From positions 116,522 to 154,955 of the forward strand of contig NZ_BBPQ01000013.1 in NCBI RefSeq assembly GCF_000787855.1: DNA of 38,434 nt, given 5' to 3'. The first letter of the stretch is position 1. Every line of letters begins with the position of its first letter. Of this stretch, positions 1 to 38,434 are shown piece by piece. The stretch comes from Streptacidiphilus anmyonensis (GTDB taxonomy: Bacteria; Actinomycetota; Actinomycetes; Streptomycetales; Streptomycetaceae). A program made the position numbers and the translations under genes. The notes beneath the pieces were generated by a model that made no database searches, was not told where the DNA came from, and saw nothing but the letters and a program-made list of their open reading frames with translations.

Positions 1-371
1 CCCCCCCTCCCCCCCCGGGCCGGCGGGGACGCGGCCCGCCAGGCCGCTCCGGCATGCGGCTCCGGCACCCGCCTCCGATCGGCGGCCCAGTCTCGGACCT
101 ACCGACCGTCACAGCCGCGCCGCACCGCGCCGCGCCGCGCGCCCGCCCGCCCGCCCTGCGGGCAGCAGACGCCGCTCAGCTGCGGGTTTTCTGCGGGGCG
201 TCAGGTCGGGTAACACGGACCGCCTAGCAGAACAGGCGGTTCCGGTTCCGGATTCCTAGCGTGGACTGAGACGGCCGTCGGTGACCCTCGTCACACCGCG
301 CCCACCGCGGTGGCCGCCACTCCCTCCCGTCCTCAGCGCGCCTCGGCGCGCCCGGCTGGAAGTAGGTCCGC
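1..371. other. Gene-free upstream region with a small hairpin
   Basis: No coding region is supported here; the ORFs across it are GC-driven shadows. It begins with C-rich runs and short CGCCG repeats (1-160). At 219-240 there is an inverted repeat ACCGCC / GGCGGT with a 10-nt loop, about 130 nt before the next gene. It is followed by the sequence TTCCTAGCGTGG (252-263), which looks like the -10 region of many streptomycete promoters, but no convincing -35 is visible. The hairpin may be an operator or part of a leader. This is inference only. Confidence 0.4.
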
Positions 372-1607
372 GTGGGTGTACCAGCGTCGCCCGAGTCCGT
401 CTCGGAGAACCCCGCCGAGGAGCCCGCGCCGTCGGAGGGGGGACCGACGCCGCCGAAGCGGCAGCGCTTCCGCCGGACCCGCCGAATACTCCGGCTGCGC
501 AGCGTGCGCGCCGTGCTCGCGCTGTTCGCAGTCTTCTTCGCCTGGCTGTGCTGGTCCGTCGGCTCCGCCCTGGCCGCGCCCGGCGACGACAGCGTCGTCG
601 CGCGCGTGGCGGAGTGGGCCCGTGATCACCACCTCGGTCCGGTGGTGACCTTCCTGGAGGACCAGCAGTACAAGGCCCACCCGCCGAAGATCGGCGGCAA
701 GCCGACCATGGCACTGGCCCCGAACGGCGAGCCGGTGCAGAACAACACCTCGAACCGGCCCGCGTTGAAGCCCATCGTGCCACCGCGGCTGGTCTCCCCG
801 GCGGGCGCACCGCTGCCGGGTGAGGGCACCTGGCAGACCCTCGAGAACGTCGACGGCACCCCCGCCCTGCTCGGGGCCTTTCTGCGGCCGGACAACGAAC
901 ACACCTCCTACGTGGCGGCGGTGGTCTCCATGGACGAGCGCCTGGTGCGCTTCACGCTCCACCCCGGCCAGTCCGACCCCGGCCCAGGCGACTGGGGCGT
1001 GCCGTTCTCGATCCCGACCGGGCAGCGCACCGGCCTGCTCGCCACCTTCAACGGCGGCTTCAAGGTGATCGACGACGAGGCCCAGGGCGGCTTCTACCTC
1101 AACGGGACCACCCGCGGCAGCCTTCACGACGGCGCGGCCTCACTGGTCTTCACCAAGGACGGCCGGGTCACCGTCGCCGACTGGGGCCGTGACGCCACCC
1201 TGACGTCGACCGTCACCGGTGTCCGGCAGAACCTCAAGCTGATCGTCGATCACGGCAAGGTCCCCGAGAGCGTCGACTCCAACGTCGAGAGCGGCTGGGG
1301 CCTGACCATCGCCGGCAAGTACTTCGTCTGGCGCTCCGGGGTCGGCGTGACCAACGACGGGCGCCTGCTCTTCGCCTACGGCCCCGCGCTCTCCGTGCGC
1401 ACCCTGGCCGACCTGCTGGCGAGCGCGGGCGCGGTACGCGCGATGCAACTCGACATCAACCCCGCGTGGATGTCCTTCATGTACTACAAGCCGCAGCCGA
1501 ACGCGGCCGACCCGACGCCGGTCAAGCTGCTGCCGGACCAGGAGCGCCCGGCCAACCGGTACTACGAGGACACCAGTCGCGACTTCACCGCGGTGTACGC
1601 GCGATGA
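372..1607 (+). CDS. Membrane-anchored phosphodiester glycosidase (NAGPA-like) domain protein
   Basis: A 411-aa protein with a GTG start, placed by GGAAG at 358-362, 9 nt upstream. Residues 1-45 are a basic cytoplasmic tail and residues 46-69 form one hydrophobic segment (signal anchor), so the rest should lie outside the membrane. The C-terminal half resembles the phosphodiester glycosidase domain (NAGPA, PF09992): the NGGF signature is at 227-230, then a Gly-rich strand, and a DIN motif at 361-363 near the conserved end. Known members remove sugar phosphodiester caps, and a role in processing a cell-envelope polymer is possible here. Its stop overlaps the start of the UbiA gene (ATGA), so the two are probably co-translated. 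The substrate is unknown. Confidence 0.8.
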   Translation: MGVPASPESVSENPAEEPAPSEGGPTPPKRQRFRRTRRILRLRSVRAVLALFAVFFAWLCWSVGSALAAPGDDSVVARVAEWARDHHLGPVVTFLEDQQYKAHPPKIGGKPTMALAPNGEPVQNNTSNRPALKPIVPPRLVSPAGAPLPGEGTWQTLENVDGTPALLGAFLRPDNEHTSYVAAVVSMDERLVRFTLHPGQSDPGPGDWGVPFSIPTGQRTGLLATFNGGFKVIDDEAQGGFYLNGTTRGSLHDGAASLVFTKDGRVTVADWGRDATLTSTVTGVRQNLKLIVDHGKVPESVDSNVESGWGLTIAGKYFVWRSGVGVTNDGRLLFAYGPALSVRTLADLLASAGAVRAMQLDINPAWMSFMYYKPQPNAADPTPVKLLPDQERPANRYYEDTSRDFTAVYAR

Positions 1608-2590
1608 GCGCCCCACAGCCCATCCGGCCGGTGCCGCCGGTGCCCCCGATCCCGCTGGACGTCGACGCGGTCCGCCGGGGCGCCTGGGTCCGCGTGCCGT
1701 CCGCCCTGCTGCGGACCGCACGGCCACGGCAGTGGGTCAAGAACCTGCTGGTCTTCGCCGCGCCGCTGACGGGTTCGGAGCTCACGGCCCGCCAGTTCGA
1801 GGCCCGCGGCGGCAGCGCGCTGGGCGGCGCGGCGCTGGCCTTCGTGGTCTTCACGCTGGCCTCGTGCGCGGTCTACTTCGTCAACGACACCGTCGACGCC
1901 GAGCGCGACCGGCAGCACCCGCGCAAGTGCCTGCGTCCCATCGCCTCCGGCGAGCTGAGCGAGAGCACGGCGGTGACCGTCGCCGGGGTCTGCCTGGCCG
2001 CAGCCCTGACCCTCAGCCTGGCCGCGCCCGGCTACGGCCTGACCGTCGCGGTGACGGCGTACCTGGTCACCTCGTTCCTCTACAGCCTCGGCCTGAAGCA
2101 CCTGGCGGTGCTGGAGCTGACGCTCGTCGCGTCCGGGTTCGTGCTGCGGGCCCTGGGCGGCGCGGCGTCCTCGCAGGTGCCGCCGTCCGGCTGGTTCGTG
2201 CTGGTGTGCAGCCTGGGCGCGCTGCTGGTGGCCACCGCCAAGCGGCACACGGAACTCGCCGGCCTGGGCGGTCCGGCCGCCGCGCACCGTCCCTCGCTGC
2301 GGCACTACACGGCCCCGGGCCTGCGGATCGCGCAGCGGGTGATCGCTCTGGCGATGGTCGCGGCATACCTGGCCTGGGCCCTGATGGAGCGCGACGGGCA
2401 CGAACGGGTCTGGCATGTGGCGACCGCGGTCCCCCTGCTCGGCGCGCTCATCCGCTTCGACCGGCTGACCTCGCACGGGACCACCAGCCACATCGAGGAC
2501 CTGCTGATCCGGGACACCCCGATGATCCTGCTGGAACTGTGGTGGCTGGTGTTCTTCGCCGTCGGCTTCGCGGCCCCCGCGATGACGTGA
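1604..2590 (+). CDS. UbiA prenyltransferase, decaprenyl-phosphate phosphoribosyltransferase type
   Basis: A 328-aa polytopic membrane protein. The start ATG at 1604 overlaps the preceding stop (ATGA), and residues upstream of it do not look like protein. The first Asp-rich motif is NDTVDAERDR (94-103) followed by HPRK and RPIASG, which is diagnostic of the branch that includes mycobacterial Rv3806c; YSLGLKH (160-166) and KRHTEL (213-218) also fit that branch. The family transfers phosphoribose from PRPP to a polyprenyl phosphate, making the precursor of decaprenyl-phospho-arabinose. The Asp found after the second motif in mycobacterial proteins appears here as Glu (E171). Coupling to a secreted glycosidase-like protein suggests a wall or exopolymer pathway (inference). 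The last codons lie in a 15-bp tandem repeat. Confidence 0.88.
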   Translation: MSAPQPIRPVPPVPPIPLDVDAVRRGAWVRVPSALLRTARPRQWVKNLLVFAAPLTGSELTARQFEARGGSALGGAALAFVVFTLASCAVYFVNDTVDAERDRQHPRKCLRPIASGELSESTAVTVAGVCLAAALTLSLAAPGYGLTVAVTAYLVTSFLYSLGLKHLAVLELTLVASGFVLRALGGAASSQVPPSGWFVLVCSLGALLVATAKRHTELAGLGGPAAAHRPSLRHYTAPGLRIAQRVIALAMVAAYLAWALMERDGHERVWHVATAVPLLGALIRFDRLTSHGTTSHIEDLLIRDTPMILLELWWLVFFAVGFAAPAMT

Positions 2591-2638
2591 CCGGCGATGA
2601 CGTCACCGGCGATGACGTGACGGGCGATGACGTGACGA
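2579..2638 (+). repeat. Four tandem 15-bp repeats spanning the UbiA stop codon
   Basis: Four consecutive units of consensus GCGATGACGTGACCG occupy 2579-2593, 2594-2608, 2609-2623 and 2624-2638. The first unit encodes the last residues and the stop of the UbiA protein (Ala-Met-Thr-stop). Because the unit is 15 nt, each copy keeps the same frame and would end at the same place. The second unit has TCA in place of TGA and creates a perfect TGACGTCA palindrome. Confidence 0.9.
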
Positions 2639-2679
2639 CCCCCGGCGGGCTGCCGAAGCGTCAGCGGCCGCCGGGGGTC
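2637..2679. terminator. Bidirectional terminator between convergent UbiA and CDF genes
   Basis: A perfect 12-bp stem, GACCCCCGGCGG (2637-2648) with CCGCCGGGGGTC (2668-2679), is separated by a 19-nt loop. It starts inside the last 15-bp repeat and covers the final codons of the convergent CDF gene. There is no U-tract, as is common in streptomycetes. Its position between convergent genes fits termination in both directions. Confidence 0.7.
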
Positions 2680-3620
2680 GCCGCCGGGTCGGGGCCGGCG
2701 GCGGCCTCCGCCTCGCTGTAGAGGTCCGGTTCGAGGTAGATGACCCGAGCCGTGGGCTCCGCCGAACGGACGCGCGCCTCGGCCGCGTTGATGGCGGCGG
2801 CGATGCGCCGGGCGTCCGCGTCCGCGGGCACGGCGATCTTGGCGGCGACGAGGAGCTCCTCGGGACCGAGGTGCAGCGTACGCATGTGGATGACCCGGTC
2901 CACGTCCGGCCCGTCCACCAGTGCGGCCTGCACCCGCGCCACCACCTCCGGGCCCGCGCCCTCCCCCAGCAGCAGCGACTTCGTCTCGACCGCCAGCACC
3001 AGGGCGATGCAGACGAGCAGGGCGCCGATGCAGACGGTGCCGACGCCGTCCCAGACGCCGTTCCCCGTCAGCACGGCCAGGCCGACGCCGAAGAGCGCGA
3101 GGCACAGGCCGATCAGCGCGCCGAAGTCCTCCATCAGCACCACCGGCAGCTCAGGGGCCTTGGCGGTGCGGATGAATCGGCGCCAGGACTGACGGCCCTT
3201 CAGCGACCGGGCCTCTCCGATCGCGGTGCGGAAGGAGAACCCCTCGGCGATCACGGCGAAGAGGAGCACGCCCACCGGCCAGTACCAGGCGTCGATCGGG
3301 TGCGGGTGACGGATCTTCTCGAAGCCCTCGTAGAGGGCGAAGACGCCGCCGATGGTGAAGAGCACCACGGAGACGAGGAAGCCGTAGACGTAGCGCTCGG
3401 CGCCGTAGCCGAACGGGTGCGCCTCGTCGGCCTCGCGGCGGGAGCGGTGTCCGCCGAAGAGGAGCAGCACCTGGTTGCCGGAGTCGGCGAGCGAGTGCAC
3501 GCCCTCCGCGAGCATCGACGAGGAGCCGCTGAACGCGAACGCGACGAACTTGGACACCGCGATCGCGACGTTGGCGCCGAGGGCCGCGAGAACCGCCCTC
3601 GTACCTCCGGAGGCGCTCAT
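2661..3620 (-). CDS. Cation diffusion facilitator (CDF) family metal transporter
   Basis: A 319-aa inner-membrane protein with about six hydrophobic segments and a soluble C-terminal domain from about residue 215. The CDF transmembrane metal site is visible as HSLAD (42-46), preceded by the SSSMLAEG sequence typical of the family, and HPFGYG follows at 68-73. In the second site, the usual HxxxD is EDFGALIG (164-171), the pattern of the ZnT9/SLC30A9-like branch. The family exchanges Zn2+, Mn2+, Fe2+ or Co2+ for protons; the metal cannot be told from sequence. The ATG at 3620 has GGGAG upstream (3632-3636). It is convergent with the UbiA gene and shares its terminator. Confidence 0.9.
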   Translation of the reverse strand: MSASGGTRAVLAALGANVAIAVSKFVAFAFSGSSSMLAEGVHSLADSGNQVLLLFGGHRSRREADEAHPFGYGAERYVYGFLVSVVLFTIGGVFALYEGFEKIRHPHPIDAWYWPVGVLLFAVIAEGFSFRTAIGEARSLKGRQSWRRFIRTAKAPELPVVLMEDFGALIGLCLALFGVGLAVLTGNGVWDGVGTVCIGALLVCIALVLAVETKSLLLGEGAGPEVVARVQAALVDGPDVDRVIHMRTLHLGPEELLVAAKIAVPADADARRIAAAINAAEARVRSAEPTARVIYLEPDLYSEAEAAAGPDPAATPGGR

Positions 3621-3761
3621 GGACGAAGGACTCCCGTCATGCTCCGAGCTGCATTCTTACCGCTCTTACTTACCTGGGCGGGCAACACCGTAGAGCATGC
3701 CGCCGTGCGACGGCGAGGTCGGCCCTCTCCCGGCGGCTGGTCACAGCACCACGCGGGCAGG

Positions 3762-4205
3762 TCACGGCACCACGGTGACCGGCCAACGGCCCGCCTTGAC
3801 GAGTCGGACGCCGACCGAGCCGACGAGCCGGTGCCCGGCCTTCTCGGAGGCGCCGATCACCACGCCGTCGGCCTTGAGCTGGTCGGCGAGGTCGACGATG
3901 CCCTGGTACGGGTCGCCGGGCTGACTGTAGAACTCCCAGCGGATCCGCTCGTCCTCCGGCATCCGCTCGGCCGCGTCGCGGATCTCGGCGAGGAGCTTGT
4001 CCGCGACCTCCTGCTCCGCCTGCAGAACGGCCGCGCCGACGTCCGCGCCGCCCATCGCGTTCAACGGCTGCACGTAGACCAGCGCGAGCTTGGCCCCCTG
4101 CCGCCGGGCCAGACCCGCGGCGTACGCGGCCGCCCGCATCGACGAGTCCGAGCCGTCGATCCCCGTCACGATCACCGACGGCCCGTCCGTGCCGAGCTCG
4201 AACAT
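3762..4205 (-). CDS. Universal stress protein (UspA family)
   Basis: A 147-aa single-domain Usp protein. It opens with a beta-strand and the IDGSDSS motif (16-22) and ends in the family's IGASEKAG...VGSVG...PVTVVP pattern. The ATP-binding Usp subclass has G-2x-G-9x-G-S/T; here the second Gly is Glu (GASE), so nucleotide binding is uncertain. An in-frame GTG lies 12 nt further upstream, but it would place the ribosome site inside the gene. GGAGG at 4211-4215 is correctly spaced for the ATG at 4205, which I chose. Downstream (to the CDF start) is a 141-bp spacer without a gene. Its role is probably stress tolerance or dormancy. Confidence 0.88.
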   Translation of the reverse strand: MFELGTDGPSVIVTGIDGSDSSMRAAAYAAGLARRQGAKLALVYVQPLNAMGGADVGAAVLQAEQEVADKLLAEIRDAAERMPEDERIRWEFYSQPGDPYQGIVDLADQLKADGVVIGASEKAGHRLVGSVGVRLVKAGRWPVTVVP

Positions 4206-4281
4206 TGCACCCTCCACCCCTGGCGGCCTCTAGTGTCCGCTTCGACCCTACGCCGAAGATCGTCCGACCGCCGGGAGCGGG

Positions 4282-4302
4282 GGCGGATCCGTGTGATCCG
4301 CC
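4282..4302 (-). terminator. Terminator hairpin downstream of the chorismate mutase gene
   Basis: GGCGGATC (4282-4289) and GATCCGCC (4295-4302) form a perfect 8-bp stem with a 5-nt loop, about 30 nt past the stop of the minus-strand chorismate mutase gene and before the Usp gene. It probably separates the two transcription units. Confidence 0.6.
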
Positions 4303-4330
4303 GCGTCAGTCCTCCGCGTCGTCCTCGTCG

Positions 4331-4645
4331 TCAGTCCTCGGCGGCGATCTGCTCGTGGTGGCGGATCACCTCGGCGATGATGAAGTTGAGGAACTTCTCC
4401 GCGAAGGCCGGATCCAGGCGCGCTGCCGAGGCGAGATCGCGCAGCCGCTCGATCTGCTCGCGCTCGCGCGCGGGATCGGCGGGCGGCAACCGGTACTCGG
4501 CCTTCAGCCGGCCGACCTGCTGGGTGCACTTGAAGCGCTCCGCCAGCATGTGCACGATCGCGGCGTCGATGTTGTCGATACTGCCGCGCAGGCGCTCCAG
4601 CTCAAGCTGCGCGCGCGGGTCGACCTCGGCGTGGCTCTCGGACAT
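4331..4645 (-). CDS. Chorismate mutase (AroQ-type, small monofunctional)
   Basis: A 104-aa all-helical protein. The ATG at 4645 has GGGGAG just upstream; a longer reading upstream would run across the tRNA promoter and is unlikely. The pattern LRGSIDNID (19-27), AERFKCTQQVGRLKAE (35-50), AREREQIERL and a C-terminal helix with IRHHEQI matches the AroQ fold, which dimerises and converts chorismate to prephenate for Phe and Tyr synthesis. Catalytic Arg and Lys candidates are R37 and K48. At about 100 residues it is normal size for a free-standing actinobacterial mutase, which in relatives is often controlled by complex formation with DAHP synthase (family knowledge, not visible here). Confidence 0.88.
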   Translation of the reverse strand: MSESHAEVDPRAQLELERLRGSIDNIDAAIVHMLAERFKCTQQVGRLKAEYRLPPADPAREREQIERLRDLASAARLDPAFAEKFLNFIIAEVIRHHEQIAAED

Positions 4646-4689
4646 GCACTCCCCTGTGGGCCGGTCTGGATGGGCCGCCAGGATACCGA

Positions 4690-4719
4690 TTCGGCATTTC
4701 CCCGGGGTTCCTGTAATGT
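4690..4719 (+). promoter_or_regulatory. Probable promoter of tRNA-Lys
   Basis: TTCGGC (4690-4695) and TAATGT (4714-4719) are separated by 18 nt. The -10 element ends 15 nt before the mature tRNA. The region is less GC-rich than its surroundings. The -35 match is only partial. Confidence 0.5.
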
Positions 4720-4734
4720 CTTCCACGTCAGCAG

Positions 4735-4808
4735 GCGCCGCTAGCTCAGTTGGTTAGAGCAGCTGACTCTTAATCAGCGGGTCCGGGGTTCGAGTCCCTG
4801 GCGGCGCA
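4735..4808 (+). tRNA. tRNA-Lys (anticodon CTT)
   Basis: A complete 74-nt cloverleaf can be folded by eye. The acceptor arms are GCGCCGC (4735-4741) and GCGGCGC (4801-4807), with discriminator A at 4808. The D arm is GCTC/GAGC, the anticodon arm GCTGA/TCAGC with loop CTCTTAA, and the T arm CGGGG/CCCTG with loop TTCGAGT. The anticodon is CTT, reading the AAG lysine codon that predominates in high-GC genomes. CCA is not encoded (the next bases are CA and then G). Confidence 0.97.
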
Positions 4809-4817
4809 CAGACGGTT

Positions 4818-4851
4818 GGAGGGCTCCTCCGCTTCGGCGGGGGAGCCCTCC
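4818..4851 (+). terminator. Strong tRNA-Lys terminator, 16-bp stem with TTCG loop
   Basis: GGAGGGCTCC (4818-4827) pairs perfectly with GGAGCCCTCC (4842-4851). The inner bases continue the stem (one G-U pair) to a TTCG tetraloop at 4833-4836, giving 16 pairs in all. It starts 10 nt after the tRNA and is followed by GGCGTTTCT. This is one of the clearest intrinsic terminators in the window. Confidence 0.9.
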
Positions 4852-4884
4852 GGCGTTTCTCCTCCCGACCGCAGGATGACGTTG

Positions 4885-5730
4885 ATGGCTGCCCCTTCCG
4901 ACTCCCCCCTCTTCCCCGACGTCGTCACGCGGTTGCGTGCCGCGGGGTGCGTCTTCGCGGAGGAGGAGGCGGAGCTGCTGGTCGCGGCGGCCGCCGACGC
5001 GGCGACGCTCGACGCGCTGGTGCGGCGCCGGGCGGAGGGCGAACCGCTGGAGTACGTGCTGGGCTGGGCGCGCTTCTGCGGGCTGCGCATCGAGGTCGAC
5101 CCCGGCGTCTTCGTGCCCCGTCCGCGGACGGAGTTCCTCGTCGCGTGCGCGGCCGAGGCCGCGCCCGGCGCCTCCGTGATCGTGGATCTGTGCTGCGGTA
5201 GCGGCGCGTTGGGCGTCGCGCTGGCCGCACGCCTGGGCGCACCGGCGCGTGCTCTGGAGCTCTGCGCGGCGGACCTCGACCCGGCGGCGGTCCGCTGCGC
5301 GGCCCGTAACATCGACCGCTTCGGCGGACAGGCGTTCCAGGGCGACCTCTTCGCGGCCCTGCCGCAGACGCTGCGCGGACGGGTGGACGTCCTCCTCGCC
5401 AACACCCCCTATGTCCCCTCGGACGAGATCCCGTTCCTGCCGGCCGAGGCCCGCGAGCACGAGGCCCGGATCGCCCTGGACGGCGGTGCGGACGGCCTCT
5501 CGGTGATGCGCCGGGTCGCGGCGGAGGCACGGGACTGGCTGGCGCCGGGCGGCGTCGTGCTGGTGGAGACGAGCGAGCAGCAGCGCGAGGGTGCGGCGGC
5601 GGCGTTCGTCGCGGGCGGACTGGAGGCGACGGCGTCGTCGTCGGAGGAGTTCTGGGCGACGGTCGTCCTGGGGCGGCGAGGCGTCGCCTCCGCAGGGGAA
5701 TGCACTCCCATTCGTACGAAACCCGAATAG
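4885..5730 (+). CDS. PrmC/HemK-related protein N5-glutamine methyltransferase (putative)
   Basis: A 281-aa class I SAM-dependent methyltransferase. A short helical N-terminal domain contains GEPLEYVLGWARF (52-64) and GVFVPRPRTE (74-83), as in PrmC. The SAM site is DLCCGSGALG (101-110), and the catalytic tetrad is NTPY (173-176) in place of the usual NPPY. These traits point to the PrmC-related actinobacterial subfamily annotated as putative N5-glutamine methyltransferase, not to the release-factor enzyme itself. Starts at 4816 or 4876 are in frame, but the first lies in the tRNA terminator and the second has no spaced ribosome site; AGGA at 4873-4876 favours 4885. The last 15 residues or so are poorly family-like and run into a hairpin region. 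Confidence 0.82.
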   Translation: MAAPSDSPLFPDVVTRLRAAGCVFAEEEAELLVAAAADAATLDALVRRRAEGEPLEYVLGWARFCGLRIEVDPGVFVPRPRTEFLVACAAEAAPGASVIVDLCCGSGALGVALAARLGAPARALELCAADLDPAAVRCAARNIDRFGGQAFQGDLFAALPQTLRGRVDVLLANTPYVPSDEIPFLPAEAREHEARIALDGGADGLSVMRRVAAEARDWLAPGGVVLVETSEQQREGAAAAFVAGGLEATASSSEEFWATVVLGRRGVASAGECTPIRTKPE

Positions 5731-5734
5731 CGGA

Positions 5735-5774
5735 CCCCCCGGACGGGGGGAATGCATCCCCCGATCAGCGGGGG
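5735..5774 (+). terminator. Two tandem C/G hairpins after the methyltransferase gene
   Basis: CCCCCC/GGGGGG (5735-5740 with 5745-5750, 4-nt loop) is followed by CCCCCG/CGGGGG (5758-5763 with 5769-5774, loop ATCAG). They begin 5 nt after the stop codon. The sequence GGGGAATGCA followed by C-rich bases occurs both inside the gene end (about 5696) and here (5747), so the area contains a short duplication. A tandem terminator is the simplest reading. Confidence 0.55.
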
Positions 5775-5875
5775 TTGCGGGCGCCGCTTTCCCGCGCCTC
5801 GGCGGGGAAATTCGGGCAAACACCGCCGACCTGGATCGGCCACCTCAGGGGAACCTCAAACTTCGGCGACATGCC

Positions 5876-5905
5876 TTGTCACGCGCGACGCTCTGCCCCT
5901 AGGTT
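5876..5905 (+). promoter_or_regulatory. Probable promoter of the secreted-protein gene
   Basis: TTGTCA (5876-5881) and TAGGTT (5900-5905) are spaced 18 nt apart, a good fit to the vegetative sigma consensus of streptomycetes. Transcription would start near 5912, giving a leader of about 36 nt before the ATG at 5948. Confidence 0.55.
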
Positions 5906-5947
5906 CCTCATGCGCCCAGGGGGGGTGCATTGAGAGAAAGAGCGACA

Positions 5948-6460
5948 ATGCGCAAGATAATCGGTCTGGCGACGGCACTTTCATCCGCCGCCGCATTCAC
6001 GGTCGTCGCCGGGGGCGGCACCGCGATCGCTGCTCCCACGTTGTGCCCGCCGGACACGGGCGTCGCCATCACCTCGCATTCCTCGTACTTCATCGGTACG
6101 GCGAACGTGTTCAAGGACGGCCCCGGCGGCACCATCCAGGTGAGCGTGACCCGGGCGTCGACGCTGACCGCCAGCCTCTCCTCGACCGCCGAGGTGTCCG
6201 TCAGCGACGTGATCAGCTCCGCCAAGCTCTCCGTGAGCGCCAGCATCACCAGCTCCGTCGCGGTGACCGTCGGGCACACCTACACGCACAACATCACGGC
6301 GAACAAGTACGGGAACGCCCAGTACGGCTCGTGGGGCTACAAGGTGGGCTGGGAGAAGACCCGCGACAACGGCAACTGCACCGTCACCGTCCTGGCCTCG
6401 GGCACCGCGATCCTGCCGGTCTCGTCGGTCGGCTGGAAGTACTGGGAAACCTCGTCGTGA
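5948..6460 (+). CDS. Secreted Ser/Thr/Val-rich beta-type protein of unknown function
   Basis: A 170-aa protein with a clear Sec signal peptide: MRKIIG, a hydrophobic core, then AIAA before PTLCPP (cleavage near residue 29). The mature part has only two Cys (start and end) and long stretches of alternating polar and aliphatic residues, for example VSVSASITSSVAVTVG, followed by a conserved-looking YGSWGYKVGW block and a Trp-Tyr-Trp end. I recall similar secreted proteins in other streptomycetes but no function. The alternating pattern resembles the stem strands of aerolysin-type pore formers, which is only a resemblance. A TTG at 5930 is also in frame; the ATG gives the proper signal peptide. 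Its stop overlaps the next gene. Confidence 0.8.
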   Translation: MRKIIGLATALSSAAAFTVVAGGGTAIAAPTLCPPDTGVAITSHSSYFIGTANVFKDGPGGTIQVSVTRASTLTASLSSTAEVSVSDVISSAKLSVSASITSSVAVTVGHTYTHNITANKYGNAQYGSWGYKVGWEKTRDNGNCTVTVLASGTAILPVSSVGWKYWETSS

Positions 6461-6966
6461 CCCCCCGGGCTCAGCGCCGCGCTCGACGCCACGCCGGGCG
6501 TGGCGGCGCGACCCTCGGCGCCGTCGCGCTGGCCGCCATGGTCGCGCTGGTGAGCGGCTGCAGCGGGTCGACCACGGACCAGGCGCACGGCACTCCCGCG
6601 CCGCAGCCGACGACGAGCGCCAAGGCGGTCCCGCTCGACGAGGCGGCGAAGCCGGCCCTGGCCCTGGTTCAGCAGTACGTACCCGCAGGCTTCAACGCGG
6701 TCCCGGTGGCCTCGGAGTACGACTGGGCGCGTAACGCGGGGCAGCGGATCTCGGAGAACCTGAGCGGAGAAAGCGCGCTTCAGGTGGCCTGCTCCGGCAC
6801 CGGTTCGGTGTCTTTCACGCTGCATTCCGCGGCAGGGGAGACCAGGCACGGGATTTCCTGCGGAAAGGCGACGACCATTCAGTTCAAGGGGAATCTCGAC
6901 GCGGTCATCGACGGCGCCGCATCGAATTCCGGCGTCGTCGCATGGCGGGTTCTTCCGGCCGCCTGA
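6457..6966 (+). CDS. Putative lipoprotein coupled to the secreted protein
   Basis: A 169-aa protein starting at GTG 6457, which overlaps the stop of the preceding gene as GTGA. The N-terminus is Arg-rich, followed by a hydrophobic stretch and the lipobox LVSGC, then a Ser/Thr/Pro linker, so it should be a membrane-anchored extracellular lipoprotein. The body holds one further Cys pair (VACSG and ISCGK) and no motif I recognise. There is no separate ribosome site; translation probably depends on the upstream gene. Pairing of a secreted protein with a lipoprotein suggests joint function such as binding or protection, but that is inference. Confidence 0.72.
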   Translation: MTPRAQRRARRHAGRGGATLGAVALAAMVALVSGCSGSTTDQAHGTPAPQPTTSAKAVPLDEAAKPALALVQQYVPAGFNAVPVASEYDWARNAGQRISENLSGESALQVACSGTGSVSFTLHSAAGETRHGISCGKATTIQFKGNLDAVIDGAASNSGVVAWRVLPAA

Positions 6967-6988
6967 CACGGTTTCACCCCGTGCAAAA

Positions 6989-7025
6989 GCAGCCCCCGTC
7001 CACGTGAACTGTGGACGGGGGCTGC
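6989..7025. terminator. Perfect 15-bp bidirectional terminator
   Basis: GCAGCCCCCGTCCAC (6989-7003) pairs with GTGGACGGGGGCTGC (7011-7025) around a 7-nt loop. It lies between the convergent lipoprotein and MFS genes, 23 nt past one stop and 14 nt from the other, so it can serve both. AAAA just before the stem gives a U-run on the minus-strand transcript. Confidence 0.92.
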
Positions 7026-7038
7026 CTCGGCCGTGCTG

Positions 7039-8283
7039 TCAGTGCGACGCGTGCACCGGCTCCGGCCGGGACGAGGCGATCGTGCGGGTTCCCGCCGACG
7101 GGACGAGCAGGCCGCGGAAGACGACCAGCGCGACGAAGCCCAGCGCGGCACCCGCCGCCGGGACGAGGAAGCCCGCGGACGCGCCGTGGGCGTCGATGAG
7201 GCGACCCGCGACCGTCGAGCCCAGCGCCAGGCCGAGGCCGATCGCTCCGGTCAGCCAGGTGAACGCCTCCGTCTTCGCACCGGCGTCGACGAGGGTCTCG
7301 ACCAGCGTGTACGCGGAGATCAGCGTCGGGGCGATCGCCAGGCCGCAGCAGAACGCCGCCACCGCCAGGGTGAGCAGGTTCGGCATCGCCCACAGCGTGG
7401 ACGTGCCGACGACCAGCGCTCCGTACGCGGCGAGCAGCCGGGCGCGGGGCGAGCGCTTCCAGCTGACGGCGCCGAACGCCGTGCCGGCGATGACGCTGCC
7501 GGCGGCGAAGAGGCCGTAGACGACGCCGCTGAGGCCGGCCTTGCCGGCCGCCTCGCTGGCGGCGGTGATGGAGACCTGGAGCGCACCGAAGACCGAGCCG
7601 ACGCCGAGCAGTGCCACGACGAGCAGGCGCACGCCGGGACGGGACAGGGCCGAGCCGGAGCCCGCGCCCTCGGCCGCGCGGACCGGCGGCGCGGTGCGCC
7701 GCTGCGCGGCGAAGGCCAGGCCGCCGAGGACGGTGAGCGCGGCCTCCGCGGTGAGGCCCGCGGCGGGAGCGACGACGGTGCAGAGCGTGGTGGCGAGCAC
7801 CGGCCCGAGAACGAAGGTCAGCTCGTCCGTGACGGACTCGAAGGCGAAGGCCGAGGAGACCGCCTCGGGGCGACCGTCCAGGGCGTGCAGCCAGCGGGCG
7901 CGGACCATGGCGCCGATCTGCGGCAGCGACGCGCCCGCGAGGCCTGCGGCCAGGAACAGCGTCCAGACCGGCGCGCCCGAGAGCGCCAGCACGATGAGGG
8001 CGACGACGGAGGCGCCGTGCAGTGCCAGACAGGGGAGCAGCACGGGGGCCTGGCCGCGGCGGTCGGCGAGGCGGCCGGTCAGCGGCGCGCCGACGACCTG
8101 GGTGATCGAGGCGACGGCGGCGACGGCGCCGGCGGTGGTGTAGGAGTGGGTGGTGTCCAGCACGAGCAGGACCGTGCCGAGCCCGAGCATCGCGTAGGGC
8201 ATGCGCGCGACGAAGGCCGGGAGCAGGAAGGTCCAGGCGCCGGGGGTGCGCAGCAGCGCACCGTAACCGAACGGACGGGCCAT
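7039..8283 (-). CDS. MFS transporter
   Basis: A 414-aa membrane protein with about 12 hydrophobic segments and the MFS loop motif GRLADRRG near residue 72. A longer reading of the frame runs back into the VOC gene and is not protein-like; the ATG at 8283, opening with MARPFGYGALLRTPGAW, is the family-like start, with GGAGAG about 10 nt upstream. The charge pattern and size fit a drug or metabolite exporter, but the substrate cannot be inferred. It is divergent from the VOC gene across a 351-bp spacer that holds dyads. Confidence 0.85.
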   Translation of the reverse strand: MARPFGYGALLRTPGAWTFLLPAFVARMPYAMLGLGTVLLVLDTTHSYTTAGAVAAVASITQVVGAPLTGRLADRRGQAPVLLPCLALHGASVVALIVLALSGAPVWTLFLAAGLAGASLPQIGAMVRARWLHALDGRPEAVSSAFAFESVTDELTFVLGPVLATTLCTVVAPAAGLTAEAALTVLGGLAFAAQRRTAPPVRAAEGAGSGSALSRPGVRLLVVALLGVGSVFGALQVSITAASEAAGKAGLSGVVYGLFAAGSVIAGTAFGAVSWKRSPRARLLAAYGALVVGTSTLWAMPNLLTLAVAAFCCGLAIAPTLISAYTLVETLVDAGAKTEAFTWLTGAIGLGLALGSTVAGRLIDAHGASAGFLVPAAGAALGFVALVVFRGLLVPSAGTRTIASSRPEPVHASH

Positions 8284-8634
8284 GTGGGGAGGTCTCTCCG
8301 CTGCCTGGTGGCGCGCGGGAGCATAAGGGTGGTGCCCCGGGCGCCGAGGGTCGTCCTCTGGTGCGTCGACCGGGGTAGATACCGCGCGCCTCGCCGGGGA
8401 ATGGCGATGGCCGCGGCCGCCGAGCGGTCTAGCCGACTCTGCTTCAGGCAGATGTAGCTGGTCTCGGTAGATCTGCCGACCAGTGTAGCGGATACAGGGT
8501 GACGCGCGTAGACCCGCCGTCGTCCGGACCCTCGGTGACCGGACGGACGCGTGCGGTTGCGGGGCGTTCACGCCCCGGGAATCGTGGCTTTCGTTCCGAC
8601 CCACCACACACTCCCGCACCTCCCGGAGGGCCCC
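8284..8634. promoter_or_regulatory. Divergent intergenic region with dyad symmetry
   Basis: This 351-bp spacer between the divergent MFS and VOC genes holds no gene I can support. It contains TCTGC/GCAGA (8438-8442 with 8448-8452) and, next to it, CTGGTC/GACCAG (8458-8463 with 8478-8483) enclosing an AGATCT core. These are the least GC-rich bases of the spacer and could be an operator for either gene; no regulator gene lies beside them. Confidence 0.4.
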
Positions 8635-9432
8635 ATGCCCGACGTCAGCTCGTATCCCGACGGCGCCCCCTGCTGGGCGGACCTGAACGCCCCCGACCTG
8701 GAGAGCGCCCGCCGCTTCTACGGCGCCGCGCTGGGCTGGGAGTTCCAGGACAAGGGCCCCGAGTACGGGCACTACACGATGTGCCTGTGGAAGGGGAAGC
8801 CCGTCGCCGCGCTGATGCCGCCGCCGCCCAGCGCGGAGGGGCTGGCCCCGGCGTGGAACGTCTACCTGCGCACGAGCGACGTCGACGCCACGATCGCCGC
8901 CGTCGAGGCGGGCGGCGGGAAGATCGCGATGGGACCGCACGACGTGCCCGCCGCCGGACGGCTGGCCTTCGCCTTCGATCCGCAGGGAGCCTCCTTCGGG
9001 CTCTGGCAGCCGGAGGGCCACGAGGGCGCCGCCCTCTACGGGGAGCCGGGCGCGATGTGCTGGAACGAGGTCTACACGACGGCCGGCGGTGCGGCCGACG
9101 CGTTCTACGCCGGGCTCTTCGACTACAAGCAGGTCCAGATCGGCGACGGCACCAACTTCGACTACACCACCTGGACCCCGGCCGGCGCCGACCGCCAGGT
9201 GTGCGGCAGGCTCCGGTCCACCGACCCGGCGCACGAGCTGGCGGCGGGCGGCGGGCAGCCGTTCTGGTCCGTCTACTTCGCCGTGGCGAAGGTGGACGAG
9301 ACCGCCGAGCAGATCACCGCACTCGGCGGCTCGGTCCTGCACGGCCCCTTCGACTCGCCCTACGGGCGGCTGTGCGTGGTCCGTGACCCCTCGGGCGCGC
9401 ACTTCTCCGTCATGACACTCGCGGCGCGGTGA
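8635..9432 (+). CDS. Two-domain VOC (glyoxalase/bleomycin-resistance fold) protein
   Basis: A 265-aa protein made of two vicinal-oxygen-chelate domains, about residues 10-125 and 138-262. Each has the pattern W-x-D/E-(L/V)...A..FY...(L/F)-GW/DY and ends in a (R/A)DP-x-GA-x-F strand (FDPQGASFGLW; RDPSGAHFSVM). GGAGGG at 8625-8630 fixes the ATG at 8635. Such proteins are common in streptomycetes (27-30 kDa hydroxylase-like or glyoxalase-like), but their substrates are mostly unknown. Metal-ligand residues cannot be assigned safely by eye. Confidence 0.88.
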   Translation: MPDVSSYPDGAPCWADLNAPDLESARRFYGAALGWEFQDKGPEYGHYTMCLWKGKPVAALMPPPPSAEGLAPAWNVYLRTSDVDATIAAVEAGGGKIAMGPHDVPAAGRLAFAFDPQGASFGLWQPEGHEGAALYGEPGAMCWNEVYTTAGGAADAFYAGLFDYKQVQIGDGTNFDYTTWTPAGADRQVCGRLRSTDPAHELAAGGGQPFWSVYFAVAKVDETAEQITALGGSVLHGPFDSPYGRLCVVRDPSGAHFSVMTLAAR

Positions 9433-9499
9433 TCCGGTCTGCGCCCGTCCGCTCCTAGGATGGGCGACGGCCTGTCACCAGCACCGAACGGAGGCCCTC

Positions 9500-9925
9500 G
9501 TGGCCACGACCCGCACCGCGCACACGACCTGGGAAGGCAACCTGCAGGAGGGCAAGGGCCTCGTCGCCATGAAGTCCTCCGGGATCGGGGAGTTCCCGGT
9601 CTCCTGGCCCTCGCGGGCCGAGCAGGCGAACGGGAAGACCAGCCCGGAGGAGCTGATCGCCGGAGCGCACAGCGCCTGCTTCTCCATGGCCCTCTCCTTC
9701 GGCCTCAGCAACGCCGGCACCCCGCCGACCAAGCTGGAGACCACCGCCGACGTGACCTTCCAGCCCGGCACCGGCATCACCGGCATCCACCTGACCGTGG
9801 TGGGCACCGTGCCCGGCCTGGACGAGGCCGGCTTCGCCAAGGCGGCGGAGGACGCCAAGGCCAACTGCCCGGTCAGCCAGGCCCTGAGCGGCACGACCAT
9901 CACCCTGACCGCCTCCCTGGCCTGA
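9500..9925 (+). CDS. OsmC family peroxiredoxin
   Basis: A 141-aa OsmC/Ohr-superfamily protein starting at GTG 9500 with GGAGG at 9490-9494. The two redox cysteines of the family are in HSACFSMALS (around residue 60) and NCPVSQAL (around 124), and the opening TWEGNLQEGKG matches OsmC proper more than Ohr. It should reduce organic hydroperoxides in the cytoplasm using dithiol donors. TAGGAT at 9456-9461 is a candidate -10 element, with no clear -35. It may be its own transcript or follow the VOC gene (67-bp gap). Confidence 0.92.
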   Translation: MATTRTAHTTWEGNLQEGKGLVAMKSSGIGEFPVSWPSRAEQANGKTSPEELIAGAHSACFSMALSFGLSNAGTPPTKLETTADVTFQPGTGITGIHLTVVGTVPGLDEAGFAKAAEDAKANCPVSQALSGTTITLTASLA

Positions 9926-9940
9926 CGCCGCTTCCGCCCC

Positions 9941-9981
9941 GCCCCGGGCCCCGCGCGCCCCGAGCCGCGGTTGCCCGGGGC
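9941..9981 (+). terminator. Likely terminator after the OsmC gene
   Basis: GCCCCGGGC (9941-9949) is complementary to GCCCGGGGC (9973-9981), a 9-bp stem with a 23-nt loop that itself has some pairing. It begins 15 nt past the OsmC stop. Confidence 0.5.
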
Positions 9982-10084
9982 CTGGTACGCCCCCGTGGGG
10001 CTGGTAGGCGAAGACCTACACCCGAAGCGCCGCACGCACTGAGGAATCCCCCGGTCGTTCGCCGGAAATGGTGAACATGAGCGC

Positions 10085-12073
10085 ATGTGTACCGCTTATG
10101 CCCCCGCAGGGGTGAATCGGCCCCGGAACGCTGGATTGGTTCCGGCACCGCTGCCTACGATCGCCACCGTGCGTAGTGGCCCGTCCGGTCCCCCCGGCTC
10201 TCCCGAGGACATCGGCGCCCTCAGCGCCTTCGGCGCTCTGGACGCCCTCGGCGAGCGAATGACGCTCGGAGATCTGGAGGGCCTGGACCGGCTGGAGGAG
10301 TTCCGGCCGCCCGGCGCGAACGCGCCCGGTGCGGTGGGTGAGCGCAGGGGCCCGGTGGATCGGCGCAGTCTCGAGGACGCGCTGCGGGCCAGCGAGAACC
10401 GCTTCCGGGCGGCCTTCGTCGACGCCGGCATCGGCATGGCGCTGGTCGACCGGGACGATCTGATCATCGAGGCCAATCCGGCCCTGGCCGAGATGCTCGG
10501 GCACACCGTGCCCGAGCTGATGCGGATGCACATTCATCAGCTGATGGACGTGGAGGAGCGCGCCCGCCACCTCTACCGGAAGCTCGTGCGGGGCGAGCGG
10601 GACCGGGTGCGGCTGGAGAAGCGGCTGCGGCACAGCCAGGGCCACGCGGTGTGGACGAACATCACCGTCTCCCTGATCCGGGATTCGACGGGCGAGCCGC
10701 TCTACACGCTCGCCATGGTGGAGGACGTCTCCGAGGCACGGCGCCTGGGAGACCGGCTCCAGTACCAGTCGATGCACGACCCGCTGACCGGGCTGCCGAA
10801 CCGGGCGCTCTTCTTCGAGCGGCTGGCGGACGCCTGCGCCGAGGCCGACCAGCGGATCGGGCTCTGCTACCTGGATCTGGACGGCTTCCAGGCGGTGAAC
10901 GACACGCTCGGCCACCCCGTCGGGGACGAGCTGCTGGTGGCCGTGGCGCGCCGGCTGGAGCAGCGGTTCTCGCCGCGTGGCCATCTGGTCGCGCGCGTGG
11001 GCGGGGACGAGTTCGCGGTGCTGGTTCCGCGCAGCGCGGGCGCGGAGGAGCTGACGGCCCTGGCGGCGGAGGTCGTGGAGATCCTCGGCGCTCCCTACGA
11101 CCTGGAGGAGCGGCGGGTGGCCGCCACGGCCAGCGTCGGCGTGGTGGAGCGGCCCGTCCCGGGCACCTCGCCGACGGAGCTGGTCCGGGACGCGGACGCG
11201 ACGCTGTGCTGGGCGAAGTCGGACGGGCGCTCGCGCTGGGCGCTCTACGATCCCGAACGGATCGCCACGCAGATGACACGTCAGGTCCTGGCCACGACGA
11301 TGCGGCCGGCCCTGGAGCGCGGCGAGTTCCTGCTGGAGTACCAGCCCCTCGTGGAGCTGGCGACCGGCCGGCTGCAGGGTGTCGAGGCGCTGGTGCGCTG
11401 GCGGCATCCGGAGTTCGGCCGCCTCGCGCCGGATCGTTTCATCCAGATCGCCGAGGAGACCGGCGCGATCGTCCCCCTGGGCCACTGGGTCTTGGAGGAG
11501 GCGTGCCGCCAGACACGCGCCTGGCTCGACCGCTTCCCCGAGGCGCAGCTGCTGGTCAGCGTCAATCTGGCGGCCCGTCAGTTCCGTGACTCCGACATGG
11601 TCGCGGACGTGGCGGAGGTCCTCGGCCACACCAGGCTCCCCTCCCGGCTGCTGCAGCTGGAACTGACGGAGAGTGCCGTCATGGGCCCCGCGGGCCGCCC
11701 CGTGGAGGCGCTGCACGCGCTGGACGCGATGGGCGTGCGGATCGCGATCGACGACTTCGGCACGGGTTACTCGAACCTGGCGTACCTCAGCCGCCTTCCG
11801 GTGCACGTGCTGAAACTGGCGAAGTCCTTCGTCGAGGGATTCCGCGCGGAGCCGTACGGCGCCGAGGAGACGACCGGGGACGCGGTGGACGAGAAGATCG
11901 TCACGGCGCTGGTGCGCCTGGCGCACGTGCTCGGCATCACGGTGACCGCGGAGGGCGTGGAGAGCGCGGGGCAGGCCGAACGGCTGCGGCTGACCGGCTG
12001 CGACTCGGCCCAGGGCTGGCACTTCGGCAAGGCCGTCCCTGCGGAGGAGATCACCCGCTTGCTCGCCGGATGA
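10085..12073 (+). CDS. PAS-GGDEF-EAL c-di-GMP signalling protein
   Basis: Up to 662 aa, without membrane segments. After a Pro/Ala-rich N-terminus comes a PAS domain (about 98-220), a GGDEF domain (about 225-395, GGDEF at 306-310) and an EAL domain (about 400-662, EAL at 434-436). The GGDEF signature is intact, but the product-inhibition RxxD site upstream of it reads PRGH, so allosteric feedback should be lost. The EAL domain keeps candidate catalytic residues E434, N494, E526, D556, D557, K577, E623 and Q643, so phosphodiesterase activity is likely. In streptomycetes such proteins set the c-di-GMP pool that controls BldD and sporulation. The start is uncertain: GTG 10169 has a TACGAT -10 element just upstream (10156-10161) and could be a leaderless start. 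Confidence 0.9.
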   Translation: MCTAYAPAGVNRPRNAGLVPAPLPTIATVRSGPSGPPGSPEDIGALSAFGALDALGERMTLGDLEGLDRLEEFRPPGANAPGAVGERRGPVDRRSLEDALRASENRFRAAFVDAGIGMALVDRDDLIIEANPALAEMLGHTVPELMRMHIHQLMDVEERARHLYRKLVRGERDRVRLEKRLRHSQGHAVWTNITVSLIRDSTGEPLYTLAMVEDVSEARRLGDRLQYQSMHDPLTGLPNRALFFERLADACAEADQRIGLCYLDLDGFQAVNDTLGHPVGDELLVAVARRLEQRFSPRGHLVARVGGDEFAVLVPRSAGAEELTALAAEVVEILGAPYDLEERRVAATASVGVVERPVPGTSPTELVRDADATLCWAKSDGRSRWALYDPERIATQMTRQVLATTMRPALERGEFLLEYQPLVELATGRLQGVEALVRWRHPEFGRLAPDRFIQIAEETGAIVPLGHWVLEEACRQTRAWLDRFPEAQLLVSVNLAARQFRDSDMVADVAEVLGHTRLPSRLLQLELTESAVMGPAGRPVEALHALDAMGVRIAIDDFGTGYSNLAYLSRLPVHVLKLAKSFVEGFRAEPYGAEETTGDAVDEKIVTALVRLAHVLGITVTAEGVESAGQAERLRLTGCDSAQGWHFGKAVPAEEITRLLAG

Positions 12074-12140
12074 GTCCCGCCGCGGGGGCGACCGGGCAGG
12101 CAGCGGGCTCGGCCGTGCCGCGAGTACCCCCGAACGGGTG

Positions 12141-12153
12141 AGGTGTGACACCT
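12141..12153. promoter_or_regulatory. Perfect palindrome upstream of the GH26-like gene
   Basis: AGGTGTGACACCT is a 13-bp palindrome with 6-bp arms and a single central base, 52 nt before the start of the secreted hydrolase. It is a plausible operator, but no known binding site is recognised. Confidence 0.4.
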
Positions 12154-12205
12154 GTTCAGCTTGCACGGACAGCACTGACGGTTCATCAGTCCATAGGCTG
12201 AAAGC

Positions 12206-13681
12206 ATGTCACAGCGTCGTCTGCTCGCGGTCCTGGCTCTCGCCATGAGCGTGCTGCTGCTCGCCTTCGTGGCCGGAGCGTGGGAGTTGGCCCCCACGGC
12301 CGGCCCGGGTGCGGGCCGGGTCCGGAGCGGGGACGCGATGCCCTGGGACGAGGACGCGTCGGCGTGGTCGGACCCGACCGTGCTGCCCGCGCACGCGGTG
12401 CCCTTCGGGGCGTTCGTCGGCTCCGACTTCGCGGCCGACCGGCAGACGCAGCTCTCGGACTGGCTGAACAGGGCGGACCTTCAGGTCGGGCACACCTACC
12501 TGCCGGGCAACAGCTGGTCCGACATCGAGGGCTCGCCCTCGCTCCTCGCGCCCTGGGCGCAGTGGCGGCTGGCCCGTCCGGACCGGATCTTCGTGCTGGC
12601 CGTGCCGATGCAGGCGCAGAACGAGGGGGACCTCGACGACGACGAGGTCGCCATGCTGCTCCAGCAGGCGGCGTCCGGGGCCGACGACACCCACTTCCTC
12701 ACCCTGGCCCGACGTCTGGTCGCGCTCGGCCTGCCGGACACCGTGATCACGCTCGGCTGGGAGATGAACGGCGTCACCTACTCCAGCCGCTGCGGCCCGG
12801 ACCCGGCCGACTGGAAGGCCTACTGGCGCCGGATCGTCAATGTGATGCGCAGCGTCCCGGGGCAGGAGTTCCGCTTCGACTTCACTCCGAACCGGGGCCC
12901 GGACGCGCACCCGTGGACGGACTGCTACCCGGGCGACGACGTCACCGACGTCATCGGGACGGACAACTACGACCAGGGCCCCGGCGACAGCTTCGCCGAC
13001 TACGTGACGGAGCAGTACGGGCTGCTTGACCAGGTGCGTTTCGCCGCACGGCACCACAAGCCCGTCTCCTACCCGGAGTGGGGCATGTTCCGGCACGGCG
13101 ACGATCCGCGGTTCATGCGCGACATGATCGACTGGATCGAGACGCACGACACGCTGTACCAGACGATCACCGACTACTGCCCGCACGGCGTGCTCAACTG
13201 CGACGCCAACCCGGAGTCCAGCGCGGTCTACCAGCAGATGATGTCGCATCAGCCGCCGCCGCTGCCCACGCCGTCCGCCGGCCCGTCCGGCTCCCCCTCC
13301 GCATCCGCGTCCGCATCCGCCATCGCGTCCGCGTCGGCGTCCGCGTCGGCGTCCGCCTCCGTGTCGGCCTCGGCGTCACCGTCCGTCTCCTCGTCGGCCG
13401 CCCCTTCCGCCTCCCCGTCCGGGTCGCCGGGCGCGGTGCCGAGCGCGGGCGCGAGCGTCGGGGCGAGCGGGAGCGCCTCCCCGGGCCGGGGGACGAGTGC
13501 GACTGCGAGCCCGAGCGGACCCGCTCAGGCGAGCCCGACGCCGTCGCCGAGCCTGTCCTGCCACCGTCGGCGGGACGTCGACCCCTGCGCGGGCCTGCGG
13601 TCCCGCCGTCCGGACGGGCGTATCCCGGCTGCCGTGACGCCGCCCGCCGTGCCCCGGGTCAAGCTTCCGGGTCGCTCCTGA
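12206..13681 (+). CDS. Secreted GH26-like glycoside hydrolase with Ser/Ala linker
   Basis: A 491-aa protein. Residues 1-26 form a signal peptide or anchor. The catalytic part (about 65-350) resembles GH26 (beta-mannanase/beta-1,3-glucanase clan A): LGWEMNG (183-189) carries the acid/base candidate E186, and YPEWG (289-293) the nucleophile candidate E291, placed on neighbouring strands as expected of clan A. FVLAVPMQ and RFDFTPNRG fit TIM-barrel strands. Residues 352-450 are a low-complexity Ser/Ala/Pro linker encoded by TCCGCG/TCGGCG repeats. The last 40 residues are basic and not domain-like, and their DNA overlaps the end of the convergent permease gene by 23 bp, so the reading frame may have changed after the linker. 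The start is weakly supported (GAAAG). Confidence 0.78.
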   Translation: MSQRRLLAVLALAMSVLLLAFVAGAWELAPTAGPGAGRVRSGDAMPWDEDASAWSDPTVLPAHAVPFGAFVGSDFAADRQTQLSDWLNRADLQVGHTYLPGNSWSDIEGSPSLLAPWAQWRLARPDRIFVLAVPMQAQNEGDLDDDEVAMLLQQAASGADDTHFLTLARRLVALGLPDTVITLGWEMNGVTYSSRCGPDPADWKAYWRRIVNVMRSVPGQEFRFDFTPNRGPDAHPWTDCYPGDDVTDVIGTDNYDQGPGDSFADYVTEQYGLLDQVRFAARHHKPVSYPEWGMFRHGDDPRFMRDMIDWIETHDTLYQTITDYCPHGVLNCDANPESSAVYQQMMSHQPPPLPTPSAGPSGSPSASASASAIASASASASASASVSASASPSVSSSAAPSASPSGSPGAVPSAGASVGASGSASPGRGTSATASPSGPAQASPTPSPSLSCHRRRDVDPCAGLRSRRPDGRIPAAVTPPAVPRVKLPGRS

Positions 13682-15293
13682 CGTCGAGCGCGGCGACCTC
13701 CGCCTCGGTGGCCGCGCTCACCGGAACGTCCGGGTGGCGGAACCAGGAGCCCTGGACTGCCCACTGGATCAGCATCAGCACGAAGCCGATCAGCAGGGAG
13801 CCGATGCCGATCACCGAGACCCCGCCCACCTTGCCCCAGGGCATGGTGACCGTGGTGCTGCCGTAGTCGGGCGCGGCGTAGACGTCGAAGGCGGCGTAGC
13901 AGAAGAAGTAGAGCAGCATCAGGCCGCCGAGCAGCGGCAGGATGCCCTTGAACCACAGGTCGCGCGCGCTGCGCCGGAGCACCTTCCGGAAGTACCAGAA
14001 GCAGGCGAACCCCGTCAGCCCGTAGTAGAAGGCGATGCCGAGTCCGACCGAGGAGATCGAGTCGGTGAGCACGTTGGTGCTGATCCGGGTCAGCAGCACG
14101 TAGAAGGCGATCGAGATCACGCCCATCCCCACCGTCGACCAGGTCGGTGTCGCGAACCGCGGGTGCACCCGGCCGAAGCGCTCGGGGATCGCCTTGTGCA
14201 GGGCCATGGAGAAGCTGGTGCGCGCGGTCGGCAGGATCGTGGTCTGGGTCGAGGCCGCGGCCGAGGTCAGCACCATGAAGATCAGCAGCTTGGAGAGGAA
14301 CCAGCCGAAGCCCGTGGTGCCGAACACGGCCCCGCCGAGGCCGGAGAGCACGTCGCCGGAGTTGTCCGGATTGCCCAGGCCGATGCCCTTGTCGCCGACG
14401 CCGGCGAAGGCCTGCGAGGCGGTGGAGACCAGGGCGTAGATGAGCAGCAGGATCACGGTGGAGAGCACGGCCGCGCGGCCCGGCGTGCGGGTCTTGTCGG
14501 CGGTCTCCTCGTTGACCGAGACGGCGGTGTCCCAGCCCCAGTAGATGAAGACGGCGGAGAGGATGCCCGCGGTCAGCGCGCTGGCTGTCGGCACCTGGAA
14601 GGGATTGAACCAGGAGCCCGAGATGTGGATCGCGGTGCCGGGCGGGTGGCTGCCGTAGACCTTGACCAGGGCGGTCACCGAGAGCAGCACCAGCATGGCG
14701 ACCTCGAGGCAGAGCAGCACACGCTGGAGCGCGGCGGAGATCTCGATGCCGATGTAGCAGATGAAGGTCATCAGGACGATCCAGACCACCCCGGCCACGG
14801 TCGTCCACAGGGTGCTCGACGCCAGGTTGGCGTGCCCGACGAGCTGGAAGCCGTAGGAGCCGGCGATCTGGGCCAGATTGGCCATGACGATGATGTCGGC
14901 GACGATGATGCCCCAGCCGCCCATCCAGCCGGTCCGCGGTCCGAACGCGCGGGCAGCCCAGGTGAAGGTCGTGCCGCAGTCGGGGTCGACCGAGTTCATC
15001 TCCTTGTACGCGTATGCGATGAGCAGCATCGGGATGAACGCCAGGATGGTGATGATCGGGGCCTGGAGGCCCACCCCGGCCACGATCAGGCCCAGGGTGG
15101 CGGCGAGGCTGTACGCGGGGGCGGTGGAGGCCAGGCCGATCGCCACCGAGGAGAACAGTCCCAGGGCGTTGCCCTTGAGCCCTTTCTCTCCGGAGCCCGA
15201 GCCGGAGACCTCGCCCGGTGCGATGACGACCGCCGCCCCGGGGGCGTGATCCGGGCCCGAGGGGCCTTCGGGAGGCGGAACGGAAGCACTCAT
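13659..15293 (-). CDS. APC-family amino acid permease
   Basis: A 544-aa protein with about 12-14 hydrophobic segments and an acidic, Gly/Ser-rich N-terminal tail. It shows APC features: the unwound first helix GLASTAPAYSLAATLG, then DCGTTFTWAARAFGP in helix 3, and SVNEETADKTRTPGRA in the loop after helix 6. GGAGGG precedes the ATG at 15293; a longer frame to 15350 lacks this. It probably imports an amino acid or polyamine by proton symport, with unknown specificity. It is convergent with the GH26-like gene and divergent from the flavoprotein gene. Confidence 0.9.
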   Translation of the reverse strand: MSASVPPPEGPSGPDHAPGAAVVIAPGEVSGSGSGEKGLKGNALGLFSSVAIGLASTAPAYSLAATLGLIVAGVGLQAPIITILAFIPMLLIAYAYKEMNSVDPDCGTTFTWAARAFGPRTGWMGGWGIIVADIIVMANLAQIAGSYGFQLVGHANLASSTLWTTVAGVVWIVLMTFICYIGIEISAALQRVLLCLEVAMLVLLSVTALVKVYGSHPPGTAIHISGSWFNPFQVPTASALTAGILSAVFIYWGWDTAVSVNEETADKTRTPGRAAVLSTVILLLIYALVSTASQAFAGVGDKGIGLGNPDNSGDVLSGLGGAVFGTTGFGWFLSKLLIFMVLTSAAASTQTTILPTARTSFSMALHKAIPERFGRVHPRFATPTWSTVGMGVISIAFYVLLTRISTNVLTDSISSVGLGIAFYYGLTGFACFWYFRKVLRRSARDLWFKGILPLLGGLMLLYFFCYAAFDVYAAPDYGSTTVTMPWGKVGGVSVIGIGSLLIGFVLMLIQWAVQGSWFRHPDVPVSAATEAEVAALDVRSDPEA

Positions 15294-15664
15294 GTGACCC
15301 TCCATGCGAACGCGTCGCCCGGCCCGTGGCACTGTCGGACGGGTGGCCATGGGGCGTTTTCGGTTGTTTAGGGCTAATCCTCCCTCTTAGGGCACCCAAT
15401 CCGCATGGGCGACCGCATTGACTTCTTCGGCGTGGCGGCCGACTCTCGGCTGCACCCATCGCCACCCGACTGTCCCGCCGTGCCCCGCATCGCCGGCGTG
15501 ACGCCCGCGCGGGACCGCACCGCCCGGCGCTTTCATCCACTCCATTTCGCCGTGCGTCGGCGTGCGCCCCGGCCGGCCGGGTCCCTCCACGTCCCAAGGT
15601 CGAAAGCCTCGGCTGCGATGCCGCGTGCGGCTGTGCTCCCACCCGAGCCAATCGGAGGACAGTC
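15294..15664. promoter_or_regulatory. Divergent intergenic region, no gene seen
   Basis: A 371-bp spacer between the divergent permease and flavoprotein genes. The stretch 15355-15390 is clearly richer in A+T than its flanks and contains two TTAGGG words (15367 and 15386). It is the most likely promoter area, about 75 nt upstream of the permease start. TTGACT at 15419 is a possible -35 for the rightward gene, but the matching -10 is poor. No RNA or small gene was recognised. Confidence 0.35.
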
Positions 15665-17401
15665 ATGGATCAGCACGACCGCGCGCGCCTGTCGCGTCGC
15701 GCCTTCCTCGGCGCGACCGCGGCCGGCGCCGCCCTGGGAGCCGTCTCGTGGACGCCCGCCTTCAGGGTGACCCCCGCGGAGGCGGCCACCGCGGCTCCCC
15801 CGAACTTCCCCGCCTCGATCCCCGTCTACCAGCAGGCCTTCCGCAACTGGTCCGGGGAGATCCAACTGAACCCGACCTGGACCTGCGCGCCGACCAGCCC
15901 GAACGACGTGGTGACCCTCGCCAACTGGGCAAGCGCCAACGGCTGGCGGCTGCGCGCCATGGGCATGGGCCACGGCTGGTCGCCGCTGCTGGAGCCGAAC
16001 GGGGCCGCCGGCGACATCGTGCTCGTCGACACCACCCAGCACCTCACCGCCGTCACGGTGAACCCCGGCTCCCCCGCCAGCGTGACCGCGCAGGCCGGGA
16101 TCACCATGGTGAACCTGCTGACCGCGCTGGAGGGCGCGGGCTACGGCCTGACCAACACCCCCGCCCCCGGCGACCTGACCCTCGGCGGCGTGCTCGCCAT
16201 CGACGGACACGGCACCTCCGTCCCCGCGAACGGCGAGACGCCGCTCGCCGGCAAGACGTACGGCACGGTCAGCAACCTGGTCGTCTCGCTGACGGCCGTG
16301 GTCTGGGACCCGGGCAGCAACGCCTACGTGCTGAAGACGTTCCAGCGCAACGACCCCGACATCGGCGCCTTCCTGGTCCACCTGGGCCGCGCCTTCGTCA
16401 CCGAGGCCACGCTGCGGGTCGGCGCGAACCAGCGGCTGCGCTGCGTCTCCACGTACACCACCCAGGTCACCGACCTGTTCGCGCCGCCCGCCTCGGCCGG
16501 GTCCAGCTCCTTCGCCGCGCTCGTGCAGCAGAGCGGCCGGGTGGAGACGATCTGGTTCCCCTTCACGACCGTGCCGTGGCTGAAGGTCTGGTCGGTCTCC
16601 CCGAGCAAGCCGTGGTTCTCGAAGGAGGTGGACAGCCCCTTCAACTACAGCTTCTCGGACTCGGTCAGCAGCCAGGAGTCGCAGTACATCTCCGACATCG
16701 TGGCCGGGAACGTCTCGGTGACGCCCACCTTCGAGAACCTGGAGATGAGCATCGTCGGCTCCGGGCTGATCGTCACCGGCACCTGGGACATCTGGGGCTG
16801 GGCCAAGAACACCCAGCTGTACGTGCGCCCGACGACCTTGCAGGTGACCGCGAACGGCTACACCATCCTGTGTCGGCGCGCCGACATCCAGCGCGTCGTC
16901 AGCGAGTTCTACAGCTATCTGAGCGGGCGGCTGAGCACGTACGCGGCGGCCGGTCAGTACCCCATGAACGGCCCGTGGGAGGTCCGTGTCACCGGCCTCG
17001 ACCACGCCGCCGACTGCGGCGTCCCGGGCGCGGTGGAACCGCTGCTGAGCGCGCTGAGACCGAGACCCGACCAGCCCCAGTGGGACACGGCGGTCTGGAT
17101 GGACCTGCTGACGATCCCCGGCACGCCGCAGTCGCAGCAGTTCTACCGCGAGACCGAGCAGTGGGTGCTCTCCAACTACACGGGCAGCTACGCGGCGGTG
17201 CGCGCGGAGTGGTCGAAGGGCTGGGCCTACTCCGGCGCCGCCGCCTGGGCCGATCCGACCGTGCTCGGCAGCGTCATCCCCGCGTCCTACCGCGCCGGCC
17301 AGCCCGCGTCCGCCAACTGGGACACCGCGCTGGCGACGCTGGACCGCTACGACCCCGGCCGGGTCTTCTCCAACTCCTTCCTGGATACCCTGCTGCCCTG
17401 A
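15665..17401 (+). CDS. Tat-exported type II (covalent-FAD) cholesterol-oxidase-like flavoprotein
   Basis: A 578-aa protein with a Tat signal (SRRAFLG at 10-16, then a hydrophobic stretch ending AEAATAA). An N-terminal FAD-binding type 4 domain contains MGMGHGWSPL, where H103 matches the His that carries FAD in Brevibacterium sterolicum oxidase BCO2. The C-terminal part fits the cholesterol-oxidase substrate-binding domain, and E439-V-R441 in GPWEVRVTGLD matches the paired catalytic Glu and Arg of BCO2. The known enzyme oxidises cholesterol to cholest-4-en-3-one with release of hydrogen peroxide outside the cell. Other sterol or alcohol substrates are possible. GGAGGAC precedes the ATG. A crotonase gene follows 44 bp downstream. 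Confidence 0.88.
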   Translation: MDQHDRARLSRRAFLGATAAGAALGAVSWTPAFRVTPAEAATAAPPNFPASIPVYQQAFRNWSGEIQLNPTWTCAPTSPNDVVTLANWASANGWRLRAMGMGHGWSPLLEPNGAAGDIVLVDTTQHLTAVTVNPGSPASVTAQAGITMVNLLTALEGAGYGLTNTPAPGDLTLGGVLAIDGHGTSVPANGETPLAGKTYGTVSNLVVSLTAVVWDPGSNAYVLKTFQRNDPDIGAFLVHLGRAFVTEATLRVGANQRLRCVSTYTTQVTDLFAPPASAGSSSFAALVQQSGRVETIWFPFTTVPWLKVWSVSPSKPWFSKEVDSPFNYSFSDSVSSQESQYISDIVAGNVSVTPTFENLEMSIVGSGLIVTGTWDIWGWAKNTQLYVRPTTLQVTANGYTILCRRADIQRVVSEFYSYLSGRLSTYAAAGQYPMNGPWEVRVTGLDHAADCGVPGAVEPLLSALRPRPDQPQWDTAVWMDLLTIPGTPQSQQFYRETEQWVLSNYTGSYAAVRAEWSKGWAYSGAAAWADPTVLGSVIPASYRAGQPASANWDTALATLDRYDPGRVFSNSFLDTLLP

Positions 17402-17445
17402 TCGCGCCTGACTGCCAGGCGCGCACGATCACACGGGTGGTACGG

Positions 17446-18192
17446 GTGAACGCAGTACGGATCGAACGCTCCGGGCCGGTGTGGACCGTGGTCCTCTCCC
17501 GCCCGGAGCGGCGCAACGCCGTGGACGGCCCGACCGCGGACGCGCTGTACCGCGCGTTCGCGGAGTTCGACGCGGACGCGAGCGCGTCGGTCGCCGTCCT
17601 GTGGGGCGAGGGCGGCACGTTCTGCGCCGGCGCGGACCTCAAGGAGGCCGACGGCCCGCGGGGCAACACCCTCTCCCCCGACGGCCCCGGCCCGATGGGC
17701 CCCAGCCGGATGCGCCTGGGCAAGCCCGTCATCGCGGCGGTCGCCGGCCACGCGGTGGCCGGCGGACTGGAGTTGGCCGCCTGGTGCGACCTGCGGGTGG
17801 CCGCGGAGGACGCGGTCTTCGGGGTCTTCTGCAGGCGCTGGGGCGTCCCGTTGATCGACGGCGGCACCGTCCGTCTGCCGCGCCTGATCGGCGCGGGCCG
17901 CGCGATGGACCTGATCCTCACCGGCCGTGAGGTCCCGGCGACGGAAGCGCTGGCGATCGGGCTGGTCGACCGCGTCGTCCCGGCGGGGACGGAACGGCAG
18001 GCGGCGGAGGATCTCGCCCGCGAGATCGCCGCTCTGCCTCAGACCTGCCTGCGCAACGACCGCCTCTCGGCCCTGGAGGCCGAGGACCTCCCCGAGCAGG
18101 CGGCACTGGCCAACGAGTTCCAACGCGGCATGTCCACCCTCCAGTCCGAGGGCCTCCCCGGCGCCGCCGCGTTCCGAAACCGACGCGGCTGA
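17446..18192 (+). CDS. Enoyl-CoA hydratase/isomerase (crotonase) family protein
   Basis: A 248-aa crotonase-fold protein. The oxyanion-hole segments are GGTFCAGADLKE (about 57-68) and GHAVAGGLELAAWCDLR (about 102-118), and GVFCRRWGVPLIDGGTVRLPRL follows the family pattern. The usual catalytic Glu pair of hydratases is not clearly present: the second position falls in WGVPLIDGG, where Asp is found, so the exact reaction is uncertain. The GTG at 17446 was chosen because the ORF further upstream is a shadow; GTG 17437 is an alternative. It sits 44 bp after the cholesterol-oxidase-like gene and is probably co-transcribed, which hints at sterol or fatty-acid breakdown (inference). Confidence 0.88.
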   Translation: MNAVRIERSGPVWTVVLSRPERRNAVDGPTADALYRAFAEFDADASASVAVLWGEGGTFCAGADLKEADGPRGNTLSPDGPGPMGPSRMRLGKPVIAAVAGHAVAGGLELAAWCDLRVAAEDAVFGVFCRRWGVPLIDGGTVRLPRLIGAGRAMDLILTGREVPATEALAIGLVDRVVPAGTERQAAEDLAREIAALPQTCLRNDRLSALEAEDLPEQAALANEFQRGMSTLQSEGLPGAAAFRNRRG

Positions 18193-18344
18193 CAACGAAC
18201 CGCGAGGCCGAGACACACGCTGCGGCGGAGCCGCAGGCCGGGAGACGGGCCGAGGGGCGAGGGCGAGCGGCGAGCGGCGAGACGGGAGGGAGGCAGGCCC
18301 GAGAGTCGAGGGCGACGCCGGGCGACGGAGGCGGGGATCAGGAC

Positions 18345-18393
18345 GGCACGACCAAGCCAGCGCCCCGAGCCAGGCCGGCAAGCCAGGCGGGAG
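18345..18393 (+). repeat. Direct repeat copy A (49 bp)
   Basis: This block contains ACCAAGCCAGCGCCCCG and, further on, AAGCCAGGCGGGAG. It matches copy B at 18487-18534 at all but a few positions (for example GAGCCAGGCC against GGCCAGGTC). The distance between copies is 142 bp. Confidence 0.8.
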
Positions 18394-18486
18394 CCGAGGG
18401 CCAAGGCCGAGCGGCGCACCCGGCGACGGAGCCGCAGGCCGAGCGACGAGGCGACACCAAGCGACCGCGCTGGCGGGAACCAGCGC

Positions 18487-18534
18487 GGCCCGACCAAGCC
18501 AGCGCCCCGGCCAGGTCGGCAGGCCAGGCGGGAG
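18487..18534 (+). repeat. Direct repeat copy B (48 bp)
   Basis: The second copy of the block at 18345-18393, in the same orientation, one base shorter. Such local duplications suggest past slippage or recombination in the spacer. Confidence 0.8.
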
Positions 18535-18770
18535 ACGGGGCGTGAGACGGGGCGGGTGGGGGGCTCGAGGTCGGAGGGGTGGGGTCTCAGCTCGCCCGGG
18601 GCGAGTTCCGGCGGGAGGGCCGGAGGGCGGCTGACGTGGGGACATGTCCGTTGTCCCGAGGCTGGATCGGACTGCTTGCGCGGGCGCCAGGCACCCCGGT
18701 TCGTCGTGTGATCCGTGCGGCCTAGAATCTGCGCCGGACGTAGCCACGAAGACTCGACGGGGGACCCGCC

Positions 18771-21125
18771 ATGCAACCGCTCGAAGCTGACGATCCAGCA
18801 ACCATCGGCCCGTACAGACTCGTCGCGCGGCTCGGAGCCGGAGGGATGGGGCGGGTGTACCTCGCCCGGAGCGCGGGCGGGCGGACCGTCGCGGTGAAGG
18901 TGGTGCGCGCGGACCTCGCCGACAACCCCGACTTCCGCGACCGCTTCCGGCGCGAAGTCGCCGCCGCGCAGAGCGTGGACGGCGCGTACACCGCGCCGGT
19001 CGTGGACGCGGACCGGGACTCCGCGACGCCGTGGCTGGCCACCGCTTACGTCCTCGGGCCCTCCCTGACGGAGGCCGTGGCTGGCTACGGGCCGCTGCCC
19101 GAGCACACCGTGCGGGCGCTCGGGGCCGTCCTCGCGGAGGCGCTGCGGGCCATCCACGGGGCGGGCCTGATCCACCGTGACCTGAAGCCGTCGAACGTGC
19201 TGTTGGCGGCCGACGGGCCGCGCGTCATCGACTTCGGCATCGCCCGCGCGCTGGACGGCGCCGGGGTGGCGCTGACCAGCACCGGCGTCGTCGTGGGCTC
19301 TCCCGGCTTCATGTCGCCCGAGCAGGCGTCGGGCGGGAAGGTGGGGCCGGAGGGCGACGTCTTCTCGCTCGGTTCGGTGCTGGCCTTCGCCGCGACGGGT
19401 CGCGGCCCGTTCGGGCACGAGTCCGCGGCCTCGCTGCTCTACCGCGTGGTGCACGAGCCCGCGGAGCTGGACCAGGTGCCGGACGCGCTGCGCGAGGCCG
19501 TCGGCGCCTGCCTGGCGAAGGACCCTGCGGCGCGTCCGACCCCCGCCCAGCTGGTGCGGATGCTCGCCCCCGAGGGTGCGGCCGCGCTGCTCCAGGGCGG
19601 CTGGCTGCCCGCCCAGGTCGCCTCCGGTATCGCTCAGCACGCGGCCCGCGTGATGGAGTTGGAGACGCCCGCGCCGACCGCGCCGCCCGTGGACCCGCGT
19701 ACCGGTGCGGGGGCCGGGTCGGAGGCGGGCCGGGCTCAGGGCCAGGACAGCGGGACGGTGGTCCTCGGCGCCGGCGGGAACGCGGCGGCGGACGGCACGG
19801 TCATCCTGGGTACGGGTACGGGTACGGGTACGGGAGCCGGAACGGGCGCAGGCGCGGGCGCGTCGGGAGGTTCCGGCGTCGCCGCCGCCTCGACGCCCTC
19901 GCGGCGCAAGGTGCTCTACGGCGCGGTCGGCGCGGTGGCCGTCGTGGCCGCGGGCGGCGGGGTGGCGCTGGCCATGTCGAACAAGAACTCCCCCAAGCGC
20001 AAGCACACCGACTCCGACACCACGACCACCGTCCCCTCGGCGCAGCCCACGCGCCCGCCGGGTGTCGCGCCCACGCCGATCTGGACGTACCAGGCGAACC
20101 AGAAGGTCGACTCCCCGCCGGTGGTGCTCGGGAAGCAGCTGCTGGTCGCCGACGAGAGCCTGGTGGCGCTCGACATGCGGTCGGGAGCCAAGCAGTGGAC
20201 CGGTCCCGCGCTGCCGGACCTGTTCCAGCAGTCCCCCTTCGGCGTCGGCGGCGGGTTCGTGGTGACCCTGCCGAGCGACGCCATGGAGACGATCGTCGGC
20301 CTGGACCCGAGCAGCGGCGGGCAGAAGTGGGCGACGCGGGCCCCCCAGCAGTACAGCCTGCACCAGCTGCTGGGCATCAACGACCAGGCCGCCTTCGTCG
20401 TCGCCGAGAAGTACCCGGTGGACGGCAAGGGCAACGTGGTCGTCAACGACAACCCGGAACAGATCGTCATCGCGGTCGACCTGCACCAGCGGAAGCTGCT
20501 GTGGGAGCAGCAGCGCAACGTGAAGCCGGGCGACGGCCAGAACGTGCTGGGTTTCGCCACCGCGAAGTACCTGGTCTACACGAACGACAACAACAACGTC
20601 GTGGTGCGCGACACCACGACCGGCGCCCAACTGTGGTCGCAGGACTACGGCCTGCCGGGCTTCCCGGATCCTTCGATGCCGCTGCTCGGCGGGGACACGC
20701 TCTACCTCTCCGGCACACAGCTGGTCGGCTACGGGCTCGCCAAGGGCGAGAAGCGGATGACCGCGCCCAAGCAGGGCAACGTCGGCTACGGCAATCCGGG
20801 CTACCACGACGGCGTCGTCTACTGCACCCTCGGCCTCGGCGAACTCCTGGCGCTGGACGCCCGCAGCGGAAGTCAGCTCTGGTCGTCCCAGGTCCAGCTG
20901 AGTCTCAACTCCAGCCCGCTGCTGGTCGTCCAGGACACCCTCTTCTGCACGGTCGCCACCGCCTCGGGCGGCGACGCCGTCGCCGCCTTCGACCGCACCA
21001 ACGGCCACCTGCTGTGGACCTTCACCGACGGCGGCAGCCAGGACGCCGACTGGTGGTGCGCGACGGACGGCACCCTGCTCTACACCGCCCACGACAACCA
21101 CGTCTACGCGCTGCCGGCCCGGTGA
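18771..21125 (+). CDS. Membrane Ser/Thr protein kinase with extracellular PQQ-type beta-propeller
   Basis: A 784-aa Hanks-type kinase. The kinase domain is at about 13-270, with the P-loop GAGGMG (22-27), K43, HRDLKPSN (135-142), DFG (154-156) and SPEQ (182-185); all catalytic residues are present. A linker with a (Gly-Thr)n run encoded by GGTACG repeats (about 345-356) leads to one transmembrane segment (381-402). The outer part (about 430-784) has repeated LV(A/V)LDxRSGxxxW units typical of PQQ-like WD propellers, likely a ligand sensor. Unlike PknB there are no PASTA domains. GGGGGAC lies before the ATG. It is transcribed alone and faces the FMN reductase gene. Confidence 0.93.
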   Translation: MQPLEADDPATIGPYRLVARLGAGGMGRVYLARSAGGRTVAVKVVRADLADNPDFRDRFRREVAAAQSVDGAYTAPVVDADRDSATPWLATAYVLGPSLTEAVAGYGPLPEHTVRALGAVLAEALRAIHGAGLIHRDLKPSNVLLAADGPRVIDFGIARALDGAGVALTSTGVVVGSPGFMSPEQASGGKVGPEGDVFSLGSVLAFAATGRGPFGHESAASLLYRVVHEPAELDQVPDALREAVGACLAKDPAARPTPAQLVRMLAPEGAAALLQGGWLPAQVASGIAQHAARVMELETPAPTAPPVDPRTGAGAGSEAGRAQGQDSGTVVLGAGGNAAADGTVILGTGTGTGTGAGTGAGAGASGGSGVAAASTPSRRKVLYGAVGAVAVVAAGGGVALAMSNKNSPKRKHTDSDTTTTVPSAQPTRPPGVAPTPIWTYQANQKVDSPPVVLGKQLLVADESLVALDMRSGAKQWTGPALPDLFQQSPFGVGGGFVVTLPSDAMETIVGLDPSSGGQKWATRAPQQYSLHQLLGINDQAAFVVAEKYPVDGKGNVVVNDNPEQIVIAVDLHQRKLLWEQQRNVKPGDGQNVLGFATAKYLVYTNDNNNVVVRDTTTGAQLWSQDYGLPGFPDPSMPLLGGDTLYLSGTQLVGYGLAKGEKRMTAPKQGNVGYGNPGYHDGVVYCTLGLGELLALDARSGSQLWSSQVQLSLNSSPLLVVQDTLFCTVATASGGDAVAAFDRTNGHLLWTFTDGGSQDADWWCATDGTLLYTAHDNHVYALPAR

Positions 21126-21154
21126 CCCACCGCGTCACCCGGTGTCCCGCGGTG
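21121..21154. terminator. Overlapping hairpins between kinase and FMN reductase genes
   Basis: GGTGAC/GTCACC (21121-21126 with 21134-21139) includes the kinase stop codon, and CACCGCG/CGCGGTG (21128-21134 with 21148-21154) overlaps it. The two stems are mutually exclusive. They lie between convergent genes only 34 bp apart. Confidence 0.45.
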
Positions 21155-21159
21155 TCCCG

Positions 21160-21783
21160 CTACGGCAGCCTGAGCGCGGCGAGCTGCTGCTCGAACGGCA
21201 CGACGTCCGCGAAGGCGTCGGGACGCCGGGTCCGCGCGGGCTGCCGCAGCAGGACGGCCGCCAGCTCGTCGGCCGCACGGTCGATGTGCTGCCGCAGGCC
21301 GTTCTGCTCCGCGGAGGCCCAGTCCTCCGAGGCCGCGAAGACGGCCGTGGGCACGACGGCCGCACGCAGGTAGGCGAACAGCGGGCGCAGGGCGTGGTCC
21401 AGCGCGAGGGAGTGGCGTGCGGTGCCGCCGGTCGCGCCGAGGAGGGCGGGCTTGCCGGTGAGCGCGCCCTGCTCCAGCACGTCGAAGAAGGACTTGAACA
21501 GGCCGCTGTAGGAGGCGGAGAAGATCGGCGAGACCGCGATCACCGCGTCGGCGCCGGTCACCGTCTCGGTCGCGCCCCGCAGCGCCTCGCCGGGGAAGCC
21601 GGTCACGAGGTTGTCCGCGATGGGGTGGGCGAGTTCGCGCAGCTCGACGTGCTCGATCAGGACCTCCCGGCCCGCGTCCGCCAGCCGGTCCCGGACCGCC
21701 TCGCTGAGGCGGTCCGCGAGCAGGCGCGTCGACGACGGCTGGCTCAGGCCCGCCGAGACCACGGCCAACGTGATGGCTTCCAC
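21160..21783 (-). CDS. NAD(P)H-dependent FMN reductase (CE1759-like)
   Basis: A 207-aa flavodoxin-fold protein. It opens with the strand TLAVVSAGLSQPSST, the phosphate-binding loop of this reductase family, and has SPIFSASYSGLFKSFFD near residue 85, the FMN/dimer region. The start is GTG at 21783, preceded by GGAG 8-11 nt upstream. Downstream of a luciferase-like monooxygenase on the same strand, it should supply reduced FMN to that enzyme, as in CE1758/CE1759 pairs. Confidence 0.9.
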   Translation of the reverse strand: MEAITLAVVSAGLSQPSSTRLLADRLSEAVRDRLADAGREVLIEHVELRELAHPIADNLVTGFPGEALRGATETVTGADAVIAVSPIFSASYSGLFKSFFDVLEQGALTGKPALLGATGGTARHSLALDHALRPLFAYLRAAVVPTAVFAASEDWASAEQNGLRQHIDRAADELAAVLLRQPARTRRPDAFADVVPFEQQLAALRLP

Positions 21784-21803
21784 GACGTTCTCTCCTTCTT
21801 CTT

Positions 21804-21863
21804 GCTTCCTGCTGGTGCTGCGTGCTTCCCGCTGCTGCTGCGCGCTTCCTGCCGGCGCTCGCC
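21804..21863 (+). repeat. Three tandem 20-bp repeats in the monooxygenase-reductase gap
   Basis: Units of consensus GCTTCCTGCTGGTGCTGCGT are at 21804-21823, 21824-21843 and 21844-21863, with a few changes each. The third unit leads into a hairpin, GCCGGCG/CGCCGGC (21851-21857 with 21860-21866). Together they fill most of the 100-bp gap and end close to the reductase ribosome site. Confidence 0.8.
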
Positions 21864-21883
21864 GGCGCTAAGCCGACCGCGCC

Positions 21884-22987
21884 TCAGGACTGGACCGGCT
21901 CCGCCTGCGCGGTCGCCTCGTGGGCGGCCAGCAGTGAGGCGTGCGTGGGCGCGTCCGGCACGTCGGCGCCGCGGTTCTCGGCGAACTCGCGACGCAGCAC
22001 CGGGACGACCTCCTCGCCGAGCAGGTCGATCTGCTCCAGCACCGTCTTCAGCGGCAGGCCCGCGTGGTCGACCAGGAACAACTGGCGCTGGTAGTCGCCC
22101 GCGTAGTCGCGGAAGCTCAGCGTCTTCTCGATGACCTGCTCGGGCGTGCCGACGGTCAGCGGGGTCTGCGCGGTGAACTCCTCCAGCGACGGGCCGTGCC
22201 CGTAGACCGGCGCGTTGTCGAAGTACGGCCGGAACTCGCGCACCGCGTCCTGCGAGTTGCGGCGCATGAACACCTGGCCGCCGAGGCCCACGATCGCCTG
22301 CTCCGGGGTGCCGTGTCCGTAGTGGGCGTACCGGGTGCGGTAGAGCTCGATCATCCGCTCGGTGTGGTCCTTGGGCCAGAAGATGTTGTTGTGGAAGAAG
22401 CCGTCGCCGTAGTACGCCGCCTGCTCGGCGATCTCGGGGGAGCGGATCGAGCCGTGCCAGACGAAGGGCGGCACGCCGTCGAGCGGGCGCGGCGTCGAGG
22501 TGAAGGACTGGAGCGGCGTACGGAAGCGGCCCTCCCAGTCGACGACGTCCTCACGCCAGAGGCGGCGCAGCAGCGCGTAGTTCTCGACGGCGAGCGAGAT
22601 GCCGTCGCGGATGTCCTTGCCGAACCACGGATAGACCGGTCCGGTGTTGCCGCGGCCCAGGATCAGGTCGACGCGCCCGTCGGCGAGGTGCTGCAGCATC
22701 GCGAAGTCCTCGGCGATCTTCACCGGGTCGTTCGTGGTGATCAGCGTCGTCGAGGTGGAGAGGATGATCCGCTCGGTCTTCGCCGCGATCCAGCCCAGCA
22801 TGGTCGTCGGGGAGGAGGGCACGAAGGGCGGGTTGTGGTGCTCGCCGGTGGCGAAGACGTCGAGGCCGACCTCCTCGGCCTTCTGGGCGATGGCCACCAT
22901 GGCCTTGATCCGCTCCCGCTCGCTCGGGGTGCGGCCGGTGGTGGGGTCGGGGGTGACGTCACCGACCGTGAAGATCCCGAACTGCAT
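21884..22987 (-). CDS. FMN-dependent luciferase-like monooxygenase (CE1758-like)
   Basis: A 367-aa TIM-barrel flavin monooxygenase of the LLM class. It starts MQFGIFTVGDV and contains GLDVFATGEHHNPPF and STSTTLITTNDPVKIAEDFAMLQHLADGR, here in pieces: EHHN near 48-51, TTND near 84-87 and the GRVDLILGRG region, all family hallmarks. The ATG at 22987 is preceded by GAGGTG at ideal spacing; a GTG 9 nt further upstream overlaps that site and is less likely. The natural substrate is unknown; such pairs with an FMN reductase oxidise small organics. It is divergent from a MerR-type regulator with an AT-rich palindrome between. Confidence 0.92.
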   Translation of the reverse strand: MQFGIFTVGDVTPDPTTGRTPSERERIKAMVAIAQKAEEVGLDVFATGEHHNPPFVPSSPTTMLGWIAAKTERIILSTSTTLITTNDPVKIAEDFAMLQHLADGRVDLILGRGNTGPVYPWFGKDIRDGISLAVENYALLRRLWREDVVDWEGRFRTPLQSFTSTPRPLDGVPPFVWHGSIRSPEIAEQAAYYGDGFFHNNIFWPKDHTERMIELYRTRYAHYGHGTPEQAIVGLGGQVFMRRNSQDAVREFRPYFDNAPVYGHGPSLEEFTAQTPLTVGTPEQVIEKTLSFRDYAGDYQRQLFLVDHAGLPLKTVLEQIDLLGEEVVPVLRREFAENRGADVPDAPTHASLLAAHEATAQAEPVQS

Positions 22988-23035
22988 CGTGCTCACCTCT
23001 CATGGCTGGCTCGGCTCGTCCCGGGAGCCAGGTTG

Positions 23036-23047
23036 TTGAAAATTCAA
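23036..23047. promoter_or_regulatory. AT-rich palindrome between monooxygenase and MerR genes
   Basis: TTGAA-AA-TTCAA stands out as the only A/T-rich stretch in the divergent spacer, about 50 nt upstream of the monooxygenase start. It is a likely operator or promoter element. ACAG-N5-CTGT at 23107-23119 is a second, smaller dyad closer to the regulator. Confidence 0.5.
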
Positions 23048-23157
23048 TCATGCTCCACAACATCTGGCCACCCGCCCCCATTCCCGAGCCCGATCCCCGG
23101 GGTGTGACAGCGATACTGTTGAGCCCACTGGGCTCGGCGGGCGGGGTGGAGGCACGG

Positions 23158-23889
23158 TTGGCGGACGAGGCGTGGTTCACGGTTGACGAGTTGGCGGCGC
23201 GCGCCGGGATCACGGTCCGCACGCTGCGCTTCTACGCCGCGAAGGGCTTGCTCCCACCGCCCGAGCTGGGCCCGCGCCGGGTCGGCCGCTACGGCCCGGA
23301 GCACCTCGGCCGGCTGGAGCTGATCGAGGAGTTGCAGCGCCAGGGTCTGACGCTGGCCGCGATCGAGCGCTACCTCACGCAGCTGCCGGACGACATCGGC
23401 TCCCTGGACCTGGCGGTGCACCGCGCGCTCGTCGCCTCCTGGCAGCCGGAGACCGCCGAACGGATCACCCGCGAACAGCTGGAACGCCGGGCCGGCCGAC
23501 CGCTCACGGACGAGGACCTCAACCGCCTCGCGGCCACGGGCGCGATCCTCCCCCAGCCCCCGGCCGAGGACGGCTCCGTCCCCGTCGACTTCCCCGTCGA
23601 CCCGGGCCTGCTCCCGCTCGGCCTGCGGATCCTGGACGTGCCGATCCCGTTGGAGACCCTCGTCGCCGCCCGCGCCGTGGTCCGTCTCCACAGCCGCGCC
23701 ACCGCGCACGACCTGCACCGACTCTTCCGCGACACGGTCTGGCGACCGTTCCGCGCCTCCGAACCGGACCCGGAGGGACTGGAACGGATGAAGGAGCTGA
23801 CCGCCCATATCGAGCCCTTGGCGGTCCAGGCCCTCGTCACCGCCTTCCAGCGCTCACTGGCCGAGGAGCTGGCCGCCCCGGCGGAGTGA
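23158..23889 (+). CDS. MerR family transcriptional regulator
   Basis: A 243-aa protein if it starts at TTG 23158, which has GGAGG at 23148-23152 with 5-nt spacing. Upstream in-frame starts lack a ribosome site and add a Pro-rich, non-conserved stretch. The MerR DNA-binding domain is at about residues 5-75: FTVDELAARAGITVRTLRFY, then GLLPPPELGPRRVGRYG and the second helix pair. The rest (about 90-243) is a helical ligand or dimer domain without the Cys pattern of metal sensors. It is divergent from the luciferase-like monooxygenase and probably controls it. Confidence 0.88.
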   Translation: MADEAWFTVDELAARAGITVRTLRFYAAKGLLPPPELGPRRVGRYGPEHLGRLELIEELQRQGLTLAAIERYLTQLPDDIGSLDLAVHRALVASWQPETAERITREQLERRAGRPLTDEDLNRLAATGAILPQPPAEDGSVPVDFPVDPGLLPLGLRILDVPIPLETLVAARAVVRLHSRATAHDLHRLFRDTVWRPFRASEPDPEGLERMKELTAHIEPLAVQALVTAFQRSLAEELAAPAE

Positions 23890-23915
23890 GGGACGGCGGC
23901 GCAGTCCTGTCGGCG

Positions 23916-23954
23916 GGGTTCTGACAGCGGGGTTCTGACAGCGGGATCTGTCAG
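23916..23954. promoter_or_regulatory. Direct and inverted repeats before the macro-domain gene
   Basis: CGGGGTTCTGACAG is repeated in tandem (about 23914-23927 and 23928-23941), and the second CTGACAG (23935-23941) forms a perfect inverted repeat with CTGTCAG (23948-23954) across 6 nt. It lies 25-60 nt after the MerR stop and directly before the macro-domain gene, so it could be the terminator of the former or an operator of the latter. Confidence 0.55.
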
Positions 23955-23977
23955 TGGCGGCCGCTAACGTCTGGACT

Positions 23978-24475
23978 GTGAACGCGGGGGATGACGGGAT
24001 CCGCTACCTGCGCGGCGACGCGACGGCGCCGCAGGGCAAGGGACCCAAGGTGATCGCGCACGTCTGCAACGACCTGGGCGGCTGGGGCAAGGGCTTCGTG
24101 GTGGCCCTCTCCCGGCGCTGGCCCGAGCCGGAGGCGGCGTACCGGAGATGGCACCGGGAGCGGGCGCGGAACGACTTCGGGCTGGGCGCCGTCCAGCTCG
24201 TACCGGTCGGTCGGGCCGAGCAGCAGCTCTGGGTCGCCAACATGGTGGGCCAGCGCGGCATCCGCACCGGCAGCAAGGGTGTGCCCGTGCGCTACGAGGC
24301 GATCGAACAGGCGCTGATCAGCCTCGCACCGCAGGTGCTGGAGTTGCGCGCGTCGGTGCACATGCCGCGGATCGGCTGCGGGCTCGCCGGCGGTCGGTGG
24401 GAGCGGGTCGAGCCGCTGGTCCGGCATGCCCTCGTCGCGCAGGGCGTGCCGGTCACGGTCTACGACTACGACTGA
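23978..24475 (+). CDS. Macro-domain protein (ADP-ribose binding or hydrolysis)
   Basis: A 165-aa protein consisting of one macro domain. IRYLRGDATAP, then KVIAHVCNDLGGWGKGF, LWVANMVGQ and VHMPRIGCGLAGGRWE match the ADP-ribose pocket strands and loops of the family (for example the Poa1p/TARG-like branch that acts on ADP-ribose phosphates or ADP-ribosyl esters). The GTG at 23978 lies 7 nt after a TAACGT -10-like element (23965-23970), which suggests a leaderless mRNA; GTG 23954 is a weaker alternative inside the inverted repeat. Catalytic residues cannot be assigned with certainty. Confidence 0.88.
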   Translation: MNAGDDGIRYLRGDATAPQGKGPKVIAHVCNDLGGWGKGFVVALSRRWPEPEAAYRRWHRERARNDFGLGAVQLVPVGRAEQQLWVANMVGQRGIRTGSKGVPVRYEAIEQALISLAPQVLELRASVHMPRIGCGLAGGRWERVEPLVRHALVAQGVPVTVYDYD

Positions 24476-24503
24476 GCCGCCGGAGCCTGAGACCGGCCCC
24501 GGA

Positions 24504-25412
24504 CTACGAGGTCCCCGTCTCGTGCCAGTGGACCAGGGCGCGGACGACCGCGCTCAGGCGGCCGTTCATCCAGGCGGTGGCGAGGGTGCCGGCGACGAAG
24601 CGCTCGGCGCGGAGGACGGAGGTCGCCGTGCGGACGGCGTCGGCGGGGGTGAGGGTGCCGTCCGTGGCGAGGAGCGGGTAGCTGAAGGCGTTCCAGTCGT
24701 ACGCGGGCCGCACCGCGCCGACCGCGTCGAGCGAGGTGGCCACCGCGCCGACGCGGGGGCCGTACACCCAGTGCCGGTCGTCCCAGCGCGCGTCGGCGTC
24801 CTGCACCGCCCAGCCGGAGGCGAACTCGCTGAGTCGCCCCCATGCCCCCGATGCGCCGTCGAGGCCTGCCAGCAGCTCCTCGTCCGTCGGATCGCCCTCG
24901 CCGCCGTCGCCCGCCGGCAGAGGCGCCTGCACGTCGGGGTGGAGCAGACGACGCATGCGCTCGTACTTCGCCGTCAGGCGGGACCGCTTCGCGGCGTCGG
25001 GGATGAGGGCCAGGCGTCGCGCCGCGGAGTTGCTGGCCAGGTCGGCGTCCTTGACGGTGACCGCGCCAGGGGTGGCCAGGATGCGCGCGGTGTAGTCGCC
25101 GAGGGCTTCGCCCTCGCGTCGGGTGAGCGCGAGCACGATGTCCTTCGTACGCTTCGGAAGCGCCGCCGCGGCGAGCCACTCGGCCGTCAGCACGCCGTCC
25201 TCGACGGCGTCGTGCAGCCACGCCGCCGCGATCTGCGCCTCGTCGCCGCCGTGCCGGGCGGTGCCTGCGGCGACCTCCGCCAGGTGCCCGACGTACGGGC
25301 GGCCCGCTTTGTCGACCTGTTCGGAGTGCCCGGTGCGGGCGATCGCCTCGACCTCGGCGAGGGACAGCGGCGGCCGTGTGGAATCCTCGGCCTCCGGCAT
25401 GCGCTGCGGCAT
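24504..25412 (-). CDS. RelA/SpoT-type HD phosphohydrolase with extra C-terminal domain
   Basis: A 302-aa protein. Residues about 15-155 form an HD domain of the (p)ppGpp hydrolase (MESH1/SpoT) kind: H43 in GRPYVGH, HDAVED (67-72) and KDADLASN (121-128) supply all the Mn-binding and catalytic positions of that family. There is no synthetase or TGS domain. The C-terminal part (about 190-302), with AYDWNAFSYPLL and AERFVAGTLATAWMNG, looks like a separate small domain, perhaps DUF6508 (recalled, not verified). It may be a small alarmone hydrolase. AAGGGG precedes the ATG at 25412. It is convergent with the macro-domain gene, 28 bp apart. Confidence 0.82.
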   Translation of the reverse strand: MPQRMPEAEDSTRPPLSLAEVEAIARTGHSEQVDKAGRPYVGHLAEVAAGTARHGGDEAQIAAAWLHDAVEDGVLTAEWLAAAALPKRTKDIVLALTRREGEALGDYTARILATPGAVTVKDADLASNSAARRLALIPDAAKRSRLTAKYERMRRLLHPDVQAPLPAGDGGEGDPTDEELLAGLDGASGAWGRLSEFASGWAVQDADARWDDRHWVYGPRVGAVATSLDAVGAVRPAYDWNAFSYPLLATDGTLTPADAVRTATSVLRAERFVAGTLATAWMNGRLSAVVRALVHWHETGTS

Positions 25413-25534
25413 CTGGTCGAGCCCCTTCCCGGTTCGGTGATCCCCTACCCGTCCAGTGTGGCGCGGGCAGCGGCGGGAACGGTCGGAGACACGGTGGGGC
25501 GCCCTGTCCTGTCGACGTGCTCATGGCGGGCATC

Positions 25535-25556
25535 GGCCGTCGGCCTGCCGACGGCC
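25535..25556. promoter_or_regulatory. 22-bp near-perfect dyad upstream of the MBL-fold gene
   Basis: GGCCGTCGGC (25535-25544) and GCCGACGGCC (25547-25556) are perfectly complementary with only two bases between them. It sits midway in the 246-bp divergent spacer between the HD and MBL genes, about 100 nt from each start, and is a good operator candidate; as RNA it would form a hairpin. Confidence 0.5.
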
Positions 25557-25575
25557 GGCTCTGCTCGGCAGGCCC

Positions 25576-25609
25576 GCTGGTCTGCTCTGCTGGTCTGCTG
25601 GTCTGCTCT
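25576..25609 (+). repeat. Short tandem repeats of GCTGGTCT / GCTCT
   Basis: GCTGGTCTGCTCT (25576-25588), GCTGGTCT (25589-25596) and GCTGGTCTGCTCT (25597-25609) follow each other directly, about 50 nt before the MBL gene start. No function is evident. Confidence 0.7.
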
Positions 25610-25658
25610 GCGGACCGCGTTCGCGTCCCGGGGCGTGTTCATCGCACAATCTACGACC

Positions 25659-26711
25659 ATGAACGCCGACCGCACGGTTCAAGCCACCACCCGCATGGTT
25701 CCGGCCGGACGCACGCCCCACGCCCCGGCCCGGGGCGAGCTGCGTCCCGTCGCGGACGGCGTGCACGTCTGGCGCCCACGGCCCGGCGTCGGCTGGGGCC
25801 TGGCCAACTGCGGTCTTCTGACCGGCGGTTCGAGCGCCGCGTGGATCGACTCACCCTACGACCGGGCGCTGGCTGACGAGTTCCTCGCACTCTCGCGTCC
25901 GCTGCTCGCCCCGGACGGGGAGATCGACTGGCTGCTGGTCACCCACGGCAACGGCGACCACCTGTGGGGCTGGGAGGCGGTCCCGGACGCACGCGTCGTC
26001 TACACCCGCGCGGCCGCGGCGCAGATCGCCCACGAGCCGGACCCGTGCGACCTGCACCGGCTGGTCCACGAGACCGATCCCGACACCCTCGTCGGCTGGT
26101 ACCTGAGCCGCCATTTCGGCCGCTACCGCTGGCCGGAGACGCGGCTGCCGCAGCCCGCGTTCACCTTCGCCGGCGAGGTGGAGATAGCCGTCGGCGACAT
26201 CCCCGTCCAGCTGAGCCAGCTGCCGCCCGCGCACACCGCCGGCGACCTGCTCGCCTACCTGCCGCGCCAACGGGTCTGCTTCGGCGGCGACATCGTCTTC
26301 GCCGCGACCGAGGCGGAGGCGGGCGACCATCCCGTCCACTGGGCCGGTCCGCTCGAGAACGTGATCGACGGCTGCGACCGCGTGCTGGCCACCGGCGCGA
26401 CCGTCATCGTCCCCGGCCACGGCCCCGTCCTGGACCGCGACGGCGTCCACTCCCACCGCGACTACCTCTGCCACCTGCGCGACCGCGTCCACACCCTGCA
26501 CGCCTCGGGCATCCCCGCGCAGGATGCGGCGCGCCGCATCGCCGCGGAGAACCGCTATCCCGCGCTGCACCTGCCCGAGCGACTGTCGATCACGGTCGGC
26601 CTCCAGTACCGGCACCTGGACGCCGCCCCGCAGCGGACCATGCTGGAGCAGATGCACGCGCTGGCCCAACTGGCCTGGGAGCTGGAGCACCCCGGGGTTC
26701 CGGCCCCGTAG
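25659..26711 (+). CDS. Metallo-beta-lactamase-fold hydrolase with altered HxHxDH motif
   Basis: A 350-aa MBL-fold protein. The metal motif reads THGNGDH (95-101), so the second His of HxHxDH is Asn (N98); the other ligands are present: D100, H101, H192 in AHTAGD, D211 in FGGDIVF and H254 in VPGHGPV. The variant is also found in other actinobacterial homologues as I recall, so it is probably a natural subfamily using one metal or a changed site. The C-terminal helices (about 275-350) resemble the lid of lactonase/hydrolase members. No ribosome site is visible before the ATG at 25659; CACAAT at 25644-25649 could be a -10 element giving a nearly leaderless mRNA. The substrate is unknown. Confidence 0.85.
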   Translation: MNADRTVQATTRMVPAGRTPHAPARGELRPVADGVHVWRPRPGVGWGLANCGLLTGGSSAAWIDSPYDRALADEFLALSRPLLAPDGEIDWLLVTHGNGDHLWGWEAVPDARVVYTRAAAAQIAHEPDPCDLHRLVHETDPDTLVGWYLSRHFGRYRWPETRLPQPAFTFAGEVEIAVGDIPVQLSQLPPAHTAGDLLAYLPRQRVCFGGDIVFAATEAEAGDHPVHWAGPLENVIDGCDRVLATGATVIVPGHGPVLDRDGVHSHRDYLCHLRDRVHTLHASGIPAQDAARRIAAENRYPALHLPERLSITVGLQYRHLDAAPQRTMLEQMHALAQLAWELEHPGVPAP

Positions 26712-27225
26712 CGGCGAAGACGGACGAGCCCGGCAGGGCGGGACAGCAGCTCGGAGAGAGGGCGGCTCGGCGGGAAGGCGCCACGCGGCGGGCGAGATCC
26801 CGGCCGCACGCAAGACGGCCACGTGACAGGCGCCACGGAGCTCGCGGGCTCAGCGCCCCGCCGCTCGGCGGCAAGGCGATGGAGGGCCAACAGGAGGGAC
26901 TCCTCGCGAGCCCGGCCTGGCGCCCCACCGCGCGCCACGGAGCTCGCGGGCTCAGCGCCCAGCGCGACGGGCAGGCCGCGGGCTCGGCCGCCCCGCCGCT
27001 CAGCGGCAAGGCGATCGAGGGTCAACAGGAGGGACTCCTCGCGAACCCGGCCTGGCGCCCCCGCCGCGCGCCACGGAGCTCGCGGGCTCAGCGCCCGGCG
27101 CGACGGGTAGGCCGCGGGCTCGACCGCCCCGCCGCTCGGCGGCAGGGCGATGGAGGGTCAACAGGAGGGGCTCCTCGCGAGCCCGGCCTGGCGCCCCACC
27201 GCGCGGGCGGTCGCGGGCGGCTCGG
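26712..27225. other. Gene-free spacer dominated by tandem repeats
   Basis: This spacer of about 510 bp lies between the convergent MBL and ADP-ribosylglycohydrolase genes. From 26712 to 26830 there is G/C-rich sequence with CGGCGGG-type words and no gene. From 26831 to 27203 it is filled by the tandem repeat array described separately. Open frames across it give repetitive Ala/Arg/Ser/Pro sequence and are not real proteins. Confidence 0.65.
26831..27203 (+). repeat. Tandem array of three units, 102, 136 and 135 bp
   Basis: Unit 1 is 26831-26932, unit 2 is 26933-27068 and unit 3 is 27069-27203. Each begins CGCCACGGAGCTCGCGGGCT and ends GGCCTGGCGCCCC plus CCGCG. Units 2 and 3 share an extra segment of about 34 bp (GCGCGACGGG...GGGCTCG) that unit 1 lacks. 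Each unit carries two inverted repeats: CCGCC/GGCGG around the CGCTC loop region and AGGAG/CTCCT around GGA. Units differ by a few substitutions. The array ends just where the decayed 3' end of the ADP-ribosylglycohydrolase gene begins. Confidence 0.92.
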
Positions 27226-27291
27226 TCAGCGGGTGGCGAGGAGGGCGTCTGCGACGCGGAGCAGCGTCTGGCGGCCTTCGACCTGGGACAG

Positions 27292-28314
27292 CTAGTCCGC
27301 GGGGAGTGAACCCGCGCCGTAGGCCGCGCCGAGGAGGTTGCCGCAGACGGCGCCCGTGGAGTCGCTGTCGCCGGAGTGCGTGACCGACAGGGTCAGCGCA
27401 CGTCGTGGGCCCACCGCGGCAGCGACGAGCAGGGCGTGGACGGCGATCGCCAGGCACTCCTCCGCGATCCAGCCGAGACCGACCCGTTCCACCGTGTCGA
27501 AGCCGGGCTGCTCCGCCGCCAGCCGGACCGCCCGCTCCAGCGCGACCACCGTCTCCCCCGCGCCGGGAAAGGCCGCCGTCTGCGCGATGGTCTCCGTGAC
27601 CGCCACCCCCGGGTCGACGCCCGCGACCAGCCGCTCGACGAGCGCGGCGAAGGCGCCCGCCGCGAGGTATCCGGTGGGGTGGCCGTGTGTCAGCTGCGCG
27701 CAGTCCGAGGCGAGTCGGAAGGACTGCTCGACACCGAGCCCGAGCAGGCCGAAGGGCGCCGAGCGCATCACCGTGCCGCAGCCCTTGGAGCCGGGGTTCA
27801 CCGGGCCGGGTTCGCCCGGCGCGACGGGAACGGACACGGGCGGCTCGGCATGGGCCTCCAGGCCGGACAGGCACGCGTTGCCCGGCGCGCGTGAGGCGTA
27901 GAGCCAACCCTCCGCGAGCAGACCGGTCGCGTCCGGCTTCGGTGCGGCCTCGCACTGCGTGCGCAGCCAGCGCCGGTAGGCGGCGTGCACGGCGGGCAGG
28001 ACGGCCTCCGACGTCGGCCTGGGCGACAGGAGCAGGCCCTCCGCGGTGAACAGGGTCATCTGCGTGTCGTCGGTGACCTCCGCGAGTCCGCCCAGGGGTC
28101 TCGGCAGGGCGCGCACCCCCTCCGCGCCGTGCCGCTCAAGGATCCGCTCCAGGCGCTGGAACTCCACCGGCCAGCCCAGCGCGTCGCCCAGCGCGCCGCC
28201 GAGCAGGCACCCGCGGACACGGTCCGCACGGTCCGCACCGTCCGCGCTGACCACACGGTCCGTGCGTGGCACAGCCTCGTTCGTGTCACTCGCCCCCGTC
28301 GATCCCGTCGTCAT
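27292..28314 (-). CDS. ADP-ribosylglycohydrolase family protein, cut by an in-frame TAG
   Basis: 340 aa to the TAG at 27292-27294. Family motifs are intact: GCLLGGALGDALGWPVE (35-51), TDDTQMT (81-87) and HSGDSDSTGAVCGNLLG (313-329), the two acidic Mg-binding clusters of the DraG/ARH fold. The enzyme should remove ADP-ribose from proteins or small molecules. Relatives continue after LPAD with a Trp and a last helix. Here the Trp position is TAG, and the next 21 codons still read LSQVEGRQTLLRVADALLATR in two parts before TGA at 27226-27228, as expected of the family. This looks like a recent TGG-to-TAG change. GGGGGA precedes the ATG at 28314, which overlaps the upstream regulator gene by 29 bp. 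Confidence 0.87.
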   Translation of the reverse strand: MTTGSTGASDTNEAVPRTDRVVSADGADRADRVRGCLLGGALGDALGWPVEFQRLERILERHGAEGVRALPRPLGGLAEVTDDTQMTLFTAEGLLLSPRPTSEAVLPAVHAAYRRWLRTQCEAAPKPDATGLLAEGWLYASRAPGNACLSGLEAHAEPPVSVPVAPGEPGPVNPGSKGCGTVMRSAPFGLLGLGVEQSFRLASDCAQLTHGHPTGYLAAGAFAALVERLVAGVDPGVAVTETIAQTAAFPGAGETVVALERAVRLAAEQPGFDTVERVGLGWIAEECLAIAVHALLVAAAVGPRRALTLSVTHSGDSDSTGAVCGNLLGAAYGAGSLPAD

Positions 28315-29383
28315 GACGTTCCCCCGTCGTCCCCGTGGCGAGCACCTCGCCCGCCTCGGTGCGACGGTAGACCACGCGGCGTCCGACGCGCGCTCCGACC
28401 ACGAGTTCCGCTTCGCGCAGGACGGCGAGGTGGCCGCCGACGGTGCCCAGCGAGAGGTCAAGCTCCGCCGCGAGTTCGCTGCTCGTCGCCGGGCGGGCCA
28501 GCGCGCGTAGGATCGCGGCGCGGCCGGTGCCGAGGAGTCGTCCCAGCGCGCGGTCACGCCGGTCCCGGTCCCGGTCGCGGTCCCGGTCCCCGTCGCGGTC
28601 CCGGTCCCGGTCGCCGGAGGGAGCGGACTGCTCCGTGGACGGCCCCGGGGACGCCTCGACGCCGAGGCCGCGCGCGGGGTAGACCAGCGCGTACGGGCGG
28701 TCGAGCGCCTCGCAGAGCCATGTGCCCCGCGCGCCGGTGTAGGGGACGAACAGCATGCCGTCCGGCCCGACGACGCGGTCGGGGCCGGGGCGGTCGCTGA
28801 AGCGGATCGCGTCGGCGCCGGTCCAGGCGGTGCGCCTGGCCATCTGTTCCAACGCGCGCGGCCATCCGTAGGCGGCGAGCAGTCCGGCGCGGTAGGTGAC
28901 GTCGCGTTCCAGCAGCCTCCGACGGCGGGGCCAGTCCTCGGCGAGATGGGCGTCCCAGGCACGGCGGTAGAGCTCGGCGGTGCGGGCCGCGAAGTCGCAG
29001 CCGGTGAGCCAGGACGCGACGTCGTGCTCCTCCCAACTCGCGGCGACCGCGAGCCGGACGCTCTCGACGACGACGTCGTCCGGGACCTCGCGCATCTGCG
29101 CCAGCTCGTCCTCCAGTCGGGTGCGCATGCCGTCGGTCGGCGGCAGGCTGACGTGGTCCGGAAGGTACTTCGTCGAGCTCACGAGCCGGACCAGGCCCTC
29201 GGCGAAGGGGTCCGCCGCGAGGGTCGCGCGCAGCGTGGCGTGATGGCGGGCATGCCAGCGGGCGAGCCACGGATCGACGCAGGGACGCGACAACGCCATC
29301 AGCGCGCCGAGCGTCTCGGCCGCGGGCGAGAGCGCGAAACGGGAGCGCGCCAACGCGAGCGAGTCCAAGCGCAGCAGCACCAT
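28286..29383 (-). CDS. ArsR-like winged-helix regulator with N-terminal DUF5937-type domain
   Basis: A 365-aa protein. The long N-terminal part (about 1-245) is a helical sensor-like domain seen in streptomycete ArsR-like regulators, probably DUF5937. The C-terminal winged helix (about 285-350) reads LARPATSSELAAELDLSLG, then HLAVLREAELV and RVVYRR, the ArsR/HTH_20 pattern without metal Cys. The two are joined by a run of Asp-Arg and Gly-Asp-Arg repeats (about 255-275), encoded by a hexanucleotide CGGGAC-type repeat at 28556-28618 (minus strand). AAGGGGG precedes the ATG. The gene overlaps the ADP-ribosylglycohydrolase gene and diverges from an MFS gene, which it probably represses. Confidence 0.85.
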   Translation of the reverse strand: MVLLRLDSLALARSRFALSPAAETLGALMALSRPCVDPWLARWHARHHATLRATLAADPFAEGLVRLVSSTKYLPDHVSLPPTDGMRTRLEDELAQMREVPDDVVVESVRLAVAASWEEHDVASWLTGCDFAARTAELYRRAWDAHLAEDWPRRRRLLERDVTYRAGLLAAYGWPRALEQMARRTAWTGADAIRFSDRPGPDRVVGPDGMLFVPYTGARGTWLCEALDRPYALVYPARGLGVEASPGPSTEQSAPSGDRDRDRDGDRDRDRDRDRRDRALGRLLGTGRAAILRALARPATSSELAAELDLSLGTVGGHLAVLREAELVVGARVGRRVVYRRTEAGEVLATGTTGERHDDGIDGGE

Positions 29384-29490
29384 GCCCGTGCCCCCTTCTC
29401 TTCCTGTCTTCTGTCGCTCCGCGCCGAGGGGACGCCTTCGCGCTCGGCGGCGGGCCTTCGCCTTCGGCGAGTCCTCGAACTACCCCCGAG

Positions 29491-29510
29491 CTTTCGGCCG
29501 TAGGCGAAAG
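29491..29510. promoter_or_regulatory. Putative operator between the ArsR-like and MFS genes
   Basis: CTTTCG (29491-29496) and CGAAAG (29505-29510) form a perfect inverted repeat across 8 nt. The following ATTAGT (29511-29516) could be a -10 element for the MFS gene, so a repressor bound here would block it. Arm spacing suits a winged-helix dimer. Confidence 0.6.
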
Positions 29511-29539
29511 ATTAGTGCGCTCCCGGCACCTGGGGCAGT

Positions 29540-30856
29540 GTGTGGCCGGTGCTCACTCCACCCACCTCGGCCTCCCCGCTGCGTCGGGCGGGCTTTCGCT
29601 GGTTCTTCGCCGGACAGACCGTCTCCCTCCTCGGCAGCTCGATGGCGCCCGTGGCGCTGGCCTTCGCCGTGCTCGACGCCTCGGGTCGCGCGGGCGACCT
29701 CGGCATCGTGCTGGCCGTGCGGATGGTGCCGCTGCTCGGCTTCCTGCTGATCGGCGGCGCGGTCGCGGACCGGCTGCCGCGACGGGCCGTGCTCGTCGTG
29801 TCCAACCTCGGCGCGGCGCTGACCCAGGGCGCCGTCGCGACGCTGCTGCTGACCGGGCACTACGCCCTGGGCACGATCGCCGGCCTGGAGTTCCTCAACG
29901 GACTGCTCTCCGCGTTCACCACGCCGGCCCTGCGCGGACTGGTGCCGGAGCTGGTCCCCTCCGACCAGCTCCAGCGCGCGAACGCGCTGCTCGGGACGGT
30001 GCGCAACGGAAGCAAGGTGCTCGGCCCGAGCATGTCCGGCCTCCTCGTCGTGGCGACCGGCGGCGGCGCGGCCATCGCGATCGACGCCTTCAGCTATCTC
30101 CTCGCGGCGGGGTGTCTGTGGCGTCTCCCGTCGCGGGCGTCGACTCCACCGGGTTCCGGTGCGGACCCGGCCGGAGCCGCCCGGCGTCACCTCGCGCGCG
30201 ACCTGCGGGAGGGCTGGTCGGCGTTCCGCGGCACGGGCTGGCTCTGGCCGGTGACGCTGGCCTTCTGCGGCCTGAACCTGGTGCAGACCGGCACGTGGCA
30301 GATCCTCGGCCCGGAGCTCACCGCGCGGGCGGGCTCGGCCGCGACGTGGGGCCTGCTGCTGAGCGCACGCGGCGCCGGCATGCTGCTGATGAGCAGCGTG
30401 CTCTACCGACTGTACGTGCGACGGCTTCTGGCGTTCAGTCAACTGATGAGCATGCTGGTCGGGTTGCCGCTGCTGGCGCTCGGCGTGCGGCTTCCCGTGC
30501 CCTGGCTTCTCGTCATCGCCTTCGTCGCGGGCACGGGTTCGGCCGTCTCGTCGATCGGCTGGGACACCTCGCTTCAGGAGCACGTCCCGCGGCGTCTGCT
30601 GTCCCGGGTCGCCGCGTACGACGACCTCTTCTCCTACATCGCCATTCCCATCGGGCAGTTGTCGGTGGGACCGGCCTCGGCCGCGTTCGGGCCGTACACC
30701 GCGACCACGGTCTCGGGCCTCGCCTCCGTGGCGTTCGCCGCCCTCCCGCTCACCCTCCGGTCGGTACGGCGGCTTCCGCACTCATCCCCCGAGCAGCGAA
30801 CGTCCGAGCCTCCGACGTCCGAGCCGACCCCGGCCACCGCCCCTGGATCGCGCTGA
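29540..30856 (+). CDS. MFS transporter (EntS/MFS_3-like)
   Basis: A 438-aa protein with about 12 hydrophobic segments. FRWFFAGQTVSLLGSSMAPVA near the start and GGAVADRLPRR (about 70-80) in the first cytoplasmic loop are typical of the MFS_3 exporters that include EntS and macrolide pumps. The C-terminal tail is Ser/Pro/Thr-rich. The start is GTG 29540; GTG 29549 is possible, and neither has a strong ribosome site. It is divergent from an ArsR-like regulator with a dyad between, so an inducible efflux pump is likely; the substrate is unknown. Confidence 0.87.
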   Translation: MWPVLTPPTSASPLRRAGFRWFFAGQTVSLLGSSMAPVALAFAVLDASGRAGDLGIVLAVRMVPLLGFLLIGGAVADRLPRRAVLVVSNLGAALTQGAVATLLLTGHYALGTIAGLEFLNGLLSAFTTPALRGLVPELVPSDQLQRANALLGTVRNGSKVLGPSMSGLLVVATGGGAAIAIDAFSYLLAAGCLWRLPSRASTPPGSGADPAGAARRHLARDLREGWSAFRGTGWLWPVTLAFCGLNLVQTGTWQILGPELTARAGSAATWGLLLSARGAGMLLMSSVLYRLYVRRLLAFSQLMSMLVGLPLLALGVRLPVPWLLVIAFVAGTGSAVSSIGWDTSLQEHVPRRLLSRVAAYDDLFSYIAIPIGQLSVGPASAAFGPYTATTVSGLASVAFAALPLTLRSVRRLPHSSPEQRTSEPPTSEPTPATAPGSR

Positions 30857-30876
30857 CCCGGTGACGGTTCGGGTCA
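30854..30876. terminator. Hairpin between convergent MFS and DUF4232 genes
   Basis: TGACCCG (30854-30860, containing the MFS stop) pairs with CGGGTCA (30870-30876) across 9 nt. CGGGTCA occurs again at 30881-30887 over the stop of the convergent gene, so alternative pairing is possible. Confidence 0.5.
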
Positions 30877-30884
30877 CGTTCGGG

Positions 30885-31613
30885 TCACTGCTGGTCGCCG
30901 GTGGTGCCGGAGACGACCGGGTGGATCTGGAGGGTGCAGGCGTTGGGCTGGAGCGAGGCGAGGCGGGTGGAGGTCTTGGTCCCGGGCGGGGTGACCAGGA
31001 CGCCGTCGTAGGTCGGGCAGGAGGTGGCGTTGCCCTCGGGCACGTCGGTCCACTCGAGCATGGCGGAGACCCGGCCGTTGGCGGGGACCGTGATGGTCGA
31101 CGGGGCGGTCGCGCCCTGGGCCAGGCCGCCCGTGAAGCCGCGGAGGGTGCGCGTGGCCTGCACGACCTGGTGCCCGCCGGAGTCGAGGCCGGCGACGCCC
31201 GGGTACCCGTAGAGGGTGCAGGACTTGCCGCTGACGTTGGTGAAGAGGAGAGCGACCTCCAGGTGCCCGGTGGCGGCGCCGCCCGTACCGACGCCGACGG
31301 TGACCTGCGAGCCGGTGCAGGCGGCGAGGCCTCCGCCGGTCGAGCCGCCAGTCGTCGAGCCGCCCGCGGTGCCGCCGGACGTGGAACCGCCCGCGGTGCC
31401 GCCCGTGGCGCCGCCGGAGGTGGAACCGGTCGTCCCGCCCGTCCCGGTGGAGCCCGTCGAGCCGTTCGCGCCGGCGGACGCGGAGGCGGAGCCGCCGGAC
31501 GAAGCGGAGGTGGTCGGTCCGCCCGCGGAGCCGGTGGAGCTGCTGCAGGCGGAGAGGGTGAGGCAGAGGGCCGAGGCCGCGAGTATGCCGCCGAATGCGG
31601 AGAAGCTCTTCAT
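30885..31613 (-). CDS. DUF4232 lipoprotein with Gly/Ser/Thr linker
   Basis: A 242-aa predicted lipoprotein. The signal ends in the lipobox LSAC (20-23). Then comes a low-complexity Gly/Ser/Thr linker of about 75 residues, with repeats such as GGTAGGSTSGGTAGGST. The C-terminal domain (about 99-242) fits DUF4232: LAACTGSQVTVGVG, ALLFTNVSGKSCTLYGYPG and a final Cys in NACTLQIHP, probably an Ig-like secreted fold of unknown role. The ATG at 31613 matches the signal peptide well but has no clear ribosome site. It is convergent with the MFS gene. Confidence 0.87.
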   Translation of the reverse strand: MKSFSAFGGILAASALCLTLSACSSSTGSAGGPTTSASSGGSASASAGANGSTGSTGTGGTTGSTSGGATGGTAGGSTSGGTAGGSTTGGSTGGGLAACTGSQVTVGVGTGGAATGHLEVALLFTNVSGKSCTLYGYPGVAGLDSGGHQVVQATRTLRGFTGGLAQGATAPSTITVPANGRVSAMLEWTDVPEGNATSCPTYDGVLVTPPGTKTSTRLASLQPNACTLQIHPVVSGTTGDQQ

Positions 31614-31720
31614 GCCCGGAGGGACGGCGCCCGTCCCACCGCGGGTTGCGGCGTCCGCGTCACAGGCGCGTCCCGGCCGGGCCACCGAATCGTCCCGTGC
31701 CTCGTACCCCGCGTCCCGCC

Positions 31721-32653
31721 TCACGACAGGACCCGGCGGCGGAAGTTGCGCAGCCCGATGCCGAGGAAGAGCGCCAGGAAGCCGGTCAGGACCGGGTAGA
31801 CGATCACGAGCGGCATGTGGGACGCGTCGGTCAGGCCGGCGCGCAAGCCCTCGGCGATGTAGATGAGCGGATTGACCAGGACCAGCACCTGGAGCCAGTG
31901 GAAGCCGCCGACGCTGACCGCGCCCAGCCGGGTCCACTGGTAGTACGTCCCGCCCAGGAAGACCAGGGGCAGCACGACGAAGCCGAACATCAGACCGATG
32001 TTGCGCGGCTCGAACGTGGTGCCGAGCACGAGCCCGAGCGAGGTCATCGCCACGCAGGCCAAGGGGATCAGGGTGACCACGATCCACCAGTGCACGGTCA
32101 GGTGCGCGTGCACGCCGGGCGCATGGACGACCGCCGCGATCGGGAAGACGATCAGCGCGGAGATGAGCGCCTGCGTCGCGCCCGACAGGACGCGGGCGAC
32201 TGCGACGAGCCAGATCGGGCACGGCGCCTGCACACGGTCCTCGATCTCACGGGTGTAGCCGAACTCCTGCGAGAGCTGGATGGCGACGGACTGGATGCCC
32301 TGGAACATGATCGAGATCGCCACCACGCCCGGCACCAGCACGGTGGCGAAGTCCGACTCCCCCGCCCGGCCGCCCGCGCCGCCGACGCCCTGGCCGATCG
32401 TCGGGAAGACGTAGAGGAAGACGAAGACCAGCAGCAGCGGCTGCATCACGGTGCGGCCGACGAACTCCCCGAAGTTCTTGCCCAGCACGGTCAGGTCACG
32501 TCGGATCAACGCGCGCAGGGCGGCCCGGCTCGCCGTGCCGCTGGAACGCGGAGGCCGGATCACCGCGACCGGCGGACCGCCGCCCGCTCCGCCACCCGTT
32601 CCGCCGCCCGGTCCGTCGCCCGCGCTGGTCACCGGAGAGGTCTCGGCGCTCAT
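31721..32653 (-). CDS. ABC-2 type transporter permease (DrrB-like)
   Basis: A 310-aa protein. After a Gly/Pro-rich cytoplasmic tail (1-40) come about six transmembrane segments of the ABC2 fold, with LIRRDLTVLGKNFGEFVGRT before the first, QEFGYTREIEDRVQAPCP in the cytoplasmic loop, and FLGGTYYQWTRLG near the fifth, all typical of daunorubicin-resistance type DrrB permeases. Its ATG overlaps the stop of the ATPase gene (TGATG), so the two form one translationally coupled export pump. No cluster gene adjacent tells the substrate. Confidence 0.92.
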   Translation of the reverse strand: MSAETSPVTSAGDGPGGGTGGGAGGGPPVAVIRPPRSSGTASRAALRALIRRDLTVLGKNFGEFVGRTVMQPLLLVFVFLYVFPTIGQGVGGAGGRAGESDFATVLVPGVVAISIMFQGIQSVAIQLSQEFGYTREIEDRVQAPCPIWLVAVARVLSGATQALISALIVFPIAAVVHAPGVHAHLTVHWWIVVTLIPLACVAMTSLGLVLGTTFEPRNIGLMFGFVVLPLVFLGGTYYQWTRLGAVSVGGFHWLQVLVLVNPLIYIAEGLRAGLTDASHMPLVIVYPVLTGFLALFLGIGLRNFRRRVLS

Positions 32654-33663
32654 CAGTCCCGTAGCTCCTTGCCCGTCAGTCGGATGAAGACGGTCTCCAG
32701 GGTGGTCTCGGCCACGGACAGGTCCGCGACGTCGAAGCCCCCGGACTCGGCGGCCTCCAGCACCCGCGGCAGCAGCCGGTCACCGCCGTTGACCTGGAGC
32801 TCCACCCGGCCGTCGGCGACCCGGGTGCGCACCACGCCGGGCACGCTGCGCGCCAGCAGCGCCGCCAGGGCGTCGCCCCGGCCGTCAGCCGTCGCCGGCG
32901 TACCCGCCGCGGCCTCCGGGCCCGCGCCGGCGAGCTGCACCGTCACCTGGGCGTCGGCCTCGATGCCGCGCTTGAGGGCCGTCGGGGTGTCCAGGGCCAG
33001 GATCCGGCCGTGGTCGATGATGGCGACCCGGTCGCAGAGCCGGTCGGCTTCCTCCATGTTGTGGGTGGTGAGCAGGATCGTCTGCCGCTCGGCCACCAGC
33101 TCCGCCAGCACCTCCCACAGCGCGAGCCGGCTCTGCGGGTCCAGCCCGGCCGTCGGCTCGTCCAGGAAGAGCACCGCGGGGCGGTGCAGGATCGCCCTCG
33201 CCACCATGAGCCGCTGGGCCATGCCGCCCGAGAGCACGAAGACGGGGTCGTCGGCGTGGCCGGCGAGACGGAAGCGTTCGAGCAGCTCGTCCGCCGCGGA
33301 CCGGGCGCGGCGGGACGTCATGCCGAACAGCAGGCCGTGGAAGTAGAGGTTCTCGCGCACGGTCAGCGCACGGTCCAGGGTGTTCTGCTGCGTCACCACC
33401 GCGATCAGCTGCTTGACCAGTGTCGGCCGGGCGACGATGTCGATGCCGCCGATCAGCGCCCGGCCGCCGGTGGGGATGACGCGGGTGGTGAGCATGCCGA
33501 CCGTGGTGGTCTTGCCCGCGCCGTTCGGCCCGAGCAGGCCGAAGAGCTCGCCGCGGCCCACCGCCAGGTCCAGCCCGTCGACGGCCGGGACGGAGGACCT
33601 CGGGTAGAGCTTGGTCAGCCCCTCCGTCCAGATCACGGTCTCGCGATCCTGCGATGCGGTCAT
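32653..33663 (-). CDS. ABC transporter ATP-binding protein (DrrA-like)
   Basis: A 336-aa nucleotide-binding protein. Walker A is GPNGAGKTT, the Q-loop VVTQQNTLD, the signature LSGGMAQRL, Walker B LFLDEPTAGLDP and the switch His TTHNMEEAD, all intact. A C-terminal extension (about 235-336) is found in DrrA-type drug exporters and regulates the pump. The ATG at 33663 has GAGG close by; the longer open frame upstream is not family-like. First gene of a two-gene operon with the permease. Confidence 0.93.
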   Translation of the reverse strand: MTASQDRETVIWTEGLTKLYPRSSVPAVDGLDLAVGRGELFGLLGPNGAGKTTTVGMLTTRVIPTGGRALIGGIDIVARPTLVKQLIAVVTQQNTLDRALTVRENLYFHGLLFGMTSRRARSAADELLERFRLAGHADDPVFVLSGGMAQRLMVARAILHRPAVLFLDEPTAGLDPQSRLALWEVLAELVAERQTILLTTHNMEEADRLCDRVAIIDHGRILALDTPTALKRGIEADAQVTVQLAGAGPEAAAGTPATADGRGDALAALLARSVPGVVRTRVADGRVELQVNGGDRLLPRVLEAAESGGFDVADLSVAETTLETVFIRLTGKELRD

Positions 33664-33777
33664 GGCCTCACGTCCCGAGCGGAAGCGCGCCCTGGTTCCC
33701 GCCCTCTTCCTCGCCCTCTCCTCGTCCTCCAGGATGCTCCCTCCGCTCGCGCGCGGCACCACCGCGGGGAGGCGAAA

Positions 33778-33806
33778 GGCGGCCCACCCGAGACGGGTGG
33801 GCCGCC
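33778..33806 (-). terminator. Perfect 13-bp terminator after the SPW-repeat gene
   Basis: GGCGGCCCACCCG (33778-33790) pairs with CGGGTGGGCCGCC (33794-33806) around AGA. It lies 41 nt beyond the minus-strand SPW gene stop and isolates it from the ABC operon. A CGAAAGG run adjoins it. Confidence 0.88.
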
Positions 33807-33829
33807 CCATCGCAAGGCCGGACGGCCGT

Positions 33830-33859
33830 GGGTTATCCGCCCGCGGGTTATCCGCCCGC
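33830..33859 (+). repeat. 15-bp tandem duplication spanning the SPW gene stop
   Basis: GGGTTATCCGCCCGC occurs at 33830-33844 and 33845-33859. TTA in each is TAA on the minus strand, so the duplication copies the last Pro-Ala-Gly-Gly-stop of the SPW protein in frame. Confidence 0.9.
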
Positions 33860-34309
33860 GGCCGGAGCACGGGTCGACTGGCGCACCATGCCCAGGGCGG
33901 CGGCTCCGAGCAGGCAGCACACGGCGCCGATCAGCACGTTGTTCCAGATGATCCCCGCCGTCGCCGTGTGGCCTACGGTCACCACCCACGGCGAGGTGAT
34001 CATCCAGACGCCGATCACGGCGATGACGCCGCTCATCCGGGGGTAGATCCGCTCCGGCGCCAGGGTCAGGCCGAAGCCGATCACGGCCAACGTGATGCCC
34101 AGAAGCAGGTTGTTGGTCCGAAGGTTCGGGTTGGTGAAGTTGAAGTGCACCACCCAGGGCGAGATCGCCGCGTACAGACCGGTGAGCAGCACCAGCCCGT
34201 CGAGTGCGGTCACGCCGCGCCCCGCCTCGATGCGCGCGTAGCGCTCGCGCATCTCCGCCAGGTCCGGGTGTCCCGCCATGTCCGTTTGGCGGTGGAAGAG
34301 ATCAGCCAC
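33848..34309 (-). CDS. SPW-repeat integral membrane protein
   Basis: 153 aa from GTG 34309 (AAGG about 10 nt upstream; ATG 34279 is an alternative). The N-terminal 50 residues are soluble and charged; then four hydrophobic segments follow. Two copies of the SPW motif occur, AAISPWVVHF and MITSPWVVTV, each in a segment pair, matching the SPW repeat family (PF03779). A NFTNPNLRTNN stretch after the first is typical. The family is widespread in actinobacteria and of unknown function. The terminator and a duplicated gene end lie just downstream. Confidence 0.88.
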   Translation of the reverse strand: MADLFHRQTDMAGHPDLAEMRERYARIEAGRGVTALDGLVLLTGLYAAISPWVVHFNFTNPNLRTNNLLLGITLAVIGFGLTLAPERIYPRMSGVIAVIGVWMITSPWVVTVGHTATAGIIWNNVLIGAVCCLLGAAALGMVRQSTRAPAAGG

Positions 34310-34455
34310 GGTTTTCGCCTTCTTCGAGGACTCGCGGCGGGCTCCGGGACGGACCCCGAAGTCCCTTATCTCCCTTTTATCCTCCTTCGGTCCACGGACG
34401 TCAACGCCCATCCGGGACCCGATCCGCCCGTCGTCCCGGGCCGATCCCACGTCGC

Positions 34456-34980
34456 TCAGTCCGCGAACCGCCAGCGCGTCGCACCGTAGGGCTCCTCGGT
34501 CGCGACGCCGAAGACCGAGCGGACCCGCATCCGGAACAGGTGCCACGGCGGCGGGCCGGCGCTGGGCGCGTTGAACGGCGCGGTGAAGGCGTCGCCCTCG
34601 ACCCGGGCGGGCCAGCCCGCCTGGGCGTAGACGGCGGCGATCCGCTCCAGGGTCTCCGCGTCGGTCACACGCGCGGCCTCGCCCTCGGCCACGACGTCGA
34701 TCCCGCCGAGCCGCGTCGAGAGCGTGCACATCGGGTTCCCTGCCAGGTTGCGCGCCTTGCGCGCGGCGGGACTGCTGGTGAAGTACAGGCCCTCGTCGCG
34801 CCAGACCGCCCCGACCCCCGCCGCGCTGGGCCGTCCGTCGGGACGCACCGTCCCCAGGAAGGACGTGACGGCGGGGCTCGGCATGGCGCTTCTGAGCGCC
34901 TCCTGCGCGCGGACCCACGGCAGGGGCGGATTGCCGTATCGGTCGAGATTGGTCACCTCGACGGGTTCCCTGCCGGTCAT
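34456..34980 (-). CDS. Pyridoxamine 5'-phosphate oxidase-fold protein (FMN/F420 split barrel)
   Basis: A 174-aa split-barrel protein. SFLGTVRPDGRPSAAGVGAVW and LYFTSSPAARKARNLAGNP, in pieces TVRPDGRP and ARKARNL, are the cofactor phosphate-binding hallmarks of PPOX-class proteins; RFAD closes the barrel. Many actinobacterial members use F420H2 or FMN to reduce substrates, and this cannot be decided here. The ATG at 34980 has GAGGTGATC upstream, an excellent match to the 16S end. A 19-bp tandem repeat lies just upstream. Confidence 0.88.
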   Translation of the reverse strand: MTGREPVEVTNLDRYGNPPLPWVRAQEALRSAMPSPAVTSFLGTVRPDGRPSAAGVGAVWRDEGLYFTSSPAARKARNLAGNPMCTLSTRLGGIDVVAEGEAARVTDAETLERIAAVYAQAGWPARVEGDAFTAPFNAPSAGPPPWHLFRMRVRSVFGVATEEPYGATRWRFAD

Positions 34981-34993
34981 CGTCGATCACCTC

Positions 34994-35031
34994 TTCGGGA
35001 GAGTCCTGGAAGTTCGGGAGAGTCCTGGAAG
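34994..35031 (+). repeat. 19-bp tandem duplication upstream of the PPOX gene
   Basis: TTCGGGAGAGTCCTGGAAG occurs twice without a gap (34994-35012 and 35013-35031), followed by a partial third copy (TCCTGG). It begins 6 nt before the ribosome site, in the leader of the PPOX gene. Confidence 0.9.
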
Positions 35032-35146
35032 TCCTGGGAAGACCCGGCGGCCGCAACAGGCCCGCGACGGGCCGTCACCCACCCTCTCACCGAAGCCCGG
35101 AGGCGGCTCCCCGACCTCCCCCGCGCCCCTCCCCACGTCACCCGCT

Positions 35147-35162
35147 CGGCCGCGCGCGGCCG
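35147..35162. terminator. 16-bp palindrome downstream of the MbtH-like gene
   Basis: CGGCCGCGCGCGGCCG is self-complementary and lies 21 nt after the minus-strand MbtH stop. It may end that transcript. The remaining 120 bp to the PPOX leader show nothing else. Confidence 0.4.
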
Positions 35163-35182
35163 TGGCCGGCTGGGCGTGGCGG

Positions 35183-35395
35183 TCAGGACGGCTCGGCGGC
35201 GAGCATGCGCTGACGCAGGCTGAGGGGGCGCATGTCCGTCCAGACCTGGTCGATGTGGTCGAGGCAGGACTGGCGGGGGCCCTTGGTGCCCTCCGCGTGC
35301 CAGCCGGCGGGCAGTTCTCGGTCGGCGCGCCAGATGGAGTACTGCTCCTCGTCGTTGCGGACGACGAGGTACTCGGGTTCCTGAACGGTGGTCAT
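35183..35395 (-). CDS. MbtH-like protein (NRPS adenylation partner)
   Basis: A 70-aa protein of typical family length. The signature is nearly complete: NDEEQYSIW (14-22), ELPAGW (27-32), CLDHI and VWTDMRPLS (51-59). MbtH proteins bind adenylation domains and are needed for their solubility and activity. GAGGAG precedes the ATG at 35395. It is divergent from the LanB-like/NRPS genes, separated by 286 bp, so it very likely belongs to that cluster and partners the adenylation domain at 38036. Confidence 0.95.
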   Translation of the reverse strand: MTTVQEPEYLVVRNDEEQYSIWRADRELPAGWHAEGTKGPRQSCLDHIDQVWTDMRPLSLRQRMLAAEPS

Positions 35396-35681
35396 GCGCT
35401 GGGCTCCTCCCCGGTCGGGTCGATGGACGGTCGCCGCGGCGACGGGCCCAGCGTGCCCGGGGGCGGGTGGGCGCGGACAGGGGCGAACACGCGGTGGGCG
35501 TCGCGGTCGTGACTGCCGGTTCTTCTCTGTCGCCGCGGTGCGCGGCGACGGCAGGGTGCTTGAAGGCCGGATCCGGCCGTCAGCGGTCCGGCCGTGAGTC
35601 GGTCCGCCGCGGCGAACCGGGTGGACCGGCCGCCGCCCCGACCCTCACGACCCTCACCGCACCCATGGAAGGAGTCCCGCC
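35396..35681. promoter_or_regulatory. Divergent promoter region of the NRPS cluster with three related dyads
   Basis: This 286-bp spacer holds no gene. Three dyads share a CGCCGCG/CGCGGCG core: GTCGCCGCGGCGAC (35430-35443, perfect), GTCGCCGCG-GTG-CGCGGCGAC (35529-35549, perfect with 3-nt centre) and GGTCCGCCGCGGCGAACC (35601-35618, one mismatched pair). A separate perfect palindrome GGCCGGATCCGGCC is at 35565-35578. AAGGAG at 35671-35676 is the ribosome site of the LanB-like gene. The repeated dyads could be operators for a cluster regulator. Confidence 0.6.
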
Positions 35682-38036
35682 ATGCCGTCGGACGACCCCG
35701 AGAACGTGCTGCTGCCCGGTGGGAGGTGGCGGCTGTGGGAGCACTTCGCGCTGCGCGGCCCCGGCTTCCCCGCCGAGGGCGTGCTGCGGATGGCCCCGGC
35801 CGGACTGGCCGAGGCGGCCGACAAGTTCGGCCCCGGGGACGCCCTGACCGGCCCCGACTGGGACGCGTTCGGCGCCGCGGTCGACGAGGCCGCGGTCGAG
35901 ACGGCCCGCCGGCTCCAGACCATCGCCGCCACGCCGCGCTTCCGCGCCGCCGTGGCCTGGCAGAACCCGGCGGTGCTGCGCACCGGCATCGCGCCGTTCC
36001 TGAACTGGACCCCGACCGCCGCGAGCCGCACCAGCATGCCGCGCCAGCGCGAGGAGTTGGTGGCGCACTACTGGCAGCGCTTCTGCGTCAAGAACGACAC
36101 CATCGGCTTCTTCGGCCCGGTCGGCTGGGGCCGCTGGGACCTCGCCACCCGGGGTGTCGAGGTCGCGCCCGGCGCGCCGGGGCAGGGGTTCCTGGCGGCC
36201 TCCCGCGTGTACTTCGCCAGTTGGGGCATCGACGCGCTGGCGAAGTCGCTGGGCGAGGACCCGGAGCTGATGGCCTGGATGCCGCCCTACCGGATCTCCT
36301 TCGTCCGCGTCGTCGGCGAGACGGTCCGCGTGCCCGGCCGACCGCCGCAGCCGATCGCCGACCTCGACCGCGCGGTGCTGGAGCTCTGCGACGGCACCCG
36401 GACCTCCGCCGCGATCGCCGAGGCCCTGGGCGAGAGCCCGGAGGCGCTGCTCGAGGCGGTGCGCCGACTGGCCCGCAAGCGCTGGGTGCGGTGGCAGGTG
36501 GACGTCCCCGCGAGCACCTACCCCGAGCAGGCGCTGCGCGCCGTGCTGGAGCGGGTCGGCGACGCCGGCCCGCGCGAGCGGGCGCTGGCCAAGCTGGACG
36601 TGCTGGAGCGCGGCCGGGACGCCGTGCAGGCCGCCGGTCTGGACGCGGACGCACTGACCGCCGCTGTGGCCGCGCTGGAGGCCGACTTCGCGGAGCTGAC
36701 CGCGACCGCGGCGCAGCGTGCCAAGGGCGAGCGGACCGCGCCCTGCCGCGGCCTGGTCTACAGCGACTCGCGCCGCGCCGCGACGGCGACGCTGGGCACC
36801 GCCCTGCTGGACGAACTCGCCCCGCTGGAACTGTGCCTGACCGCGGCGCGCTGGATGACCAACCGCTTCGCCGAGGCGATGGAGACCCGCCTGCGCGAGG
36901 CGTGGCAGCGGCTGCGCGAACGTGACGGCGACGGAAGCGGGGCCGTCGACCTGGGCTCGCTGTGGCTGGAGTGCCTGCCCTCGCCGCACCCGATGTCCAA
37001 GGCCGACATCACCGCCATCCAGGCCGAGCTGCGCGCCAAGTGGGCTCGCATCCTGGAGGTTCCGTCGGGCGTGCGGCGGGTGCGGCTGAGCTCGGCGGAC
37101 CTAGCCGACCGCGTCGCGGAGGAGTTCGGCGAGCCGGGCGCCGGCTGGTCGCTGGCCCGCTACTTCAGCCCCGACCTGCTGGTGCTGGCCGAGAACGCCG
37201 GCGCGGTCGCGCGGGGCGAGTTCGAGCTGGTGCTCGGCGAGATGCACTGCGCCCTCAACACCATGGGCGCCTCGCTCTTCGTCCACCAGCACCCCGACCG
37301 CGACGAGCTGATCGCGGAGACCTCGCGGGACTTCGCCGGCCCCCGCCTGCTGCCGATGCTGGCCAAGGAACTGCCGATCAAGTGGTCGGCGCGCAGCCGT
37401 CCGTCCCTGGACCGGCCCGAGGACCACGTGGTGGCGCTGATCGACCAGACCGGCGACCCGTACCGACCGCACACGGCGCTCAGCGCCGACGTGGAGGTCG
37501 TCGAGGGCCCGGACGGCCGCCTCCAGGTCGTGCTGCCCGACGGCACGCGCTACCCGCTGCTGGACGCCTACGCCAACACCCTCACCCAGAAGGTGATGGA
37601 CCGGTTCACCATCCACCCCGAGGGCGACCACACACCGCGGATCACCGTCGACAAGGTGGTAGTCGCCCGCGAGACCTGGCAGGTCCCCGTCGCCGAACTG
37701 GCCTTCGCGGAGGAGAGGACGGAGGCCGGACGCTTCGTCAGGGCCCGTCAGTGGCAACGCGAGCGTGAACTGCCGCGCTTCGTCTTCGTGGTCTCGCCGA
37801 CCGAACCGCGCCCGTTCTACGTCGACTTCGAGAGCCCCGTCTACCTCACCATCCTGGCGAAGGCGGCGCGCCGGCTGGCCCGCAGGGACCCGGACGCCCG
37901 CCTGAAGATCAGCGAGATGCTGCCCACGCCCGAGCAGGCGTGGCTGACCGACGACGAGGGCCGCGCCTACACCAGCGAGCTGCGTTTCGTGGCCGTGGAC
38001 CAGACGGCGCCGGGCGTCCGGGACGGGGGGTCGTGA
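35682..38036 (+). CDS. LanB-like (lantibiotic dehydratase N-terminal domain) protein
   Basis: 784 aa, preceded by AAGGAG. The pattern fits the glutamylation domain of LanB dehydratases (PF04738): FCVKNDTIGFFGPVGWG (134-150) lies where classical LanB has a STPFGLFAG-type motif, and the end, LPRFVFVVSP...YVDFESP...LKISEMLP...SELRFVAV, fits the domain's final strands. Classical LanB is about 1,000 aa with a C-terminal elimination domain, which is absent here. Such short forms are glutamylating partners of split dehydratases or PEARL-type enzymes that add amino acids from aminoacyl-tRNA. A winged-helix-like stretch at 225-270 (ELCDGTRTSAAIAEAL) resembles a peptide-binding fold. The stop overlaps the NRPS start, so both are co-translated. 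Its substrate may be a peptide or a carrier-bound chain (inference). Confidence 0.8.
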   Translation: MPSDDPENVLLPGGRWRLWEHFALRGPGFPAEGVLRMAPAGLAEAADKFGPGDALTGPDWDAFGAAVDEAAVETARRLQTIAATPRFRAAVAWQNPAVLRTGIAPFLNWTPTAASRTSMPRQREELVAHYWQRFCVKNDTIGFFGPVGWGRWDLATRGVEVAPGAPGQGFLAASRVYFASWGIDALAKSLGEDPELMAWMPPYRISFVRVVGETVRVPGRPPQPIADLDRAVLELCDGTRTSAAIAEALGESPEALLEAVRRLARKRWVRWQVDVPASTYPEQALRAVLERVGDAGPRERALAKLDVLERGRDAVQAAGLDADALTAAVAALEADFAELTATAAQRAKGERTAPCRGLVYSDSRRAATATLGTALLDELAPLELCLTAARWMTNRFAEAMETRLREAWQRLRERDGDGSGAVDLGSLWLECLPSPHPMSKADITAIQAELRAKWARILEVPSGVRRVRLSSADLADRVAEEFGEPGAGWSLARYFSPDLLVLAENAGAVARGEFELVLGEMHCALNTMGASLFVHQHPDRDELIAETSRDFAGPRLLPMLAKELPIKWSARSRPSLDRPEDHVVALIDQTGDPYRPHTALSADVEVVEGPDGRLQVVLPDGTRYPLLDAYANTLTQKVMDRFTIHPEGDHTPRITVDKVVVARETWQVPVAELAFAEERTEAGRFVRARQWQRERELPRFVFVVSPTEPRPFYVDFESPVYLTILAKAARRLARRDPDARLKISEMLPTPEQAWLTDDEGRAYTSELRFVAVDQTAPGVRDGGS

Positions 38037-38434
38037 TGCGCACCTTCGTGGACGAGATCGCGGCGCACGCCGCCGCGACCCCGGAGCGGGTGGCGCTGAC
38101 CACACCGGACGGAGAGGTCAGCTACCGCGAGCTCGCCGGGCGGATCGACGCCGCGGCTGCCCTGCTGCGCGCCGCGGGGGCCGGGCCGGAGCGGGTCTGC
38201 GCGGTGGCCGTGGAACGCGGCCCGGACGCGGTGGTGGCCATGGCCGCCGTGCTGCGCGCCGGGGCGGCGTTCCTCACCCTCGACGTCGAGCAGCCGCCCG
38301 CGCGGCTGGCCGCGCTGGTGCGGAGCGGCGGCGCGGACCTGCTGCTCGTGGCCGACCCCGCGCTGGGCGCCCGGCTGGCGCTGCCGATCCCCGGCCCCAC
38401 GGTGCTGCTCGGCGCGGAGGCGCCGGCGCCGACC
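38036..38434 (+). CDS. NRPS adenylation domain, 5' part (continues beyond window)
   Basis: 133 codons are visible from ATG 38036, open to the window end. The ATG overlaps the preceding stop (TGATG). The protein begins MRTFVDEIAAHAAATPERVAL, then VSYREL (core A1) and VLRAGAAFLTLDVEQPPARL (core A2 region), the usual beginning of an adenylation domain. No condensation domain comes first, so it is either a loading module or a stand-alone amino-acid-activating enzyme. Substrate-code residues lie beyond the edge. GTG 38033 is an alternative start. Its MbtH partner is probably the gene at 35183-35395. Confidence 0.9.
   Translation, partial: MRTFVDEIAAHAAATPERVALTTPDGEVSYRELAGRIDAAAALLRAAGAGPERVCAVAVERGPDAVVAMAAVLRAGAAFLTLDVEQPPARLAALVRSGGADLLLVADPALGARLALPIPGPTVLLGAEAPAPT

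Follow-up and report, generated by a model that had tools for sequence, protein, structure and literature searches.

What does a LanB-like protein do when its gene is coupled to that of a nonribosomal peptide synthetase (NRPS)? This question is raised by the right-hand end of the window, the whole stretch of 38,434 nucleotides of Streptacidiphilus anmyonensis DNA that was analyzed. A sequence-only reading had called the protein a glutamylation protein and had proposed either the formation of Dha/Dhb on a carrier-bound peptide or the addition of a tRNA-derived residue. Our analysis indicates that an NRPS cluster using two PEARL-type aminoacyl-tRNA ligases, LanB1 and LanB2, most likely begins here, its first 3 kb forming the tail of the window.

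The locus and its boundaries

The left edge of the cluster, as visible in the window, is an MbtH-like NRPS accessory gene on the minus strand (35183..35395; PF03621, 71.5 bits, cut-off 27), followed on the plus strand by the gene for LanB1, a PEARL-type LanB-fold ligase by prediction (35682..38036; 784 aa), and by the N-terminus only of a stand-alone adenylation (A) domain (38036..38434; PF00501, 74 bits). The coordinates given earlier for the LanB-like ORF, the MbtH gene and the A-domain start were correct, and the protein indeed lacks an elimination domain (PF04738, 163 bits, cut-off 28; no PF14028 match). Likewise, the TGATG junction was found as described, with the LanB1 stop codon TGA (38034-38036) overlapping the A-domain ATG (38036-38038); among 62 relative loci this junction reads TGATG in 50, ATGA in 7, GTGA in 2 and neither in 3. 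The term divergent applied to the MbtH gene holds for its orientation on the opposite strand but not for its sequence; most relatives likewise have an MbtH match close to LanB1, encoded on the opposite strand. Inspection of the translations and the ORF list also confirmed that there is no precursor-like gene between 35.2 and 38.0 kb. The NRPS gene appears cut because the window ends together with its contig (C141, 154955 bases), and the A-domain gene resumes on a second contig of the same assembly (G000:C107, 61536-62780), with about 160 bases between the aligned ends as judged on the S. melanogenes cluster.

Residues of LanB1 and the question of glutamylation

LanB1 and LanB2 were aligned with four PEARLs from an ammosamide-like cluster and with three true LanBs that have PF14028. 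Six LanB stretches had been fetched for this comparison; two (L165 and L169) were left out because no ORF passed the filter, and L168 was aligned but not counted as a true LanB because its PF14028 match lies outside the aligned ORF. The L168 sequence reads KTSPFSTF at the motif site and likewise has no E-x-R. Conservation was counted over 118 family sequences.

By alignment, the stretch HYWQR..KNDTIGFFGP (residues 129-146; 36066..36119, plus strand) comprises the tRNA-end site, Tyr130/Arg133, and, in its PEARL form, the motif that reads TPFG in LanBs. Both KNDTIGFFGP and Y130/R133 are present in 117 of the 118 family sequences, the remaining one showing a gap at Y130/R133; these two residues alone are not diagnostic for PEARLs, because true LanBs carry them too. 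The altered motif, earlier taken to mark a divergent subfamily, is identified by the alignment as the PEARL form of the TPFG site. A second stretch, SPD...LGExH (37173..37241, plus strand), contains D498 and E520 and aligns with the proposed Mg/ATP site. D498 is invariant in the family (118/118) and found in all four PEARLs and none of the three true LanBs, while E520 is Glu throughout the family (118/118), its equivalent in the four PEARLs being Glu in two, Asp in one and another residue in one, and one true LanB aligning Glu there. The C-terminal E-x-R of PEARLs (4/4 PEARLs, 0/3 true LanBs) corresponds to E766-L767-R768 (37977..37985, plus strand), and E766/R768 are conserved in 116 of the 118 sequences, the other two being gaps in LanB2 of L036 and L046. 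LanB2 of the cluster has the PEARL-type ATP-site and E-x-R residues as well. The roles assigned here to the ATP-site Asp and E-x-R follow those given for PEARLs in the available part of PMC11962472. Relative to the three true LanBs, the [R]xTPFG-type motif is absent from LanB1, which has KNDTIGFFGP and ELR instead. LanB1 is therefore most likely an ATP-dependent peptide aminoacyl-tRNA ligase (PEARL type), with predicted use of ATP and tRNA. NCBIfam holds no family for LanB1; no LanB was retrieved from PDB sequences by either single-sequence or profile searches, and nothing in a viral structure library matched at E 0.001.

As an alternative, the LanBs would use Glu-tRNA to glutamylate Ser/Thr of a peptide that is either carrier-bound or ribosomal, and the PLP enzyme or the LanM of the cluster would then eliminate the glutamate to give Dha/Dhb. 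This would be consistent with the LanB fold of LanB1, whose top matches, TbtB and GodF, are split glutamylation proteins, and with the presence in the second synthetase (NRPS2) of what we take, from A-domain codes, to be a Thr-type A domain, or a Ser-type one in the Salinispora line. However, compared with the class of NisB, MibB, TbtB and GodF, LanB1 has a replaced TPFG/TPLG motif, an E-x-R and no PF14028 partner. The own genome, with a completeness of 99.99%, contains 0 PF14028 matches, and the other 17 genomes show none at a distance of up to 250 kb from the cluster. Moreover, the LanM itself would dehydrate via phosphorylation, as is established for its class. Glutamylation and a LanB route to Dha/Dhb are thus unsupported, because LanB1 has PEARL-type residues and the own genome has no PF14028; glutamylation plus elimination inside the LanB system was rejected on the same evidence, and the wider version involving the PLP enzyme or LanM is highly improbable. 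The other proposal of the sequence-only reading, addition of a tRNA-derived residue, is supported by the PEARL-type residues of LanB1, which point to a putative ligase step.

A conserved gene run linked to the NRPS

The coupling of a stand-alone LanB-fold protein to an NRPS was borne out by a conserved unit of LanB1, stand-alone A domain, PLP enzyme, stand-alone thiolation (T) domain and LanB2, which lies alongside a four-module NRPS. In 50 of 53 loci, the A domain, PLP enzyme and T domain are lined up between the two LanBs. Three Amycolatopsis loci have the LanB pair and the PLP enzyme but neither stand-alone domain, and the T match of L042 lies on the opposite strand. The synthetases have the domain orders C-A-T-C-A-T and C-A-T-C-A-T-TE, NRPS2 being terminated by the thioesterase (TE), and are followed by genes for a P450 and an MFS exporter. 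As evidence against its view, the sequence-only reading had named a normal RiPP precursor and a LanC or SpaB_C gene nearby, together with an NRPS belonging to another cluster. The first part of this was borne out: the cluster that contains the LanBs also encodes a LanM, which has a LanC-like domain, and a candidate precursor. Nonetheless, the NRPS belongs with the LanB pair because the A domain, PLP enzyme, T domain and both LanBs constitute one conserved gene run, and for this reason the idea that NRPS and LanB gene are unrelated was rejected. In a tree of 46 chosen rows, in which long-branch warnings apply to outgroup rows, LanB1 and LanB2 formed two clades, each spanning Streptomyces, Amycolatopsis and Salinispora, so that LanB2 as a recent local copy was rejected.

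A pocket arginine, Arg239, is present in all 59 stand-alone A domains versus none of 29 modular A domains. It also occurs in two distant LanB-bearing clusters that combine a stand-alone A domain with an ACP; a methylaspartate mutase is encoded in one of them. Judging from A-domain codes, such an arginine presumably indicates an acidic substrate, and the stand-alone A domain most likely loads an acidic (Glu- or Asp-like) amino acid.

The LanM and the small peptide gene

The LanM of the cluster scored well above the TIGR03897 cut-off of 304 (own copy 627.6 bits, Salinispora copy 641 bits) and resembles class II LanMs in this score and in its dehydratase residues, all of which are in place (K, D-H-N, D-E, R, R-T). 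It differs from them in its location in an NRPS cluster and in the loss of the cyclase Zn triad C-C-H, which is D-G-R in the own copy; all 34 distinct Streptomyces-type cluster copies that were read have a broken triad. The triad is kept in the Salinispora and S. seoulensis cluster copies. The Streptomyces-type LanM lineage seems to have given up zinc-dependent cyclization. The triad is also broken in L140, a LanM outside any such cluster. For S. melanogenes, the available text of PMC7601586 lists a cluster termed 'T2PKS-lanthipeptide' that has class II cores and possibly involves this LanM. That of PMC7268733 counts no more than six clusters combining LanM with LanB and LanC, and mentions nonribosomal genes in some lanthipeptide clusters.

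A small peptide gene with a GG site and under purifying selection, which gave no credible Pfam or NCBIfam match, lies beside LanM in 24 of 30 LanM-bearing stretches. The ligases might extend the C-terminus of this ribosomal peptide, as on pearlin scaffolds, and the LanM-modified product or a piece of it might join or feed the NRPS. Such a function would be in line with this arrangement, with the proximity of LanM to LanB1, no more than 35 kb apart in 19 of 27 genomes, and with the winged-helix, RRE-like domain retained in LanB1 (residues about 197-273; 36270..36500, plus strand). However, the other 8 of the 27 genomes keep the LanB pair with no LanM near LanB1, and the last residue of the peptide is variable, without the PLALA-like end of the ammosamide-like scaffold. 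The gene adjoins LanM, not the LanBs, and is gone where LanM is missing. We consider this function quite unlikely.

Proposed pathway and comparison with known systems

We tentatively propose, with a probability of about 45%, that the two PEARL-type ligases and the NRPS work on one chain, a T-bound acidic starter being extended from aminoacyl-tRNA by the ligases and at its thioester end by the NRPS. Observed in the sequences are gene content, its conservation, the PEARL-type residues, the lack of an elimination domain in the own genome and the absence of a ureido C-domain motif among the HHxxxD motifs found. The stand-alone A domain would charge the stand-alone T domain with a Glu- or Asp-like amino acid as starter unit. 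LanB1 and LanB2 would each activate a free carboxylate with ATP, most likely the side chain of the starter, and join to it an amino acid from aminoacyl-tRNA, so that the ligase-built part of the chain would grow away from the direction of NRPS elongation. Elongation at the thioester end and release of the peptide would fall to the C-A-T-C-A-T and C-A-T-C-A-T-TE synthetases, and the P450 and the MFS exporter would follow. We infer that ATP and tRNA are used, that an acidic substrate sits on the T domain, and how the steps are ordered, as well as the part played by the PLP enzyme. Observations that speak against the proposal are the Amycolatopsis loci without the stand-alone A-T pair, the T match of L042, the gaps at E-x-R in two LanB2 sequences, the uneven conservation of E520 between PEARLs and true LanBs, the 8 genomes with no LanM near LanB1 and the broken triad of L140.

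The closest known system is SnaE (2024), which adds Thr in the NRPS-PKS pathway of the threopeptin (sna) cluster of Stackebrandtia nassauensis, according to the accessible part of PMC11212132. As described there, SnaE is likewise a LanB-annotated stand-alone protein without an elimination domain in an NRPS cluster with MbtH, and an ATP- and aminoacyl-tRNA-dependent amide formation was proposed for it. In contrast to the SnaE cluster, as far as its description goes, the present layout has two LanBs, a stand-alone A and T domain, a PLP enzyme and often a LanM. No PKS was seen among the S. melanogenes genes scanned, unlike in the SnaE pathway. Furthermore, SnaE depends on a ureido C domain with the motif EHHxxHDG (PMC11212132, in part), which was not found among the HHxxxD motifs of seven clusters, a survey covering motif-bearing C domains only. 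There is thus no sign of chain reversal, and a SnaE-like reversal through a ureido C domain was rejected.

This result also bears on a rather unlikely alternative, in which the ligases act on the carboxylate of a finished or NRPS-bound peptide and the stand-alone A-T pair is an ordinary starter supply. SnaE may act on free or carrier-bound compounds (available text of PMC11212132), the Amycolatopsis clusters keep the ligases without the A-T pair, and the TE at the end of NRPS2 would free a carboxylate. The missing EHHxxHDG motif argues against it, however, and the gene order and the LanB1-A overlap point to the A-T pair, so that ligase action with this pair is favored over action on a finished peptide. 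The PEARLs of pearlin pathways (TglB, BhaB7, AmmB) share with the present proteins the LanB fold, K-x-[DE]-T-x-x-FFGP, the D498 equivalent, E-x-R and the absence of an elimination domain, but use a ribosomal scaffold peptide encoded beside them, where the neighbors here are A, T and PLP enzyme genes (PMC11962472 and PMC12945691, both in part).

Implications

No description of the layout turned up in searches of the open-licence literature, which yielded the SnaE paper and its preprint for LanB-in-NRPS clusters. The accessible text of PMC11212132 mentions some LanB-like proteins fused to thiolation domains. LanB-annotated genes occur in about two thousand NRPS/PKS clusters, one of which is elucidated in PMC11212132. 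PEARL-like enzymes in NRPS clusters are thus already known from SnaE, and what is new here is the layout without the ureido C-domain motif; this layout is present in dozens of actinomycete genomes and is a second, distinct type beside the SnaE cluster.

It is conceivable, if unlikely, that three machineries contribute to one product: the NRPS would supply a chain, the two PEARL-type ligases would add residues from aminoacyl-tRNA, and the LanM, lacking a working cyclase site, would dehydrate a ribosomal peptide. This peptide would serve as ligase scaffold or be joined to the nonribosomal part. If true, the product would be part ribosomal and part nonribosomal, with tRNA-dependent ligases as the bridge. 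The proposed pathway itself yields a testable rule, according to which a stand-alone A domain with a pocket arginine, a stand-alone T domain and PEARL-type LanBs would together predict tRNA-derived residues on an acidic starter. Finally, true 'lantibiotic dehydratases' can be told apart from misnamed ones by KNDTIGFFGP and E-x-R.

Organization of the LanB-NRPS Cluster

The features first recognized from the sequence alone were all recovered in the window, namely a LanB-like gene, an MbtH gene and a TGATG overlap in which the ATG of an A domain overlaps the LanB1 stop codon. LanB1 (784 aa; 35682-38036, forward strand) matched PF04738 and no other Pfam family, and the MbtH gene (35183-35395) lies on the opposite strand. 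Elsewhere in the window, a 761-aa ORF (24426-26711), unrelated to the LanB cluster, contains a metallo-beta-lactamase domain across its C-terminal third and is possibly ComEC-like. Since the window ends with contig C141, it is an assembly break that truncates the NRPS. The remainder of the A domain was found at the end of contig C107 of the same genome, followed by genes for a PLP enzyme, a T domain, LanB2 and two NRPSs; further genes on this contig encode a P450, an MFS exporter, a LuxR-type regulator bearing an AAA domain, a small peptide and a LanM. Both contigs are collinear on the intact cluster of S. melanogenes, in which approximately 160 bases separate the aligned ends. Within the gene for the PLP enzyme, 262 consecutive N (30691-30952 of the combined C107 stretches L122 and L123) are flanked on both sides by an identical short sequence and look like a scaffolding gap rather than a genuine break.

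The S. melanogenes cluster encodes a stand-alone A domain without a T domain, a PALP-type PLP enzyme, LanB2, a P450, an MFS protein and two synthetases, C-A-T-C-A-T and C-A-T-C-A-T-TE; in the latter, a motif scan found no standard HHxxxDG in the second C domain. The nearest models of the PLP enzyme were serine/threonine dehydratases, with scores under their cut-offs. The same cluster genes are also annotated on plasmids of S. fungicidicus and Streptomyces sp. CL7, where an 'acyl carrier protein' separates the PLP enzyme from LanB2. An S51-type peptidase, annotated as peptidase E (17840-18580 in the related locus L124), is kept in many Streptomyces-type clusters and matched PepE and cyanophycinase models only weakly.

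A homology search returned 66 related loci, mostly from Streptomyces, with others from Streptacidiphilus, Kitasatospora, Saccharothrix, Amycolatopsis, Crossiella, Actinokineospora, Actinosynnema, Salinispora and Micromonospora. Both LanB copies occur in 53 loci (51 of the 66 plus the two plasmids), and according to the domain table 50 of these have A, PLP enzyme and T between LanB1 and LanB2; the three loci lacking A and T there are from Amycolatopsis, and one locus (L042) has its T match on the opposite strand. The LanB1/A overlap is TGATG in 50/62 loci. In a tree of 46 chosen rows, LanB1 and LanB2 formed separate clades (supports 99/92 and 100/96). Judged from this tree the duplication is old, because Streptomyces, Amycolatopsis and Salinispora are all represented in each clade. 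The Salinispora, Crossiella, Actinokineospora and S. seoulensis clusters additionally encode an ornithine-carbamoyltransferase-like enzyme and a diaminobutyrate aminotransferase, and an SbnB-like enzyme is present in those of Salinispora, Crossiella and Amycolatopsis.

Proposed Role of the LanB Pair

The initial assignment of LanB1 as a glutamylation protein was not supported, whereas its alternative, that LanB1 may add a tRNA-derived residue, is supported by residues in the sequence. PEARLs require a free carboxylate. In A-domain codes, a cation at position 239 or 278 indicates Glu or Asp, and the pocket of the stand-alone A domain was DARS[AVC]SQM in 59/59 loci; Arg239 occurred in 0 of 29 modular A domains located by motif scan in seven clusters. 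A stand-alone A domain with Arg239, together with an ACP, is likewise present in two further, more distant LanB clusters (36% and 32% identity to LanB1); one encodes a methylaspartate mutase, pointing to an acidic amino acid, and in the other the A gene is about 13 kb from the LanB gene. A plasmid of Streptomyces sp. NBC_01216 (L126:16176-25857) combines a distant LanB relative with glutamate-mutase-type genes, an ACP, a stand-alone A domain with Arg239, an ATP-grasp protein and a C domain, and looks like another, undescribed layout.

In the SnaE pathway, the free carboxylate is left by a ureido C domain with EHHxxHDG (PMC11212132). None of the HHxxxD motifs found in the seven clusters was of this type. 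From the pocket Arg239, the A-domain codes, the distant clusters and this missing motif we infer, as the weakest step of the proposal, that an acidic starter would sit on the free T domain and that LanB1 and LanB2 would act as two ligases extending its side-chain carboxylate. This system probably operates like SnaE, from which it differs in architecture and in the proposed source of the free carboxylate. Separately, an ammosamide-like cluster of Salinispora oceanensis (L160:19-18434) encodes four PEARLs and a scaffold peptide with ENKIAPLALA.

The LanM Arm

A LanM was located at most 35 kb from LanB1 in 19/27 genomes (9/11 in one set, with the present genome counted via C107, and 10/16 in another; the extent of contigs was checked). 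Among the ten of the second set, eight shared 52-83% identity with the S. flavotricini LanM, and the remaining two (37-41%) kept the zinc ligands. Alignment of 47 LanMs (55 readings, less five that duplicated a gene already read and three ending short of the cyclase site) revealed a broken C-C-H zinc triad with intact dehydratase residues in 34/34 proteins sharing at least 52% identity with the S. flavotricini LanM; the copy in the present genome (L122:3717-7430, on C107) has lost the cyclase-domain zinc site and retained the dehydratase residues. C-C-H is kept in LanMs of the Salinispora and S. seoulensis clusters, in the two 37-41% copies and in eight LanMs outside the cluster, and is not kept in another outside LanM (L140).

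A conserved gene for a small peptide of 65-85 aa adjoins LanM (L122:7534-7782 in the present genome; L124:12632-12829), found in 24 of 30 LanM-bearing stretches (23 distinct); in the S. fungicidicus and CL7 plasmids, LanM adjoins a hypothetical protein (65 and 71 aa). The peptide had no family match. Its N-terminal half is variable, and a section that follows a GG site and surrounds one invariant Cys is nearly fixed (pN/pS 0.24, 22 sequences). The SnaE paper states that lanthipeptide precursors were not identifiable in LanB-bearing NRPS clusters (PMC11212132). If the small candidate peptide is the LanM substrate, the LanM-bearing subset would be an exception to this statement.
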